A DNA stretch of 64,000 bases. Origin: an uncultured Chitinophagaceae bacterium (lineage in GTDB: Bacteria > Bacteroidota > Bacteroidia > Chitinophagales > Chitinophagaceae). Shown piece by piece: positions 1 to 64,000 of this stretch. The notes below the pieces were generated by a model. It had not been told where the DNA came from, ran no database searches, and worked only from the letters and a program-made list of their open reading frames with translations. The stretch's first letter is position 1. Each line of letters begins with the position of its first letter. The stretch lies in contig CAISDV010000089.1 in the NCBI GenBank assembly GCA_903884185.1, positions 1 to 64,000 on the forward strand. The letters are read 5' to 3'. A program made the translations under genes and the position numbers.

Positions 1-85
1 CTTGGGAATATTTTGTTTTTTAATTAATAGATCAAAGAAATTATTTAAAGAAGAAAATTGAACCCGTTGACTCGACATTTATTTT

Positions 86-1585
86 TTAATTGAAGATTCC
101 ATTGCTTACAAAGGCGATTTTTTTGCTATCCGGCGACCAGCTTGGAACATTGATCGTTCCCTGTCCACCATAGATATACGCGATCGTTCGCGGAACACCA
201 CCTGATACGGGCATCAAACGCAGGTACACTCTTTTATAAAACGGATGGCTGGTAGGGTCAATATCTTTTGGAAAAGATTCATACACGATCCACTTTCCAT
301 CGGGTGAGATATGCGCAAACCAATCATTATATTCATCAAATGTTACCTGCTGCTGTTCTGAGCCATCTGCTTTCATCCGCCAGATCTTCATCGTGCCGGT
401 ACGTACCGAATTAAAATAAATATATTTTCCATCGGGAGTAAATTCAGGTCCGTCGTTCAGCGTGGAGGTTTGAGTGAGCGGCGTTTCTTTTTTTGTAGCA
501 ATATTTATCGACCAGATATTAAACACGCCATTGCGTTTGCCGGTAAAGATCAGGTTCTGCCTGTCCAGCGACCAGCCATGCAGGTAAGACGGTCCCGATG
601 ATTCCTGCGTGATCTGTTCAGGAGCTTCTGAGCCATCTACGGGCAATACATAAATGGTGGAACGGTCGCCAAGGTGATTGCTGATGCCCAGCATCTTTCC
701 GTCAAAAGATAAAACATGGTCGTTGTTCAGGTCATTAACAGGGCCGGTATTTATTTTAGAAATAGAACCATCTTTTAATTCATACCTGTACAACAAACCT
801 TCAGAACTATACAATAATGCTTTATTGTCAGGTGTCCAGTTAGGCGCCTGTAAAGAGTTGGGGGCGGTATGTAATATTTTTCTATGGCCTGTCGCAATAT
901 CCATCACTTCTAAATTGCTGCCGATATAATCCCTGTAAGGCCTAAAGTCTGCGGCTGCCGGAATAATGATCTGCACATTGCTGAACTCAGCCTGTTCCAC
1001 TACATCTTCAGAATGCGAACAGATATACAATCCCACATAAGGGTCATCGCTGATCTGCATTGTTCTGGCAACAGATTTATAAGTTTCGCCACGGGTAGCA
1101 GAAGAGAAAGTAAAAGTATTTCCGATTCGTTCAAACTCAATATCTGTAGGATTATAAGAAGAGATCACCAACTGTGAAGTAGTATCACCATCTGAAGACC
1201 TGTATTGCAAAGCAGTGAGCAATGGCGGCCCGCCATGAACACTTGCATCAGCATAACGTGAATCGGTAGTGAGTTTATCCCTTGCCATGATGCCGATCTT
1301 GCGATGGCCATCCTTTCCTGTGCCAATAAATTTTACGGTGGCTTTGATGATAAAATCTCCCTTGATCTTTTTCCACATGAATTGGAATTGATCCATATTG
1401 GTCCATATATTTTTTCCCGCACCTGAAAGCAGGTAGGTCTGTTCTTCTTTATTATAAACAGCCGAGCCTTTTATTTTCGGGTTGCCAACATCTTCGTGGT
1501 TATCAAATATTCCTATCGGCTGCATTTGTCCGAAAACGGAGCAGGAAGACAGGATAATGAGGAGTGCAAATAGTTTGGTATGCAT
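86..1585 (-). CDS. Secreted TolB-like beta-propeller protein
   Basis: A 499-residue exported protein of unknown substrate. Residues 1-19 form a signal peptide ending in SVFGQ. Residues of about 30-205 resemble a concanavalin-like DUF1349 jelly roll (a stretch around NIWTNMDQFQFMWKKIKGDF). From about residue 225 there are TolB/PD40 propeller blades, visible as repeated WTPDNK, WSLDRQ, FTPDGKYIYF, ISPDGKWIVY and WSPDSKKIAF motifs. Such proteins usually bind ligands or partner proteins in the periplasm or at the surface; the 'TolB' label describes the fold and not Tol-Pal function. The gene stands alone, 135 bp beyond the efflux operon on the same strand, and is separated from it by an inverted-repeat element. 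Confidence 0.85.
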   Translation of the reverse strand: MHTKLFALLIILSSCSVFGQMQPIGIFDNHEDVGNPKIKGSAVYNKEEQTYLLSGAGKNIWTNMDQFQFMWKKIKGDFIIKATVKFIGTGKDGHRKIGIMARDKLTTDSRYADASVHGGPPLLTALQYRSSDGDTTSQLVISSYNPTDIEFERIGNTFTFSSATRGETYKSVARTMQISDDPYVGLYICSHSEDVVEQAEFSNVQIIIPAAADFRPYRDYIGSNLEVMDIATGHRKILHTAPNSLQAPNWTPDNKALLYSSEGLLYRYELKDGSISKINTGPVNDLNNDHVLSFDGKMLGISNHLGDRSTIYVLPVDGSEAPEQITQESSGPSYLHGWSLDRQNLIFTGKRNGVFNIWSINIATKKETPLTQTSTLNDGPEFTPDGKYIYFNSVRTGTMKIWRMKADGSEQQQVTFDEYNDWFAHISPDGKWIVYESFPKDIDPTSHPFYKRVYLRLMPVSGGVPRTIAYIYGGQGTINVPSWSPDSKKIAFVSNGIFN

Positions 1586-1666
1586 ATCAAAAAGTTGTCA
1601 GAATAAATATACAATTTTAAAGCGGTTAATTATTGATATTTAGACTCAGGCATTTAAGGATAAGGT

Positions 1667-1772
1667 TCACCGCAGAGACAGGGAAGCGGGGAGGTTCGGA
1701 GAGTTGAAACCCAGAAATATTTAACTCAAAATATCTCTGCGTTTCTCCCCGCTTCCCTGTCTCCCCGGTAAT
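1667..1772. repeat. Inverted-repeat element, ACCGCAGAG type (copy 1)
   Basis: Two arms of about 25 nt face each other around a loop: the left starts accgcagagacaggg (1669) and the right ends ccctgtctccccggt. The arms match with about three differences. The right arm supplies the last codons and stop of the 79-residue ORF at 1721-1960. At least eight related elements occur elsewhere in the window. Confidence 0.85.
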
Positions 1773-1960
1773 TCTTTCAACTGCTTCATCATAAAAGAAT
1801 AAGCCTTACTGATCAGGTGGCTGTAAGAGGGGTTGCTGAATGTTTCCATCTCACTTGTCATCTTATCTATGATCGTCAATTGCATGCATTCATCATCATC
1901 CATCGATAGGTCAACATTATATTTCAGCAATACTTGTTTTAGCTTGGTGGTATTCCTCAT
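1721..1960 (-). CDS. Small conserved-looking ORF coupled to the efflux adaptor gene
   Basis: A 79-residue protein of unknown function. Its ATG overlaps the TGA stop of the adaptor gene in an ATGA arrangement (1957-1960), which suggests translational coupling and membership of the efflux operon. The product is acidic at first (MDDDECMQL) with no signal peptide, so it is probably cytoplasmic. The last residues, LPGRQGSGEKRRDILS, are encoded by an intergenic inverted repeat, and the same LPGRQG peptide can be read from another repeat copy near 34.55 kb. The natural C-terminus may therefore have been replaced by repeat sequence. Reality of the gene is supported by the overlap, not by any family match. 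Confidence 0.6.
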   Translation of the reverse strand: MRNTTKLKQVLLKYNVDLSMDDDECMQLTIIDKMTSEMETFSNPSYSHLISKAYSFMMKQLKELPGRQGSGEKRRDILS

Positions 1961-3054
1961 TTATTCGCCCATTTAGCGTTCAGTTTTGTTCCCGCTTTTA
2001 TTTCATCTGTTGCTTTTTGCAGTAAAGTATCACCTTCAGTAAGGTTGCCGAATATTTCAATTTTATCATTCGCATTTATTCCGCTTCGCACATCAACCCA
2101 TTCACTTTTACCATTTTTTAGGCGGATAATAAACTTCTTTTCAAGCGTAGTAGCAACAGCAGATGGTGCAACAGCAAATGAAGGCGTTGGGCGGCCAAGT
2201 TTGATGATGGCGTTAGCATACATGCCGGGCTTTAATTCCCCCTTATCATTACTAAAAATAAATTCCCATGTTTCAGTTCTGTTGTCTTTATTGATGGCGC
2301 CTGTTTTCCTGCTCAGTTTGGCTTTGTATGTTTTATCAGGTTGCGCATCAACTGTAAAACTGATAGCCGAAGAATCAGGTAAAGCACTTGTATAAGCCTC
2401 TTCTACGGGAACCCTTAACCTGAGCAGCGAAGTATTCTCAACTGTCAATATCGGTTTAGCTGAAGTTGTACCCACCAAGGCTCCTGCATCAGCATTACGC
2501 TGTGTTATCGTGCCGTTGAAAGGCGACCGGATCACCAGGTAATCTTTCAATCGTGCATACATTTCCATTTTAGATTGTGCAGCTTGCAGCAATGCACTGT
2601 CTGCCATCATCTGGTTCCTGCTTTTTTCCAATTCCCCTGTTGCAATGGTGCCGCTTACTTTAGCCGCATTGGCGATACGCTGAAATGCATCTAACTCACC
2701 TTTATACCTAGATCGCGCAGCCTGCACTTCCGATGTTGCCTGCGCATAATTTGAAAGAAGTTCCGGTGCTTCTATATTGGCCAGGACCTGTCCTTTTTGA
2801 ACGCGATCACCAATATCCACTTTTACATCTTTAATATAGCCATTCACTTTTGCAGAGATATCCGCTCTTTCATAAGAAGATAATTCAGATGGGAAAGAAA
2901 GCTGTTTATTTATTTTTTGTTTTTGCAAAACAAAGACGATTACCGAATCAGGGGCAGCAACTTTTTTTGGTTGCTCTTTGCTTTCCTGCTTACAGCCAGG
3001 AAACACAACGCCCGCCAGCAGGGCGACAGAAAGTATAAAGGATAAAATTTTCAT
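1957..3054 (-). CDS. RND efflux periplasmic adaptor (membrane fusion protein)
   Basis: A 365-residue HlyD/AcrA-type adaptor that bridges the RND pump and the outer-membrane channel. The N-terminus is a lipoprotein signal with Cys at residue 21 (VVFPGC), so it is probably anchored to the inner membrane. A lipoyl/barrel-sandwich half is visible at GDRVQKGQVLANIEAPEL, followed by an alpha-helical hairpin (about 85-165), the second half-lipoyl (IRSPFNGTITQRNADAGALV), a beta-barrel and a membrane-proximal domain. It is the third gene of a TolC-RND-adaptor operon, 30 bp after the pump gene. The pump substrate cannot be deduced; no dedicated regulator lies alongside. Confidence 0.95.
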   Translation of the reverse strand: MKILSFILSVALLAGVVFPGCKQESKEQPKKVAAPDSVIVFVLQKQKINKQLSFPSELSSYERADISAKVNGYIKDVKVDIGDRVQKGQVLANIEAPELLSNYAQATSEVQAARSRYKGELDAFQRIANAAKVSGTIATGELEKSRNQMMADSALLQAAQSKMEMYARLKDYLVIRSPFNGTITQRNADAGALVGTTSAKPILTVENTSLLRLRVPVEEAYTSALPDSSAISFTVDAQPDKTYKAKLSRKTGAINKDNRTETWEFIFSNDKGELKPGMYANAIIKLGRPTPSFAVAPSAVATTLEKKFIIRLKNGKSEWVDVRSGINANDKIEIFGNLTEGDTLLQKATDEIKAGTKLNAKWANK

Positions 3055-3084
3055 TACCGGTTCTTTTATATTAAAATGAATTTA

Positions 3085-6000
3085 TTAAACGATACCATAA
3101 TATTTGCTGTTGCTGTCGTCCGGATCAAGTGATTTGTTTTTGTATGTTTTTTTATTTTCTGCTTGATAATATACCAGGGGTAAAAATATAAGGGTGCTGA
3201 TAACAGAAAAGAATAATCCGCCTATCACTGCAATGGCCAATGGTGCAGTTTGATCACCACCTTCTCCAAGTGCCAGCGACATAGGTATCATCCCAGCTAT
3301 CATCGCGCAGCTTGTCATTAAAATTGGGCGTAAACGATTATATGCACCCGCGGCATAGGCATGCACATCCTTCTTCTTTCTATATTGCTCAGCATTGGTA
3401 ATATAAAGGATGGCATTGGCTACTGCAACGCCCACTGCCATAATAATGCCCATATAAGATTGTATGTTGAGTGTTTTACCAGTGATAAACAATAAGAGCA
3501 AAGAACCACCCACTACCGCAGGGATGACGGATAAAACAGTGAATGATAAACGGAACGATTGAAAATTAATTGCCAGCAACATGAATATCACAACAAACGC
3601 AATCAGCAAACCGGATTGTAACTCGCTCATAGTTTGAGTTAATAATTCTGATTGCCCCCTCACTGTTATTTTAACCCCGGTTGGCAACTCACCTAATGAT
3701 GCAATGGATTCGTTCACTTTTTTTATAGCAGCGCCGAGATCTTTTTTGTGAATATTGGCTGTGATGGTAATAAAGCGTTGCTGGTTCATACGATCATACT
3801 CACCGGGGGAACTTGTTTTTTTCCAGGAAGCCACATCTCTTAAATAAACAGGGTTGGTGGCATTGCCAGAAACAGGGACCAGCTCCACCTGTTCGGGAGA
3901 ATTCATTTTATACTGTGGATATTCAACCTGTACCTGGTAAGCGGTACCTGTAGCTTTATCTAACCAGTAATTGGGTTGCGTAAATCTGCTGGAAGAAGTG
4001 GCCGCTACTGTTGACTTACTTACCTGGTCAACGGTTAAACCCAACTGCCCGGCTTTTACACGGTCTATATCTATCTTAAGACTGGGATAATCAAGAGGCG
4101 TAGCTATTTGCACATCTCTTAAATAATCAATAGCTGCAAGTTTTTGATTCAGTTTTACAGCAATGTCGCGCGACTGTGCCAGATTTTTTCCCAGCACTGC
4201 TATCTCAATAGGATTATTAGAACCAAGATTCAAAACCTGCTCTGCAAGGTCTCCCGGTTCGAAAGAGATTTTTAGTGCAGGGATATTTTTTTCTACTGCC
4301 TTGCGTATTGCTTCTTTGAAATCATCAATTGCTATTTCTGAGTTTTTTTTCAGATTGAGTTTAAGCACTGCTTCATTAGGTCCGCTTGTCCATAAATGAA
4401 TATAATTAACAGGATAACTTGATGGTTGTGTACCAACAAAAGCAGAACTGATCTCAACTTTTCCATTAGTAATACTATCTGCTAATGCCAATATTTTTTG
4501 TGTTGCTTCTTCGGTACGTTCTACACGGGTACCTGTAGGTAATCGCAAACGTATTTGTGTTTGCCCGGTATCTGTCTTCGGAAAAATATCAGTTCCGCTA
4601 TTTATAAACAACCACACTACCAGCGCAAGTGATGCTATAATAAAAAGAGGTGCAAGCCATTTTGACCGGGGAGAAATTCTTTGCAACCAGTTTTTGTAAT
4701 TGCTCTTGAATTTTTCAAACCCTCCTTGCCCTTTATGCTGTATAATATCTTTCAATAACCAATTAGCGGCAACGGGAACAAATGTTTGAGATAATATAAA
4801 AGAAGCGGTCATGGCCAGGCCTACCGCCAATGATAAAGGAAGGAACATCGCAGCGGGAATACCCGACATAAAAAACGCGGGCACAAAAACTGCAAGAATA
4901 CAAAGCAGGATCAATAGTTTGGGCAATGCAATTTCGAGGCAGGCATCAGCAATAGCACGTGGCTTTGATTTTCCCGTTTCAAGATGTGAGTGAATATTTT
5001 CTATTGTCACTGTGGCCTCATCCACCAAAATGCCAATCGCCAATGCCAGCCCGCCGAGTGTCATGATATTGATCGTTTGCCCCAGTGCGAATAAACAGAT
5101 CACTGCCGACAATAATGCCAATGGAATAGTAAGAATAACAATAAGTGCACTACGCCGGCCTCTTAAAAACAGCAATACCATCAACCCCGTTAGGATAGCA
5201 CCCAATCCTCCTTCATACAAAAGATTTTTTAATGCATTGATCACATACCCTGATTGATCAAACTCGTAACTGATCTTTATATCATCGGGCACCGCAGCCT
5301 GCATATCGGGTAAAGCTGCTTTTACTCTTTGTACTACATCCCATGTAGCCGCGTCGGATCGTTTGGTAACGGGAATATAAACAGAACGCTTACCATTGAT
5401 CAATGCATATCCCGTAGTAACATCGGCGCCCAATTCAACATTGCCCACATCTTTTACATACACCGATGGGCCTGCCCCCAATTTCAGTGGAATATTTTCT
5501 AATTCTTTTATATTATCAACGATAGTGTTTTGCGGGGTGATCATTGTTTCATCACCTATCCTCATATTTCCTGCGGGACTAATAACATTTGATTTAGCTA
5601 ATGCCTGTACAACATCATCTGGCGACAAATTGTAATCACGGATCTTATCGGGATTTATTTTAATGATGACTGTTTTTTGATTGCCGCCAAACGGAGGCGG
5701 AGCAGACACTCCCGGTAAAGTTGAAAACATGGGCCTTACTTTAAACAGCGCCAGGTCCTGTATCTCACTCAAAGATTTTGTATCGGACCTGAATACGAGT
5801 TGGCCAACAGCCACACTGCCCGCATCAAAACGCGTAACAAAAGGAGGGACTGTGCCCGGCGGCATAAAAGCCCTGGAACGATTTACATAACCCACAACTT
5901 CTCCCATTGCCTGGCTCATATCAGTTCCATCGCGAAAAACTATTTTTATGAGTGCGGCACCTTGTATGGATTTTGATTCAACAAATTTTACTCCGGTTAC

Positions 6001-6219
6001 ATATAAAAAATGATATTCGTAATAAGAGGTAACAAAGCCTTCCATTTGTTCGGGCGATAATCCACCATAAGGTTGTGCCACATAAATAGTGGGCAATCCC
6101 ATCTTAGGAAAAATATCGATCTTCATTTTGTTGATGGCTATTATAGAAAAAAACACAATCGCCAAAACAGAGACGATGATGGTTACGGGTTTTTGCAGCG
6201 CGCCTCTAATGATATTCAT
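3085..6219 (-). CDS. RND efflux permease (AcrB/CzcA superfamily)
   Basis: A full-length 1044-residue proton-driven inner-membrane pump. Twelve membrane segments are recognisable in the usual 1+5 and 1+5 layout with two large periplasmic loops. The TM4 proton-relay region reads AIGILVDEATVTIENI, with the acidic pair expected of the family, and the TM10 counterpart reads VGVAVANAILYITNA. The sequence looks closer to the broad MMPL/CzcA-like 'AcrB/D/F' Bacteroidota pumps than to E. coli AcrB. It lies 6 bp downstream of the TolC gene and 30 bp upstream of the adaptor gene, so the three form one transcription unit. Whether it exports drugs, metals or lipids is unknown. Confidence 0.96.
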   Translation of the reverse strand: MNIIRGALQKPVTIIVSVLAIVFFSIIAINKMKIDIFPKMGLPTIYVAQPYGGLSPEQMEGFVTSYYEYHFLYVTGVKFVESKSIQGAALIKIVFRDGTDMSQAMGEVVGYVNRSRAFMPPGTVPPFVTRFDAGSVAVGQLVFRSDTKSLSEIQDLALFKVRPMFSTLPGVSAPPPFGGNQKTVIIKINPDKIRDYNLSPDDVVQALAKSNVISPAGNMRIGDETMITPQNTIVDNIKELENIPLKLGAGPSVYVKDVGNVELGADVTTGYALINGKRSVYIPVTKRSDAATWDVVQRVKAALPDMQAAVPDDIKISYEFDQSGYVINALKNLLYEGGLGAILTGLMVLLFLRGRRSALIVILTIPLALLSAVICLFALGQTINIMTLGGLALAIGILVDEATVTIENIHSHLETGKSKPRAIADACLEIALPKLLILLCILAVFVPAFFMSGIPAAMFLPLSLAVGLAMTASFILSQTFVPVAANWLLKDIIQHKGQGGFEKFKSNYKNWLQRISPRSKWLAPLFIIASLALVVWLFINSGTDIFPKTDTGQTQIRLRLPTGTRVERTEEATQKILALADSITNGKVEISSAFVGTQPSSYPVNYIHLWTSGPNEAVLKLNLKKNSEIAIDDFKEAIRKAVEKNIPALKISFEPGDLAEQVLNLGSNNPIEIAVLGKNLAQSRDIAVKLNQKLAAIDYLRDVQIATPLDYPSLKIDIDRVKAGQLGLTVDQVSKSTVAATSSSRFTQPNYWLDKATGTAYQVQVEYPQYKMNSPEQVELVPVSGNATNPVYLRDVASWKKTSSPGEYDRMNQQRFITITANIHKKDLGAAIKKVNESIASLGELPTGVKITVRGQSELLTQTMSELQSGLLIAFVVIFMLLAINFQSFRLSFTVLSVIPAVVGGSLLLLFITGKTLNIQSYMGIIMAVGVAVANAILYITNAEQYRKKKDVHAYAAGAYNRLRPILMTSCAMIAGMIPMSLALGEGGDQTAPLAIAVIGGLFFSVISTLIFLPLVYYQAENKKTYKNKSLDPDDSNSKYYGIV

Positions 6220-6225
6220 ACTACG

Positions 6226-7584
6226 CTAATTAACCTGGTTTAAGAATAAATTCAGATCACCCGATACTGTTGCTTTATATAACAAAGCCTTCCACACAGC
6301 CATATAATTTATCTTATAATCTGTTTGTGCTTTGAGCAGATTGTATTGCGCCTGTACCACATCCGCATAATTCGCAAGGCCTGCACTGTATCGTGACAAC
6401 ATGGTAGTATAAGCATATCTGGAAGACTGAACTAATAACGGGCTTTCTTTTACAATAGCCAGGGCATAATTTAAAGTGATGTCAGCAGTTTGTAATTGCT
6501 TGCTAAGTTGTAGTGTGATGTCATTGAGTTTTTCTTCATCAGCTTTTACCCTGAGGCCTTGTAACTGCAGTTGCGGTTTTATTTTGGTTGATTGAAGTAA
6601 CGGAACGCTTAACTGCAGGCCAACACCATAATTGATTCTTTGCAAACCCAGGCCATCCAATGTTTTCACTGAGCCATCGGATTGTACGCCGGAGCCCCTT
6701 GCATACGTTGTTCCCCAAACACCAAGGGTAGGACGGGTTGTTTTAGAGATCTCATTTTCTTTTGCTTTGTCAAGCCCAATGGAAGAATTGTATAATGCCA
6801 GCAGCGGATGTTTTACTGTATCTGCTAAAGTGTAATTAAGGGGGAGTTTATTAAAATAAGAACTGTCTGAAACAGTTATAGATTCGGCTGAAGCCAATAA
6901 ACCGGATAGTGCAATAATCGACTGTTCACTATTTTTTTTACTGTTCAGCAAGTCCACCCTGGCTTTTGAAATTTCGGCTGCAAATAGTGTTGTATCTACA
7001 CCCGGTTTTATCCCGGCATCTACTAAAGTCTTTGTGGTAGAGAAATTAATTTCACAACGGCTTAGATTTTCTTTAAAAATATTTATTAGTTCCGCGGTAG
7101 TGATGGCATCTAAATAAGCATTGGCAACTCGTACTTTGTGTTGCAGTATTTCATTCTGCGCATCTGACACAGCATAATTTACACCTGCTTGTGAATAAGC
7201 TACCTGGGCTTCCCTTTGCCCGAAAGTAACCGGTTGCCAATTCAGTAGTAAACTGGTTGCACTGCCAAACACACCACTAAAATTATTACTTGCAGAAGGA
7301 GGTCCGCTGATTGGAGTTAAAAATTGAGGGTATGACATGCCAGTTATATTATTATAAGTAGCATAGTCAAGTTGGTACGATGCATCAAGGGAAGGGATGA
7401 TAGAGCTATTACTTACTTCAACATTTTTCTTGGCTGCGTCAATTGAAATTGCTTTAGACTTTAATAAAGGATAATTTGCTTCTGCCTGTTGCAACAATTT
7501 GTGCAGGGAAGATTGCGCATGCAGTGGCTGCATCATTTCTGCGATGAGTAACAACGGTAAAAAAGATGAAATGATAGGTTTCAT
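6226..7584 (-). CDS. TolC-family outer-membrane channel
   Basis: A 452-residue outer-membrane efflux protein with a signal peptide (residues 1-23, ending LHAQS) and the long helical repeats of the OEP family; typical helix patterns are seen around TFGQREAQVAYSQAGVNYAV and at AGLANYADVVQAQYNLLKAQ near the C-terminus. It is the first gene of the tripartite efflux operon with the RND permease and adaptor. The 120 bp upstream hold only a small hairpin (TATTCC/GGAATA near 7632) and no recognisable regulator site. Confidence 0.95.
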   Translation of the reverse strand: MKPIISSFLPLLLIAEMMQPLHAQSSLHKLLQQAEANYPLLKSKAISIDAAKKNVEVSNSSIIPSLDASYQLDYATYNNITGMSYPQFLTPISGPPSASNNFSGVFGSATSLLLNWQPVTFGQREAQVAYSQAGVNYAVSDAQNEILQHKVRVANAYLDAITTAELINIFKENLSRCEINFSTTKTLVDAGIKPGVDTTLFAAEISKARVDLLNSKKNSEQSIIALSGLLASAESITVSDSSYFNKLPLNYTLADTVKHPLLALYNSSIGLDKAKENEISKTTRPTLGVWGTTYARGSGVQSDGSVKTLDGLGLQRINYGVGLQLSVPLLQSTKIKPQLQLQGLRVKADEEKLNDITLQLSKQLQTADITLNYALAIVKESPLLVQSSRYAYTTMLSRYSAGLANYADVVQAQYNLLKAQTDYKINYMAVWKALLYKATVSGDLNLFLNQVN

Positions 7585-7704
7585 GAATATCGAAGGGTGT
7601 TTAGTAAGAAGTTGGAGGCGCCCCGGTTTCTGTATTCCAAAGATGGAATAATAAAAACAGAGGAGAAAAAATAGTTGTCAATATCGCCTTAAAACCAATT
7701 CTGC

Positions 7705-9144
7705 CTACTTTCCGCTTACGATCTTAAATACCCAGGCGGGTTGCTGTTTCAGCTTTTCAATTGCGGATACTGGAACATGAATAGCAAGACCACCGTTTTC
7801 TTCATTCCAGCTCAATGCTTCATCATACCCCAAAACAAATATTTTACTTTTTGATGAAGGATGGATACCTGATAAGCTCAACTGTTTTGGAAGAGACATC
7901 TCATTATCGCCTGCGAGATAAGAGGCATACAATGTTTCTGTTTTCCTGCTTTTGGTAAAACGCCATTGGCCTGTTTGATAAGGCGGATAAGGAACTGTTG
8001 CATAAATCGCTTCGCTGTTAGTATTCATCCATTCCCCAATTCCTTTTAATCTTTCATATACCTCAGGAACAAGATCACCGGTTTTATCAGGCCCTAATCC
8101 AAGCAATAAATTTCCGCCCTTGGCAACAATATTTATTAGCAGTTGAATTACCTGTTTAACAGATTTGTATTTCCCGTTCGGCCCGGTACTATACCAGGCA
8201 TCACCCAGTGTAATGCAACTTTCCCATGGATAACCGGGTACAGTGGTGGGAACCTGTTGTTCGGGTGTGCGATAATTTTCATATGCTCCATGCACAGAGC
8301 GATCAACCATCAATAAGCCGGGCTGAAGTTTTCTTGCCATATCTGCTATACGTGGAATATTCACATCCTGTATCCATTGATTTTTTCCGATCCATGGCCT
8401 TGATTCTTCAGTGAGTGATTCCGCCGGGCGCACCCAGCCGCCATCCAACCAAAGAATATCGATCTTACCATAACCCTTCATCAATTCTTCCACCTGGTTA
8501 TAAGTGAAGTCCTGGAAGCTTTTCCATTTCTCAGGATATTTTTTCGGATCATAATTTACATTTCTGTCGATCGAAGGAAAATAAGGCCACCAATAATTTT
8601 CATTGTGCCAGTCAGGTTTTGAGAAATACGCGCCGATCGCTAAGCCTTGTTTGTTAAAAGAACTAAATACTTCTTTTGCCACATTGCTTTTTGGATTAGA
8701 ACCAAAAGCACTGCCAGCATCTGTTATTTTATAATCTGTATATTTTGTATCGAACATGCAAAACCCATCATGGTGCTTGGTGGTAAAGACAACATATTTC
8801 ATCCCTGCGCCTTTTGCAGCAGCAGCCCATTTATCTGGATTAAAATTTATTGGATTAAATTCTTTGCGGATATTTTCATACGCTTTTTTATATGCAGTAT
8901 AATCAGAAGCATACGGGCCTCTTCTCACACACCATCCCTCATCTTCGGGGCAAAGGCTCCAGCTTTCAACAACACCCCATTGGCTGTAAGCACCCCAATG
9001 AATGATCACGCCAAATTTCCAATCCTGCCAATCCTGCAATTTTTGAATAACGAGAGGCTCGGTGGGTTTTATATAAGGGAACTCCTGTGCATTTGCATGG
9101 CAGGCAAGAAAGAAGATAGCAATGCTGCTGATGATTTTTTTCAT
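7705..9144 (-). CDS. Secreted alpha-L-fucosidase, GH29
   Basis: A GH29 retaining fucosidase that removes terminal L-fucose from glycans. The ATG at 9144 is preferred to one 48 bp upstream because it starts a good signal peptide (MKKIISSIAIFFLACHANAQ); the product then has 479 residues. Family signatures include FGVIIHWGAYS, YVVFTTKHHDGFCMFDT and the nucleophile motif DILWLDGGW, in which the first Asp of LDGG is the expected nucleophile. The gene follows the response-regulator gene by 52 bp on the same strand, so it may be co-transcribed with, or controlled by, that two-component system. This link is an inference from position. Confidence 0.95.
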   Translation of the reverse strand: MKKIISSIAIFFLACHANAQEFPYIKPTEPLVIQKLQDWQDWKFGVIIHWGAYSQWGVVESWSLCPEDEGWCVRRGPYASDYTAYKKAYENIRKEFNPINFNPDKWAAAAKGAGMKYVVFTTKHHDGFCMFDTKYTDYKITDAGSAFGSNPKSNVAKEVFSSFNKQGLAIGAYFSKPDWHNENYWWPYFPSIDRNVNYDPKKYPEKWKSFQDFTYNQVEELMKGYGKIDILWLDGGWVRPAESLTEESRPWIGKNQWIQDVNIPRIADMARKLQPGLLMVDRSVHGAYENYRTPEQQVPTTVPGYPWESCITLGDAWYSTGPNGKYKSVKQVIQLLINIVAKGGNLLLGLGPDKTGDLVPEVYERLKGIGEWMNTNSEAIYATVPYPPYQTGQWRFTKSRKTETLYASYLAGDNEMSLPKQLSLSGIHPSSKSKIFVLGYDEALSWNEENGGLAIHVPVSAIEKLKQQPAWVFKIVSGK

Positions 9145-9196
9145 TTCGGGGAACTTAAGAACTGAAATTAACCATTCCCCTGCAATAAACATAGCC

Positions 9197-9859
9197 TTAT
9201 ACCCAACGGTTCTTGATCGCCATTTTTACTGCTTCTATTTTAGAACTGATATGCAGTTTTTGGTAGATCGAGGAGATGTGGTTTCGTACTGTATGCGGGC
9301 TTAGAAACAATTGTTTGGCAGTTTGTTTATAGTCAAGTCCATGCACCATACTTTTTAATATTTCAATCTCGCGATCCGATAAATTACTGGCTACTACTGG
9401 CTCGGGTGCTGATTTGGCAGCATTGCTGATAAGCATATTCAATGTTTTGCGCGCGATACTGGAGGACATAGGTGCGCCTTTTTTTTCTACTACTTCTATG
9501 ATCGCTTCAAGAATATCTTCGGCTGTTTCTTCTTTTAATAAATATCCATCTGCGCCTGCTTTCAGTGCTTCAAAAAGGTTGTCGTCACTGTCAAATACTG
9601 TAAACATGATATACTGGACATTCTCGTATAAGGCACTGCCTATCCTGACAGCCTCAATCCCGTTCATCACAGGCATATCCAGATCCATTAAGACCACTTG
9701 TGGACGCTTGTTTTCGGGAAGTTGGTTTAGCCGGTCTAAATATTCTTCTCCATTATGGGCAGTTAACACCACCTCAACCTGCCCGGTGGAAATTAACTCC
9801 TCAGATAAACTTGTTATCACCTGCTGCTTGTCATCTCCTATAGCGATCCTGTATAACAT
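9197..9859 (-). CDS. NarL/LuxR-type response regulator
   Basis: A 220-residue two-component response regulator. Residues of about 1-120 form a receiver domain with acidic GDDKQ near the start and the phospho-acceptor in VLMDLDMPVMNG; the C-terminal part is a LuxR helix-turn-helix (LSDREIEILKSMVHGLDYKQ and FLSPHTVRNHISSIYQKL). The start at 9859 (MLYRIAIGDD) matches the receiver fold; a longer frame to 9955 would overlap the kinase gene and adds non-homologous residues. It lies 46 bp after the propeller sensor kinase gene, its likely partner. Confidence 0.95.
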   Translation of the reverse strand: MLYRIAIGDDKQQVITSLSEELISTGQVEVVLTAHNGEEYLDRLNQLPENKRPQVVLMDLDMPVMNGIEAVRIGSALYENVQYIMFTVFDSDDNLFEALKAGADGYLLKEETAEDILEAIIEVVEKKGAPMSSSIARKTLNMLISNAAKSAPEPVVASNLSDREIEILKSMVHGLDYKQTAKQLFLSPHTVRNHISSIYQKLHISSKIEAVKMAIKNRWV

Positions 9860-9905
9860 GCTGTAAGATTGTTTTTTATAGTGAAAAAAGATTGATGCAT
9901 TTGCG

Positions 9906-12900
9906 CTATTTTTTTGAAAGGGTAATGATGGTACCTTGTTCCGGCATAGTATCAAGGGAAAGTTTACACAGGATCTCTTTGGCCCGGTATTTCATATTCT
10001 CTACTCCATAATGAAGTGAGGAGTTGACCTTGCCGGGTTCAAAGCCCCTGCCATTATCTGCTATCCTGATACAATAATCCCCATCCGTATTTAGCAAAGA
10101 AATTTCCAGCACAGAAGCTTCTGCATATTTGATGGCATTGGTAATTGCTTCCTGGCAGATCCTAAAAAGATTAAGCGCTTCGGTAGGACTAAGTTTTACA
10201 AGATGATTATTATCGTCTTCTTTGATATGAAGAGTAATAGAATCATAATGCGCCAGCTGCTTTTGAATAAAAGTTTTTAGCTTGTCTGAAAACTCTTCCA
10301 GAGATATTTCTTTTTTATTCAATGCCCAGATCGTTTCCCTGAGCGTATCGATCACTTCAATGGAGCTTTGCCCGGCAGATTGCAGCCTTTTTGTCCTCTC
10401 AGCTTCAGTTACTGCTTTCAGCGGCGACATCATTTCTTTAATATTTTTATTGATCATGCTCAGCTGTGTGCCTACATTATCATGCAGGTCACGCGAAATG
10501 CGCTCTCTTTCCAATTGTATTTTTTGTAAAACCTCTAATTCATGTAATTTCTTTTTAAAACGCTGGCGTTGCACCTGCGATACAACAAACGCTACGAGTG
10601 AAATGAAAAGAAGGGAACTTAATATAATGAACCAGGTGCGTTGCCAGAATGGAGCAAGGATGGTGATGGATATGGAAGCAAAATCATTTCCCCAAACGCC
10701 ATCATTGTTGGAGGCCTTTACTTTAAAAATATATTTTCCCGGGCGCAGGCCGGCATAACGAGCAAACCGTTTATCGCCCGAATTGATCCAGGTTTTATCA
10801 AGGTTCTCCATGATATAGGCATACTGGTTCTTGCCTGGCTCGTTGAACTCCGGGAGTGCGAATTCAAAACTAAGGCTGTTATCTGTATAGGGCAATTCAA
10901 TGGAATGAAGGTCCCAGTATGAAGCATCTGTCTTATAAGGCTCATCAAATAATTTAACGCTGGTGATTTTTACGGGCGGAGTATTAGGGTTATCTAATAT
11001 TTCGCGCGGGTAAAAGGAGTTGGCGCCATCTATCCCCCCAAAAAATAATTCTCCATTAGGAGCTTTAAAATAGGCGGATGAATTGAATTCAGATGATTGC
11101 AGTCCGTCGTTATTGGTATAATGCCTGAATTTTTTTTCTTTCCATTTGTAAACGCTTAATCCTTTGTTATGACTGAACCACATATTGCCATCATCATCGC
11201 GCAGTATACCATATACATGTTCATTCAATAAATTATTTTCTTCGGTATAGGATTCAATGACCTGTAGGTTGTTATTGAGGATATAAATTCCATTCCCTGT
11301 GCCAAGCCACATATTGCCATCATAATCCTGGTTGATGGTTTTGATCTCTATTGGCCTTGGGAGATCTATTTTTCTCCACTCGCCATTCAGTAAAACAAAA
11401 GCGCCTTTGTAACTTCCCATCCACAGACGGTTCATCCTGTCGAGGAAACAGCAGGAAAGCATTTCACCGGGGAAACGATGAAATAGTTCAGAAAATAATT
11501 CGCCATTCTTTCGGGACTTCAGCGCCACGAGGTATTCGCCCACATTCGTTAAGAGCGTACTGTCATTATACCTGAAAGCAAACTGGCGGAAGTTTCCCTG
11601 CCCCCAGTGGTCAGTAAATATTTTTTGAACCTCGTTATTCAATAACTCTAATCGCCCTGTAGATAAACTATAAGTGAATGGCGTATTATGCCCATTGGTT
11701 TGCGAGCTGTAACCGATCAGTAATAATTTGTCTTTATTTATCAATGAAGTGATGGTAGCAGTGTTGATGATAGAATGCAATTGTTTGTTGAAGGGTATAT
11801 TTTTTTTAAACCCACTGGTCTTTGAAAAAATATCCATCCCATTTCGCGAACTGCTTACATATATATTATTGCTATCTGCATAAATACTGTTGATCGAATT
11901 GGTTTTACTGGTATCAGAACGGTAAGTATTGAATTTTTTAAAGCGATAGGGAATTTCACGAACCCCGTCACCGGAAGAACCGACCCATAAATTGCCAGAA
12001 TGATCTGTGAAAGCGCAGGCAGCCGAAAGATATTTTTTATTATCACCCGCATCTGCATGTGAAATATGTTTGGTGATGATATGAGTAAAGATGTTGAGAT
12101 AGAATAGCCCCCGCGTAGTGGAACATAAAAGCGCAATGCTATCAGATGCCTTGTAAATAGAATTGATATTCGGCTCCGAACCATCAGTGGTAATGCTGAT
12201 TGGCCTGTAGGTAAAATTTTTTTTGTTGACAAGTACGGCAAATTTGGGATTCATCCCAACCGCTAAAGAATCATTGATATTGGTAATACCAACAATAGGA
12301 ATATTTATTTTCTGAACGGCTTTGCTTTTAATATCATAAATAATAAAATCATTTTTAGATACGATCCACAATTTCCCTTTTTCCAGGAAACCCCGGTACC
12401 AGGAAGTGTGTTCATTTTGCGGCCTCATTCCCGGGATATTAACCTTATCTATATGGTGGGTTTGTTTATCAACCCTCACCATACCATAATTATTCATCCC
12501 CACCCAGATAAACTGGTCATCTTCTCCGTAAAAATGATTCTCGCTGGTAACTACTGTTGCAGGCTCATACACAAGCAGGTTGGTAAAATTGTCCTTGCCC
12601 GAATTGTATATACTGATACCGTGATAGGATACGATCCACAAAAGGCCGCTTTTATCTACAAAGAAATGATAGCCTCTGTCGCTGTTGATAGAACTGGCGT
12701 CTTTGGTATTGTGCTTATATACTTTGAAGTTGTAGCCATCAAAACGGCAGAGCCCGCCCGCCGTGCCTACCCATAAAAACCCGTCTTTATCCTGTATGAT
12801 GTCATCTATACTGCTTTGAGGCAATCCTTCATTAACCGTATATGAAATAAACCGGTAATTATCCTGGGGATGGGCATAAAAGTATAGTAAGACCGCAAAA

Positions 12901-12923
12901 AGGGCAGTAGTTAGTTTTAGCAT
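9906..12923 (-). CDS. Two-component sensor kinase with periplasmic propeller
   Basis: A 1005-residue sensor of the Bacteroidota propeller type, without its own receiver domain. Order: signal peptide (1-19), reg_prop repeats forming two seven-bladed propellers (from DKDGFLWVGTAGGLCRFDGY to about residue 650; further blades at DRMNRLWMGSYKGAF and DYDGNMWLGTGNGIY), a Y_Y_Y domain (about 690-755), one membrane helix (WFIILSSLLFISLVAFVVSQ), a HisKA_3 dimerisation helix with the phospho-His in ISRDLHDNVGTQLS, and HATPase_c (NAIKYAEAS, ADNGRGFEPG). Such kinases often sense oligosaccharides. It pairs with the NarL regulator just downstream; the GH29 gene that follows suggests fucosylated glycans as a cue. 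Confidence 0.95.
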   Translation of the reverse strand: MLKLTTALFAVLLYFYAHPQDNYRFISYTVNEGLPQSSIDDIIQDKDGFLWVGTAGGLCRFDGYNFKVYKHNTKDASSINSDRGYHFFVDKSGLLWIVSYHGISIYNSGKDNFTNLLVYEPATVVTSENHFYGEDDQFIWVGMNNYGMVRVDKQTHHIDKVNIPGMRPQNEHTSWYRGFLEKGKLWIVSKNDFIIYDIKSKAVQKINIPIVGITNINDSLAVGMNPKFAVLVNKKNFTYRPISITTDGSEPNINSIYKASDSIALLCSTTRGLFYLNIFTHIITKHISHADAGDNKKYLSAACAFTDHSGNLWVGSSGDGVREIPYRFKKFNTYRSDTSKTNSINSIYADSNNIYVSSSRNGMDIFSKTSGFKKNIPFNKQLHSIINTATITSLINKDKLLLIGYSSQTNGHNTPFTYSLSTGRLELLNNEVQKIFTDHWGQGNFRQFAFRYNDSTLLTNVGEYLVALKSRKNGELFSELFHRFPGEMLSCCFLDRMNRLWMGSYKGAFVLLNGEWRKIDLPRPIEIKTINQDYDGNMWLGTGNGIYILNNNLQVIESYTEENNLLNEHVYGILRDDDGNMWFSHNKGLSVYKWKEKKFRHYTNNDGLQSSEFNSSAYFKAPNGELFFGGIDGANSFYPREILDNPNTPPVKITSVKLFDEPYKTDASYWDLHSIELPYTDNSLSFEFALPEFNEPGKNQYAYIMENLDKTWINSGDKRFARYAGLRPGKYIFKVKASNNDGVWGNDFASISITILAPFWQRTWFIILSSLLFISLVAFVVSQVQRQRFKKKLHELEVLQKIQLERERISRDLHDNVGTQLSMINKNIKEMMSPLKAVTEAERTKRLQSAGQSSIEVIDTLRETIWALNKKEISLEEFSDKLKTFIQKQLAHYDSITLHIKEDDNNHLVKLSPTEALNLFRICQEAITNAIKYAEASVLEISLLNTDGDYCIRIADNGRGFEPGKVNSSLHYGVENMKYRAKEILCKLSLDTMPEQGTIITLSKK

Positions 12924-12988
12924 TATATAACAGTAATGAGGACGGCGACATTGAAATAGGAAAGATCATATTCTTGTCAAAAAAGACG

Positions 12989-13222
12989 ATGACATACAAG
13001 GGCCATAAATATGATTTTTTTCTTTATAAGGTAACTGTTGATGGCGATAGTGAAACTGCATACCTTGGAATTGCAGGTGGGTATGATATGGGAGGGATGA
13101 AAATGAAACCCGTGAATGATATTACAGGTATTTATACAGGGGCGCCTTATGATGAAAAGAATGTAACGGAATTATTAAAAAACTACCTGTTGGTCAAAGA
13201 AAAAGAACAAGACGAGGATTAG
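12989..13222 (+). CDS. Small hypothetical protein
   Basis: A 77-residue protein of unknown function starting at MTYKGHKYDFFLYK; a TTG 15 bp upstream is a possible alternative start. It has no signal peptide, ends in a charged tail (KEKEQDED) and contains a Gly/Met-rich middle (GGYDMGGMKMKP). It is divergent from the sensor-kinase gene, 65 bp away, and is followed by a small hairpin that may terminate transcription. No family recognised. Confidence 0.6.
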   Translation: MTYKGHKYDFFLYKVTVDGDSETAYLGIAGGYDMGGMKMKPVNDITGIYTGAPYDEKNVTELLKNYLLVKEKEQDED

Positions 13223-13229
13223 CAGGCAT

Positions 13230-13256
13230 AGGGCTTATCATAGCCCTTTACTTTTG
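13230..13256 (+). terminator. Possible rho-independent terminator
   Basis: The stem agggct/agccct with a 6-nt loop is followed by a T-rich stretch (ttacttttg). It lies 8 bp after the stop of the small ORF. The short stem makes it a modest candidate. Confidence 0.45.
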
Positions 13257-13338
13257 CCCATTTGTGTAATCGTTTGCACAATAAAATACTTTTCAGATAT
13301 TTATGTAATACTTCCACCGCTGCCCCAAAATTGTTGCC

Positions 13339-15831
13339 ATGAAAAAATTATACTTCCTTTTACTCGTCACTCTTTTTATCCAGGAGATCAATGTATGTTA
13401 TGCTGCTCCGGGTAATAGCCGGCAAAGAGTTTCCATGGATCTCGGTTGGAAATTTTCTTTGACCGATACAACAGGTGCTGATCAATCATCTTTTAATGAC
13501 AGCAAATGGAGAACCCTGGATCTTCCGCACGACTGGAGTATTGAAAACGCATTTATACAAACAGCACCAACGGGCGGCGGTGGCGGTTATTTGCCAACAG
13601 GAGTAGGCTGGTACCGCAAACATTTCATCCTTCCAAAAAATGCGACCACAAAAAATATATGGATCGAGTTTGATGGTGTTTACCAGAACAGCGATGTGTG
13701 GATCAACGGCCATCACCTGGGCCATTATCCCAGTGGCTATATGAGTTTTTATTATGACCTCACGGCATATATAAAAGCAGATGAAAATATTATTACTGTG
13801 CGGGTTGATAATTCCCTTCAGCCTAACACCCGCTTCTACTCAGGCTCTGGTATCTATCGGCATGTGTGGTTAGATATTGCCGAGTCGGTGCATATTGCAC
13901 AATGGGGAGTGTATATTACTACGCCAAACATAGAGACAACATCAGCAACTGTTTCCATAAAAACTAAAATTGAAAATGCTGGAGCCATCTCAAAAGATGC
14001 TGTATTGCGCTCTGTTGTACTGGATCCAAAAGGAAATGAGGTTGGTCGCACCGAATCACATTTCTCCGTTCAATTAAAAGGCGGATCAGAAATAGAACAA
14101 AGAATAAATACCCCCTCACCATCATTATGGTCGCTGGAAACCCCAAATATGTACAGCCTTCATTCAATTATTATAGACAATGGAAAAGAGCTCGATGAAA
14201 CAACCACTCTCTTCGGCATAAGAAAAATAGAATATGATAACAACAAAGGATTTCTTTTAAATGGGAAACATGTAAAAATGAATGGCGTGTGTGTACATCA
14301 CGATGCGGGAAGTGTTGGCGCTGCGGTACCCGAAGCCATGTGGGTACGCCGTTTGCAAATATTAAAGGAGATGGGCTGCAATGCCATCAGAACATCACAC
14401 AACCCGGTAGCTCCTGAGTTCTTAGACCTCTGCGACCGCATGGGATTTTTAGTGATGGATGAGATCTTCGACGAATGGAAATCTGGCAAAGTGAAATATG
14501 GATACAGTAATTATTTTGATCAATGGTCGCAGCATGATGTCGTTAATTTTATTCACCGAGATCGTAACCATCCTTCTGTCGTGATGTGGAGTGCGGGCAA
14601 TGAAATTGGCGAACAAAAACAAGAGAAAGGACATGAAATATTAAAACCCCTGCTCGATGCATTTCACAGGGAAGATCCTACCAGGCCTGTTACCACAGGC
14701 AATGATAATATTGCAGCAGACAATGGTTCGGCAAAACTTCCTTTCCTTCAAAAGCTGGATATTGTTGGGTATAATTATGTTGACCGCTGGCATGAGCGCA
14801 GGGAATTATTTTATAGCATCGACAAACAAGATCATCCCGACTGGAAGGTGGTAGGCACTGAAAGCGTTTCTATTCCGGGTATCCGTGGCAATTATTATGG
14901 CGGTGGTTTTGGAGGGATCGATTCCTCTGTGATAAAGCCCGCAAATATGGCGGGTGTTATTCGCGCAGAACAACTTTGGAAATATGTTTCCATACACGAT
15001 TACGTGATCGGTGATTTTATGTGGACAGGGATTGATTACCTCGGCGAAGCAAGATGGCCAACAAAAAATGCGAGCTCGGGAGTGATTGATCTCTGCGGAT
15101 TTCCAAAAGATGGATATTATTTTTATCAAAGTCAATGGACAACAAAGCCAATGATCCATTTGTTTCCTCACTGGAACTGGAAAGGAAAAGAAGGCAAAGT
15201 ATTACAGGTGATGGCATTCACCAATTGCGATAGCGTAGAACTTTTTGTAAACGGAAGATCATTCGGAATTAAGTCGCTCGAATTTCCACGACAGGGAAAT
15301 TCAGGCGGATGGAATACTTACGATCACCCACAAATAAATACAACAACCGGCGACCTGCATTTGATATGGGATGTGCCTTATGAACCCGGAACAGTAAAAG
15401 CGGTTGGGAGAAGAGGAGGCAAAATTGTGTATGAAGAGCAGATACATACAACCGGTGCACCAACTGCCATCCGCTTATCTGTTGATCATACAACCATTCA
15501 TGCAGACAGAAGCGAAGTGGCGCATATAAAAGTAGAAGTGGTGGATGAAAATGGATACACCGTGCCTGATGCAGCCAACCCCATTCAATTAAATATAACG
15601 GGAACAGGAGAGTTAATTGGTTTTGATAATGGCAACCCAAGAGATCAAACTTCTATGAAAAGTAATAAGCGAAATGTTTTCAATGGTTTAGCGCTTGCCG
15701 TTGTTCAACCTGCAAGCAAACCCGGAACCATTCATATTGAGGCAACATCCCCATCGCTCAAAACAGCATCAATAGAAGTTGTTACGCAGAAACCGGAAAC
15801 ACATCTTACAACAATTGAAGACCTCAAATAA
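13339..15831 (+). CDS. Secreted GH2 glycosidase (beta-galactosidase type)
   Basis: An 830-residue GH2 enzyme with a signal peptide (1-22). Order: sugar-binding jelly roll (about 30-180, with GVGWYRKHF and FDGVYQNSDVWINGHHLG), an immunoglobulin-like domain, a TIM barrel (about 270-560) and C-terminal Ig-like domains (DUF4982-type plus an invasin-like segment rich in VEVVDENGYTVPDA). The acid/base Glu is E422 in SAGNEIGE, and the nucleophile is probably E508 in GTESVS. The domain plan is that of Bacteroidota beta-galactosidases; beta-glucuronidase or beta-mannosidase activity cannot be excluded. The next gene begins 13 bp after its stop, so the two are probably one operon. Confidence 0.93.
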   Translation: MKKLYFLLLVTLFIQEINVCYAAPGNSRQRVSMDLGWKFSLTDTTGADQSSFNDSKWRTLDLPHDWSIENAFIQTAPTGGGGGYLPTGVGWYRKHFILPKNATTKNIWIEFDGVYQNSDVWINGHHLGHYPSGYMSFYYDLTAYIKADENIITVRVDNSLQPNTRFYSGSGIYRHVWLDIAESVHIAQWGVYITTPNIETTSATVSIKTKIENAGAISKDAVLRSVVLDPKGNEVGRTESHFSVQLKGGSEIEQRINTPSPSLWSLETPNMYSLHSIIIDNGKELDETTTLFGIRKIEYDNNKGFLLNGKHVKMNGVCVHHDAGSVGAAVPEAMWVRRLQILKEMGCNAIRTSHNPVAPEFLDLCDRMGFLVMDEIFDEWKSGKVKYGYSNYFDQWSQHDVVNFIHRDRNHPSVVMWSAGNEIGEQKQEKGHEILKPLLDAFHREDPTRPVTTGNDNIAADNGSAKLPFLQKLDIVGYNYVDRWHERRELFYSIDKQDHPDWKVVGTESVSIPGIRGNYYGGGFGGIDSSVIKPANMAGVIRAEQLWKYVSIHDYVIGDFMWTGIDYLGEARWPTKNASSGVIDLCGFPKDGYYFYQSQWTTKPMIHLFPHWNWKGKEGKVLQVMAFTNCDSVELFVNGRSFGIKSLEFPRQGNSGGWNTYDHPQINTTTGDLHLIWDVPYEPGTVKAVGRRGGKIVYEEQIHTTGAPTAIRLSVDHTTIHADRSEVAHIKVEVVDENGYTVPDAANPIQLNITGTGELIGFDNGNPRDQTSMKSNKRNVFNGLALAVVQPASKPGTIHIEATSPSLKTASIEVVTQKPETHLTTIEDLK

Positions 15832-15844
15832 TTATTTAAATACT

Positions 15845-16846
15845 ATGAGACCATACATTACCATACGTATTGTTTTTTTTGCCACCATCATATTAATCGG
15901 CGGCAGTGCAAGGAGTCAAAAACAAGTTGATAAAAAACCAATAACTGGAAAACCATGGAAAGTTCCGCTGCAGGGAAAAACGATGTTGCCAATGGAATGG
16001 GTGGCGCCCGGAACATTTATCATGGGAAGCCCGGCAACCGAAGCGGGCAGGAAACCCGATGAAGGCCCGCAAATGGAAGTAACACTTTCAAAAGGATACT
16101 GGATGGGCAAAACTGAAGTAACCGTGGGGCAATGGAAAGCGTTGATGGGAGAGAGTTTGCGGGAACACGTTATTAAAATGCTGAACGATGAAACTGTTTA
16201 TGATTTTGGCGGAACAAAAAAAATACTGCGTGAGTTCATGAACTTCGACAAGAACGATCCTGGTAAGATCATGGCTAATGAAGCAGATAGCCTTCCTATG
16301 TATTTTGTTAGTTGGGATGATGCAATGGAATTCTGTAAAAAATTAACGGCACTGGAAAAAGAAAAAAAGCAATTACCCGAAGGATACGAATATATTCTTC
16401 CCACCGAAGCACAATGGGAATATGCCTGCCGGGCAGGAACTAGTACTTCAGTATTTACCGGCCAGTTGGTTGTGCAGGGAAAAAATGCACCACTGCTTGA
16501 TGATGTTGCATGGTATGTGGGAAACAGTGGGATCAATTACCAGGGAAAAAAATTAGGTAATTCGGGTGCTGGGCCAAGAAATGCAGGAGAGAAAAAACCA
16601 AATGCATGGGGACTGCAGGATATGCCCGGTGGTATTTGGGAATGGTGCCGCGACTGGTATGGCCCATACAGTGGTGGTAAGATCACCGATCCACCAGGCC
16701 AGTTAACAGGAAAGGGCCGTGTTAACCGTGGTGGAAGTTGGGGCAGTGGGGCAAATGATTCTCGCTCTGCCAATCGCGCCAGCAATCCACAACCTGAAAA
16801 AAGCGCCTATCGTGGGTTTAGAATAGCGCTTTGCAGGGTGCAATAA
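15845..16846 (+). CDS. Secreted FGE/SUMF1-domain protein, apparently non-catalytic
   Basis: A 333-residue protein with a signal peptide (MRPYITIRIVFFATIILIGG) and a formylglycine-generating-enzyme-sulfatase domain (MEWVAPGTFIMGSP, LPTEAQWEYACRAGT, WGLQDMPGGIWEWCRDWYG, GFRIALCRVQ). The C-terminal region reads RVNRGGSWGSGANDSRSANR, where true formylglycine-generating enzymes carry two catalytic cysteines; here they are absent. It is therefore more likely a structural or binding member of the C-type-lectin-like fold family than a sulfatase activator, and no sulfatase is nearby. The ATG at 15845 is chosen over 15779 because the latter lies inside the GH2 gene. Confidence 0.88.
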   Translation: MRPYITIRIVFFATIILIGGSARSQKQVDKKPITGKPWKVPLQGKTMLPMEWVAPGTFIMGSPATEAGRKPDEGPQMEVTLSKGYWMGKTEVTVGQWKALMGESLREHVIKMLNDETVYDFGGTKKILREFMNFDKNDPGKIMANEADSLPMYFVSWDDAMEFCKKLTALEKEKKQLPEGYEYILPTEAQWEYACRAGTSTSVFTGQLVVQGKNAPLLDDVAWYVGNSGINYQGKKLGNSGAGPRNAGEKKPNAWGLQDMPGGIWEWCRDWYGPYSGGKITDPPGQLTGKGRVNRGGSWGSGANDSRSANRASNPQPEKSAYRGFRIALCRVQ

Positions 16847-16865
16847 ATTTTAATCGATTCGCGGG

Positions 16866-17369
16866 TTACTTTCTCTTATAATGCACTTTATATAACTCCT
16901 GCCATGTCTTGCCCTCATCGAAAGAAGTTTCAAATAACCAGTCGAAACTATTGGACGTGATATTATAAAATGTAGTGCGTTGTTTTCGTTTCTCTCCTTT
17001 TTTGTTCAGGTAATTATATACCAGCATCATTTTACCATCTTTAAATTCACCAATAAACAAAGAGTGGTGCCCTTTGTTATCAACCATGGTCTGTTCCCAT
17101 TTTTTAGTATCGGCATTATAGCTCGACAAACTTTTTCCATGAAAAGGATCGGGTGGGAATTCAATAAAATCATCTTCTATCGCGTAGCCATCCAATACTT
17201 TGGAAACAGAATTGGTTCCAAATAAACTATCGTTCACATACATATTCCAATTACCTATCCAAAAATCAAACTGGGAGGCTTCGGGTGGAAGATCAGTTGT
17301 TTGCGCATGCGAGAAATGACCGACGCTCATTAATATAAAGAGCAGGCAGGCTGTTTTTAATTTTTTCAT
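16866..17369 (-). CDS. Secreted DUF1579-like protein
   Basis: A 167-residue exported protein (signal peptide MKKLKTACLLFILMSVGHFS...HAQ) of the DUF1579 type, an all-beta family recognised by the opening FDFWIGNWNMYV and by short strands ending in aromatic residues (SFDWLFETSFDEGKTW). Function is unknown. It is convergent with the FGE-like gene, whose stop is 19 bp away, and stands alone on its strand. Confidence 0.8.
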   Translation of the reverse strand: MKKLKTACLLFILMSVGHFSHAQTTDLPPEASQFDFWIGNWNMYVNDSLFGTNSVSKVLDGYAIEDDFIEFPPDPFHGKSLSSYNADTKKWEQTMVDNKGHHSLFIGEFKDGKMMLVYNYLNKKGEKRKQRTTFYNITSNSFDWLFETSFDEGKTWQELYKVHYKRK

Positions 17370-17550
17370 ATACCTAAACTACTCTTAAGAAACAGGAAGA
17401 AGGAAAGAATTACACCAATGGAAGGGTTGGCTGATGGAAGCCCTTTAATCCTGATACGCAGCTATTACCACTGCCTTTGTTTTTAAACCACTCAACATAA
17501 AAATATCTGCCGAAACCTTATCCATGGCTAATTTAGCGGCTATGATAGGC

Positions 17551-19977
17551 ATGCGAAAAACAAGCTTCTTATGGGTATTACTGCTATTATCCATGGCAGG
17601 ATATTGCCAGCAACCGGTAAGCAGTGCCTCTTCATTTTCGCTGACAGTCTTGAATGAAAAAGCTCAACCCGCAGAGGGCGCTACTGTTGGATTATTAAAA
17701 GATAATAAGCTCGTAAAAACTGCTGTTACCGATGCAAACGGGTTGGCAAGGTTTGAAAAAATTGCAGACGGGGCCTATACATTTTCGGTTGTGCTCACCG
17801 GGTACAAACAGAAAACAACAAGTGCCTATCAGTTTCCAACAAACATACATACCGCTACTATCACATTACAACCCGCCGCTACCAACCTGCAGGAAGTGAG
17901 CGTTACTTCAAAGAGGCCTTTTATAGAACAGAAGCAGGGCAAGACCATTTTAAATATAGAAGCATCTATTACCAGTGTGGGCGCTACTGTTTTGGAAGTA
18001 CTGGAAAAATCACCTGGAGTAACGATTGATAGAAATGGTGGTATTGCCTTGCAGGGAAAAACAGGAGTGCTGGTGATGATAGATGATAAGCCTACTTATT
18101 TATCTGCCGCCGACCTGAATAATTTACTGAGCAGTATGAGCGCTTCAACGGTTGACCAAATAGAACTCATTACTAACCCGTCTGCCAAATATGATGCCAG
18201 TGGCAATGCGGGCATCATCAATATCAAAACAAAAAAGAATAAAGTAATAGGGTTCAACGGATCTTTTACCACCACTGCTGCACAAGGTGTGTATCCAAAA
18301 AATACCAATAGCCTGGTAATGAATTACCGTACAGGTAAATTCAATACATTTCTAAACTATAATATCAACCTGGTAAAATACCTCACGGATATTTATGCGC
18401 TGAGAAAATATTATACGGCCAGTGGTGTGCTTACGGCAACACTTGATCAGCCTACATATTTTGCCGGATATTTTATCAATAACATTGTGAAGACCGGAAT
18501 AGATTATTATGTGAGCCCGAAAACTACACTGGGTGTTGTGTTAGGTGTAAACTTTGTACAGCGCGATGGCAATAACACGGCAAGGGCATCCTGGTTAAAT
18601 CCTTCAGGAACGGTGGATTCTTCTATTTCAACAGGAAATAAAAGTACCAGCACTTTCAATAATCAATCTATCAATTTAAATGCAAGGCATAATATTTCTG
18701 CTACACAGGATATTGGGTTCGACTTTGACTGGTTGCATTATTCTATCCAAACTAACCAGAGCTTTGATAACCAGTTGCTCGCTTCCGGCGGATACCACCA
18801 GTTATCGCGCGGAAGTATTCCAACGGCTATTCAAATTGTTTCAGGGAAAGTAGATTATACATTAAAGATGGGAAAGAATACCACTTTCCAGGCTGGCGCA
18901 AAATCATCATCCAGCAGCACCAACAATACCGCGTTCTATGAAAATTTAGTGGGAACACAATGGCAGGAAGATTATACGAAAAGCAACCAGTTTATTTACG
19001 ATGAGAATATTCATGCTGTGTACAGTCAGCTGGAAGCAAAAACAGGGCGCTTTGAAATGCAGGCAGGGCTTAGGTATGAGCATACCAGTTACAATGCACA
19101 CCAGTTAGGTAATATCCTTCAGAAAGATTCTGCGTTCTCGAGGGATTATGGCGGATTATTCCCCAGCGGTTATATCAGCTACCATGCCGATTCGTCCAAT
19201 AGTTTTACTATCACTGCGGGCCGGCGCATAGACAGGCCGGTATATCAAACACTCAATCCTTTTTATTTTATCATTAATAAATACACTTATCAAACAGGCA
19301 ATCCGTTTATCCTGCCACAGTATAGCTGGAACATGCAGTTAACACATCAATATAAAAACCTGTTAACAACAACTGTATCATACAGTATCATCAGTAATTA
19401 TTTTTCACAGCTATTTCTTACCGATACAGCAAAAGGCATTCTTTTATATTCACAGGGAAATGTGGGGCATACATATAATGTAGGAGTATCTACTACTTTG
19501 ATCGCATCGCCCGCTAAATGGTGGACGCTGAATATAACAGCTGTTTACAATCACAAATTACTGGTTGGGTTTAATGGCAATGATTATACGTCAGAGATCA
19601 ACCAGCTGAACATGAGCAGCAGCAACCAGTTCAATTTAGGGAAAGGATATACCGCCGAAGTAAACGGATCATACACCACGCGCGCGCGCAACGACCTGCA
19701 GGAATTATTATATCCCACCGGGCAATTGTCGTTTGGTTTTGCAAAGCCGATCTTAAAAAAGAAGGGTACACTTAAATTCAATGTCCGCGATATTTTTTAT
19801 ACTAATGCAATGGAGGGCCTCACACAATTCCCCAATGCTACAGAATATTTCAAACTCTTCCGCGAAAGCAGGGTCTTCGCACTTTCATTTACTTACCGTT
19901 TTGGTAAGGCATACAAAACCACGAAGCGTTCTGAGGGCAGCGCGAATGAGGAGATGCAGAGAGTGGGAAATGGATAA
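17551..19977 (+). CDS. Outer-membrane beta-barrel protein (TonB-receptor-like)
   Basis: An approximately 808-residue outer-membrane protein. Order: signal peptide (MRKTSFLWVLLLLSMAGYCQ), carboxypeptidase regulatory-like Ig domain (about 25-110, TVLNEKAQPAEGATVGLLKD), plug domain (LEVLEKSPGVTIDRNGGIAL, GNAGIINIKTKKNK) and a large barrel of the OMP_b-brl_3 type ending in an aromatic strand (VFALSFTYRFGKAY). This family resembles TonB-dependent receptors but has no SusD partner here, so its ligand is unknown. Two in-frame ATGs lie upstream (17524 and 17542); the chosen start gives the cleanest signal peptide. Confidence 0.9.
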   Translation: MRKTSFLWVLLLLSMAGYCQQPVSSASSFSLTVLNEKAQPAEGATVGLLKDNKLVKTAVTDANGLARFEKIADGAYTFSVVLTGYKQKTTSAYQFPTNIHTATITLQPAATNLQEVSVTSKRPFIEQKQGKTILNIEASITSVGATVLEVLEKSPGVTIDRNGGIALQGKTGVLVMIDDKPTYLSAADLNNLLSSMSASTVDQIELITNPSAKYDASGNAGIINIKTKKNKVIGFNGSFTTTAAQGVYPKNTNSLVMNYRTGKFNTFLNYNINLVKYLTDIYALRKYYTASGVLTATLDQPTYFAGYFINNIVKTGIDYYVSPKTTLGVVLGVNFVQRDGNNTARASWLNPSGTVDSSISTGNKSTSTFNNQSINLNARHNISATQDIGFDFDWLHYSIQTNQSFDNQLLASGGYHQLSRGSIPTAIQIVSGKVDYTLKMGKNTTFQAGAKSSSSSTNNTAFYENLVGTQWQEDYTKSNQFIYDENIHAVYSQLEAKTGRFEMQAGLRYEHTSYNAHQLGNILQKDSAFSRDYGGLFPSGYISYHADSSNSFTITAGRRIDRPVYQTLNPFYFIINKYTYQTGNPFILPQYSWNMQLTHQYKNLLTTTVSYSIISNYFSQLFLTDTAKGILLYSQGNVGHTYNVGVSTTLIASPAKWWTLNITAVYNHKLLVGFNGNDYTSEINQLNMSSSNQFNLGKGYTAEVNGSYTTRARNDLQELLYPTGQLSFGFAKPILKKKGTLKFNVRDIFYTNAMEGLTQFPNATEYFKLFRESRVFALSFTYRFGKAYKTTKRSEGSANEEMQRVGNG

Positions 19978-20017
19978 TTTACGATATACGATTTTGGATT
20001 TACGATTTGTTGGATCC

Positions 20018-20061
20018 TATTATTGTGAACTCTTTGCGGCTTTTCCCCTTTGCGTGAAACA
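20018..20061. repeat. Half of a TTTCACGCAAAG-type repeat
   Basis: The segment reads as the complement of gtttcacgcaaagggg...gccgcaaagag, matching the arms found at 34453 and 39317. It follows AT-rich copies of a tacgat/atttacgat motif (19975-20010) that resembles sequence near 34637-34676. Confidence 0.55.
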
Positions 20062-20091
20062 ATTCTGTAGATTTGTTTTAAATAGCCATTG

Positions 20092-20164
20092 AGCCACCGA
20101 AACACGGAGCTATAATCACGCATTTCTCTGTGTTTCTGTGCCCGAAGTTTCGGGCTCTGTGGCA
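20092..20164. repeat. Inverted-repeat element, GCCACAGAG type (copy 2)
   Basis: Degenerate arms gccaccgaaacacgg and ctgtgtttctgtg...ctctgtggc face each other. The right arm is interrupted by the 14-bp palindrome cccgaagtttcggg (20141-20154). The element ends 25 bp before the serine hydrolase start. Confidence 0.75.
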
Positions 20165-20189
20165 AACCTAAACCCCAATAAAAACTGCC

Positions 20190-21533
20190 ATGAGAAAATT
20201 CATCTTATTATTATTGCTTTTCCCGTTAGCCGCTTCTGCACAAAAAAATTACCCGCAACTATTAGATCAATACATGATTGCCGAGCAAAATGTCAAAGGG
20301 TTTACCGGCACAGTACTCGTCATGCAAAAAGGAAAAGTAGTTTTGCGTAAAGCCTACGGCATGGCCGACAGGGAATGGAACACGCCTAATACCCCCGAGA
20401 CAAAATTCCAAATAGGCTCTATCACCAAGCAGTTCACCGCTGCCAGTATTTTGCAATTAGCAGAACAGGGAAAATTAAGTGTGGAGGATAAGCTCAGCAA
20501 GTATCTTCCCAATTTTCCAAAGGGCGACAGCGTTACTATTCACATGTTACTCAACCATACATCAGGTGTTGCCAACTTTACCGCACTGCCGCAGTTTGCA
20601 GGAAAGGAAACACTTTCGCCCAGTAAAGATTCCATGATCGCATTCATTGCTGCTGGTGGGTATGCTTTTTCACCGGGTACACGTTACCAGTATTCCAATT
20701 CAGGATATTTTTTATTAGGGATTGTTATTGAAAAAGCAAGCGGCATGAATTATAGTGATTACCTCGCAAAAAATATTTTCGCAAAAGCAGGCATGACGAA
20801 TTCCGGCGTAAACAAACTCGATAGCATTTTACCCATGCGTGCACATGGTTATGGAATGAATAAAAAGAAAGTGGTCAATGCAGATTATATAACCATGGAA
20901 TGGCCATTCAGCGCGGGTTCATTGTACTCAACCGTTGATGATCTCTACCAATGGGAGCGTGCTTTATATGGAACAACTGTTTTAACGGCTGCATCCAAAA
21001 CAAAGATGACCACGCCCGGAAAAAATAATTATGGTTATGGGTTGATCATAGACTCGCTCGAAAAGCATCCACATATCTGGCATAATGGCATCATTAATGG
21101 ATTTTCAGGCAGCCTCAATGGTTATCCTGCAGACCAGGTATGTGTGGTAGTGCTGGCAAATACCCTGGTGTTACAAAACAATACACTGCCTATTACAGAT
21201 GTCATCGCCGAAGGGTTGGCAAGTATTCTTTTTGATCTGCCTGTTGAAACACCATATATACATAAAGAAGTTCCGATAGACCCTTCGCTGCTCGATAAGT
21301 TTGTTGGCAAATACAATGCAGGGCTTACGCTGGAAGTGATCAGGAAAGGAGATAAATTGTACCGCCACCGTGATGGTAGTACCGATATTGAACTCAAGCC
21401 CGAATCAAACACCAAATTCTTCTATGCCGATGATAGCAACCGCCAGCTTGATTTTGAACTGGATGCTGCAGGTAAAGTGGTGAAGATATGGTTTGTGAAT
21501 AATGAGCAGAGAGGAGAGATGAAAAAATTGTAG
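20190..21533 (+). CDS. Secreted serine hydrolase, beta-lactamase class C fold
   Basis: A 447-residue exported hydrolase (signal peptide MRKFILLLLLFPLAASAQ). The penicillin-binding-protein-like core has the SxxK nucleophile motif in GSITKQFTA, the YxN motif in YSNSGYFLLG and an HNG motif (HNGIINGFSG) in place of KTG. The C-terminal 100 residues form a DUF3471-like beta domain (LLDKFVGKYNAGLTLEVIRK). Members are mostly peptidases or esterases acting on D-amino-acid peptides or small esters; resistance to beta-lactams should not be assumed. It is a single gene. Confidence 0.92.
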   Translation: MRKFILLLLLFPLAASAQKNYPQLLDQYMIAEQNVKGFTGTVLVMQKGKVVLRKAYGMADREWNTPNTPETKFQIGSITKQFTAASILQLAEQGKLSVEDKLSKYLPNFPKGDSVTIHMLLNHTSGVANFTALPQFAGKETLSPSKDSMIAFIAAGGYAFSPGTRYQYSNSGYFLLGIVIEKASGMNYSDYLAKNIFAKAGMTNSGVNKLDSILPMRAHGYGMNKKKVVNADYITMEWPFSAGSLYSTVDDLYQWERALYGTTVLTAASKTKMTTPGKNNYGYGLIIDSLEKHPHIWHNGIINGFSGSLNGYPADQVCVVVLANTLVLQNNTLPITDVIAEGLASILFDLPVETPYIHKEVPIDPSLLDKFVGKYNAGLTLEVIRKGDKLYRHRDGSTDIELKPESNTKFFYADDSNRQLDFELDAAGKVVKIWFVNNEQRGEMKKL

Positions 21534-21550
21534 TGTGCTTTAAAAGAATT

Positions 21551-21626
21551 ACCGCAGAGGCGCAGAGAGGGGGAGTTTCGCAGAGATTGTTCTCTCCGTA
21601 CCTCTCTGTCTCTCCGCCTCCCCGGT
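21551..21626. repeat. Inverted-repeat element, ACCGCAGAG type (copy 3)
   Basis: Left arm accgcaGAGgcgcagagag and right arm ctctctgtctctccgcctccccggt form an inverted pair. It occupies the whole gap between two convergent genes, where a terminator would be expected. Confidence 0.8.
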
Positions 21627-21633
21627 GAAAAAA

Positions 21634-22248
21634 CTAATCATTCAATCCCTTTCCCTTAAAAATCAGCGCTATACTTTTTTCAATCCTTGCCTCCCGTGTC
21701 TTCGATTGTTTCGGTGCAGAAAAATAAAGATAGTATCCTCTTTGCCGTCCCGGTGTTAGTGCATCAAAAGCTGCTTTCAATGCAGCCCCGCCTTTGCCGG
21801 ATATTTTCTTTTTGAACTCTTCAACGATCGTGAATTCCCCAGGCTTTTTCAATTCCACTTTTAATCCTGCTTTTTCTACTGCAATGGCTTCTTTAATACA
21901 GGCTTTCAGTGCGGGTTCTTTTTTAATTACTTCACTCACATTCGTGAACCGCGCCTGTCGTGCTGCCTGTACATTCTTTGTTTGCTGAACAAGAATATGT
22001 TTTGGATCTTTTAATAAAGCCCCTTTAAAAAATAAAACCCCGCAATAGTCTTTGAACACGTGTATTAGAACAATGTTGTTTTTATCTTTACCCGACGAGG
22101 CGGGCAGGGTATAACAAGGGCATCCCCACTTCAGTACTTCTGTGAGCCCGCAACCAAGAACGATCATTCTTAGTAGGTTGATCTCTTTCTGCCACTTACC
22201 GGCTTTAAAATAAAAATCAACTTTTGGATTTAGAATAGCTTTTGTCAT
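21634..22248 (-). CDS. DUF1801 / YdeI-OmdA family protein
   Basis: A 204-residue cytoplasmic protein. The N-terminal half is a DUF1801-like domain (LRMIVLGCGLTEVLKWGCPCYT, VFKDYCGVLFFKGALLKD) and the C-terminal half a YdeI/OmpD-associated helical domain (FKKKISGKGGAALKAAFDAL, PGRQRGYYLYFSAPKQSKTR). Family members are poorly characterised. The ATG at 22248 fits the domain start better than 22275. Between CYT and NIVLI lie about ten residues (LPASSGKDKN), several more than I expect for the family; their DNA contains the palindrome cccgacgaggcggg (22091-22104), seemingly a small repeat inserted in frame. Confidence 0.85.
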   Translation of the reverse strand: MTKAILNPKVDFYFKAGKWQKEINLLRMIVLGCGLTEVLKWGCPCYTLPASSGKDKNNIVLIHVFKDYCGVLFFKGALLKDPKHILVQQTKNVQAARQARFTNVSEVIKKEPALKACIKEAIAVEKAGLKVELKKPGEFTIVEEFKKKISGKGGAALKAAFDALTPGRQRGYYLYFSAPKQSKTREARIEKSIALIFKGKGLND

Positions 22249-22262
22249 AGTAATTTTTTTTG

Positions 22263-22336
22263 GCCACAGAGGCACAGAAACACAGAAATTATTTCTTAGC
22301 CTCTGACTTTTCTCTGTGTTTCTGTGCCTCTGTGGC
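22263..22336. repeat. Inverted-repeat element, GCCACAGAG type (copy 4)
   Basis: An almost perfect pair of arms, gccacagaggcacagaaa and tttctgtgcctctgtggc, encloses a loop of about 35 nt. This copy has no inserted palindrome in the right arm, so it serves as the 'empty' form for copies 2 and 10. Confidence 0.88.
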
Positions 22337-22362
22337 TATTAATAATTAATATTTATTCTTAC

Positions 22363-22920
22363 TTAAACTCTTAATGATCCCCGAAATCCTCTTGCTGCAT
22401 AATACGATTCTGCACCGTTGTGGTAAACAAAAATATGATCATAGCGGCGGTCACAAAAAATAGCGCCACCCAGTTTCCTGATAGCCTCCGGTGTTTTTAT
22501 CCAGCTTGATGTTTTTGTATCAAAATTTCCAAGTTCCTGGAGTTGCCTGTATTCTTCTTCCGTTAAAATTTCAATACCCATGGAAGCAGCCATATCCATA
22601 GCGCTGTTTTTTGGTTTATTTTCTTTTCTTGCATCCAGTGACGCGCGGTCGTAGCAAAAGCTTCTGCGGCCTGCGGGGCTTTCAGCTGAACAATCATAAA
22701 AAATGAATTCGCCTGTTTTTTTATCATGGGTAACCACATCCGGCTCACCGCCGGTTGTTTCCATTTCATTGAGTGACCACAGCTTTTGATTATTTGATTT
22801 CATCTTTGCTTCTACTTTAGCCCATTCAATATTTTTATGGCGGGTTGTGTTTTTCTCAAAACGCGCTTTTAATGTGCTGAGGAGCTCTTGCTGTTGTTTG
22901 GAGGATAATTCTTTTTTCAT
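22363..22920 (-). CDS. DUF4256 family protein
   Basis: A 185-residue cytoplasmic protein of the DUF4256 family, recognised from MEWAKVE-type opening, MNEMETTGGEPDVV, FYDCSAESPAGRRSFCYDR and a C-terminal YAARGFRGSLRV. Biochemical function is unknown. It is the last gene of an ArsR-AHSA1-DUF4256 operon, starting 1 bp after the AHSA1 stop codon. Confidence 0.88.
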   Translation of the reverse strand: MKKELSSKQQQELLSTLKARFEKNTTRHKNIEWAKVEAKMKSNNQKLWSLNEMETTGGEPDVVTHDKKTGEFIFYDCSAESPAGRRSFCYDRASLDARKENKPKNSAMDMAASMGIEILTEEEYRQLQELGNFDTKTSSWIKTPEAIRKLGGAIFCDRRYDHIFVYHNGAESYYAARGFRGSLRV

Positions 22921-22921
22921 T

Positions 22922-23389
22922 TTATTTCAGTTTACTTGCAACATCCTGCAACCTGTTATGTGCCCAATTAATACCCTTGGCAAAAGGCAATTGCAGCATT
23001 TGGTCCCTCAATGGTATTGATCTGTATATGGTATGTATCGTCAGTTTGCTGGTATCGTTGGTGAGCTTTTCAAATTCCAGGAACTCTATCTGCACTTCAA
23101 ACGGAGAATTCTCCATTTCAAATGTTCGGGTGATCTTTTGGTCCGGAATAGTTTCATGTATCACACCATTGGCTTTAAACACTACTTTTCCTTCGGCATT
23201 CTTTGTTTCAAATGCGTAACTGCCGTGGTTTTTATTTTCTAGTTTCAGCACTTTTGTTCCCATCCATTGTTCCAATAACTCCGGTTCTGTGTAGGCTTTA
23301 AAAACCAATTCTACTGGCAGGTCAAATTCCCGAGTGATCGTAATTTCCTGTTTGCCGTCTTCGGCATGGATCTTTGTTTTCTGTTCCAT
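22922..23389 (-). CDS. SRPBCC-fold protein, AHSA1 type
   Basis: A 155-residue helix-grip (START-like) protein of the Aha1 C-terminal family. Typical marks are ITREFDLPVELVFKAYTEPE near the start, LLEQWMGTK, and TIHTIYRSIPLRDQMLQLPF before the closing helix. It probably binds a small hydrophobic ligand in the cytoplasm. It begins 1 bp after the ArsR-type regulator gene; ArsR-AHSA1 pairs are widespread and usually autoregulated together. Confidence 0.93.
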   Translation of the reverse strand: MEQKTKIHAEDGKQEITITREFDLPVELVFKAYTEPELLEQWMGTKVLKLENKNHGSYAFETKNAEGKVVFKANGVIHETIPDQKITRTFEMENSPFEVQIEFLEFEKLTNDTSKLTIHTIYRSIPLRDQMLQLPFAKGINWAHNRLQDVASKLK

Positions 23390-23390
23390 G

Positions 23391-23711
23391 TTATTTGGTT
23401 TTATATTTTTTCATTACGGATTCCAGTCTGTTGAACCGGTCATCCCACATCTTGCGGAAGGGTTCAATGAACTCGGCTACTTTTTTCATTTTTTTTGGAT
23501 TGAGGTGGTAATAGATCTCCCTGCCGTCCTGCTTTTGTTCCAGCAGTTCGCACTCGGTGAGTATTTGCAGGTGTTTTGAAACGGTTGGCCTGGCTGTGTC
23601 GAAGTTGGAGGCGATGGCGCCTGCTGTCATTGATTGTGTGGCCACCAGCAGGAGGATGGCCCTTCTGGTGGGGTCTGCTATGGCCTGGAATACATCTCGT
23701 CTTAGGTTCAT
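23391..23711 (-). CDS. ArsR-family transcriptional regulator
   Basis: A 106-residue winged-helix repressor. The helix-turn-helix lies in [22 protein letters not shown], split here as [14 protein letters not shown] and VSKHLQIL, followed by the wing [14 protein letters not shown]. The metal-binding ELCVCD motif of arsenic sensors is absent; this is the non-metal subtype linked to AHSA1 genes. It is the first gene of the operon, and two 16-bp operator-like sites lie directly upstream of its start codon. Confidence 0.93.
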
Positions 23712-23714
23712 TGT

Positions 23715-23756
23715 GTAGCTATTTGACTACAAATATATGTGTAGTTACTTAGCTAC
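23715..23756 (-). promoter_or_regulatory. Paired operator sites for the ArsR-type regulator
   Basis: Two imperfect 16-bp palindromes in tandem, GTAGCTATTTGACTAC (23715-23730) and GTAGTTACTTAGCTAC (23741-23756), have centres 26 bp apart. Both fit GTAG-N8-CTAC with A/T-rich cores. They abut the regulator's ATG (23711), a position consistent with autorepression. Confidence 0.65.
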
Positions 23757-23777
23757 GCAAATTTATTGCGAGCCCAT

Positions 23778-23791
23778 CCGCTGAATAGCGG
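23778..23791. repeat. Small palindrome
   Basis: ccgctgaatagcgg forms a 5-bp stem with a GAAT loop in the left part of the 700-bp gap between the ArsR operon and the kinase gene. Confidence 0.6.
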
Positions 23792-23816
23792 AAAGGGGGG
23801 CGGCAATCTGTGTTCA

Positions 23817-23915
23817 CACAGAGTCTCCTTCGGCTCAACAAGCAGCTTTGTAAATAAGAGCTATCATTTTTTAAGACAACATGATCTTTTGCAAATAGCC
23901 GAAGGGACTCTGTGG
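23817..23915. repeat. Inverted repeat with 19-nt arms
   Basis: cacagagtctccttcggct (23817-23835) and agccgaagggactctgtgg (23897-23915) are reverse complements apart from one inserted base. The 61-nt loop has no ORF. The cacagag ends recall the dispersed GCCACAGAG elements, but the arms otherwise differ. Confidence 0.7.
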
Positions 23916-23926
23916 ATTCCATGTTC

Positions 23927-24080
23927 TATGCTCATTGTTGCTTCAAAGTAGCTTCGTTGTATGCTCATCCTTGCTTCATTGTATGCTCAAAGTATGCTCA
24001 TTCTTGCTTGTTTCTATAGTCATCAAAGCCTCATCAAGGCGTCATGAGAGCCTCATGAAAGGCTCGTTGTTGCTTCAGGA
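23927..24080. repeat. Degenerate tandem repeat with 11-bp period (array A, forward)
   Basis: Fourteen consecutive 11-nt units can be cut without slippage: tatgctcattg, ttgcttcaaag, tagcttcgttg, tatgctcatcc, ttgcttcattg, tatgctcaaag, tatgctcattc, ttgcttgtttc, tatagtcatca, aagcctcatca, aggcgtcatga, gagcctcatga, aaggctcgttg, ttgcttcagga. The conserved core is GCTCAT with variable flanks. No ORF of note runs through it. Confidence 0.85.
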
Positions 24081-24181
24081 GGTGGACGGGCCTGCCTGAA
24101 CGCAGAACTTGAGCACAGGTGCAATATACTATCGCCGGGAAGCAATAAATTTGAAAATGTAACGAAGAGTTAAGGGAGCTG

Positions 24182-24235
24182 GAACGAAACGGGGTTTACT
24201 GTGAACGAAACCGGGTCTGCTGTGAACGAACGGCT
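24182..24235. repeat. Short 21-bp tandem repeat
   Basis: gaacgaaac-type units begin at 24182, 24203 and 24224, exactly 21 bp apart (gaacgaaacggggtttactg, gaacgaaaccgggtctgctg, then a diverged third). It lies between the two halves of the 11-bp array. Between 24081 and 24181 I see nothing recognisable. Confidence 0.7.
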
Positions 24236-24272
24236 AAAAAACAGGCAATTTTGCTATCCGGATTTTCGTGTT

Positions 24273-24349
24273 TTGAGTATAGGTTGAGTATACCTTGAGT
24301 GAACGATGAGCGAAGGATGAGTATAGAACGAGGGAATCTGAGGCTATGG
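24273..24349. repeat. Degenerate tandem repeat with 11-bp period (array A, reverse)
   Basis: Seven 11-nt units: ttgagtatagg, ttgagtatacc, ttgagtgaacg, atgagcgaagg, atgagtataga, acgagggaatc, tgaggctatgg. The core ATGAGC is the complement of the GCTCAT core at 23927-24080, so this half is inverted relative to the first. It ends about 60 bp before the kinase start codon. Confidence 0.8.
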
Positions 24350-24411
24350 ATTGAAGAAAGCAGGGGTGTCTTTAAGATATCAATTCAGTACTTTTATTTA
24401 AAGGTGTCAGG

Positions 24412-25487
24412 ATGAGCGATGTAAAATTCATTGATGCGACTGGTTGGAATGAACTTTCTTGGTATAATAGTGGAGGTACTAGGGCAAAAAGAGTGCTACA
24501 ATCCCCTGATAATAAGGAATGGTTTTTCAAATGCTCTGAAAAGAAAGAAGCAAAAGACGGCAAGCCTGCAAAATATTATCGCTTTGAGTTTTGGTCTGAA
24601 ATACTAGCATACCAATTAGGGGAGCTACTAAAATTAGATGTTTTAAGATATGATGCCGCTATATATGCTGATCAAATTGGCTGTATTAGCGAAAACATGA
24701 TTGTGACGGATAAAGAACAGTTGATAGAGGTTGGCCGGTTTATGACAGCAATCAATGATGAGTTTTCCCCGGAGATTAATCAAACCCGAAATCAGTATAC
24801 ATTTCAATTGTTGGACGATACGCTGAAGCACTTTGAGCTTTCAAAGTTCATGCATTTATTTTTTCAAACACTTTTGTTTGATGTGATCATTGGTAACACA
24901 GACAGGCACCAGGAAAATTGGGCCTTTATTGGCAAAACATCCTTTTTATCGAATGTTTTGGATCAACTTGAATCTCAAGCAAAAGAATTTAATAAAGGGC
25001 CTTCGATGCTTAAAAAAATATATCTGCGTTATGTCGAAAGAGATAAGAATGAATTGAAAAAGGAATTCAAGGAAATGAGGTTACAAGTCACGAATATTTT
25101 GAGGATGGCACCAATTTATGACAATGGCAGTTCCCTTCCCTGGCCAGAGAGCTGGCAGACGAAAGAGTGGAACAGTTATTGTATGATGAAGGTCAGTTGG
25201 CTAGGTATATTGAAAAGGGATTATGCGAGGTACATTGGAACAAGGAAAAGTTAAGTCATTTTGATTTAATCAAGAATCTGCTAAAATCACAGTATCTTCA
25301 AGAGGTAAAAAAGGCAGCTGATTTTCTGGATAATTGGAATGAAAATGCCATTATTGAAATTGTGAATAATATAGATGCTTCGGTACCGCAAGATTGGTCT
25401 CGCTATAAAATACCACAACAAAGAAAGGATTTGATTTCAAAACTTATATTTTTGCGGGCTAAAAAATTACAGGGATTATTACACTGA
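24412..25487 (+). pseudogene. HipA-like Ser/Thr kinase, frameshifted near the C-terminal third
   Basis: A HipA/CtkA-like kinase split over two frames (24412-25254 and about 25144-25487). The first part holds the catalytic motif IGNTDRHQENW (HxxN loop) and the metal-binding MAPIYDNGSSL; the reading then departs from the family. The other frame continues it as ARELADERVEQLL, AYIEKG-like RYIEKGLCEVHW and HFDLIKNLL. The junction contains the 5-bp tandem copy ttccc-ttccc (25131-25140); removing one copy restores GSSLARELADE in one frame. So a single recent 5-bp duplication appears to be the lesion. A truncated kinase, slippage-restored protein or sequencing error are alternatives. HipA-type kinases act as toxins by phosphorylating cytoplasmic proteins. 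The partner gene overlaps its stop. Confidence 0.85.
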
Positions 25488-26140
25488 TGGAATTCGATAA
25501 AATATATCTGGTTTGGCGAAAGGGCAGCGGCAACAACCGTCATGCTGTTGGTACACTTGAGAAACAGGTGGATGGCAGACATTTTTTTTCTTATTTGCCG
25601 GCAGCAATTGAGTTACAGAAAACAGAAGGATTTACGCCATATACCGAATTTCAGGATTTAAACAGGTCTTATAACGGAAATGTGGCTGAAGTTTTTGGAC
25701 AAAGACTTACCAAATCAGATCGCCCTGATGTGGATTCTTTTTATAAATTTTGGGAAGTAGATGCTGATAAAGCAAATGATAAATTTTATCTCTTGGGTAA
25801 AACTCAGGGATTGGTTCCTACGGATAACTTTGAATTTTTAGCTGAGTATAAAATGCAGCCAGGCATTCATTTTCTTACAGAGCTTGCCGGGTTGTCTAAA
25901 AGACAACTGGAAAAAGGGTTATTACAAATAGGAGACACCTTGACCTTCGAAAAAGAGCCACAAAATGAGAAGGACAGGTATGCTGTAAAAGTATTTAAGA
26001 ATGAAAAATTTGTGGGATATATTAAAAAATATCACAGTAAAATATTTTATGATGCCGGTGCAGATAAATTAAAACTATCAGTAAAAGCGCTAGATCAAAA
26101 CGGCACTATTAAAAGAGTATTTATCAAAGTTTCTCTCTAA
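25487..26140 (+). CDS. HipA N-terminal-like / HIRAN-domain partner protein
   Basis: A 217-residue protein that starts on the last base of the kinase stop codon (tgatg), so the two are translationally coupled. The N-terminal half resembles the HipA N-subdomain (FDKIYLVWRKGSGNNRHAVG, YNGNVAEVFGQRL), including a LTKSDRPDVDSFYKFW stretch. The C-terminal half (about 120-217) is a HIRAN domain (PGIHFLTELAGLSKRQLEKG, EKDRYAVKVFKNEKFVGYI), which in other proteins binds DNA ends. The likely role is antitoxin, regulator or recruitment factor for the kinase, similar to HipB/HipS-type partners; that is inferred from order and domains. Confidence 0.8.
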   Translation: MEFDKIYLVWRKGSGNNRHAVGTLEKQVDGRHFFSYLPAAIELQKTEGFTPYTEFQDLNRSYNGNVAEVFGQRLTKSDRPDVDSFYKFWEVDADKANDKFYLLGKTQGLVPTDNFEFLAEYKMQPGIHFLTELAGLSKRQLEKGLLQIGDTLTFEKEPQNEKDRYAVKVFKNEKFVGYIKKYHSKIFYDAGADKLKLSVKALDQNGTIKRVFIKVSL

Positions 26141-26204
26141 GTATTAATACTCTATTCCTATTCACAAAGTGAAATCACGGCAAATTAATCACGATAAGAG
26201 TTAA

Positions 26205-26342
26205 AGAGGACGTGCATTCATTATCAAGAATAATAAGTATGTTTTTGTGCCTTTTGTACCGCCAGAATTTGTCGGAATGTGGCCTCTAGAAAACAGAAAT
26301 TATATCAATGCAAAGCGACATTATAATTTGGGAATTTATTAA
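26205..26342 (+). pseudogene. Possible gene remnant upstream of the HEPN gene
   Basis: An open stretch of 45 codons without a start codon near its beginning reads as protein-like sequence (FIIKNNKYVFVPFVPPEF, then GMWPLENRNYINAKRHYN) and overlaps the first 35 bases of the HEPN gene in another frame. The sequence is well balanced rather than low-complexity, so it may be the tail of a deleted gene. No family recognised. The remaining gap, 26141-26204, shows nothing. Confidence 0.3.
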
Positions 26343-27687
26343 GAATGTTGAACAACTAATTGAACATGAGGTATCTTCAAAATCCTTATTGCCAGCTAGC
26401 GAAGACGTATTTTATTGGAAGCATGAAAATTTGAAGTACACCAATCGTGGATTGGTCTCTGACTCAGGAGAGGGTATTATTGAAACAAGACAAAATTGGT
26501 TGGTAATTCAACATTACATAAGCAAGCTAATACGGGGTTGGGATAAAGCCTTTCAGCTTGAAGATGCACTTGCGAATCTTCGCTCAGGAGAAGAAGACCC
26601 ACAAAAAATTGTATTATCCGTTTATTGGCAAATAGCCGGCGCCTATTTCTATTCAATTCCTGAAAAACGAGAAGCGGCATATAACCAAATTGTTCAGCGA
26701 TTCATTAGAGATTTAGAAGGAGGCCCTCAAACAATCGCCATTAAAATAGAATTGACAGGAATTATACTTGAACCTGATAGCATTTTAATAAGTGAAACTT
26801 ATTTGCTTAGAAAGCCAATCCGAGAAGATATTGAAGTACCTGTAGATATAACAAGTAGAGCTACTAGCATATATCAAAACAACTTTAAATGGCCAACAGC
26901 AATTCTTGAAGGATTGCTGCATAACGAACATATTAATCCTCAAGAACTTCAAGAAGACATAGATAAATTATTGATAGTACTGCGCCTTTGGAGTAGTGGT
27001 AACATTGATTTTTTGCGGTATACAATTTCTGGAGATCGAGTTGTTGGCGAACGACTTCAACACGGAATTAATAATGCTTATAAACAGTCAAGCGAATTAA
27101 GTTATTTAGTTCCTTCCAATAAAGAACGCGAATTTAAATCCTTTTTTAATGTATTATTTGCTATACTCCCATTAAATATGTATGGAAGTAAAAAAAATGA
27201 ATCATCAATAACGATTGCCCTTGATAGATATACTGAAGCTGCTTGTGAAGCAGGCTCACTTGAACGAAAAATTACTAATATAATGATGGGTTTAGAAGCA
27301 TTATTTTCGACTGACGGCGTAGAAATAGCATATAAACTTAGGCTTCGCGTAGCAAAATTTCTTTCTGTTTTTGATAAACCCGCTTTGCAAATGGCTGAAC
27401 TTCTAAAAAAGGGATATGATATTCGAAGCAAATTTTCGCATGGATCCATATTAAAAATTAAAGAGAAAACAGAGTATACTAAGGATTCTCAATTTCTTGT
27501 GTCATTACTGGATATGCTTCGCCTGGCAATAGTTGCGTTTATTGTACTCAATTTAGAAAAAGAAGAAATTATACGCCTGCTAGATAAGGCAATGATCAAT
27601 GACCAAGAAAATGAGAGATTAAACGAACTATCTGTAAAATTTGAAAAGAGAATGGGAGAAGGATTTCAAAAAGCGAATTTAAAGTAG
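26308..27687 (+). CDS. ApeA-like HEPN-domain protein, candidate defence gene
   Basis: A 459-residue cytoplasmic protein. The C-terminal third looks like the ApeA HEPN domain: LERKITNIMMGLEALFS, YKLRLRVAKFLSVFD and the Rx4H motif RSKFSHG, the presumed ribonuclease active site of HEPN proteins. The N-terminal two thirds are all-new to me but carry paired beta/alpha segments such as IKIELTGIILEPDSILISET. ApeA proteins protect against phage by abortive infection through RNA cleavage. Here the gene is alone in its operon, lies in the accessory island by tRNA-Phe, and the region is visibly A/T-rich compared with the flanking core genes. Function in defence is inferred from the domain and setting. 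Confidence 0.75.
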   Translation: MQSDIIIWEFIKNVEQLIEHEVSSKSLLPASEDVFYWKHENLKYTNRGLVSDSGEGIIETRQNWLVIQHYISKLIRGWDKAFQLEDALANLRSGEEDPQKIVLSVYWQIAGAYFYSIPEKREAAYNQIVQRFIRDLEGGPQTIAIKIELTGIILEPDSILISETYLLRKPIREDIEVPVDITSRATSIYQNNFKWPTAILEGLLHNEHINPQELQEDIDKLLIVLRLWSSGNIDFLRYTISGDRVVGERLQHGINNAYKQSSELSYLVPSNKEREFKSFFNVLFAILPLNMYGSKKNESSITIALDRYTEAACEAGSLERKITNIMMGLEALFSTDGVEIAYKLRLRVAKFLSVFDKPALQMAELLKKGYDIRSKFSHGSILKIKEKTEYTKDSQFLVSLLDMLRLAIVAFIVLNLEKEEIIRLLDKAMINDQENERLNELSVKFEKRMGEGFQKANLK

Positions 27688-27820
27688 ATAATAAAAGTCA
27701 TTTCATTTTTCTGTCCTCATCTCCGCCCTCCAAATATCATTGGCGAAGCCTTAAAGTTCATAATGCTTGAAGTGTTCTTTTCTCCGGCGCGGCAACCTTC
27801 ACTTTCTGCAACTCTTCGCC

Positions 27821-27844
27821 TCGGTTCGTGTCCGCATGAACCGA
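27821..27844. repeat. Hairpin in the gap after the HEPN gene
   Basis: tcggttc and gaaccga form a 7-bp stem with a 10-nt loop, followed by AAAAAG. The rest of 27688-27860 shows no convincing gene, although the minus strand here reads as a short protein-like tail (DTNRGEELQKVKVAAPEKRT), possibly the remnant of a lost gene. Confidence 0.5.
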
Positions 27845-27860
27845 AAAAGAGATCACTTCC

Positions 27861-27900
27861 CCCACAAAAAAACCCCAACATCACTGTTAAGGCCTTCCGT
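27861..27900. repeat. Direct repeat matching the tRNA-Phe terminator (distal copy)
   Basis: The first 27 nt (27861-27887) are identical to 28216-28242, just beyond tRNA-Phe; similarity then continues weakly for 13 nt and ends in ttccgt in both. This copy lost the second stem arm, so it can no longer fold as a terminator. Such duplication at a tRNA 3' end resembles attL/attR, though no integrase lies in the window. Confidence 0.75.
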
Positions 27901-27984
27901 ACTTCGGCATAATGATTTACAGTACTTGGCTCAATCAACTTAGGAGCTATTTGGTATATTTGGGAATAGGTTAAATATTATCTT

Positions 27985-28209
27985 ATGGCACAAATTGAAA
28001 TTGAAGTTGATGATGCTTTGGCAGCTAAATGGCGCACTATTTCAGTTAAATTGAAAAGCGAAATCGAGAGCTCGATAAATAAATATATTGAGATCATTTT
28101 AGATCAAGGTGAGGAAATAGATATTTTACCATTTTTAAATGAGTTGAGGGTCGGAATGAAAGCAAAAGGGCTTACTCAGGAAATACTTGATCACATTCTG
28201 AAAGAGTAG
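27985..28209 (+). CDS. Orphan antitoxin-like protein
   Basis: A 74-residue acidic protein. The N-terminus (MAQIEIEVDDALAAKW) and the C-terminal motif FLNELRVGMKAKGLTQEILD resemble the short antitoxins that precede PIN-domain (VapC-like) toxins. In those modules the toxin gene normally follows or overlaps the antitoxin stop; here the stop is followed after 6 bp by the tRNA-Phe terminator repeat and no toxin is present. It is probably the surviving half of a module cut at the attachment-like repeat. Confidence 0.6.
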   Translation: MAQIEIEVDDALAAKWRTISVKLKSEIESSINKYIEIILDQGEEIDILPFLNELRVGMKAKGLTQEILDHILKE

Positions 28210-28215
28210 TATCAA

Positions 28216-28250
28216 CCCACAAAAAAACCCCAACATCACTGTCGGGGTCT
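28216..28250 (-). terminator. Rho-independent terminator of tRNA-Phe
   Basis: On the minus strand the stem CCCCGACAGTGATGTTGGGG is followed by seven T. It begins about 5 bp past the tRNA 3' end. Bases 28216-28242 are the proximal copy of a 27-bp direct repeat whose other copy is at 27861. Confidence 0.85.
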
Positions 28251-28254
28251 TCCG

Positions 28255-28327
28255 TGGTGTGGGGCGGGATTGAACCGCCGACACAAGGATTTTCAGTCCT
28301 TTGCTCTACCAACTGAGCTACCGCACC
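28255..28327 (-). tRNA. tRNA-Phe (GAA)
   Basis: A 73-nt cloverleaf: acceptor GGTGCGG/CCACACC, D arm with GCTCAGTTGG, anticodon loop CTGAAAA (anticodon GAA), T arm GGCGG-TTCAATC-CCGCC and discriminator A. CCA is not encoded. The acceptor stem has a C5-A68 mismatch, with the odd base on the 3' side that borders the direct repeat. Confidence 0.95.
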
Positions 28328-28375
28328 ATCCCTTAAAGGGCTGCAAATATAAGAACCGGGGGCGTATCCCTGAAA

Positions 28376-29812
28376 TCAAAATTCGCAATTCCCCGGCGTA
28401 CGCGCAAACGCTATCACATCACGGATATTGGTCATCCCCGCTACAAACTGTACCATCCGCTCAAATCCCAATCCAAACCCGGCATGCGGCACCGTTCCAA
28501 AACGGCGGGTATCCAGGTACCAGCTCATCTCATCGGCAGGGATATGCATTTCCTTCATCCTTTCTTCCAATAAATGCAATCTCTCTTCACGCTGTGAGCC
28601 ACCTACGATCTCACCTATTCCCGGCGCTAAAATATCCATGGCGGCTACCGTCTTTCCATCATCATTCTGCCGCATATAAAATGCCTTGATCTGTTTTGGA
28701 TATCCCGTTACGATCACCGGCTTTTTAAAATGTTTCTCTACCAGGTATCTTTCATGTTCGCTCTGCAAATCAATTCCCCAGGCAACATCATACTTGAACT
28801 TTTTCTTTTTATAATGATTGCTCTCCAATAAAATAGAAATGGCTTCGGTATAAGTAATGCGCTCAAACGCATTCTCCAAAACAAAGTTGAGTTTTTCTAT
28901 CAGCCCCAATTCATTGCGCTTGTCTTGCGGCAATTGCTTTTCTTCTTCTGCCAAACGCTGGTCAAGAAAATCAATGTCCTCGCGGTTATTGTCCATCACG
29001 TACTGAATTAAATATTTCATATACGATTCGGCAAGATTCATATTGTCTTCGAGATCATTGAATGCCACTTCGGGCTCTATCATCCAGAACTCTGCCAAAT
29101 GGCGTGTGGTATTGGAATTCTCAGCGCGGAATGTTGGGCCAAATGTATAGACATCACTAAATGCCATCGCACCTAACTCACCTTCCAGCTGTCCGCTCAC
29201 AGTGAGGTTGGTGCTCTTCCCAAAAAAATCTTCTTTAAAATTAATACTGCCGTCATCATTCTTTGGCGCATCGTTCAATGGCAATGTTGTTACACGAAAC
29301 ATTTCACCCGCACCTTCTGCATCACTGGCAGAAATGATGGGCGTATGCAAATAGACAAATCCTTTATCGTTAAAAAATTTATGCGTAGCAAATGCCAGTG
29401 AATGACGAACGCGGAACACAGCGCCAAAAGTATTCGTGCGCATGCGCAGGTGTGCGATCTCTCTTAAAAATTCAAGGCTGTGTTTTTTAGGCTGAAGCGG
29501 ATATTTTTCTCCATCGCTATCACCTAATATTTCAACGGTCTTTGCTTTGATCTCTAATTTTTGTCCCTTGCCTAATGACTCCACCACAGCGCCAATCACT
29601 TTTAATGATGCGCCGGTAGTGATGCGTTTAATAGTGGCATCATCCAGTAAACCTAGCTCGGCCACTACCTGAATATTATGATTGGTACTGCCATCATTCA
29701 ATGCTATAAATTGGTTGTTGCGGAAACTGCGCACCCAACCCATCACGGTCACTTCATTGACTGCTTGCCCTGCCTGAAGCAGTTCTTTGATCCTGGTCCT
29801 TTTGTTAAACAT
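28376..29812 (-). CDS. asnS: Asparaginyl-tRNA synthetase
   Basis: A 478-residue class II synthetase that charges tRNA-Asn. The N-terminal OB fold ([20 protein letters not shown]) is followed by the class II core: motif 2 in [20 protein letters not shown] and motif 3 in [16 protein letters not shown], ending GNCEF. The start at 29812 ([13 protein letters not shown]) is chosen because the 87-codon upstream extension is not homologous to any synthetase. It is divergent from rho, and its intergenic region contains a cccgaagtttcggg palindrome. Confidence 0.97.
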
Positions 29813-30011
29813 GGTTGCTTTATTTTCCTCTTCCCAATGCCCTGGGAAGGCTTGCAAAGATAAGCCAATGCCCCTTCTGAAAGGCATACTGGGAGTGAAA
29901 AGCAGGAAGGCCGCGCAGTGCATTCCCTTCAAAAAGCCTAAAAAGCACAAATTTTTCTTTTTTTCAGAAAATCTGCTGTAACATTGCAGTGGAAACAAAA
30001 TTGGTTTGGCT

Positions 30012-30025
30012 CCCGAAGTTTCGGG
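30012..30025. repeat. Solitary CCCGAA palindrome
   Basis: cccgaagtttcggg stands in the divergent asnS-rho spacer (29813-30157) and is not inside a larger inverted-repeat element. The rest of the spacer shows no confident promoter. Confidence 0.75.
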
Positions 30026-30157
30026 ATCAATCTCACAAACACACCAATTATCTCTTTTCCGCAATACCAACAAGACCAGGAAGATTTAAGTTTTCAACCT
30101 CTTAGACCCGGATTAAACTCAAACAAACTTTGAAATTTCTCTTATTTAATTGATCTT

Positions 30158-31747
30158 ATGTACGACATTTCGCAATTGAACGACATGCTAATGCCTGAGT
30201 TGCTGGACATAGCCGAGCAACTGAGTATTCCTAATCCAAAGAAAACCGACAAGCAGGGTTTGATCTATAAGATACTGGATAGCCAGGCGGCATCGGGCGA
30301 CGGCAAAGACGCGAAGAAAACGCGCGGCCGCAAACCGGCTACCGTAAAAACTTCCACGGCCAATGGCACCGAAGAAGCAGAAATAATGACGCCGGCGCCA
30401 CAACAGGAAAAAGCCGGATCAAAACTGAAAGGCCGCAAACCTGTAAAAACAGTAGAAGAGCCGGAAGCAAAAATTGAGCAACTCGCACAGCAGATGTTGC
30501 AGGCCACTGAAAAAGATGGCAACACAAATACAGAAGAAGCTACTCCACCAAATAACGAAGGCGCACAACAGGGAGAACAACAGAACCAGCAGCGCCCCAA
30601 TCCCCGCCGCGAACCGGCATTTAATATTGAATTTGATGGCGTGATCTCCGGCGAAGGAGTTTTGGAAATGATGCCCGATGGTTATGGTTTCTTACGTTCT
30701 TCAGATTATAATTATTTAAGCTCACCGGATGATGTATATGTTTCTCCATCTCAAATAAAATTATTTGGATTGAAAACGGGTGATACCGTTTCAGGATATG
30801 TACGCCCGCCAAAAGAAGGTGAAAAATATTTTGCTTTATTAAAAGTGGATGCGATCAATGGCAAGAGGCCCGATGAAGTGCGCGACCGCGTTCCGTTCGA
30901 TTACCTCACACCGCTTTTCCCATTCCAGAAACTGAATTTATTTAATAGCCCAACCAATTTCAGCACACGTATCATCGACCTGTTCACTCCAATAGGAAAG
31001 GGGCAGCGCGGATTGATCGTGGCGCAACCAAAAGTGGGTAAGACGGTTTTATTGAAGGAAGTAGCGAACGCTATTGCAGCCAATCACCCAGAATGTTATT
31101 TGATGGTGGTGCTGATTGATGAACGCCCCGAAGAAGTTACCGATATGGAACGCAGTGTTCGTGCGGAAGTGATCGCTTCCACATTTGATGAACCTGCAGA
31201 AAAACATGTGAAGGTTTCAACCATCGCTTTACAGAAAGCAAAAAGACTGGTCGAGTGCGGGCATGATGTGGTGATCTTACTCGATTCCATTACGCGTCTC
31301 GCACGTGCACATAATACCGTTGCCCCGGCAAGCGGTAAAGTATTGAGTGGTGGTGTGGAAGCAAATGCCATGCAGAAACCAAAACAATTCTTTGGTGCAG
31401 CAAGAAAAATAGAATTTGGCGGATCATTGACCATCCTTGCAACAGCCCTTATCGAAACAGGATCCAAGATGGATGAAGTGATCTTTGAAGAGTTCAAGGG
31501 AACAGGTAATATGGAATTGGTGCTCGACAGGCGCCTCGCGAACCGTAGGGTATTCCCAGCCATTGACCTGGTGGGTTCTTCTACACGTCGTGATGATTTG
31601 TTATTAGACAAAGAAGTTTTACAAAGAATGAATATTCTGCGTTTGTACATCAATGATATGAATACCGAAGAAGCAATGAATGAATTGCTGAAACGTATGA
31701 GAGGTACAAAAGATAATGAGGAGTTTCTGGCGAGCATGAACAGGTAG
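30158..31747 (+). CDS. rho: Transcription termination factor Rho
   Basis: A 529-residue hexameric RNA helicase. The N-terminal helix bundle ([20 protein letters not shown]) is followed by a long low-complexity insertion (about 45-150) rich in Pro, Gln, Glu and Lys, then the OB-fold primary RNA site ([15 protein letters not shown]), Walker A in AQPKVGKT and Walker B/D motifs ([16 protein letters not shown]). It ends [14 protein letters not shown]. Long disordered insertions before the OB fold are typical of Bacteroidota Rho and are thought to aid RNA binding or condensation. Confidence 0.97.
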
Positions 31748-31755
31748 GAGTTTCA

Positions 31756-31815
31756 CCCCGCATATTGCGGGGCAGGCAGCAAAGAGGCAAAGAAAAGAAA
31801 GACGCAAAGAATTAA
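31756..31815. repeat. TTTCACGCAAAG-type repeat with nested palindrome
   Basis: The host sequence tttcac...gcaaagaggcaaag (31751-31795) is split by the palindrome ccccgcatattgcgggg plus a caggca tail (31756-31778). Compare 34453, where the same host motif is uninterrupted. Confidence 0.7.
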
Positions 31816-31821
31816 TAAAAC

Positions 31822-31853
31822 AAAAATCCCCCGACTTAATCGGGGGATTTTTT
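31822..31853. terminator. Bidirectional rho-independent terminator
   Basis: aaaatcccccga and tcgggggatttttt form a 12-bp stem with a 5-nt loop, with A-tract on one side and T-tract on the other. It serves rho on the plus strand and possibly the S9 peptidase on the minus strand. Confidence 0.9.
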
Positions 31854-31869
31854 ATTGGGCCAAAGAATT

Positions 31870-31947
31870 ACCGCAGAGTCGCAGAGGCGGGGAGTTTCGC
31901 AGAGGAAACTTTCTCTGCGTGGCTCTCCGTCTCCCCGTCTCTGCGGT
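31870..31947. repeat. Inverted-repeat element, ACCGCAGAG type (copy 5)
   Basis: Arms accgcagagtcgcagaggcg and cgtctccccgtctctgcggt are close to perfect reverse complements. It ends 8 bp before the stop of the S9 peptidase gene. Confidence 0.85.
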
Positions 31948-31954
31948 GAAAAAA

Positions 31955-34420
31955 TTACTTCAACCACGTATCAAACAACTTCAATATTCTCTTATACTCA
32001 TCTGTCCAGCTACTCGGCTCAACAAAGCCATGATCTTCTACAGGAAACACTGCCAGGTCCCAGTTGTCTTTTCCCAACTCAATTAATCGCTGATTCAAAC
32101 GAACAGCATCCTGGAAATTTACATTCACATCCACCATACCATGGCAGATGAGTAAATGATTTTTTAGTCCGCTGGCAAAATTAATAGGAGAAGAACGTGC
32201 ATACGCCAGGCTATCATTAAATGGTTCATTGAGAATGTTGGCAGTATAACCATGATTATAATGTGCCCAGTCGGTAACGGGCCGCAATGCAGCGCCGGCT
32301 TTAATTACATCGGGTTGAGTGAACATCGCCATCAATGTCATGAAGCCACCATAACTGCCACCATACATTCCAATACGACCCGGATCTATACCCATTTCTT
32401 TTACGAGATAATGTGCAGCATCTACTTCATCATCCAAATCTTTTCCACCCATAAAACGATAGATGCCTGTACGCCAATCGCGCCCATAACCTGCGCTGCC
32501 ACGGTAATCAATATCAATAACAGTATAGCCTTTATCGGCCAATAAATTATTGAACATGTATTCGCGCGGGTAGTTGTTGCTCCACCAATAATCTACATTC
32601 TGCAGATAACCGGCGCCATGAACAAAGATCACAGCAGCTCCATTCTTCTTGCCGGGGGCGGGTTCAAAAACGCGGGAGTAGATCGGTTGGCCATCTCTTG
32701 CAGTGATCGTAAATATTTTTGTATCCCTCCATGGATAAGCTTTGAATGCATCGCTCATTGCTTTGTTCGTTACCTGTACCGGTTTTTTACCGGCTGCATT
32801 TTCCTGCACAAAAAGCTCTACCGGTTTATTAATATAAGAATAACGGTAAGCAATATATTTTTCATCAGGCGAAAGCGATACTTCATAACCACCGGTCATG
32901 TTCGTGATCTTTTCTTTACCGCTGCCATCTGTTTTAATGCGGTACCAGTTTTGTTTGCCGGGATGTTCTTCATTCGTTAGCAGGTAGAAGTTTTGTTTGT
33001 TCTTGCTTAAAATACAATCCTGCACTTCATACTTGCCTTGTGTGAGTTGTGATTTTGTGCCTGTGTTAATATTATAAGTATAGAGATGCGAGTAGCCACT
33101 TGCTTCGCTCTGAAAATAAACAGTGTTCTCATTCACCCATCCCATCCTGCCGCGGATGCCCGGGCCATCTATCCAGGCTTCATCACGCTGGCGGTCGATT
33201 GGTTTTAATCTTCCATTAGCAGCATCCAATTGCATGATCCACCTGTCTTTATTATCCTGTGAGCGAACATCAATTACAGCAGCTGTTCCACTTTCATTCC
33301 AAATGGCATTGCCAAAAGTTACAGGACGGGGAACAACTCTTCTATTCGCAAATTTTGCTGGATAATCTTTTGTATAATCAGGGGCATCTGTAATACCTGG
33401 GATAGAATCTGTTGGCACCATTGTCACCGTACCCGTTTCCATATCGTACACATAAAATTCAAAGCGGCCTATTGTATTGCCCACTTTTGTCCTTCCCGGG
33501 ATATCTGTCGTGAATCCACTTTCTGTAACATAATCCGGAACGATTGTTGATTTTGATGCCGCTGTTGGCGCCTGGAATAAACGGTAGGTTACAAACCTTC
33601 CATCCGGGCTGATCTGTGCTCCCTGTAAGGTTTTATCGCCGATGCCAATTGTTTTTAAAGTATCTGCATCCCTATGTGTTTTATTATAAGCATCACGTAA
33701 CTCTCTTTTATTTTTTCTTTGTGTTAATATATCAGATGTTGCCAATTGATTTTGACGAAGCCATTGTTCCTGTTGATTTCCGCCGCCTCCACCGCCTCCA
33801 CCGTTGCCACCTGCTGCTTGTCCGCCACCGCCACCACCACCACGGTTTCCACCACCGCCGCGATTGCCACCACCACCACCAAATGCTGCCGGGCCACCGG
33901 CTGCAGGAGCTGCTGCCGCTGCTTCTGCGCGGAAATTGGTCAGTTGGTCAGTAATGCCCGTTTCCATATCCCATGCATATAAATTCTGGCTGCGCGAATA
34001 AACGACCCAGTTATTTTTTTCCACGAATCTTGGATTGCTTTCAAAATCTTCGGTGCGGGTAACACGTGTTGTTTTATTTGTCTTCAGGTCCAGTAAAAAA
34101 ATATCACCACGATACGCATACACCACTTTTGTGTTCGTGCTGTTCGGCGTGCCATTATTAATAGCATTCATCAATTGCACTTCTGTTGGGTTTGCTTTTG
34201 ATGGCTCCTTACCATTCAGCATAAAAGAATAGACAGAGTCAGCCGTTTTTTGTTCGGGGTTCCAGTTAAAGAAAACTGTTTTACTGTCAGTTGACCAGGA
34301 TAGATTGCTTGGCGATGTGCCGATCCATTTCTGGTCCTGCATGATCTTTTCAACGGTCAGTGTCTGCGATGAAGCGCAGCAGCTAAGGGATACAAATAAC
34401 AATAATAAAAATGTTCTCAT
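31955..34420 (-). CDS. Secreted S9-family prolyl peptidase (DPP-IV-like)
   Basis: An 821-residue exported serine peptidase. The signal peptide (MRTFLLLLFVSLSCCASSQ) supports the start at 34420. A beta-propeller (about 20-560, repeats such as ISPDGRFVTYRLFQ) precedes an alpha/beta-hydrolase domain with the nucleophile in MYGGSYGGFM, the acid in HGMVDVNVNFQ and His in VEDHGFVEPSSW. Within the propeller lies a Gly/Asn/Arg-rich insert of roughly 55 residues (GGGGNRGGGG repeats, DNA about 33780-33925). Such a linker is unusual in a folded propeller and may be a surface loop. Dipeptide release is likely but unproven. Confidence 0.93.
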   Translation of the reverse strand: MRTFLLLLFVSLSCCASSQTLTVEKIMQDQKWIGTSPSNLSWSTDSKTVFFNWNPEQKTADSVYSFMLNGKEPSKANPTEVQLMNAINNGTPNSTNTKVVYAYRGDIFLLDLKTNKTTRVTRTEDFESNPRFVEKNNWVVYSRSQNLYAWDMETGITDQLTNFRAEAAAAAPAAGGPAAFGGGGGNRGGGGNRGGGGGGGQAAGGNGGGGGGGGNQQEQWLRQNQLATSDILTQRKNKRELRDAYNKTHRDADTLKTIGIGDKTLQGAQISPDGRFVTYRLFQAPTAASKSTIVPDYVTESGFTTDIPGRTKVGNTIGRFEFYVYDMETGTVTMVPTDSIPGITDAPDYTKDYPAKFANRRVVPRPVTFGNAIWNESGTAAVIDVRSQDNKDRWIMQLDAANGRLKPIDRQRDEAWIDGPGIRGRMGWVNENTVYFQSEASGYSHLYTYNINTGTKSQLTQGKYEVQDCILSKNKQNFYLLTNEEHPGKQNWYRIKTDGSGKEKITNMTGGYEVSLSPDEKYIAYRYSYINKPVELFVQENAAGKKPVQVTNKAMSDAFKAYPWRDTKIFTITARDGQPIYSRVFEPAPGKKNGAAVIFVHGAGYLQNVDYWWSNNYPREYMFNNLLADKGYTVIDIDYRGSAGYGRDWRTGIYRFMGGKDLDDEVDAAHYLVKEMGIDPGRIGMYGGSYGGFMTLMAMFTQPDVIKAGAALRPVTDWAHYNHGYTANILNEPFNDSLAYARSSPINFASGLKNHLLICHGMVDVNVNFQDAVRLNQRLIELGKDNWDLAVFPVEDHGFVEPSSWTDEYKRILKLFDTWLK

Positions 34421-34452
34421 GGATTGATGGTTTTGGAGGGATAAATCTAAGG

Positions 34453-34491
34453 GTTTCACGCAAAGACGCCAAGGAGCAAAGGCGCAAAGAA
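34453..34491. repeat. TTTCACGCAAAG-type repeat, uninterrupted copy
   Basis: gtttcacgcaaagacgccaa followed by ggagcaaaggcgcaaagaa matches the host sequences at 31751 and 39317 without an inserted palindrome, so it is the reference form. Confidence 0.7.
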
Positions 34492-34510
34492 TTTTCTTAG
34501 TCTGTTTTTT

Positions 34511-34578
34511 ACCGCAGAGACGCAGAGGTTCGGTGAGTCAATTCTCTGCGTTCCTCTCCGCCTCCCTGTCTCCCCGGT
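34511..34578. repeat. Inverted-repeat element, ACCGCAGAG type (copy 6)
   Basis: Arms accgcagagacgcagagg and cctctccgcctccctgtctc around a short loop, ending ccccggt. It sits between the S9 peptidase promoter region and the stop of the NRAMP-like gene, followed by AT-rich tcgtacatcgtaaat copies (34637-34676). Confidence 0.8.
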
Positions 34579-34678
34579 AATTCTTTAGACAGTTTAAACG
34601 CATCGGCTAACCCAAGAAAAGCGCAGAGTTTTCGACTTTGAAAAATCGTACATCGTAAATCTAACATCGTACATTGAC

Positions 34679-35884
34679 CTACTTCATCCAATCATACACA
34701 GCTACCACACTCATCCATCCCATTACACCAACCACCACCCATCCCGCAACTTGCATCCACAGCGGGTGTTTATAGCCTTTCATCAAACGTGTGCGGGTAG
34801 CTGCAATTAATACGATAGCCAATGCAATCGGTAATATCAATCCATTCAAAGCGCCCGCGAAGATGAGTAACTGCCGCGGTTTTCCTATAAAAACAAAAAT
34901 GCAGGTAGATAATATAATAAAGATTGAGATACACAGCCTTTCATATTTCGCGAATATGGGATGGAATGTTTTGAAGAAAGAAACAGAAGTGTACGCTGCA
35001 CCTACCACAGAAGATATCGCCGCGCTCCATAACACTACACCAAAAATACGGAAGCCAATATTTCCGGCAGCAAACTGAAACACACTTCCCGCAGGATTAT
35101 CATGATCTAACACAGCACCATGTGAAAGTGCGCCTACCACTGCAAGAAATAAAATGCAACGCATCAATCCTGAAATAACAATGCCACTTATCGCGCTGCG
35201 ATTTACTTGCGGGAGGCTTTCTTTTCCTTTGATTCCCGCATCGAGTAAACGGTGTGCACCGGAGAAAGTAATATATCCACCAACAGTTCCACCAACGATC
35301 GTAAGAATAGCCGCGGTGCTGATATGCTCCGGAATAAATGTGTGATGAATAGCTTGTAACAATGGCGGGTGCGCACTGAATGCAATAAATAATGTCAGCA
35401 ATATTTTAATTGTGCCAAATAGCTTGGTAAAACCATCCAGCATCTTTACAATTTCTTTTATCCAGAAAAGGATCAATGCTACTACGCAACTGATGATGGC
35501 TCCTTCGCGGAATGAAATACCCGTCAGCACATTCAATCCCAATCCACATCCTGCAATGTTTCCAATATTAAAAGCAAAACCACCTAGTATGACAAGTACC
35601 GCCAAAAAATATCCTGCGCCAGGTAATAATTTATTCGAGAGGTCCTGCGCACGCAATTCACTTACAGATAAAATGCGCCAGGTATTTAATTGCGCACCAA
35701 TATCAATCAAAAGTGAAAACAAGATCACAAAGCCAAAGCTCGTCATCAGTTGTTGCGTGAACACTGTTGTCTGCGTGAGAAAGCCCGGCCCGATAGATGA
35801 GTTCGCCATTAAAAACGCTGCGCCCAGTACCGGTCCCCCGATATGGCGAATGGAAGAGAAATTTTTAAACAGCTTTGATCTCAA
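34679..35884 (-). CDS. NRAMP-like membrane transporter in the pxp operon
   Basis: A 401-residue polytopic membrane protein with about 11 helices of the NRAMP/LeuT-like fold. The two hallmark metal-site motifs are not seen: where metal NRAMPs read DPGN in TM1 this reads MANSSIGPGFLTQTTVF, and where they read MPH in TM6 this reads GYITFSGAHRLLDAG. Its start overlaps pxpA by 20 bp, making it the last gene of pxpB-pxpC-pxpA. YcsG of Bacillus subtilis lies in the same position. Given the missing ligands and setting, 5-oxoproline or a related organic substrate is more plausible than a divalent metal; this is inference. Confidence 0.9.
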   Translation of the reverse strand: MRSKLFKNFSSIRHIGGPVLGAAFLMANSSIGPGFLTQTTVFTQQLMTSFGFVILFSLLIDIGAQLNTWRILSVSELRAQDLSNKLLPGAGYFLAVLVILGGFAFNIGNIAGCGLGLNVLTGISFREGAIISCVVALILFWIKEIVKMLDGFTKLFGTIKILLTLFIAFSAHPPLLQAIHHTFIPEHISTAAILTIVGGTVGGYITFSGAHRLLDAGIKGKESLPQVNRSAISGIVISGLMRCILFLAVVGALSHGAVLDHDNPAGSVFQFAAGNIGFRIFGVVLWSAAISSVVGAAYTSVSFFKTFHPIFAKYERLCISIFIILSTCIFVFIGKPRQLLIFAGALNGLILPIALAIVLIAATRTRLMKGYKHPLWMQVAGWVVVGVMGWMSVVAVYDWMK

Positions 35885-36605
35885 TCTTATTTTCTTTTAG
35901 TGATTGATGAATGGTCTTTGCAAAAGCAACTGCGTGTTTCCCGTCACCATGAATACAAATTGTTTCTGCGCTAATGGGAATTATTTTTTTGTTGATACTT
36001 GTTGCCGTTTGTTCCTTCACCATTTGCATTACTTGTTGTAATGATGTTTTTTCATCTTCTATCAATGCGCCCGGTTGTGAACGGGGAGTAAGGCTGCCAT
36101 CGTTTTGGTAAGACCTGTCTGCAAATACTTCTGATGCAGTGGCAAGTCCCAGTTTTTTTGCTTCGCTGATCAAATAGGATCCACTCAATCCATATAATAT
36201 TAAATTTTTATCTGCATGCTTTACTGCTTTCACGATAGTATTTGCAAGGGAAGGGTCTTTTGCAGCCATATTATATAAAGCGCCGTGTGGTTTTACATGA
36301 TGTAAGTGGGTATGGAAAGAATGACAAAGGTCTTGCAGCATCAGGATTTGTACAAGTACCATATCATACACCAGTTCATTTGATAAATCCATTTCCTTTC
36401 TTCCAAAATTTTCTTTGTCGGCAAAGCCCGGGTGCGCACCAATGGTAACATGATTTTGCAAAGCCAGCCCGATGGTACGTTTCATGGTATCAGGATCCCC
36501 TGCATGGTATCCGCAGGCAATATTTGCGCTGCTGATAAAGGGCATCAGCAATGCATCGTTATCAAGGCCTTCGCCCATATCGCAGTTCAGGTCAATCCAT
36601 GCCAT
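35865..36605 (-). CDS. pxpA: 5-oxoprolinase subunit A (LamB/YcsF family)
   Basis: A 246-residue cytoplasmic subunit of the ATP-dependent 5-oxoprolinase that opens 5-oxoproline to glutamate. The opening motif WIDLNCDMGEG and the patterns SANIACGYHAGDP, IGAHPGFADKENFGRK and HHVKPHGALYN are diagnostic for the family. It overlaps pxpC by 14 bp upstream and the transporter by 20 bp downstream, so the four-gene unit is translated in concert. Confidence 0.97.
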   Translation of the reverse strand: MAWIDLNCDMGEGLDNDALLMPFISSANIACGYHAGDPDTMKRTIGLALQNHVTIGAHPGFADKENFGRKEMDLSNELVYDMVLVQILMLQDLCHSFHTHLHHVKPHGALYNMAAKDPSLANTIVKAVKHADKNLILYGLSGSYLISEAKKLGLATASEVFADRSYQNDGSLTPRSQPGALIEDEKTSLQQVMQMVKEQTATSINKKIIPISAETICIHGDGKHAVAFAKTIHQSLKENKIEIKAV

Positions 36606-37593
36606 GTTGGGATAAATATTCTTTCAAACGAAAGGTACAGGCATTTTGCAGTTGGTGCAAATGTTGGTGCTGTTGTAATAAAAGATTTTCCGCAGTTGCA
36701 TGATCGGTAAGTTCAAATTGTATGGATTGATGGGCGTTTAACTGTGCCAGTCCAGCCATCTCTGCTGCGATCACATGCCCGATCTTTGGATAGCCACCGG
36801 TAGTTTGATGATCTGCCATCAGAATAATGATCTGCCCATCCGGTAATAATTGTATCGTTCCTTTTGTAACGGCAGAAGAAATGAGTTCTTCTGAATGATG
36901 AGTGGACAAAGCCTCACCTTTCATGCGATATCCCATGCGGTCGCTCTGCGGACTGATAACAAACTGTGAACCGGTAAATAATTTCTTTGAAGGCTCTTCC
37001 AGCCAGTTGTATTCTGCCCCGGCAAGAACACGATAAGTATTTGTTGATGGATAAAACTCTTTTGTATCTGCTTTCCAGTTTAATATGGCAGAGTCATTTT
37101 TACAAAGTGCAGGGCAATATTTTTTTGAGGAGCGGAAACTAAGTTCATCTTCTTTTTGTAATCGACTTCCTTCAAATCCACCTGCCGCTGCTTTTGTATT
37201 GGTACTATAACTGTTTAACCATTGGGGAAGATCAAAGCCGCCTCTTACAGAGAGGTAACATCTTGCGCCACTTACTATTTTCTTAAACTGAAGAACGCAA
37301 TTTTTTTCTATAACAACAGGAGTGTTGATAGGGACATATATATCATTCACCATTGCACCAAGATCCGCGCCGCTTAACGCGATCAGTGCATCTTCGGTGA
37401 ATAAAACAACTGAAGCGGGAAAATGAATTTCGATCACTGCATCATTCACATCATTGCCCACAAGAATGTTTGCTGTTTGCGCGGCAATAGTATCCATTGC
37501 ACCGCCGGGGTTAATGCCCAGGTGCTGGAAACCGTAGCGGCCGGTATCCTGGATGGTGTCGGCGATGCCGTGTTTAATTATCCGAAGGCTCAT
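36592..37593 (-). CDS. pxpC: 5-oxoprolinase subunit C (KipA/biotin-dependent carboxyltransferase type)
   Basis: A 333-residue subunit (CT_A_B domain). Signatures: IADTIQDTGRYGFQHLGINP at the start, VGNDVNDAVIEI, and GYPKIGHVIAAEMAGLAQLN late in the protein. It acts with PxpB and PxpA in 5-oxoproline hydrolysis. A repeat element of about 95 bp fills most of the 118-bp gap to pxpB, but its stop overlaps pxpA. Confidence 0.96.
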   Translation of the reverse strand: MSLRIIKHGIADTIQDTGRYGFQHLGINPGGAMDTIAAQTANILVGNDVNDAVIEIHFPASVVLFTEDALIALSGADLGAMVNDIYVPINTPVVIEKNCVLQFKKIVSGARCYLSVRGGFDLPQWLNSYSTNTKAAAGGFEGSRLQKEDELSFRSSKKYCPALCKNDSAILNWKADTKEFYPSTNTYRVLAGAEYNWLEEPSKKLFTGSQFVISPQSDRMGYRMKGEALSTHHSEELISSAVTKGTIQLLPDGQIIILMADHQTTGGYPKIGHVIAAEMAGLAQLNAHQSIQFELTDHATAENLLLQQHQHLHQLQNACTFRLKEYLSQHGMD

Positions 37594-37605
37594 TGTTTTA
37601 ATTTT

Positions 37606-37701
37606 ACCGCAGAGTCGCAGAGGCGGGGAGAAACGCAGAGAAAACTATTTAATCTCTGCGAAACTCTCCGTCTCCCCGCCCGAAACTTCGGGCTCTGCGG
37701 T
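37606..37701. repeat. Inverted-repeat element, ACCGCAGAG type (copy 7), with nested palindrome
   Basis: Left arm accgcagagtcgcagaggcg, right arm ctccgtctccccg...ctctgcggt. The right arm is split by cccgaaacttcggg (37679-37692); without it the arm would read as in copy 5. The element lies inside the pxpB-pxpC operon gap, where a transcript would fold into a large hairpin. Confidence 0.85.
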
Positions 37702-37711
37702 GAAAAAATAA

Positions 37712-38422
37712 TCAACCCATTCTCAGAAATTCTTCCATATCCACCGCCACAAATCTTACCTCATCTCCTGGTTTCAACAACACTGGATTATCTCTTTTTG
37801 CATCAAACATTTTTACCGGTGTACGGCCAATGATATTCCACCCACCCGGAGAATCAAGCGGGTAGATACCTGTTTGTTCACCTGCAATCCCTACACTTCC
37901 CGCAGGCACACGCGTACGAGGCTGCGCTCTGCGCGGGGTGGCAATGCTTTCATCCACCGATCCCATATATGCAAAGCCCGGTAAAAAACCGATCATATAT
38001 ACACGGTATGTTTTACTGCAATGCATTTGAATCACTGCATCGGTGCTCATATTTTTTTGTTGCGCCAGTTCATCTAGGTCCATTCCAAATGAAACATCAT
38101 AGCAAACGGGTATCTCCAATATTCCTGTATTTGTTGTGGCTACTCCATCACATTCTGCAACAGCTTTTTCTATTTGTTGTTTTATGAATAGAAAGGCGGA
38201 TGAGATACCAGGTTGTGCTCTTATTAATATGGCATCATAAATAACGCTAAGCGAAGAGTAAGCGGGGATAATATCTGTTACCCCGGTTATCTTTTTTTCC
38301 TGCAAGTAGTGGAAGAGGGATAATACAATATTGTTAATGCCTGCATCTATCTTTTTTCCAAATTCAATGGTGATGGCGCTCTCGCCAAGCGGGTAGATCT
38401 GGTATGAGAGAGAGAGGGGCAT
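37712..38422 (-). CDS. pxpB: 5-oxoprolinase subunit B (KipI family)
   Basis: A 236-residue subunit (CT_C_D domain) with YQIYPLGESAITIEFG at the start, IGFLPGFAYMGSVDE and RVPAGSVGIAGEQTGIYPLD, then SPGGWNIIGRTPVKMFD. It is the first gene of the pxp operon. The ATG overlaps the palindrome ggggcatgcccc, which may affect initiation. Confidence 0.96.
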   Translation of the reverse strand: MPLSLSYQIYPLGESAITIEFGKKIDAGINNIVLSLFHYLQEKKITGVTDIIPAYSSLSVIYDAILIRAQPGISSAFLFIKQQIEKAVAECDGVATTNTGILEIPVCYDVSFGMDLDELAQQKNMSTDAVIQMHCSKTYRVYMIGFLPGFAYMGSVDESIATPRRAQPRTRVPAGSVGIAGEQTGIYPLDSPGGWNIIGRTPVKMFDAKRDNPVLLKPGDEVRFVAVDMEEFLRMG

Positions 38423-38437
38423 GCCCCAAGGTACACT

Positions 38438-38455
38438 AAAATAGAAAGTTGTAAT
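38438..38455. repeat. 18-nt sequence shared with 54145-54162
   Basis: aaaatagaaagttgtaat occurs here upstream of pxpB and again exactly at the 5' border of the GH95 remnant. It is not part of either element described nearby. Confidence 0.6.
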
Positions 38456-38469
38456 AATGAAGAATTTTT

Positions 38470-38544
38470 ACCGCAGAGACGGAGAGACAGAGAGTTCCGC
38501 AGAGGAATTCTCTGCGCCTCTCTCCGCCTCCGCGGCTCTGCGGT
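38470..38544. repeat. Inverted-repeat element, ACCGCAGAG type (copy 8)
   Basis: Arms accgcagagacggagagacag and cctctctccgcc...ctctgcggt. Its end coincides with the stop codon region of the membrane-protein gene at 38544, so the last codons of that gene derive from the element border. Confidence 0.82.
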
Positions 38545-39260
38545 TATGCTTTTCTCAGCAACCAATACTGTCTCAAAGAAAAAATATGAAAACTATACGC
38601 CGCCACAACAAGAACACCCGGGATATAGATAAACGGAAACCTCGCCACCAAAGTATTCGCCGGTTCATTCATAAAATACCTGAAAGGCGTGGGGGCAGAT
38701 AACATCGCGATCACAACAATATTCGCCAGCAATAGCAATCCTACAATATTATATACCAATACCGCATTTGACGCCGGATGCTTTGCTAAGTATTTTGCAA
38801 CAGGTATCGCAAACAACCCGCTCAGTATATCAAAATTATATCCTTCAAAACTCATTTGTACCGGTAGTAATTTTTTGATAACGCAGATCAGCAGAAGAAT
38901 CTCTACAAAAATTCTGAACGATTGAAAAGCAACTAACCAGGAAACGGGTGTCACTTTTAAAATAGTGGAGAATGATCTTGAAAAACTCAACAATATTATA
39001 AAAGGAAAAGGAACTATCATTGCCATTCCGATCCTCGGCGGGATCGCCATAAAATCGGAAAAGAAACCTTCGGCAGAAAGAACGCCAATAAAGGTTGACC
39101 ATGCCGCAATAAAAAAAACAGCTTTGCTTAGATACGAAGCCATTTTATTTTTCTCCCATCCTGTTTTTAATAATGATTGTTGAAGCCCCAATAAAAAAAT
39201 GATCATACATAGCACACAAAGTGCAGAGACCATAATGGAGGGGATGAGTGTGTTTTCCAT
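38544..39260 (-). CDS. Multi-span membrane protein, unknown function
   Basis: A 238-residue inner-membrane protein with about seven hydrophobic segments, e.g. MVSALCVLCMIIFLLGLQQ and VYNIVGLLLLANIVVIAMLS. The ATG at 39260 (MENTLIPSIM) is preferred over 39293. A conserved-looking ending (PFIYIPGVLVVAAYSFHIFS) resembles small DUF-type membrane proteins of the family, but I cannot name one. It is on the same strand as pxpB, separated by a repeat. Confidence 0.8.
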   Translation of the reverse strand: MENTLIPSIMVSALCVLCMIIFLLGLQQSLLKTGWEKNKMASYLSKAVFFIAAWSTFIGVLSAEGFFSDFMAIPPRIGMAMIVPFPFIILLSFSRSFSTILKVTPVSWLVAFQSFRIFVEILLLICVIKKLLPVQMSFEGYNFDILSGLFAIPVAKYLAKHPASNAVLVYNIVGLLLLANIVVIAMLSAPTPFRYFMNEPANTLVARFPFIYIPGVLVVAAYSFHIFSLRQYWLLRKA

Positions 39261-39316
39261 GGCGCAGGGTTTTGGTTGAGGGGTGGACGGCACACAAAAT
39301 TAGCAACCTTTTCTGT

Positions 39317-39511
39317 TTCACGCCCGCCTGAATGACTAGTCGGGCAGGCAAAGAGGCAAAGGAGCCAACCCCGATAAGTATCGGGGGCAAAGTAATTTCT
39401 TAGTGACCCCTCCTTTGTTTATCGGGCTCTATCATTTAAGAGGCCTAATTCAAACTAACTTGGCGCCTTATTCAACTTTGCTCCCGAAGTTTCGGGATTG
39501 GCGTGAAACCC
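39317..39511. repeat. Compound inverted repeat with three nested palindromes, upstream of tRNA-Lys
   Basis: The left arm is gtttcacgc...caaagaggcaaag..., split by cccgcctgaatgactagtcggg (39323-39344) and ccccgataagtatcgggg (39369-39386). The right arm (about 39458-39511), read in reverse, is gtttcacgccaat...gcaaagttgaataaggcgcc, split by cccgaaacttcggg (39483-39496). It ends 21 bp before tRNA-Lys. Confidence 0.75.
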
Positions 39512-39532
39512 CTATTTTTGCCGCTCATTTTT

Positions 39533-39606
39533 GACTCCTTAGCTCAGCTGGTTAGAGCTACTGACTCTTAATCAGTAGGTCCAGGGTTCGAGTCCCTGAG
39601 GGGTCA
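39533..39606 (+). tRNA. tRNA-Lys (CTT)
   Basis: A 74-nt cloverleaf: acceptor GACTCCT/AGGGGTC, D arm AGCTCAGCTGGTTAGAGCT, anticodon loop CTCTTAA (anticodon CTT), T arm CAGGG-TTCGAGT-CCCTG, discriminator A. CCA is not encoded. Confidence 0.96.
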
Positions 39607-39621
39607 CAGAATGGAAGGAAA

Positions 39622-39651
39622 GGTTTTAGCGGATTCGCTGAAGCCTTTTTT
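39622..39651 (+). terminator. Terminator of tRNA-Lys
   Basis: ggttttagcg and cgctgaagcc pair over 10 bp (two G-U pairs) around a GATT loop, followed by six T. The remaining 39652-39886 shows nothing recognisable. Confidence 0.85.
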
Positions 39652-39886
39652 CTTTGGTGGGCATTGGCAAAAAAATTGGAAGTAAAATGATTCCTCCTAT
39701 CGGGCAACTGAGCGGCAGAGGCGTAGATCGTCGCTTTATATTGATATAATAGTCTTTTTTACAGTATGCATGTTTTTAAAAAGCAAAGTTAATTAGTGTT
39801 AATAAAGTACAAACGCGGCAAACCGATTATGAGAGGTTATAGATACTCGCGTTTAAGTATGATCTTTATCAATCATTTTTCAAACA

Positions 39887-40639
39887 TCATGACCACAAAT
39901 TAAATGCTAACCCTTTTTCAGGGCCAACTGTAAATTTAAAATGTTGCCACACAAAGATTTTTATATAATAAATGGCTTCCCCGATTTTAGTAAAAACGGC
40001 TTTGATATACATGAATATAATGCCGCTTTTAAAATGAAAAACGTAACATATATCGATGATAGAATTTGAGAAAGGAGTTTGTGAGGTGATGTTGCTTGTA
40101 GGGATATCCATAGTAATTAAGACCAGGTCGCCATTATTATTAACACCCTGGATAAAAAAGCGGTGACCATTATCGTCCAAAATCAAATTGGGTATACTGG
40201 TTATTCCCTGGAAAGTTTTTATTATTGAATAGGCACCGGACTGGGTATTAACAGATATCAGCGAATAAACTCCGGCATTGACAATTAAGCCATATAAGAT
40301 GTCGGCGGATTTGGAATATGACAATCCAGCTATACTGGAATTGGGTAACGCGAATTTGGTAAGTGTATTACCAGTTACCTCATCCAAGGCAATAAGATTA
40401 AAATTGGTTTGATCAGGGCCACCGGTAAAAATAAAACGCTTGTTTTTTTCGTCAATGGTAGTTAATTCAAACAGGAGGATATACTTTACCCCGGGGATAC
40501 TATCGAGCTTGGTGTAATTTCCGCTGGATGGGTCAACAATTACCAGGTATTCGGTTTGAGATGATACCGGTAGTGTGTTACAAAGCAGTAAGAATGAAAT
40601 ACAAATGATCTTATAAAAACGATGTGTAAAGATCAGCAT
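39887..40639 (-). CDS. Secreted propeller-like hypothetical protein
   Basis: A 250-residue exported protein (signal peptide ending LPVSSQ) with WD/YVTN-like beta repeats (FIFTGGPDQTNFNLIALDE, YGLIVNAGVYSLISVN, FFIQGVNNNGDLVLITMD). The last 60 residues look different in composition (HFKSGIIFMYIKAVFTK), more hydrophobic and out of repeat register. A truncated or rearranged propeller is possible. No function assigned; it stands alone near tRNA-Lys. Confidence 0.65.
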   Translation of the reverse strand: MLIFTHRFYKIICISFLLLCNTLPVSSQTEYLVIVDPSSGNYTKLDSIPGVKYILLFELTTIDEKNKRFIFTGGPDQTNFNLIALDEVTGNTLTKFALPNSSIAGLSYSKSADILYGLIVNAGVYSLISVNTQSGAYSIIKTFQGITSIPNLILDDNGHRFFIQGVNNNGDLVLITMDIPTSNITSQTPFSNSIIDICYVFHFKSGIIFMYIKAVFTKIGEAIYYIKIFVWQHFKFTVGPEKGLAFNLWS

Positions 40640-40691
40640 ACTTTTTATTTTAGGAGTGCCTAAAAAATTTCCGCCAACCTTTAAAAGTACA

Positions 40692-40723
40692 AAAGCCCGT
40701 CAGCTATGCAGCGAACGAGCTTT
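40692..40723 (-). terminator. Probable terminator of the metal ABC permease gene
   Basis: On the minus strand aaagctcgt and acgggcttt pair with one mismatch around a 14-nt loop and are followed by TTGT. It starts about 30 bp after the permease stop. Confidence 0.6.
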
Positions 40724-40755
40724 ATTTTCACATTTTATTGTGAGAGGGAAATATT

Positions 40756-41598
40756 CTAATGCGACTCAACCACCGCTTTCTTACTAACGATCCCCTTAAT
40801 GATCCTGTAAACAGATGCAATAAGAAAGATACCACCCAGCACAGCAACAATAGAAGATCCCGCAGGGAAATCATACTTGAAAGAAAAGTTCAATCCAAAA
40901 AAGCCACCCAGCACACTGATCACCATCGCAATGATCAGAACACCAGCTTTATTTTTTGTTAGCATGATGGCAGATACCGCAGGAATGATCAAATAAGAAA
41001 AAACAGGGATCACACCATTGATCTTCACCGCAAATACAATGGCAAGTCCAATAGAAATATAAAATAAGAAATTCCAGACATTGAATATGCCTATCATGTG
41101 GTTGACGCCATGTTCAAATGATTCGGTGAGAGCGAAAAACTTTTTAAAGAATACGAGCTGAACAACAAGGATGGCGCCGAAGACAATTCCCAACGAAGAG
41201 ATCTGTGACCAGCTCACAGATAAAATATTTCCAAACAATACTTCCTGTATATCAGAATCGCCATGCGCAGTTTTCGAAATAAGTAAGACCGTCAATGCAG
41301 AAGCAAACGCATAGAAGATACCAATGATCGCCTCCTGCTTCAAGCGCTTGTCGCGGATATTGATGAACGACATAAGCAATGCGCCCGATAAAGTAAATAT
41401 CAATGGAATAGAAGTTACCCCGGTACCAATGAATGCTGCAAAAGCTACTCCCAGTGAGGATATCTGCCCCAGCGCCAGGTCAACAAAAACAATTCCACGG
41501 CCTACTACGTGAACACCCATGTAGGAGAGTAGTATCCCGGTGATCACTGCTGCCGCAAAGGCCTGCACCATAAAGGGTAACTGAAACATTTCGAACAT
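40756..41598 (-). CDS. Metal ABC transporter permease (ZnuB/TroC type)
   Basis: A 280-residue inner-membrane permease of the ABC-3 family with eight or nine helices (AAAVITGILLSYMGVHVVGR at the start; IPVFSYLIIPAVSAIM late). Family marks VFVDLALGQISSLGVAFA and EALFG-like VLFGNILSVSW are present. It imports zinc or manganese with a binding protein and an ATPase. Start 41598 (MFEMFQLPF) is chosen; 41637 would lengthen it. The binding-protein gene lies upstream, but no ATPase gene is found in the window. Confidence 0.92.
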   Translation of the reverse strand: MFEMFQLPFMVQAFAAAVITGILLSYMGVHVVGRGIVFVDLALGQISSLGVAFAAFIGTGVTSIPLIFTLSGALLMSFINIRDKRLKQEAIIGIFYAFASALTVLLISKTAHGDSDIQEVLFGNILSVSWSQISSLGIVFGAILVVQLVFFKKFFALTESFEHGVNHMIGIFNVWNFLFYISIGLAIVFAVKINGVIPVFSYLIIPAVSAIMLTKNKAGVLIIAMVISVLGGFFGLNFSFKYDFPAGSSIVAVLGGIFLIASVYRIIKGIVSKKAVVESH

Positions 41599-41628
41599 AA
41601 CAAACGGTTTTAAATTTAATAAATAGAC

Positions 41629-41690
41629 CTCACCCAACCTCCGCCCGGCTGCGCCATTCGGACGGGCTCTCCGGGGGAGAGGGCTATGAG
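41629..41690. repeat. CCTCACCC...GGAGAGGG repeat with nested palindrome
   Basis: Host motif cctcacccaacctccg...ctctccgggggagaggg is split by cccggctgcgccattcggacggg (41644-41666). It fills the gap between the permease and binding-protein genes. Confidence 0.7.
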
Positions 41691-41697
41691 ATCGTCC

Positions 41698-42597
41698 TTA
41701 TTTAAGCGCATTCACCAACTGCTCAATATCATAATCAAACACATCAAAATAATTTTTTACAGTAGGAAAGGCGCCGGCAGAAGTAGCAAGCGATAAAACC
41801 TTTACACCTGTTTCTTTAGACACCACTTCAGACGAAGAGGTAGTAAAATAAGGTGATGAGATGATCACTTTTATTTTATCCGCCTTTACTTCCCTGATCA
41901 CTTTTACTAATTGAGAAGGTGATGGTGGAATGCCCGGCTTAGGTTCCATGAAATCAACGATCACCAAACCAAACCTTCTTTCAAAATATACCCACTCATT
42001 ATGATAAGCAATGATCTTGGTTCCTTTATACGGCGCCATCTTTGCTTCGAGCTCTTTTAATTTTGCATCCACTTTTCCAAAGAAGGCAGAAAGGTTTGCT
42101 TCATAATATGCTTTGTTGGCGGGATCTACTCTTTCCAAACCTTCGGCAATATTTCGTGCGATTACTTTTCCATTCAATGGATCAAGCCAGTAATGCGGGT
42201 TACCATAAATATGTATATCGCCCTCACCCCTGTTCAATGAAGACGGCACTTGTAACAAACCAACTCCTTCTGATGCATCTACATAACCTGGAGAACCTTT
42301 CTGGATCTTTGCATTTCTTGAACTGGAAAGCAACTGTGGCGACCAGCCCGTTTCAAGATCAAGTCCAACCGTAACAAAAAGATCTGCATTGGAAAGGCTG
42401 ATAATATAACTGGGCTTGGGATCAACAAAATGCGGATTCTGGTAACCGGTGGCAATAGATTGAACAGATACTTTATTACCACCCACCATTTCTGCAATGC
42501 TTCTCAGGTCCATAGTCGTGGTTACTATTTTAATAGTACCTGCCTGTAAATTTGAAATGATGAGTAATGATGTGAAAATTGAAATGATATTTTTCAT
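41698..42597 (-). CDS. Metal ABC transporter substrate-binding protein (ZnuA/TroA type)
   Basis: A 299-residue periplasmic binding protein with a signal peptide ending in LQA. Candidate metal ligands are the His in GYQNPHFVDPKPS, the His in GNPHYWLDP and the His in IAYHNEWVYF; the fourth ligand is probably the acid in FTTSSSEVVSKETG. There is no His-rich loop of the classic ZnuA type, so the metal could be Zn, Mn or Fe. It is first in a two-gene operon with the permease. Confidence 0.92.
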   Translation of the reverse strand: MKNIISIFTSLLIISNLQAGTIKIVTTTMDLRSIAEMVGGNKVSVQSIATGYQNPHFVDPKPSYIISLSNADLFVTVGLDLETGWSPQLLSSSRNAKIQKGSPGYVDASEGVGLLQVPSSLNRGEGDIHIYGNPHYWLDPLNGKVIARNIAEGLERVDPANKAYYEANLSAFFGKVDAKLKELEAKMAPYKGTKIIAYHNEWVYFERRFGLVIVDFMEPKPGIPPSPSQLVKVIREVKADKIKVIISSPYFTTSSSEVVSKETGVKVLSLATSAGAFPTVKNYFDVFDYDIEQLVNALK

Positions 42598-42683
42598 AAT
42601 ATAAGTATTCTATAATGGTTAAATTATAATGTAAGATATTTCGTTATTCATATTTTAATTACATGACTTTTATAGTTAAGTTC

Positions 42684-42790
42684 ACCGCGGAGACAGGGAG
42701 ACGGAGAGGTTCGCTGAGTTAAACTTCAGTACTCTATCAGCCCAATCATAACTATCTCTGCGTTTCTCTCCGTCTCAGCGGCTCTGCGGT
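42684..42790. repeat. Inverted-repeat element, ACCGCAGAG type (copy 9)
   Basis: Left arm accgcggagacagggagacg, right arm cgtttctctccgtctcagcg followed by gctctgcggt. The loop is longer than in other copies. It separates the outer-membrane protein gene from the binding-protein gene. The adjacent AT-rich stretch 42600-42660 may hold the metal operon promoter, without a site I can name. Confidence 0.8.
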
Positions 42791-42838
42791 AAATTTTTCT
42801 TCTTTACTAAAAAAATACCATAACCCTGTTTATGCATT

Positions 42839-44029
42839 TCAATATTGATGCGCCCCATGTGCACCGATCACAAATATCCAGCGTAGCCAGAACTGATTGA
42901 AATCGGGTAACACGTTTACTGTTGTATATTTTCCTTCGAACTCTATTTTCTGAAACTCTGTTGCCAGCCATCCCAGGCTTAATGAAAATGCCTGCTCTAC
43001 AATGCTTCTGTCGTAAGGCTTCTGTGCATAATCGTAGCGGCCTGTCAGGAATGTGCGTTTGCCAACCTGTGATTCCACAAAAGAATACATACCAAATGAA
43101 TTGGATGATTTGCTGGCAGAATACTTTGCATTGCTGTACAATAATTCTGTTTGCCAGGTAAGGGATTTGTAAGTATTTAACTGAACGGGTTTCCATTTAT
43201 AAGTAAGATCAACGCCAGCCATATTTGTAACATTGGAAGAATCATTGGGGCCAGTAACACCCGACAATCCAAATTCAAGTGTTGCATTATCAGATAATGT
43301 AAAGAAGTTTTTTAGATGGCCGAGATAAACAAAGCGATTATTATCTCCGCGAAAAAAAGTAGGCGAAGCTTGTGCACCGGAAGTTGCCTGGAAAACAAGT
43401 TCCTGGTAAAAACCTTTGGTAGGCGTTAGCCAGCTCACTGAAAAACCTTCATCATTTAATCCTTCATCTTCACCAAAATAATTCACGATCGCATTGGGCA
43501 GGTCGATGAATGGCAGTGCATGCGGATGAGTTGGATTGATCTTGCCAAAGGCTTCCCTGAACTTCCCCACTTTCAATTGCAGTTTGGCGGGCAGCGCAAG
43601 CGTAGTGAGATAACCTTCTTCAACAGATGCGCCATACTGGTGGGTAATAGGGTCCCTTCCAAATGAAACAAAGAAATCGGCCCTGATATACGGGTCAACA
43701 ACAGATTGAAACGACATTTCGGTCTCATCCAGGTATGCATCAAAATTTCTTTTTCCTGAACTGAGATACGACGAACGGAAATCAGCTACCACACCAATAT
43801 CAGGATTGGCAGAAATACCCGACCGGGTTGTTTGCGGTGCAGGTTGTGCGGGTTGCATAGGTTGATTGGCAGATTGCAATAATTGCTGCTCTATTTTTTT
43901 CTGAAGAATAGAATCTGCTATGGCGGTGCTGTCGATTTTTTTCTGCGCGATGATCTCATTACTGAAAAGAACGGCGGTGAATAAGAGAATGACAGGAATT
44001 ATTTTTTTGTATATAAATATTAAGTTCAC
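42839..44029 (-). CDS. Outer-membrane porin-like protein beside the metal transporter
   Basis: An exported beta-barrel of about 396 residues. GTG at 44029 gives a good signal peptide (NLIFIYKKIIPVILLFTAVL, then FSNEIIAQ); a TTG at 44074 would add 15 residues. After a Gln/Pro-rich linker (about 45-75) there are barrel strands with alternating aromatic ends (GVVADFRSSYLSSGKRNF, VGKFREAFGKINPTHPHALP). The rest matches the zinc-associated outer-membrane proteins of Bacteroidota. Together with the metal transporter on the same strand it may form a metal-uptake module across both membranes. Confidence 0.85.
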   Translation of the reverse strand: MNLIFIYKKIIPVILLFTAVLFSNEIIAQKKIDSTAIADSILQKKIEQQLLQSANQPMQPAQPAPQTTRSGISANPDIGVVADFRSSYLSSGKRNFDAYLDETEMSFQSVVDPYIRADFFVSFGRDPITHQYGASVEEGYLTTLALPAKLQLKVGKFREAFGKINPTHPHALPFIDLPNAIVNYFGEDEGLNDEGFSVSWLTPTKGFYQELVFQATSGAQASPTFFRGDNNRFVYLGHLKNFFTLSDNATLEFGLSGVTGPNDSSNVTNMAGVDLTYKWKPVQLNTYKSLTWQTELLYSNAKYSASKSSNSFGMYSFVESQVGKRTFLTGRYDYAQKPYDRSIVEQAFSLSLGWLATEFQKIEFEGKYTTVNVLPDFNQFWLRWIFVIGAHGAHQY

Positions 44030-44082
44030 GGGAATAGTTTCTTTTTTGAAAAAAAGGGTGCCGGCAAAAGCCAAGTGTTACA

Positions 44083-44418
44083 TTAAGCAATAGCCGGAGG
44101 GCCGCGAAGAGAAGAGTAGTTCCCGGAAATAGAAGTAAAAGAAATATTCTTACAGGTATAAGAAGCAAAAGAAGTGAATACAGGAAAGGCCAATACATCC
44201 TGTGCGTGTATAAAAGCAGATTCGGCCACCAGGTTATCGCAATCACAATTATAACCTGCTGTTGTTACCTGATCAGGAGCGGTACTTGTTGTGCCTGCTC
44301 TTTTATCGGTATGGATTGCAAAAATATCATGCAACACCCTTTTTGGCATGATGCCAAATGAGAAAACGATCAGCATGAAGCCGGCCAGAAACCTTGATAT
44401 GTAAGCGGACCTGAGCAA
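44083..44418 (-). CDS. Small Cys/His-containing exported protein upstream of the porin-like gene
   Basis: A roughly 111-residue protein whose frame opens with a TTG; ATG at residue 15 (MLIVFSFGIMPKRVLHDIFA) gives a shorter version of 97 residues. It has one N-terminal hydrophobic helix, then NCDCDNLVAESAF and a SSLRGPPAIA end. Small proteins of this type commonly precede metal-related outer-membrane proteins in Bacteroidota; a metal-handling role is suggested by the Cys/Asp motif. It ends 54 bp before the preferred porin start. Confidence 0.65.
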   Translation of the reverse strand: MLRSAYISRFLAGFMLIVFSFGIMPKRVLHDIFAIHTDKRAGTTSTAPDQVTTAGYNCDCDNLVAESAFIHAQDVLAFPVFTSFASYTCKNISFTSISGNYSSLRGPPAIA

Positions 44419-44532
44419 AATAGTGTCTTATGGCAGTAAACTTAGAACAAAAAAACCGAAACGGTGTTGCAAACGGGGAAGTTTTGCATGGGTTTCACCT
44501 AATTGTTCAGGCATAGTTAAAGTGACAATGCA

Positions 44533-44976
44533 TTAATGTTCATCGTGAATGATCTGTACCAAGGGCTTTCTGCCCAGCCGCACCCTTGCCTTCCTGGGTA
44601 TGATATCGGGTTTGATATATAAGATGAGTAAGACCAGTGAGGGAAAGATGAGGTATAATAATGTATCTATCCAAAGGCCCAAAAAGGTATTGACGCGTGC
44701 GTCATATGGATCGCTTGCATTGTAGCGCACAGGCACCAGGTCGCCGCGGTTATAACCGATATTCATAATGCCATCAAACCACACAGAATCTGCGCCTGCC
44801 TTAAAGCGGTAAACGGGGTGACGGCTTACGCCCTGCACTTCAATGGTGCGGCTATCGAACCACATTCTGCCAATGGTTGTTTTTGTGCCGGCCATCCATA
44901 CCAGTTTTGGCACTACAAAGGGAAGGACGAATAGTAGAGCTAATAGAAGAAAAAAACGGTTGCGGCTGAAATGCAT
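44533..44976 (-). CDS. DUF3592-like membrane protein
   Basis: A 147-residue inner-membrane protein with an N-terminal helix (RFFLLLALLFVLPFVVPKLV), a beta-rich outer domain (EVQGVSRHPVYRFKAGADS, RGDLVPVRYNASDPYDARVN) and a C-terminal helix (TLLYLIFPSLVLLILYIKPD). The RYNASDPYDARV pattern is typical of DUF3592. Function unknown. The start at 44976 (MHFSRNRF) is preferred to 45003. Confidence 0.75.
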   Translation of the reverse strand: MHFSRNRFFLLLALLFVLPFVVPKLVWMAGTKTTIGRMWFDSRTIEVQGVSRHPVYRFKAGADSVWFDGIMNIGYNRGDLVPVRYNASDPYDARVNTFLGLWIDTLLYLIFPSLVLLILYIKPDIIPRKARVRLGRKPLVQIIHDEH

Positions 44977-45048
44977 AGGGAAAGATAGAAAAAGGAAGGG
45001 CAAAAAAAAGTTAATACAGGTTTCACGAAATCCCCAATGTTATTCTTT

Positions 45049-45135
45049 GCCACAGAAACACAGAAGCACAGAGAAAAGGCTGGAATTAAGAAATTAACTC
45101 TGTGTTTCTGTGCCCGAAGCTTCGGGCTCTGTGGC
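45049..45135. repeat. Inverted-repeat element, GCCACAGAG type (copy 10), with nested palindrome
   Basis: Left arm gccacagaaacacagaagca, right arm ctgtgtttctgtg...ctctgtggc split by cccgaagcttcggg (45113-45126). Compared with copy 4 the right arm is identical except for the palindrome. Confidence 0.88.
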
Positions 45136-45168
45136 TAAACCCATTTGCCGCAGGCAGGCCTTTAATGT

Positions 45169-46131
45169 CTACAACTTATTAAACACATCCATCCCCAATA
45201 ATTTCACCTGCACTATTTTTCCATCTTTGTCTTTGATGATACCCAGAGAATAGAATTTTTCCTGGTTGAAAAAATAAGTATCTGTCTGTGGTTCAAGGTT
45301 GATCTCTTTGTTATCCCAAAGTTGTTTTAAAACAAGCCGGTTATCTTTTGCACTGAGTTGAATAATATTATCGGCATCGTCTTTCGACTGGTACTTCCCT
45401 TCAAATATTTTTAGCTCAGAAGTGGTAGGATGTATTTTATTGATCCTAATAAGACTGTCCCTTCGCATAGCAAATGCTTTGGTAATATTTCCCTTTTCAT
45501 CTTTTATAAAAGATACGGTCTGCAACAGTTGTTGCTTATTGAAAAAATCCAATTCTGTTTGTGGTACAAAAACGATCTCACCACCATCCCCATGTTGTTT
45601 CAGCACCAATGTATTTCCCCTTACCATAAACTGTATAAAACTTTCCTTATCTCTTTTAAACTGGTATAAACCTTCAAATGGCTTTAACTGTTCGGGAGTA
45701 TGCGCCATTTCTTCTTTTACTAACGGTTTATAATCCTTTGCTTTTGCCCACACACCATTATTCCCCAGCGATACACCCGTAATTGCGCCGGCAGGGTCTT
45801 TTGTGAATTTTGCACTGATAGGCCTGCCTTCATTTCCATCCTTACTTAAAAATTCCAACTCTGATTGCGGGGTGAAGATGATCTCCCTATTGTTCCATAG
45901 CATTTTCCCCTGGAGCATTTTTTCTTTTGCTGTGAATTGCAGGTACATTTCTTTGTTATCTGGATTTTGGAAATATCCTTCAACAGCTTTTAATTGTTCA
46001 GGGGTTAGTTGTGCGGCCGGTTTTTCTTCTGCCTGCGCATGCAGGAGCTGTACATTAAAAACATTGAAGAGAAAGAAAGAGATCATCAATACTTTGACCA
46101 GGCGGGCAGGAAATATGTGAAAAATTTTCAT
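45169..46131 (-). CDS. Secreted protein of three DUF3471-like repeats
   Basis: A 320-residue exported protein (signal peptide ending LLHAQA). The rest is three tandem copies of a roughly 95-residue beta domain, each opening with a phrase like TPEQLKAVEGYFQNPDNKEM, TPEQLKPFEGLYQFKRDKES or TSELKIFEGKYQSKDDADNI. These domains occur as C-terminal appendices of secreted hydrolases; here they stand alone. It is the last gene of an operon with an ApbE flavinyltransferase and a PepSY membrane protein, so it may be an extracytoplasmic partner of a flavoprotein system. Confidence 0.82.
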   Translation of the reverse strand: MKIFHIFPARLVKVLMISFFLFNVFNVQLLHAQAEEKPAAQLTPEQLKAVEGYFQNPDNKEMYLQFTAKEKMLQGKMLWNNREIIFTPQSELEFLSKDGNEGRPISAKFTKDPAGAITGVSLGNNGVWAKAKDYKPLVKEEMAHTPEQLKPFEGLYQFKRDKESFIQFMVRGNTLVLKQHGDGGEIVFVPQTELDFFNKQQLLQTVSFIKDEKGNITKAFAMRRDSLIRINKIHPTTSELKIFEGKYQSKDDADNIIQLSAKDNRLVLKQLWDNKEINLEPQTDTYFFNQEKFYSLGIIKDKDGKIVQVKLLGMDVFNKL

Positions 46132-46137
46132 GGTAAT

Positions 46138-46800
46138 TTATTTTATCCAAATAATATAAACAAGATACGAAAGCAGTAAGCCCAGTGCAGCCACTATCAA
46201 ACCACTTGCTCTCTTGCGCTTAATATAAAGCAGCAGCAATATTCCACTCAGTGAAACAAGTGTAAGCAGTATGGCCGAAACATCTATGAACACAGACCAA
46301 CCTGCGCCTGTATCACGGCCTTTGTGCAGGTCATTGATCAGTCCAATAAAACCCGCACTTATTTTAGTGACCTCATACGCGCCGGTACTGCGGTCGATGA
46401 ATGCATCTGCTGCATAGCCGGGGCCTTTAAAAGAAATACCCAACTGCGAATCATCTATCCTGAAATCGCTTACCGCCGCTTTGATACCATTTGTTTTTCG
46501 CAGAAACTCAACTATCTCCAGTTTGGCGATCTTGTTAGTGTCAGGAGTATTTGTCCAGCCGGTATTCAGTTTCCCTTTTTCTATTGTAGTGTGGGGCTGC
46601 CCGCCAAACTTTTCTGCGTGATTTAGTGTTAACCCCGTCACAGCAAAAAAGAAAACGATCGCAAAGCTGATCATCGACAGGTAGATATGCAACCAGCGTA
46701 TAAGCATGGAACTCTTGCGTTTCCATACGAAGAAGCGATGCTGTTTACCGGAATTATCTTTTGCTATGGCAGGTTTAGTTGCTCTTTTTTCTGTAGTCAA
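46138..46800 (-). CDS. PepSY-associated transmembrane protein
   Basis: A 220-residue inner-membrane protein: N-terminal helix (WLHIYLSMISFAIVFFFAVT), a periplasmic PepSY-like domain (about 70-150, LEIVEFLRKTNGIKAAVSDF, YEVTKISAGFIGLINDLHKG) and two C-terminal helices (VFIDVSAILLTLVSLSGILL, GLIVAALGLLLSYLVYII). PepSY_TM proteins can act as flavin-linked reductases. It overlaps the ApbE gene by 26 bp and ends 7 bp before the repeat protein, consistent with co-translation. Confidence 0.87.
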   Translation of the reverse strand: MTTEKRATKPAIAKDNSGKQHRFFVWKRKSSMLIRWLHIYLSMISFAIVFFFAVTGLTLNHAEKFGGQPHTTIEKGKLNTGWTNTPDTNKIAKLEIVEFLRKTNGIKAAVSDFRIDDSQLGISFKGPGYAADAFIDRSTGAYEVTKISAGFIGLINDLHKGRDTGAGWSVFIDVSAILLTLVSLSGILLLLYIKRKRASGLIVAALGLLLSYLVYIIWIK

Positions 46801-48286
46801 GGGATGCTGATGCTATTTCAATGTTTCCTGTAATATTGATTTGTTGTGGTGTTTTTTCATCCCACTCTATATCCTGCCTCATCAATTGATAAGTACCATG
46901 CTCACGGGAGGCTTCTATCTTAATGGTGTATTTACCGGGCTTTACCATATTCCCTTTATCATCTTTACCATCCCATTTCACAGAATATTTTCCGGCAGAA
47001 CGTGTGGCGCTGGTGATGGATTTATGAAACTCTTTATCGCCGGTAAAAAGATCCCGGTATTTCAGGTACCATGATTTCAGTTCGTTCATATAACGTTCTT
47101 TTTCATGCCAGAGTGAGATGGCGCGAACAGGCGTATGGTTTTCGTCTTCCACCCATACAGCCACATAAGGCCTTTTGGCAAAATTCTGTTGCTGTGCGCT
47201 GATCTCCAGGTTGATCACCAATTCAAAATCATTTGCTTTGCCTGTCGTTACTTTTTTGGAAGAATTTGTTTTTGTAAGAGGGGTTTCTAAAGCAGCCCAT
47301 CCCTTGCTTGCGATCCGTTCGCCGCTTCTGGTGATGATCAGGTATTCTGCCCCGGGTACAGTAGCCGCCAGCTTTACACTTTCAGAAGGGCTCATCACAT
47401 TAAAAGCAGTTGCTAATGCGCCGGCATCTGTTGCATTGGGCGCTACCACTGTTGCGCTGAGAATATTATCTGCAGGCTGTCCGCTACGTGGATCAACAAT
47501 ATGAGAATACCAGTTGCCATTGATCAGTTCACCACGGCGATAGTTGCCACTTGTTGCCACTGCTTTATTGCTTACCAGCAGTTGGTCCATGGGCGCATCA
47601 TTTTCTGCATCCGCTTTTGGATCGCTGATCTGTATGGTCTCGTCCAGGTTGCCGGATATTACCATATCGCCACCGATATTGATCACAATAGCGTTCAGCT
47701 TTCCCGCCTGCATGGCGATCTCTACTGCATGTTTAATAATATAAGTCTTCACAAAAGAATTCAGCATTAATGGCGCAGTGCTGAGATGTGTAGCGGTTTG
47801 ATTGGCTGCATCCAGCTTCCAATGTATCTGCTGCACCTGTGCAACAGCGGTATTTATTTCTTCGGTGGTAGGGATGCGTCCCTTGGCAGCGGATTGTTTC
47901 CAGAGTTTGCTGACTACTTCTGCAGATGCGTCCAATGCACCATTGCTGCGTGTACGCCATTGGTCGAACATGTTCAGTACTTCAAATAATTCAGTAGATA
48001 CATGAACAGCCTGGCCGGAGGTGCGGAACCATTTGCTGAATTCACTGTTGGCATCATACGCGCTCAGGATCTTTGCCATTCTTGTGATCTCTTGTTTAGC
48101 AGCTGCTTCGGCAACATTGGCATCCTTTTCTGAGAAGGCAGAAGCCTTAATTTCCATTGAAGTGCCTAATACATTCTCAAATCGAGAAACGTAGAGGTGA
48201 GTGGATTTTTTTGGTTTTGGTGAAGCATGTGTACTGCTGAGGCTTGTGAGCAGTAATACGGCGATCAGGCATGAAAATAATTTCAT
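46775..48286 (-). CDS. ApbE FMN transferase fused to a DUF2271 domain
   Basis: A 503-residue exported protein (signal peptide ending THAS). Residues of about 35-335 are an ApbE flavinyltransferase, which links FMN to a Ser or Thr of target proteins; marks are GTSMEIKASA, LDASAEVVSKLWKQ, INIGGDMVISG and ATSGNYRRGE. The C-terminal 150 residues are DUF2271 (EISAQQQNFAKRPYVAVWVE, YSVKWDGKDDKGNMVKPGKY). The operon with a PepSY protein implies the target could be that membrane protein or a PepSY-linked flavoprotein. It is the first gene of the operon. Confidence 0.92.
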   Translation of the reverse strand: MKLFSCLIAVLLLTSLSSTHASPKPKKSTHLYVSRFENVLGTSMEIKASAFSEKDANVAEAAAKQEITRMAKILSAYDANSEFSKWFRTSGQAVHVSTELFEVLNMFDQWRTRSNGALDASAEVVSKLWKQSAAKGRIPTTEEINTAVAQVQQIHWKLDAANQTATHLSTAPLMLNSFVKTYIIKHAVEIAMQAGKLNAIVINIGGDMVISGNLDETIQISDPKADAENDAPMDQLLVSNKAVATSGNYRRGELINGNWYSHIVDPRSGQPADNILSATVVAPNATDAGALATAFNVMSPSESVKLAATVPGAEYLIITRSGERIASKGWAALETPLTKTNSSKKVTTGKANDFELVINLEISAQQQNFAKRPYVAVWVEDENHTPVRAISLWHEKERYMNELKSWYLKYRDLFTGDKEFHKSITSATRSAGKYSVKWDGKDDKGNMVKPGKYTIKIEASREHGTYQLMRQDIEWDEKTPQQINITGNIEIASASLDYRKKSN

Positions 48287-48428
48287 TGATAATGGTTTGG
48301 TTTGATAGTATAGGGTAACAACAGGTATTTCAGATGGCAGTGGCCAAATTTATTAATTCTTCTAATATGAGTATCGCTTATTCGGTAAGAATTTGTTAAG
48401 GAGGGGTGAAGATGGGGTTGGGATGGGT

Positions 48429-48538
48429 TTGCCATAAGGTTACTATGGCTTTGCCATGGCGTTAGGTAGGCGTTACTATACGGGAACAGCGAAGGACGAG
48501 CGAAGGATGACCGAAGGATGGGCGTAAGACGTGTAGAA
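48429..48538. repeat. Degenerate tandem repeat with 11-bp period (array B)
   Basis: Ten 11-nt units in register: ttgccataagg, ttactatggct, ttgccatggcg, ttaggtaggcg, ttactatacgg, gaacagcgaag, gacgagcgaag, gatgaccgaag, gatgggcgtaa, gacgtgtagaa. The later units share gaGCGAAG with array A (atgagcgaagg). It lies in the 324-bp gap before the small gene at 48611; 48287-48428 otherwise holds nothing recognisable. Confidence 0.8.
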
Positions 48539-48610
48539 AATACTTGTGATAAATACTTAGATAAATCGAGCAGCCTGCATTTTCCCTCGTTTTAGTTTTG
48601 CTTAAAAACT

Positions 48611-48904
48611 ATGGCAAAAGTTAATAACAATATGCTGCTTCTTGGCCTAAGTGGTGCGCTGGGAGGTCAAGTTGTATACAAGCAATGGCGGGGTCAAACG
48701 ATTCTCAGCAAGCTCCCGGATATGAGTGGTATTATTCCTTCTGCAGCGCAGATCAAATGTAGAGAAAAATTCACCAGGGCAAATGAGTTCGCCCAAAAAA
48801 TTTTAAAAGATCCCATTGCAAGTAAAGCATACAAACCAAAGAAACACCAATCTCTTCAAAATTGTATTGTTAGTGTTTATATGAAGGCGCATGGTGATGA
48901 ATAG
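48611..48904 (+). CDS. Short DUF6266-like protein
   Basis: A 97-residue basic cytoplasmic protein. The start MAKVNNNMLLLGLSGALGGQ, then VVYKQWRGQTILSKLPDMSG and PSAAQIKCREKFTRANEFAQ resemble the beta-hairpin N-terminus and helix of DUF6266, which is often about twice this length, so this may be a short relative or only the N-terminal half. The family has no assigned function. It is preceded by a degenerate 11-bp array and followed by a perfect palindrome, and has no co-transcribed neighbours. Confidence 0.6.
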   Translation: MAKVNNNMLLLGLSGALGGQVVYKQWRGQTILSKLPDMSGIIPSAAQIKCREKFTRANEFAQKILKDPIASKAYKPKKHQSLQNCIVSVYMKAHGDE

Positions 48905-48905
48905 T

Positions 48906-48923
48906 CAAACCCCTCGGGGTTTG
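48906..48923. terminator. Palindrome after the DUF6266-like gene, terminator-like
   Basis: caaacccctcggggtttg is a perfect 18-bp palindrome 1 bp after the stop codon. The T-tract is short, so termination is plausible rather than certain. Confidence 0.55.
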
Positions 48924-48952
48924 CGCTAACTACGCCCTGTGATGATTTGCTC

Positions 48953-49026
48953 CGTCATTTCGAATCCCCGAATGAATAAACATGATATCTGTTACGGGTT
49001 TTTATTGAGGGGTGAGAAATCTTAAC
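48953..49026. repeat. CGTCATTTCG...AATCTTAAC repeat, outer copy 1
   Basis: Runs from cgtcatttcg through aatccccgaat, aaacatgatatc and gaggggtgagaaat to cttaac. The same sequence lies inverted at 49591-49684, so the two copies bracket one gene. No palindrome interrupts this copy. Confidence 0.8.
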
Positions 49027-49053
49027 TTGATGATGACAACGTATAAATATATA

Positions 49054-49512
49054 CTAATTTTTCAACGCGAGAGTTGCTATCACTTTAGTTTTTGAAATCT
49101 TTTTGATTTCACTCTTAAGATTAAAACTCCAGATAACTAAAAATTTACCATAGGCATAATAATCATCAGGCTCGGACTTGCTCGGTTTTAAATCTTGTCC
49201 CCATAAAAGTCCGTCAAGGAATCCTGAACCTTTAAAATCATTCTCATACTCAAAATAAAGAATAGAACCCTGATCACCTTTCTTGCCAAATGATTGAAAA
49301 CTCTTTTTTACCACTTTACCTAAAAAAGATTCATATGAGTTTGTCATGTTATAAAATGAAGAGGCATGAGGAGTTACGCAAAGTAATTCTTCAGATTTAG
49401 AATAACCGGCAGGAATTTCATTGTCAGCCAGTTTTAAACTATCAATATTTTGTGCAAATGAAAAAATTGAGATGACAACAAACGAAATTGTCGATAATAG
49501 TTGCTTAAACAT
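49054..49512 (-). CDS. Secreted hypothetical protein framed by inverted repeats
   Basis: A 152-residue exported protein (signal peptide ending ISIFSFAQ). The mature part has IPAGYSKSEELLCVTPHASS, a conserved-looking LYFEYENDFKGSGFLDGLLW and a C-terminal beta strand (TKVIATLALKN). No family recognised. It is the only gene between two inverted copies of a dispersed repeat (48953-49026 and 49591-49684). Confidence 0.7.
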   Translation of the reverse strand: MFKQLLSTISFVVISIFSFAQNIDSLKLADNEIPAGYSKSEELLCVTPHASSFYNMTNSYESFLGKVVKKSFQSFGKKGDQGSILYFEYENDFKGSGFLDGLLWGQDLKPSKSEPDDYYAYGKFLVIWSFNLKSEIKKISKTKVIATLALKN

Positions 49513-49590
49513 GATTGATTTTCTGATTTATAGATAGTACGCCAGCTCTTAAATATACGAAAAGAAAGTAATCACAATTTCATGATGCCG

Positions 49591-49684
49591 TTAAGATTTC
49601 TCACCCCTCAAGAATAATTCGTACATGATATCATGTTTATCCTTTCGGGGATTCCCCGCACTTGCGGGGCAGGCGAAATGACGG
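49591..49684. repeat. CGTCATTTCG...AATCTTAAC repeat, inverted copy 2, with nested palindrome
   Basis: On the minus strand it matches 48953-49026, but between TTTCG and AATCCCC it carries an extra 20 bp containing ccccgcacttgcgggg (49655-49670). The rest aligns with several substitutions. Confidence 0.8.
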
Positions 49685-49694
49685 GCAAACGTAA

Positions 49695-50495
49695 TCACTT
49701 CCCCATCCCATCCTGATACTTCTTCACATAATCCGCTACCGTTACCATCGGCGCAATCCATATATCTTTTTGATGCTCTGCGAGATAATGTATCAATTCA
49801 CTATGTGCACCGGAGCTTACATTAATATTATGCCCGCCACCTACACCATGAAATAAAAACACTAAGAGTGTATGTGTTTCCATGGCTTTCTTAACCAGGT
49901 TGATCATGTAATCGCCGTTCTGTCCGCTGATCATATAACAATTAATATTATCCAGGTTCACTTTATCAATGGTGGGCATGCCAGCGCCCACGCCTCTTGC
50001 GCCGGAGAAATCTTTTCTCAATCCATTATAAAAAAGAGAGTCACCAATTTTGAGATCACCGCATGGATAAGCAAATGTTCTTTTGTCCTTGCCATCTATC
50101 GCTCTTAATAAAGTATTGTTGAGCCTTGCTTCATTCTCTGCACGCGCTACAGTGTATTTACTGAGATCATTATCGGGAGTTACAAAACCCCGGCCGGGCC
50201 TACTTCCATCACAGGGATGCATTAATGCGTGGTTGCCTAATTCATGTCCATTCGCTGCCATCTTTCTCCATTCACTCATGCGCTTGCTTAATACAGGCGA
50301 TGAACCGATAATATAAAAAGTTCCCTTCAGCCCAAATGAATCCAACGCTGGCGCTACATGGTCAATATCAATATCTATTGCATCATCATACGTTAACACA
50401 ACAGCACATGATTTGTTATTCCATGTCAGCGGTGTTTGCGCTTTTGTAAACGAAACAGCCAATATCGCGCAGCAAAAAAAGAGCAGTGTTTTCAT
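49695..50495 (-). CDS. Secreted polysaccharide deacetylase (CE4/NodB fold)
   Basis: A 266-residue exported enzyme (signal peptide ending SFTKAQ) with a NodB homology domain. The catalytic acids lie in LTYDDAIDIDIDH and the metal-binding H-x3-H motif in GNHALMHPCDG; a late FLFHGVGGGHN supports the fold. It could deacetylate xylan, chitin oligosaccharides or peptidoglycan. The CE15 esterase gene begins 1 bp upstream, so both are in one unit and xylan or glucuronoxylan is a sensible guess. Confidence 0.88.
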   Translation of the reverse strand: MKTLLFFCCAILAVSFTKAQTPLTWNNKSCAVVLTYDDAIDIDIDHVAPALDSFGLKGTFYIIGSSPVLSKRMSEWRKMAANGHELGNHALMHPCDGSRPGRGFVTPDNDLSKYTVARAENEARLNNTLLRAIDGKDKRTFAYPCGDLKIGDSLFYNGLRKDFSGARGVGAGMPTIDKVNLDNINCYMISGQNGDYMINLVKKAMETHTLLVFLFHGVGGGHNINVSSGAHSELIHYLAEHQKDIWIAPMVTVADYVKKYQDGMGK

Positions 50496-50496
50496 A

Positions 50497-52014
50497 TTAC
50501 TTGGATGACGGTTTGATAAATTTATCGGCCCATTGAATAAAATATTTTACGTTAGGGGCATCCGTATGCCCGCCATCATGCTGGCGCCAGGCGAGTTCAC
50601 CATCTAACATCCCAACATTTACTGCAGGCATTTTTTCTGTTTTATAATCATTGGAAACACCCAGGTCTTTTGCACCGAGTAATTTAAACACGGGGCCTGC
50701 AGCTATCGCAGCCATATATGATCCCTGGTGGTCTAACCATTTCGCATCACCTTTTTCAGGAACACCATAACTAACAAAAGTTAATCGCGGCGCACACATG
50801 GCAATGAGTTCATGTGAGTCAACAGGAATATCATTTGCATTCTTTGATCCAAAGCTTGCTTCTGATGCACCATACTTTATAAAATTTCCTGCCATCCAGT
50901 AATACTCGCCACCGGTAAGGCTTTCAACAGCTTCGCCCCAGTTCCTGCGATTTAATTTTGCACCGCCTTCACCTGATGAACCAATCAATACCATTTTAAA
51001 TCTTTGTTCAAAAGCCATTGTTACCAAAGCCGCTTTTCCATAACGCGATACACCTTCAATCCCAACATTTTTGGCATCAATAGAAGGATCAGTTTCTAAA
51101 TAATCCAACCCTCTTGCAGCACCCCAGGCCCATGCACGCAATGCGCCCCAATCATCTGGTTTGCGCGGTTGCCCTTTATTTACCAAGCCAATAATTCCTT
51201 TTGTTAAGCCAGCGCCGTTATCTGCTTGTATGCTTGCCGGGTCTATCAATACATAACCCCATCCATCAGCCAATAATTGTTGTGGAGTGGGCGGATCGCC
51301 CGCTGCGGCGGGTGCACCAAATCCAGGAAAAGTGGGAGTTGGCCTAACTACGATCTCATAAGCTGGGTACTGGTCAAACACTTCTTTTACTGCAGGGTCA
51401 CTTTTAATAAGCATCTCTTTTAATGCAGCATTGATCTTATCGAAACCTTCTGCATTTGGTTGTGCGGGAGCGGGTAAGGCGGCTCTTCCAAACATCATTA
51501 ATACAGGCACCGGCCCTTTTGCATTTGCAGGAACTACCACTGTCATGTTAATATCAACATTGATAGATGGTGCACCTGAATTGTCGACATGCCCTTTCAA
51601 TTGTTTTGCAATGACAGGTGTTCTGCCAACAAATTCTTTATCAGTTACAAGAACTGTCCAGGTAACTTTCGGAATACTTTTTGGAAGTCGTCCGTAGACT
51701 TCGCGTTCCATATCTTCTACAATTTCGGGGCGGCGTTGTTTCCACCACATATCGGGTGTGGTTACTTTGGTTCCGTTTTTTAAAGTCATCACATCAGGAA
51801 GATTGGGAAACGGATTGGCCAATGATTCATCATAGTTGGCATGATTGGGTGCCTTCTCATCTCCACTCGGCCCGGGACGAAGTTTTTTAACTCCTAACTG
51901 GTCCATCATATTCTGGTGGTCCTGTTCGGCGGTAAAAGTTACAGGGGCTTTTCCCTGTTGCGCATTCATTTGCGCAGATATCAATACAAATAATACACTG
52001 AGGATCTTTTTCAT
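50497..52014 (-). CDS. CE15 glucuronoyl esterase
   Basis: A 505-residue exported alpha/beta-hydrolase (signal peptide MKKILSVLFVLISAQMNAQ). The nucleophile elbow is GVSRYGKAAL (family pattern GxSRxGKxA), an acidic SSGEGGAKLNRRNWGE region follows, and the catalytic His is in KWLDHQGSY. CE15 enzymes cleave ester links between lignin alcohols and 4-O-methylglucuronate of xylan. It ends 1 bp before the deacetylase gene and begins 12 bp after the esterase gene at 52027, so three esterases form one operon. Confidence 0.9.
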   Translation of the reverse strand: MKKILSVLFVLISAQMNAQQGKAPVTFTAEQDHQNMMDQLGVKKLRPGPSGDEKAPNHANYDESLANPFPNLPDVMTLKNGTKVTTPDMWWKQRRPEIVEDMEREVYGRLPKSIPKVTWTVLVTDKEFVGRTPVIAKQLKGHVDNSGAPSINVDINMTVVVPANAKGPVPVLMMFGRAALPAPAQPNAEGFDKINAALKEMLIKSDPAVKEVFDQYPAYEIVVRPTPTFPGFGAPAAAGDPPTPQQLLADGWGYVLIDPASIQADNGAGLTKGIIGLVNKGQPRKPDDWGALRAWAWGAARGLDYLETDPSIDAKNVGIEGVSRYGKAALVTMAFEQRFKMVLIGSSGEGGAKLNRRNWGEAVESLTGGEYYWMAGNFIKYGASEASFGSKNANDIPVDSHELIAMCAPRLTFVSYGVPEKGDAKWLDHQGSYMAAIAAGPVFKLLGAKDLGVSNDYKTEKMPAVNVGMLDGELAWRQHDGGHTDAPNVKYFIQWADKFIKPSSK

Positions 52015-52026
52015 TATGGTCTTATT

Positions 52027-53994
52027 TTATTTATCAGAACTTTCAAATGGTGATGCGGGCAATCCTTCTTTATTATACAAATTCGCGCCTTCGGGATTAT
52101 CGGCCCAGGCATAGCGAACAAATTGCGGGTGATCAATTCCATCAGCCCAAACAATTACCTTATCGCCATCAATGGTTGCTTTTGCCCATACAAATTTTTT
52201 ATCTGCACCGGCAATAGAAAAATAATACAAATCACCAGTGCCTTTTATCATCAGTCCGCTACCAATATTGGTGAAGCTGAGAATAATTTTATTGCCGTCA
52301 ATTTTTTGGGATTGATAGAGAGGCCCTGAGTACACAATATTTTCTCCATAAGCCAGGTGCCTTCCACCCAATGCGAGACGCTCGCCCACATCTTTTTTAT
52401 TTAATGGATGAATATCATTCCATTCACCTGCATCTATTACAACAGCCATTGCAGTATTGGGAACTGAAAGAGATTTTCTCTGTCCATCACGTAATTGCGC
52501 CCACTGGCTTTCAGACGGAGAATAATCCACTTCCATAAAATTTGGCAACTGAACATATAAGAAAGGCAATACGCCTTGCTGCCATTTGGCCCTCCAGTCG
52601 TTGATCAATGCAGGCAATAAATATTGATACTCATCAGCCTTGCCTGAGTTGGTTTCGCCCTGGTACCAGAGAAAACCTTTCACACCATAATTAATAGCAG
52701 GTGCCACCATGGTATTATATAAACCTGTTGGAGAATTTTGTTGTGATGGAACTCCACCACCGCCTCCGCCTCCCGGCGGGCCACCACCGCGTTGCAGCAC
52801 TTGCCCCACTTTATATTGCCAGTCGCCACGCAGGTCAATTTTTTCTCCGCCGGCTAATATGAAATAAGGTTTGTCGGGAACGAATCCTCCTTTGCCTGCG
52901 GTATTGACAACTTTTACAACGATGATATTTTTACCGGGCTTTAATCTTCCTATCGGCAGATCATATCTTCTTGGTGGATATTGATAAGTGATATTTCCTG
53001 CAAGTACACCATTCACATAAACAAAATCAGCATCAACAATTCTTCCCATAAATATTTTGGCGGGGATGCCTGTCATGGAAGCGGGCACATCAATTTCTTT
53101 TCTAAACCAAACAGTGCCATTCAATCCTTTTACACCCTGGTCGGCCCAGTAGCCCGGCAGCCAGAATTTATGCCATCCTTCAGGAACATAATCCACATCA
53201 AACCATGTTTTCGGCCCGCTAACGCCCATGTCGGGATTGGCTGCAGGCCTTGCTGCACCAGGGTTTGGGGGTGGCCTGCGGTTCATCCTATTCAGAAAAG
53301 CAGTATCCCTGAATCTTTCCACAACACTTTCATATTGAGGAAATGGTTTGATGCCATCTTCACTGATCCATGCTTCAATAGGTGTTCCGCCAACACTTGA
53401 GTTAATAAGGCCAATGGGAATATGGTATTTCTGGTAGATCTGTCTTGCAAAAAAATAAGAGGCGGCTCCAAAGGTTAACACATTCTCAGGGTTTGCAGCT
53501 ATCCATTTTCCCGGTGGAAGATCATCATGAATTTTTGTTGCATCAGCAAGAGTGGGAATAAAAAAATTTCTTATCTGCGGATAATTGGCTGAGCCAATAT
53601 CATCAGGATATTTTTCCTTCACCCTTTCCATATTGATTACCATATTGGATTGGCCTGAGCAAAACCATACATCACCTATCAATATATCTTTAATGGTTAT
53701 TTCGTTGTTGCCTTTGATCGTCATCGTGAAAGGCCCGCCGGCGCTCATTGCCGGGAGGGTCACCATCCACTTGCCATCGGCACCGGTAACAGTGTTTGCT
53801 TTTTGATTGTTGAAGTTGACGTTTACTTTTTCATTAGGATCTGCCCATCCCCATATTTTTAATTTGATATCTCTTTGCAATACCATTCCATCGCTAACTA
53901 AGGTTGGCAATTTGATGTCAGCTTTCGCGGAGAATGAAACAAACAGCATCAGAAGGGCACAAACTGCTTTTGTAAACAGGGTTCTTTTTTTCAT
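52027..53994 (-). CDS. Secreted sialate O-acetylesterase-type carbohydrate esterase
   Basis: A 655-residue exported SGNH hydrolase (signal peptide ending SFSAKA). The nucleophile block is VWFCSGQSNM, the oxyanion motifs include SSVGGTPIEAW and LWYQGETNSG, and Asp and His lie in EWNDIHPLNKKDVGERL. A jelly-roll domain (about 280-400) is inserted in the middle. A Gly/Pro-rich stretch (GGGPPGGGGGGG, DNA near 52760) lies after it and is likely a loop. The family acts on acetylated sugars, here probably pectin or hemicellulose rather than sialic acid. First gene of the esterase operon. Confidence 0.92.
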   Translation of the reverse strand: MKKRTLFTKAVCALLMLFVSFSAKADIKLPTLVSDGMVLQRDIKLKIWGWADPNEKVNVNFNNQKANTVTGADGKWMVTLPAMSAGGPFTMTIKGNNEITIKDILIGDVWFCSGQSNMVINMERVKEKYPDDIGSANYPQIRNFFIPTLADATKIHDDLPPGKWIAANPENVLTFGAASYFFARQIYQKYHIPIGLINSSVGGTPIEAWISEDGIKPFPQYESVVERFRDTAFLNRMNRRPPPNPGAARPAANPDMGVSGPKTWFDVDYVPEGWHKFWLPGYWADQGVKGLNGTVWFRKEIDVPASMTGIPAKIFMGRIVDADFVYVNGVLAGNITYQYPPRRYDLPIGRLKPGKNIIVVKVVNTAGKGGFVPDKPYFILAGGEKIDLRGDWQYKVGQVLQRGGGPPGGGGGGGVPSQQNSPTGLYNTMVAPAINYGVKGFLWYQGETNSGKADEYQYLLPALINDWRAKWQQGVLPFLYVQLPNFMEVDYSPSESQWAQLRDGQRKSLSVPNTAMAVVIDAGEWNDIHPLNKKDVGERLALGGRHLAYGENIVYSGPLYQSQKIDGNKIILSFTNIGSGLMIKGTGDLYYFSIAGADKKFVWAKATIDGDKVIVWADGIDHPQFVRYAWADNPEGANLYNKEGLPASPFESSDK

Positions 53995-54161
53995 ATTGAC
54001 GAGTGTATGTGAAAAAATAAGAAATAAAAATGAAACACAAATCTTTAAAGAAAGGCATACAGTCTATAAAAATTCCTTTGCAACAATGGGGAATGCAGCA
54101 GGGGAAAGCCTTTCCTCGCCTATTAAAGATTGAGTTGCTGCAACAAAATAGAAAGTTGTAA

Positions 54162-54467
54162 TTGCCACCAAACCCCGAGGGTTTTGATAATAGGGTAGAT
54201 CAATTACCTGCGTTGCCAGATGCCTGGGAAAGTGGCGCTGTAAAGGGTTTGGTGGCAAGAGGAAATTTTGTAGTGGATATTGAATGGAAAGCAGGTAGAA
54301 TGACAATTGCTCATTTACTTTCTAGAAATGGTGGGCTTTGTACTGTCAGGAATAACCAGCCATTTACTGTAAAAGGGATCAATATAAGATGTGTCAGATC
54401 AAATATTGGCTTCACACTAACCTTCTCTTCTGAAAAAGGTAAAAGCTATGAACTGACAAGAGAATAA
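54162..54467 (+). pseudogene. C-terminal remnant of a GH95 alpha-L-fucosidase
   Basis: The reading frame gives about 100 residues matching only the end of GH95 enzymes: VDQLPALPDAWESGAVKGL, ARGNFVVDIEWKAGRM and LTFSSEKGKSYEL. The remaining 600 or more residues, including the active site, are missing; 54003-54161 reads as unrelated sequence. The palindrome aaaccccgagggttt lies at the 5' border of the remnant. No promoter or signal peptide. It is a decayed gene in the pectin cluster, where a GH95 would make sense. Confidence 0.8.
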
Positions 54468-54524
54468 ATGCATAGCTAACACTTTTTTAAATTCCGTATC
54501 TTGGTTGGCTAAAATTTTCTGTGA

Positions 54525-56171
54525 ATGATCGCTGAACCATCTTATGTGATAGGAGTTGATTATGGAACTGATTCTGTCCGCTCCATACTTGTCAACACCG
54601 CCGATGGATACGAAGTTGCCTCCTCCATATTTTATTATCCCCGCTGGAAAGATGGATTGTATTGTAATGCCTCGCGCAACCAGTTTCGCCAGCATCCATT
54701 GGATTATGTAGAAGGATTGGAACATACTATTAAAGAATGCTTGCATAAAGTGGGAACAACCATCGCCAAACAGGTAAAAGGAATATCGGTTGATACAACA
54801 GGCTCAACGCCGGTAGCTGTAGATGCTTCAGGAACGCCGCTGGCATTGTTACCGGGGTTTGAACACAACCCCAATGCCATGTTTGTTTTATGGAAGGACC
54901 ATAGCTCTGTAAATGAGGCCATGGAACTCAATGCACATGCCGCTAAACAAAAGATCAATCATTTACAATTCGTTGGAGGCATCTATTCTTCCGAATGGTT
55001 TTGGGCAAAACTTTTGCATGTGTTGAGAGAAGATACTACAGTAAGAAATGCATGTGCTTCATGGGTAGAGCATTGTGATTGGATCCCATTTTTGCTGACA
55101 GGCGGAACAGATGTCCATTCTATGAAACGCGGTGTTTGTTCTGCCGGGCATAAATCATTATGGGCAGAAGAATTTGACGGATTGCCACCAGATGATTTTT
55201 TCAGTTCATGGGATGTATTGCTGAAAGGCTTCACAAAAAAATTATTTACACATACTTATACTTCTGATCAGCCTGCAGGTTATTTATCAAAAGAATGGTC
55301 AGAGCGTTTGGGTTTGACTGAACAAGTAATTGTAGGTGTTGGCGCATTCGATGCGCACATGGGTGCAGTAGGTGGACAAATTGAGCCCTATCATTTAAGT
55401 AAAGTGATGGGCACTTCCACCTGCGATATGCTGGTGGCGCCACTTGCAGAAGTAAAAGGAAAATTAGTAAAAGGTATCTGCGGCCAGGTTCCCGGTTCTA
55501 TTATTCCGGGAATGATGGGAATGGAAGCAGGGCAATCTGCTTTTGGCGATGCTTATGCATGGTTCAGGGATATACTTGCATGGCCACTGCAAAATATTTT
55601 ACAGGATCCATCGCTTCAAAAAGAAATAACAGATAAGATCATTTCTCAGTTATCTTCTCATGCTGCTCTTTTGCCCATTGATGAAAAAGATGAATTAGCA
55701 GTTGACTGGTTGAATGGAAGAAGAACGCCCGATGCCAACCAATTATTAAAAGGAGGATTTACCGGACTGAGCCTGGGAACTGACGCGCCCAAAATGTTCA
55801 AGGCTTTGGTGGAAGCCACTTGCTTTGGGGCAAAGAAAATAGTGGACAGGTTTAATGACGAAGGGATTCCAGTAAAAGGATTGATAGGTTTGGGAGGAGT
55901 GGCAAGAAAATCGCCTTTCATTATGCAGATGATGGCAGATATTATGAATATGAAAATACGGATCCATAAAAGCGAACAGACCTGTGCTCTGGGCGCAGCA
56001 ATGTTTGCAGCAACTGCATCCGGGGTATATAAAAAAGTGGAAGATGCGATGCAGGCAATGGGGCAAGGGTTTGACATGGAATACATACCCAATGCCGAAA
56101 AAGCAAGTATCTATGCAAAACGCTACGAACAATATACTTTGTTGGGTAACTTTATCGAACAACAAAACTGA
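54525..56171 (+). CDS. araB: Ribulokinase
   Basis: A 548-residue FGGY kinase that phosphorylates L-ribulose. Marks are YVIGVDYGTDSVRSILVNTA at the start, DTTGSTPVAVD, KVMGTSTCDMLVAPLAEV and GLGGVARKSPFIMQMMADIM. First gene of araB-araD-araA; araD starts 3 bp after its stop. The close spacing implies one transcript. A TATCTTGG stretch about 20 bp upstream resembles a Bacteroidota -7 element, without strong support. Confidence 0.96.
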   Translation: MIAEPSYVIGVDYGTDSVRSILVNTADGYEVASSIFYYPRWKDGLYCNASRNQFRQHPLDYVEGLEHTIKECLHKVGTTIAKQVKGISVDTTGSTPVAVDASGTPLALLPGFEHNPNAMFVLWKDHSSVNEAMELNAHAAKQKINHLQFVGGIYSSEWFWAKLLHVLREDTTVRNACASWVEHCDWIPFLLTGGTDVHSMKRGVCSAGHKSLWAEEFDGLPPDDFFSSWDVLLKGFTKKLFTHTYTSDQPAGYLSKEWSERLGLTEQVIVGVGAFDAHMGAVGGQIEPYHLSKVMGTSTCDMLVAPLAEVKGKLVKGICGQVPGSIIPGMMGMEAGQSAFGDAYAWFRDILAWPLQNILQDPSLQKEITDKIISQLSSHAALLPIDEKDELAVDWLNGRRTPDANQLLKGGFTGLSLGTDAPKMFKALVEATCFGAKKIVDRFNDEGIPVKGLIGLGGVARKSPFIMQMMADIMNMKIRIHKSEQTCALGAAMFAATASGVYKKVEDAMQAMGQGFDMEYIPNAEKASIYAKRYEQYTLLGNFIEQQN

Positions 56172-56174
56172 TCA

Positions 56175-56873
56175 ATGAGTAAATACGAGGCAATACAAGA
56201 GCAGGCTTACGATGCTAACATGCAATTACCTGAATTAGGCCTCGTGCTTTTTACGTTTGGCAATGTGAGTGCTGCCGACAGAAATGCTGGTGTATTCGCC
56301 ATCAAGCCAAGCGGGGTGGCATATAAAGAATTGTCGCCCGATAAAATGGTGATCATAGATTTTGATGGTATCACCGTTGAAGGAAAACTGCGGCCTTCAT
56401 CAGACACAAAAACACATGCCGTATTATATAAGCATTGGGAAAATATTGGTGGTATCTCTCATACCCATTCCACTTATGCCACTGCCTGGGCACAAAGTTT
56501 AAGAGATATTCCTGTTTATGGAACCACGCATGCAGACCATACCACATTTGATATTCCCTGTGCACCGCCTATGCATGATGATATGATCAAAGGTGATTAT
56601 GAATACCAGACAGGTTTCCAGATCATGGATTGTTTGAAAGAAAAAAAATTAAGCCATAAGGATATAGAAATGATTTTGGTGGGAAACCATGCACCTTTTA
56701 CATGGGGCGCTACCGCTGCAAAAGCAGTCTACAATAGTGCTGTATTGGAATCCATTGCAGAGATGGCTTACCTAACAGAACAGATCAGGCACGACGCGCC
56801 GAAACTAAAGGAAGCACTCATAAAAAAACATTTTGAAAGAAAGCACGGCCCCGACTCTTATTATGGGCAGTAG
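56175..56873 (+). CDS. araD: L-ribulose-5-phosphate 4-epimerase
   Basis: A 232-residue class II aldolase-like epimerase that turns L-ribulose 5-phosphate into D-xylulose 5-phosphate. The zinc histidines are in HTHSTYATAWAQ and GNHAPFTWG, with FTFGNVSAADRN near the start and a further His in TTHADHTTFD. It sits between araB and araA, 31 bp before the latter. Confidence 0.96.
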   Translation: MSKYEAIQEQAYDANMQLPELGLVLFTFGNVSAADRNAGVFAIKPSGVAYKELSPDKMVIIDFDGITVEGKLRPSSDTKTHAVLYKHWENIGGISHTHSTYATAWAQSLRDIPVYGTTHADHTTFDIPCAPPMHDDMIKGDYEYQTGFQIMDCLKEKKLSHKDIEMILVGNHAPFTWGATAAKAVYNSAVLESIAEMAYLTEQIRHDAPKLKEALIKKHFERKHGPDSYYGQ

Positions 56874-56904
56874 ATTTTTAATGGATAGCATAAATAAATA
56901 AAAA

Positions 56905-58395
56905 ATGACAGATCTCAAAAAATTAGAAGTATGGTTTATCACGGGTACCCATCATTTATATGGCGATAAGGCATTGAAACAGGTAGCTGAACATTCTCAG
57001 GAGATCGCTTCGTCGTTGAATGCAGCAAAGCAAATTCCGGTACAGGTATTACACCAGCCTATCGCTGCATCAGAAGAAGAGATCTATGCGCTTTTCAGCA
57101 AAGCGAACGGAGCGGCAAATTGTATTGGTGTGATCACATGGATGCATACATTTTCTCCTGCAAAAATGTGGATCAACGGATTGAAAATATTAAATAAGCC
57201 ATTATTACATTTTCATACACAATTCAACCGCGATATTCCATGGAGCACCATTGATATGGACTTTATGAACCTGAACCAAAGTGCGCACGGCGACAGGGAA
57301 TTTGGATTTATCATGAGCCGCATGAGATTGAACAGGAAAGTAGTGGTAGGGCATTGGCAGGATGAAGAATCATTAGGAAAAATAAACGCCTGGGCAAGAT
57401 CAGCAGCGGGATGGAACGATTGGCAGGGTGCCAAGTTTGTACGCTTTGGAGATAACATGCGTAATGTAGCAGTAACAGAAGGAGATAAAGTAGAAGCTAA
57501 TATTCAATTTGGATATTCTGTAAACACGTATGGTGTAGGCGACCTGGTGAAAGTGATCAATGCAGTAAGCGATGCTTCAATTGATAAGTTAGTAAAAGAA
57601 TATGCGGACAGTTATGTGTTGATGCCATCATTATTAAAAGGAGGAGAACAACATGCATCACTCCGCGAAGCCGCAAAGATCGAGATAGGCTTGCAGGCAT
57701 TTCTCGAAGATGGAAATTATAAAGGGTTCACAGATACTTTTGAAGACCTGCATGGATTGGTTCAATTGCCAGGTATATCCGTACAACGCCTCATGAATAA
57801 AGGATATGGTTTTGCAGGAGAAGGCGATTGGAAAACAGTGGCATTGGTGCGGGCAATGAAAACAATGGGAAGCGGATTAAAAGGCGGCAATTCTTTCATG
57901 GAAGATTATACTTATCATTTTGATCCAAATAACAGGCTAGTGCTTGGCGCACACATGCTTGAAATATGCGAATCCATTGCAGATGCAAAACCATCTTGTG
58001 AAATTCATCCATTGGGAATTGGCGGCAAAGCTGATCCGGTGAGACTGGTATTTAATTCTGCTCCCGGCCCAGCGATCAATGCAGCTATGATGGATATGGG
58101 CAACCGTTTCCGTTTACTGGTGAATGAAGTATTGGCAGTAACTCCTTTGCAGCCTTTGCCAAAGCTGCCTGTGGCAAGGGTTCTATGGAAACCATATCCA
58201 AATATGCACCTGGGTTGCGCAGCGTGGATACTGGCTGGCGGCGCGCACCATACTTGTTATAGCCAGAACCTTACGACAGAACATATGCAGGACTTTGCTG
58301 AAATGGCGGGTATAGAATATTTACTCATTGGCAAAGACACAAATCTGTACCAATTCAAAAATGAGTTGAAATGGAATGATGCGTCGTATAAATAA
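56905..58395 (+). CDS. araA: L-arabinose isomerase
   Basis: A 496-residue isomerase that converts L-arabinose to L-ribulose using Mn. It begins [20 protein letters not shown]; the catalytic region includes [17 protein letters not shown] and [20 protein letters not shown], and the His near the end is in [12 protein letters not shown]. Last gene of the arabinose operon. The DUF1016 gene converges on it from the other strand, 23 bp away, without a visible terminator. Confidence 0.97.
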
Positions 58396-58418
58396 ATCTT
58401 AAGGAAGTTGATATAATT

Positions 58419-59468
58419 TTACAGTGTTGATCTGTTTGTATCAACGATCTCTTTGACCTTGGCTTCTAATATTTTTTTATCTGGCAGATAAAGTTGATAC
58501 TTCGAGATGAATATTTTATTGGAAAGACCACCTGTTGCGTATCTGACTAAGAATTCGTGTTTGTCCGCCGCGATAATAATTCCAATAGGCTCGTTGTCGC
58601 TCTCTGAACTTTCCTCCTCTTTAAAATAATTCAGATATAGATTCATTTGCCCTATATCGCCATGTTTTACTTTACTTGTTTTGAGATCAATCAAAACAAA
58701 ACATTTCAGGATGCGATGATAGAAGACCAGGTCTATGAACATGTGCTCATTATCAACCGTTATTTTATATTGCCGTGCAATAAATGAAAATCCCTTGCCT
58801 AATTCTAATAAAAACTGCTGCAGGTTGTCAATAAGTTTTTTTTCCAGGCCATGCTCCTTAATAATGCTGCCGTTGGAGATATTTAAGAACTCAAATACAT
58901 AGGGGTCTTTGATCACATCATTCGAACGTCTTGAGTTTTGCCCTTTTTCTGATAAGGCCAATATTCCCTTTTTGTTTTTACTGAGCGCTAAACGATGAAA
59001 TAATGAGGAATCAATCTGACGTTTCATTTCACGAAAACTCCAATTTTCTTTAATACTTTGTTGTTCATAGAAGCTTCTAGCCAGATCATCTGAAACCGTC
59101 AGTAATTCTGCATAATGGCTCCAGCTTAAAGATTTGCCAGACAGTGTCTGGCTTTTTTGAAATTTTCCAGACATTGTCTGGAATTTTGGATATTTTATAT
59201 AAAACAGTCGCATCAATTGTAGATTCGAACGGCTGAACCCTTTGCCAAATCTCATCTTTAAATCTGTAGAGAGCGTTGCAAGCAACTCGCTTCCATATTC
59301 AGCGCGCTCATTACCATGTTGCTCAAATTCAACAATATGCCTGCCAATCTCCCAGTTAGCAATTATTAATTCTGTATTGATTGCTTTTACGGCATTCTCT
59401 CTTGCTTTTTGCAAGGTAGAACCAATAGTATCGAGTAATTTATAATATTTATTTCTGGTACGCCTCAT
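58419..59468 (-). CDS. DUF1016 (YhcG-like) PDDEXK-nuclease-domain protein
   Basis: A 349-residue cytoplasmic protein. The N-terminal part (about 1-150) is the DUF1016 winged helix (NWEIGRHIVEFEQHGNERAE, LSTDLKMRFGKGFSRSNLQL, LSWSHYAELL), and the C-terminal part (about 200-349) is the PDDEXK domain (FYHRILKCFVLIDLKTSKVK, PIGIIIAADKHEFLVRYAT). The family acts on DNA ends and is often linked to phage defence or replication restart. Near residue 100 is the repeated FQTMSGKFQKSQTLSGK, encoded by two 17-bp palindromes (59136-59152 and 59166-59182). The gene splits the carbohydrate cluster and is not related to it. Confidence 0.9.
   Translation of the reverse strand: MRRTRNKYYKLLDTIGSTLQKARENAVKAINTELIIANWEIGRHIVEFEQHGNERAEYGSELLATLSTDLKMRFGKGFSRSNLQLMRLFYIKYPKFQTMSGKFQKSQTLSGKSLSWSHYAELLTVSDDLARSFYEQQSIKENWSFREMKRQIDSSLFHRLALSKNKKGILALSEKGQNSRRSNDVIKDPYVFEFLNISNGSIIKEHGLEKKLIDNLQQFLLELGKGFSFIARQYKITVDNEHMFIDLVFYHRILKCFVLIDLKTSKVKHGDIGQMNLYLNYFKEEESSESDNEPIGIIIAADKHEFLVRYATGGLSNKIFISKYQLYLPDKKILEAKVKEIVDTNRSTL
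59136..59182. repeat. Pair of CCAGACANTGTCTGG palindromes inside the DUF1016 gene
   Basis: gccagacagtgtctggc (59136-59152) and tccagacattgtctgga (59166-59182) lie 30 bp apart and encode QTLSG and QTMSG units. Confidence 0.85.
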
Positions 59469-59672
59469 TTAAACTGGCAAAATAACATTACTCAGGCACC
59501 TGAAAAAGGAAGAAATAACATCAATTAATACTGCGTATTTATCGCTTTCTAGTTTTTATAAATGGAATATGACATAGCGCCATCGATTGCGTAAAATCCT
59601 CATTGCACATAGCAAATACATCAATTCCCTTTCTACCTTTATAGCAATAATACCCAACGAAACTTGCCCACT

Positions 59673-60845
59673 ATGAAAACAGGTATAACACTTGTCTGTT
59701 TATTTTTTCTGCTGGCATCTCACGCACAAAAAAATCAGCATACGGAATATAAAGTAATTGACACCGCTTCTTTCCAGAACAGTGCCCACCATTGGTATGA
59801 TATTTTTGATGATGGAAATGTTGTTAATGCTGTTCCCAATCAACCCAAATACAAAGCCACCGAACTCACAAACATCGCCGATAATATATTGCTTTATCAA
59901 AAAACAAATGGTGGATGGCCCAAGAATTATGATATGCGTGCCATTCTCACTGAAGAGCAAAAGCAAAAACTGTTGGCTGTAAAAAATACAACGAATACCA
60001 CTTTCGATAACAGCACTACTCACTCGCACGTTGCCTGCCTTGCCAATGTGTATCATGTTACTAAACTGGAAAAATATAAAACCGCTTGCCTCGCTGGAAT
60101 TGATTTTATGCTTGCTTCTCAATATGAAAATGGCGGATGGCCGCAATATTTTCCACTCGAAAAAAATTACAGCAGGGATGTTACTTACAATGATGATGTG
60201 ATGACAGGCATTATGATAGTCTTCATGGATGTATTGAATGGCGAACCCCAATATTCTTTTATTGATGCGGCAAGGCGAGAAAAAATAAAAGCAGCTTTTA
60301 AAAATGGTATGGCCTGTATCATGAAAATGCAACTGAACGATGGCGGTAAACTTACCGCCTGGTGCCAGCAATATGATGAAGTGAACCTACAGCCCGCCTG
60401 GGCAAGGGCTTATGAAATGCCATCTATCTGTAATAATGAAAGCGCAGGTGTAGTATTGTTTTTAATGAGCATTAACAAGCCTTCGCCAGAGATCATCAAT
60501 TCTATTCAGAATGCAGTAAGATGGTTTGAGGATTCTAAAATTCATGGCATTCGCGTAAAAACAATTGCTGCCGAACCCATCAAATACAAATTCCGATTTT
60601 CAAAAACAGACAGGGTAGTGGTAAATGATTCTCTTGCACCTCCTATCTGGACACGCTATTATGAATTGGGAACCCGCAGGCCCATATTCTGTAACCGCGA
60701 CAGTAAAGTTGTGTATTCACTCGCCGAAGTAGACAGGGAAAGGCGGGATGGTTATGGCTGGTATACTTATGCTCCGCAGGAAGTATTGAATAAGTACCCG
60801 GAATGGCAACAGCAATGGGCAACAGGAAAAAATGTATTAAAGTGA
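59673..60845 (+). CDS. Secreted pectate lyase, PL10 type
   Basis: A 390-residue exported lyase (signal peptide ending ASHAQ) that cleaves polygalacturonan by beta-elimination. Marks of the PelA/Pel-15E family are YQKTNGGWPKNYDMRA, TFDNSTTHSHV, FMLASQYENGGWPQYFPLEK, YNDDVMTGIMIVFMDVL and ending RDGYGWYTYAPQEVLNKYPE. The ATG at 59673 is preferred over the TTG at 59664. It stands alone downstream of the DUF1016 gene but fits the pectin cluster. Upstream 59469-59672 shows no named site. Confidence 0.93.
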   Translation: MKTGITLVCLFFLLASHAQKNQHTEYKVIDTASFQNSAHHWYDIFDDGNVVNAVPNQPKYKATELTNIADNILLYQKTNGGWPKNYDMRAILTEEQKQKLLAVKNTTNTTFDNSTTHSHVACLANVYHVTKLEKYKTACLAGIDFMLASQYENGGWPQYFPLEKNYSRDVTYNDDVMTGIMIVFMDVLNGEPQYSFIDAARREKIKAAFKNGMACIMKMQLNDGGKLTAWCQQYDEVNLQPAWARAYEMPSICNNESAGVVLFLMSINKPSPEIINSIQNAVRWFEDSKIHGIRVKTIAAEPIKYKFRFSKTDRVVVNDSLAPPIWTRYYELGTRRPIFCNRDSKVVYSLAEVDRERRDGYGWYTYAPQEVLNKYPEWQQQWATGKNVLK

Positions 60846-60891
60846 TTACAATCCTAAAATTTTTTAATCCTACGAATCCTAATACAGACAA

Positions 60892-62196
60892 CTATACGCG
60901 TTTTATCTCCGCTCCAAGCGCTTTCAAGCGCGTATCTATATATTGATACCCCCTATCTATCTGTTCAATATTTTGTATCGTGCTTTTGCCATCAGCACTC
61001 AATGCAGCAATCAGTAAAGCAACGCCTGCACGGATATCCGGGCTGCTCATAGTAATGCCACGTAAATTATTTTTCCTTCCAAGTCCAATGACTGTTGCGC
61101 GATGCGGATCACATAAAATGATCTGCGCGCCCATATCAATCAATTTGTCAACAAAGAACAAGCGGCTTTCAAACATTTTCTGGTGAACCAATACACTTCC
61201 TCTTGCCTGCGTAGCAACTACCAATACAATGCTTAGCAGGTCGGGGGTAAAGCCTGGCCAGGGATGATCATAGATAGTGAGTACACTTCCATCTAAAAAA
61301 GATTGTATCTCATATACATCCTGTGAAGGAATATAAATATCATCACCCTGTATCTTGAATTGAATACCCAGTTGTTCAAACTTTTCAGGAATCACACCCA
61401 GGTGTTGAACACCTGCATTCTTAATTGTTATCTCTCCCTGTGTCATGGCAGCGAGACCGATAAAACTTCCCACTTCAATCATATCGGGCAGTAGCTTGTG
61501 TTCTGTACCTCTTAACTTTTCTACACCGTCAATCACTAATCGATTGCTGCCAATGCCACTGATCTTTGCGCCCATTCTGCAAAGCATATTACATAACTGT
61601 TGCACATAAGGTTCGCAGGCGGCATTATAAATAGTAGTAGTTCCTTCGGCCATCACTGCAGCCATTACAATATTTGCGGTGCCGGTAACAGAAGGCTCAT
61701 CTAATAAAATAAATGCACCTTTTAGTTGTGGGGAACTGAGTTTAAAGAAATGCAGTTCATCATTGTATTCAGATATCGCTCCTAATTTTTCGAAACCAAT
61801 GATATGTGTATCCAATCTCCTTCGGCCTATCTTATCGCCGCCGGGTTTTGGCATATATGCTGTTTTAAACCTTGCCAGCATAGGCCCAGCCAGCATCACA
61901 CTGCCGCGCAGCATACCCCCTTTTTTTCTGAATGCTTCTGATGCCAGGTAATCTATGTTCACATCATCTGCCTGAAAAATACATGTGTGCCTGTCAACAC
62001 GTTCTGTTTTCACACCCATTTCCTGCAACAGGTCGATCAATAAATTCACATCAAGAATATCCGGGATATTGGTGATAGTAATTTTATCAGCAGTCAATAA
62101 AACAGCGGACAGTACCTGCAATGCTTCATTCTTTGCTCCCTGCGGGGTGATCTCGCCCTTCAGTTTTTTACCACCAATGACTTCAAAAGATGACAT
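60892..62196 (-). CDS. murA: UDP-N-acetylglucosamine 1-carboxyvinyltransferase
   Basis: A 434-residue enzyme of peptidoglycan synthesis that adds enolpyruvate to UDP-GlcNAc. The two-fold alpha/beta repeats of the EPT family are present (GAKNEALQVLSAVLLT, GPMLARFKTAYMPKPGGDKI, MVELLVFDVL-like region around ITIKNAGVQHLG). The catalytic loop reads GGDKIG, so the usual Cys is Asp (D121). In other bacteria an Asp at this position keeps activity but prevents fosfomycin from bonding covalently. It is convergent with the PL10 gene. Confidence 0.96.
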   Translation of the reverse strand: MSSFEVIGGKKLKGEITPQGAKNEALQVLSAVLLTADKITITNIPDILDVNLLIDLLQEMGVKTERVDRHTCIFQADDVNIDYLASEAFRKKGGMLRGSVMLAGPMLARFKTAYMPKPGGDKIGRRRLDTHIIGFEKLGAISEYNDELHFFKLSSPQLKGAFILLDEPSVTGTANIVMAAVMAEGTTTIYNAACEPYVQQLCNMLCRMGAKISGIGSNRLVIDGVEKLRGTEHKLLPDMIEVGSFIGLAAMTQGEITIKNAGVQHLGVIPEKFEQLGIQFKIQGDDIYIPSQDVYEIQSFLDGSVLTIYDHPWPGFTPDLLSIVLVVATQARGSVLVHQKMFESRLFFVDKLIDMGAQIILCDPHRATVIGLGRKNNLRGITMSSPDIRAGVALLIAALSADGKSTIQNIEQIDRGYQYIDTRLKALGAEIKRV

Positions 62197-62237
62197 GGGA
62201 AATGATTTGACTCAACGAATATAGGACGCAAAGTATT

Positions 62238-62276
62238 CCTCTGTGTTTCTGTTCCCGAAACTTCGGGATCTGTGGC
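62238..62276. repeat. Half element of GCCACAGAG type with CCCGAA palindrome
   Basis: cctctgtgtttctgt followed by the palindrome cccgaaacttcggg (62254-62267) and atctgtggc. Only the right arm of the two-armed element is present. Confidence 0.8.
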
Positions 62277-62313
62277 TAATAAAAAACTGATTTATTTAAG
62301 GCATTCTAAAAAC

Positions 62314-62343
62314 AAAAAAGACACCCTGTCCAGGATGTCTTTT
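62314..62343. terminator. Terminator between murA and DUF4290
   Basis: aaaagaca and tgtctttt with an inner ccctg/cagga pair around tc form a bidirectional hairpin with an A-tract on the left and T-tract on the right. It follows the DUF4290 gene (stop at 62363) on the minus strand. Confidence 0.85.
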
Positions 62344-62362
62344 GATAGAAATATGATCTATT

Positions 62363-63154
62363 CTAATAACGTTTTTTAAAATTGCGGTTATTGTTGTTGC
62401 GGGTGTCGAATGCGCCGCCGGTATTGCCGCCGCGGTTATCTCTTCCACCACCATTATTATTTCTGTTGTTGCCACCACCGCCACCACGATTATCGCGGCT
62501 ACCACCTGTATTGCGGTTATCCCTTCCACCTCTTCCTCCAAAATTCTGCCTGCGCCCGCCACTACCAGTCCTGCTGTACTCATCCCTTTCAAAGTTCTGG
62601 TTGCGGTGTTTAATATATGGTGTAGCGCTGAATTCAAGTTGCCCGCCGGTGATGCTGTTCAGCTCGGTACGAATGGTATCATCATGCACCAGTTCTTTAT
62701 GCCAGTTGCTGTATGCCAACTTCATATAATATGCAATTGCATTTGCAAAGCCCACTTTCTTTTCTGCATCTTCTTCTTTCAATGCTTTATCAATTACCAC
62801 TTCCAGGTTCTTTCCTAAATGAGAATATTTTGGATAGCGCCTCGGATACGGTAATGGATCAGGCTTCGCTTTGTAAGTTTCTTTTTGTGGGATAGGATAT
62901 GGGCTGTCAACATCCAGCTTAAAATCACTGATAAAGAAAAGATGATCCCACAGCATGTGGCGGAAATCCTCCACGTTGCGAAGATGCGGGTTCAGGAATC
63001 CCATCAGTTCTATGATCACCTTTGTTTGCTGGTTGCGTTTATCGCGGTCCTCTACCGTCAAAAGGTATTCCACCATCTTCTGGATATGGCGGCCATACTC
63101 CTTCATACCCAAATAATTCCGCGACGTATTGTATTCCATATTCTCGAATGCCAT
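62363..63154 (-). CDS. DUF4290 protein with Gly/Arg/Asn-rich tail
   Basis: A 263-residue protein. Residues of about 5-190 form the DUF4290 helical domain conserved in Bacteroidota (YNTSRNYLGMKEYGRHIQKM, LLTVEDRDKRNQQTKVIIEL, DYRHMLW-like DFRHMLWDHLFFI). The C-terminal 70 residues are low-complexity, with GGRRQNFGGRGGRDNRN and GGNNRNNNGGGRDN. The tail resembles RGG/RNA-binding disordered regions. Its place next to murA is common in the phylum. Start 63154 (MAFENMEYN) is chosen over 63172. Confidence 0.85.
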   Translation of the reverse strand: MAFENMEYNTSRNYLGMKEYGRHIQKMVEYLLTVEDRDKRNQQTKVIIELMGFLNPHLRNVEDFRHMLWDHLFFISDFKLDVDSPYPIPQKETYKAKPDPLPYPRRYPKYSHLGKNLEVVIDKALKEEDAEKKVGFANAIAYYMKLAYSNWHKELVHDDTIRTELNSITGGQLEFSATPYIKHRNQNFERDEYSRTGSGGRRQNFGGRGGRDNRNTGGSRDNRGGGGGNNRNNNGGGRDNRGGNTGGAFDTRNNNNRNFKKRY

Positions 63155-63224
63155 GAAGGCAAATATAAGCATTACCCGCTAGACCGCACTTTTCGACCCT
63201 TTTTCTATTGCTGGGCTTTTTGAC

Positions 63225-63266
63225 TTTGAGAACCGGAAACTGGCAACTAGCAACCAGTAACCGGCT
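63225..63266. repeat. Short AACCGG/AACTGGCAACTAGCAACC repeat tract
   Basis: gaaccggaaactggcaacta is followed by gcaaccagtaaccggct: an imperfect tandem of gc/aac(t/c)ag motifs, upstream of pheS. Low-complexity copies of this type are common in related genomes; here it is a small remnant. Confidence 0.45.
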
Positions 63267-63284
63267 CTTGCTTATCTTCGCCTA

Positions 63285-64000
63285 ATGGAACAACTGTTAA
63301 AACAGATAGCTGGATATAAAGAAGAAGTGACCTCATTTATGGCGTCAACTCCCGACGCGGCTGAGGAGTTCCGTATCAAGTGGCTCGGAACAAAAGGTTT
63401 GGTGAAGACCGTGATGAGTGAAATGAAAAATGTTCCCGCAGACCAGAGAAAAGAATTTGGGCAGGTGCTGAATGAATTCAAATTATTTGTTGAAGCAAAA
63501 TACGAATCATTAAAAGAGACTGGCCAGGGAAATGCAGGTGCTGGAGTATCAGATATTGACTGGTCGCTTCCCGGAGACCCCACTCCAGTGGGTAGTCGCC
63601 ATCCATTGAGTATTGTCCGCAACCAGGTTGTTTCCATTTTCAGCAGGCTGGGTTTTGCTGTGGCTGAAGGGCCGGAGATAGAAGACGATTGGCACAATTT
63701 CGGCGCCATGAATCTTCCCGAAGACCATCCTGCGCGTGATATGCAGGACACCTTTTATATTAACCGCGATCCTGCCTGGTTATTGCGCACGCATACCAGC
63801 AGTGTGCAGGCAAGGGTAATGGAAAAACAGAAACCGCCGATACGTGTGATATGCCCCGGGCGTGTGTACCGCAATGAGACCATCAGCGCAAGGGCGCATT
63901 GCTTTTTTCACCAGGTAGAGGGTTTATATATTGATGAGAATGTAAGTTTCGCCGACCTGAAACAAACGCTGTACTTTTTTGTGCAGGAGATGTTTGGAAA
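63285..64000 (+). CDS. pheS: Phenylalanyl-tRNA synthetase alpha subunit (partial)
   Basis: The first 238 residues of PheS, running off the window end without a stop. The helical N-terminus (MEQLLKQIAGYKEEVTSFM, AAEEFRIKWLGTKGLVKTVM) is followed by the linker DIDWSLPGDPTPVGSRHPLS, class II motif 2-type text (RTHTSSVQARVM, VYRNETISARAHCFFHQVEG). It charges tRNA-Phe with phenylalanine together with PheT. Start at 63285 (ATG) follows a repeat tract; no upstream regulatory element is seen. Confidence 0.97.
   Translation, partial: MEQLLKQIAGYKEEVTSFMASTPDAAEEFRIKWLGTKGLVKTVMSEMKNVPADQRKEFGQVLNEFKLFVEAKYESLKETGQGNAGAGVSDIDWSLPGDPTPVGSRHPLSIVRNQVVSIFSRLGFAVAEGPEIEDDWHNFGAMNLPEDHPARDMQDTFYINRDPAWLLRTHTSSVQARVMEKQKPPIRVICPGRVYRNETISARAHCFFHQVEGLYIDENVSFADLKQTLYFFVQEMFG

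Follow-up and report, generated by a model that had tools for sequence, protein, structure and literature searches.

The window, a stretch of 64 000 nucleotides from an uncultured Chitinophagaceae bacterium, contains one copy of an element that is short, lies between genes and is scattered through genomes of the Chitinophagaceae and of some other Bacteroidota. The elements are built from 11 bp units in exact phase, are dispersed between genes and, in two families, have five-unit arms that meet at a dyad and do not covary with one another. Our preferred reading, in which our confidence is evenly balanced, is that these are phased nucleoprotein assembly sites at which a putative protein would read one unit per turn, and that they would act in chromosome organization or topology and not in the control of neighbouring genes. 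What appears to be conserved is the geometry and not the sequence: the 11 bp step, and often the five-unit count, recur across several sets of words in two classes.

Structure of the element in the window

The left array (positions 23927–24080) comprises 14 in-register 11 bp units, of GCTCAT/GCTTCA type on the + strand; the core ATGAGC/ATGAAGC lies on the − strand and reads outward from the centre. Two classes of word make up this array, with approximately 5–6 inner units of roughly TGAGGCTTTG type and approximately eight outer units of TGAGCATACA/TGAAGCAAGG type. The right array has ATGAGY units on the + strand in a strict 11 bp register from 24274. An earlier note, made from the letters of the window, had described the 14 left units, and phase scoring against shuffled sequence bears them out: at period 11 they carry 138 bits of phase information, compared with a mean of 24 and a maximum of 45.5 over 1000 dinucleotide-preserving shuffles. 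The right array gives 70 bits (mean 26 and maximum 42.8 over 1000 shuffles of the same type), so that both arrays lie far beyond chance. When periods of 3–33 were tested on both arrays, only 11, 22 and 33 stood out.

Between the arrays lies a conserved middle (24154–24273, + strand), with AACGAA words at 24161, 24183, 24204 and 24225 (spacings of 22, 21 and 21 bp); immediately 5′ of the right array it has a hairpin-like CCGGATTTTCGTG followed by TTTT. A 21 bp repeat at 24182–24230 had previously been taken to be a separate feature. The repeat is present but is not separate, as it belongs to the AACGAA series of the same element. The window copy as a whole is thus a composite of 14 + 5 units: a longer left array, the conserved middle and a five-unit right array.

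Two further features of the window may be recorded here. An inverted repeat, CACAGAGTCTCCTTCGGCT/AGCCGAAGGGACTCTGTG, occupies 23815–23836 and 23897–23914, immediately to the left of the left array; GAGTCTCTCGAAGAGGACTCTG, which lies beside another copy in the same genome (on contig C112), resembles it. A second, intergenic array with 11/22 bp periodicity and units of CGAAGGATGAC type is found at 48423–48520 on the + strand.

Copies in the same genome and neighbouring genes

The genome that contains the window (2.95 Mb in 188 contigs) was searched for further copies using BLAST and patterns; copy numbers in this and in all other genomes are lower bounds. BLAST located a composite copy on contig C122 (75%), the middle and right array on C140 (83%) and a weaker match on C112, together with left-type arrays on C101, C4, C63, C147 and C158, the first three of which stand alone. 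The pattern searches added C79 and a second site on C122. The C147 array runs to approximately 33 units. The middle of the window copy agrees with those on C122 and C140 at 91–93 of 119 positions (∼78%) and is shared more weakly by C112.

The right-hand boundary can be read from a three-copy alignment, in which the right array of the window is matched at 53 of 53 bases on C122 and at 51 of 53 on C140. The 25 bases after the fifth unit show near-chance similarity among the three copies, and because the similarity stops there the element ends exactly after this unit. The right array (24274–24329) therefore consists of five units, TGAGTATAGG, TGAGTATACC, TGAGTGAACG, TGAGCGAAGG and TGAGTATAGA, beginning with TGAGTATAGG and closing with TGAGTATAGAA. 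The earlier count was seven; the first five stand, and units 6 and 7 (ACGAGGGAATC and TGAGGCTATGG, ∼24330–24349 on the + strand), past the point at which similarity is lost, are probably flank.

The same genome has other short repeats. Tandem repeats of 7 bp (GTTACTGGTTGCCAG type) are frequent in samples of its non-coding DNA (26 sites in 433 kb), and a further set of 11 bp words, TGAATATGAAG/TGAACAAGACA, occurs at C11:10264 and C104:23540 with adjoining ACGAACNAG arrays.

The first gene to the right of the window copy is HipA-like (24412–25487) and starts 63 bp beyond 24349, in keeping with the ∼60 bp previously estimated. Its match to the PADLOC candidate defence protein PDC-M03A is split into two parts (profile positions 2–155 and 181–274); as these are in different frames, the gene appears to carry a frameshift in this assembly. 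The gene that follows, HIRAN (25487–26140), matches PDC-M03B. The earlier note had suggested regulation or targeting of these two genes. A specific role of this type is not supported: the composite and partial copies elsewhere in the genome adjoin genes that are unrelated to one another (an amidohydrolase, a PIF1-like helicase, FolD, a protein with a type IX secretion signal and others), and the HipA-like gene carries the apparent frameshift noted above. An operator for HipA was rejected on these grounds.

The clearest form of the element

The clearest family was found in the genome G131, which probably belongs to the genus Chitinophaga to judge from a word that it has in common with Chitinophaga sedimenti. 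At least 16 intergenic copies follow one plan, in which two inverted arms join at a dyad and the total length is ∼176 bp. Each 88 bp arm has five core units, TGAACSWAGGW, followed by approximately three outer units of NNNNNNAAGGA type. Because the elements were picked by requiring three units in phase, selection acts in part on the inner units but not on the outer units or the opposite arms; with this in mind, all 224 of the 224 units scored (units 2–8 of 32 arms) fit best in phase, and the departures from the consensus amount to 616 substitutions and no indels in 2816 bases. Within the 160 core units C5 and A8 are each kept in 158 and A3 in 153, position 6 is C or G in 158 and position 7 is A or T in 159. 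Positions 6 and 7 together are CT in 82 units, GA in 53, GT in 21 and CA in one. The core pattern is passed at unit indices 1–5 in 31, 32, 32, 32 and 31 of the 32 arms and then in only four of 32, and the core run is exactly five units long in 26 of the 32 arms. Conservation peaks at the inner units and declines towards the outer ones; the outer ends vary.

These figures suggest constraint and not plain decay, since decay after dispersal would strike all positions and would create indels. They also bear on whether the arrays are neutral, degenerate minisatellites produced by replication slippage. Plain tandem repeats of variable length do occur in the same genomes (the C147 array and a CAGATAACTCT array in G131), as does the 7 bp class in the genome of the window. 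Slippage, however, does not sit well with an absence of indels among so many substitutions, with a few words and forbidden combinations, with a dyad flanked by five-unit arms or with the same outer words (NNNNNNAAGGA) being placed around different inner words. We regard a minisatellite origin as very unlikely overall, and for G131 and the Mariniphaga family described below it is largely refuted.

The earlier note had offered a phased binding site or a bending region. The register supports the former. Bending fares less well as the main cause: a wedge model gave an estimated curvature z of approximately −3 for the window arrays and a mean of −0.95 over the 16 elements of G131, and intrinsic curvature was rejected as the main cause given this weak signal.

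Inverted arms might instead be transcribed and fold upon each other as an RNA hairpin. The window element does fold at −150.9 kcal mol−1 (z = −5.9 against shuffles), although inverted arms built from one set of words will pair automatically. Arm-to-arm covariation is absent both in G131 (permutation p = 0.96) and in Mariniphaga (p = 0.998). As the two arms of one G131 element are no more alike, and pair no better, than arms taken from different elements, pairing is not maintained. C122 and the window have the same right array but have diverged in the remainder of the element, and there is no match in Rfam. At the two convergent loci of G131 that were scanned, an intrinsic terminator faces the element from each side, so that it is beyond a terminator in either direction. 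Paired arms without covariation and elements between facing terminators indicate that DNA and not RNA is read, and the hairpin is the least probable of the explanations weighed here.

By a simple open-reading-frame rule, the neighbours of the G131 copies are convergent in approximately five cases, tandem in ten and divergent in one, and are of diverse function. With the copies in the genome of the window included (27 in all, counting the window itself) the figures are approximately eight, 16 and three, i.e. a placement at 3′ ends. Along contig C1 of G131 the 16 copies leave a 2 Mb gap from 4.41 Mb to the contig end/start (4.41 to 6.31 Mb).

The same plan in other words

Apart from those for G131, Mariniphaga and the window family, the counts of five units were made by eye. 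Mariniphaga sp. LH_M28 has at least eight elements, and each of the 16 arms contains exactly five units of TGARTTWACAT type; an 8 bp spacer, ATTATAAT in most cases, separates the arms. By eye, C. sedimenti has at least two elements with 5 + 5 units, Pedobacter cryoconitis has at least four with approximately 3 + 5 units, and one locus of the genome G813 has 5 + 5 units in which an unrelated inner word, TATACGGGACA, is combined with outer units of the G131 type. A flanking GGTAAAATACTATC motif near some of the Chitinophaga arrays was considered and rejected, as it is not consistently tied to them.

The comparison of G131 with Mariniphaga is informative with regard to a wrapping site for gyrase or another topoisomerase, similar to BIME-2 of Escherichia coli. 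The dyad, the length of ∼176 bp, the helical period and the intergenic position at 3′ ends would all suit such a site, and in the gyrase motif of E. coli the flanks show a 10.75 bp GC wave, with BIME-2 elements being gyrase sites (PMC6379681). The arrays, however, have no GC wave in common: G/C falls at unit positions 2, 5, 6, 9 and 10 in G131 and at 2, 4 and 9 in Mariniphaga. The conserved letters moreover look base-specific, and gyrase would need no species-specific word. We consider a topoisomerase site to be improbable.

The words can also change at a single site. At the lipoate-ligase locus the matched parts of the genes are ∼57 bp apart in the genome G810 versus 545 bp in G131, and the corresponding intergene of G813 holds a different 11 bp array, of CAGGGAAAGGG type. 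This turnover is the strongest point in favour of a nonautonomous mobile element (MITE-like or REP-like), in which the arrays would be recognition sites for a transposase supplied in trans and the copies would be selfish, without a host function, and it is the strongest point against a conserved host site. Relatives such as G810 have little or no room for the element at the locus and lack it there; the window family shows dispersed copies with a sharp right end, the distribution over species is patchy and the families of words are private to species. G585, which belongs to another family of the same class, has four TGACGG arrays of five units, and three of these follow TATAGGAG or a similar sequence and have, by eye, imperfect CTGACA inverted ends; these arrays are possibly a MITE-like relative. 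On the other hand, inner units that are the most conserved, with conservation fading outward, are the opposite of what is seen for transposon tips. No target duplication could be demonstrated, the lipoate-ligase intergenes being too diverged for one to be read. Nor did we find a phage, plasmid or viral carrier of the arrays; a loose pattern matched 37 viral stretches, and those inspected are plain tandem repeats. The Y1 HUH (RAYT-type) transposase was not found in G810 or G381, and no array stands beside the Y1 genes of G131, G813 or the genome of the window. As the Y1 transposase does not track the arrays, a REP/RAYT system was rejected. Mobility of some type is, in our view, rather unlikely, although it has more in its favour than the other alternatives.

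Distribution

The arrays are not confined to the window: they recur in its own genome, and both in further genera of the Chitinophagaceae and in additional classes of the Bacteroidota. The two objections foreseen in the earlier note, a phase no better than in shuffled sequence and arrays that occur nowhere else, both fail. A strict pattern (TGARYRWA three times at 11 bp steps) matched six of 396 genomes of the family, several in multiple copies, and, among 395 genomes of the phylum, one AT-rich genome outside the family; the reversed control also matches a small number of genomes, G016 and G131 among them. Reversed control patterns match G016 20 times and G515 18 times, and such matches may be further 11 bp arrays with other words. 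TGA five times at 11 bp gave 25 matches and no control matches in the genome of the window. Among 198 genomes of the phylum it gave the four five-unit copies in the distant G585, and some other genomes match the control only. A wider pattern scan of genome contigs picks up minisatellites and coding repeats as well as real arrays, and its taxon counts were not used.

Motif-free period scans covered non-coding DNA, ∼400 kb per genome and 200 kb for the outgroup G637. Period-11 sites, some of which are weak or plain tandem repeats, numbered five in G810, five in G813, seven in G131, six in the genome of the window and three in G381, and one in the outgroup. In G810 and G131 no period outside the multiples of 11 accounts for more than one site; G813 also has four sites at period 21 and two at period 8. 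Separate classes of 7 bp and 8 bp appear in the genome of the window and in G381, respectively. In the Chitinophaga-type genomes G810, G813 and G131, 11 is the prominent intergenic period, which it is not in the outgroup sample.

Proposed function

The constant geometry, the restricted alternatives at fixed positions, the lack of indels and the dyad point to a protein that reads one unit per turn. As each 11 bp unit would correspond to one helical turn, all units would lie on the same face of the DNA. A putative sequence-specific protein could bind one unit in each turn, with cooperative assembly along the array. An element of the standard form would then carry two assemblies, each spanning five units and opposite to the other in polarity, that meet at the dyad, and the resulting compact nucleoprotein node might wrap or bridge chromosomal DNA, with consequences for chromosome organization or topology.

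Several observations count against a phased host site. The words differ among species and, between G131 and G813, even at the lipoate-ligase site, which is odd because a chromosome organizer would be expected to be conserved. The distribution is patchy, as the six family genomes matching the strict pattern illustrate. The number five is not fixed either, given the 14 units of the left array in the window, the long array on C147 and the approximately 3 + 5 units of Pedobacter. A bolder version of the phased-site reading, which we put forward tentatively as possible, is that the elements are phylum-wide centromere-like or bridging sites made of two five-unit phased filaments of opposite polarity. 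The words would then be rewritten between species together with a fast-diversifying binding protein, while the 11 bp geometry and the five-unit count stay fixed.

If sites of this type are bound as proposed, they would provide a known bait for pull-down experiments that could reveal new nucleoid, partition or mobile-element machinery in Bacteroidota. The sets of words would also lend themselves, as a natural series, to the question of how a protein retains its spacing while its recognition words change.

Comparison with known systems

REPs are hairpins of 20–40 bp that are associated with RAYT transposases. Like REPs and BIMEs, the arrays are short palindromes interspersed between genes, frequently on the 3′ side of a gene, and their families are specific to species. 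They differ in being ∼176 bp long with 88 bp arms (in G131) and helically phased, and in lacking arm covariation and an association with RAYT. The E. coli gyrase motif is likewise long, roughly symmetric and of a helical period near 11 (PMC6379681), but it is degenerate and based on a GC wave, whereas the arrays are word-specific without a common wave.

The earlier note knew of no named element of this kind, and this agrees with our searches, which returned no Rfam, plasmid or phage match and no description in the literature covered, subscription papers being mostly outside it. Among the closest parallels are two plasmid systems. In parC of R1 the repeats are arranged in two clusters of five. 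ParR of R1 needs 11 bp repeats (PMC9426499), and the title of a reference cited in that paper speaks of ten repeats flanking a promoter. The stbDRs of R388 are two sets of five 9 bp repeats with 2 nt spacing, bound by StbA (PMC3098194); the 11 bp period and the 5 + 5 count of this system, which has one binding protein, are seen again in the arms of G131 and Mariniphaga. The differences lie in arrangement. The stbDRs are described as direct repeats at the promoter of their own operon on a plasmid, while the arrays are inverted, chromosomal and dispersed and have no single operon. In parC the orientation is also direct, and each plasmid has a single site, next to parM/parR. Nothing of this applies to the arrays: their flanking genes are diverse, no cognate gene was found and the window element has no plasmid match. 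On this comparison the resemblance to stbDR and parC is one of construction and not of membership.
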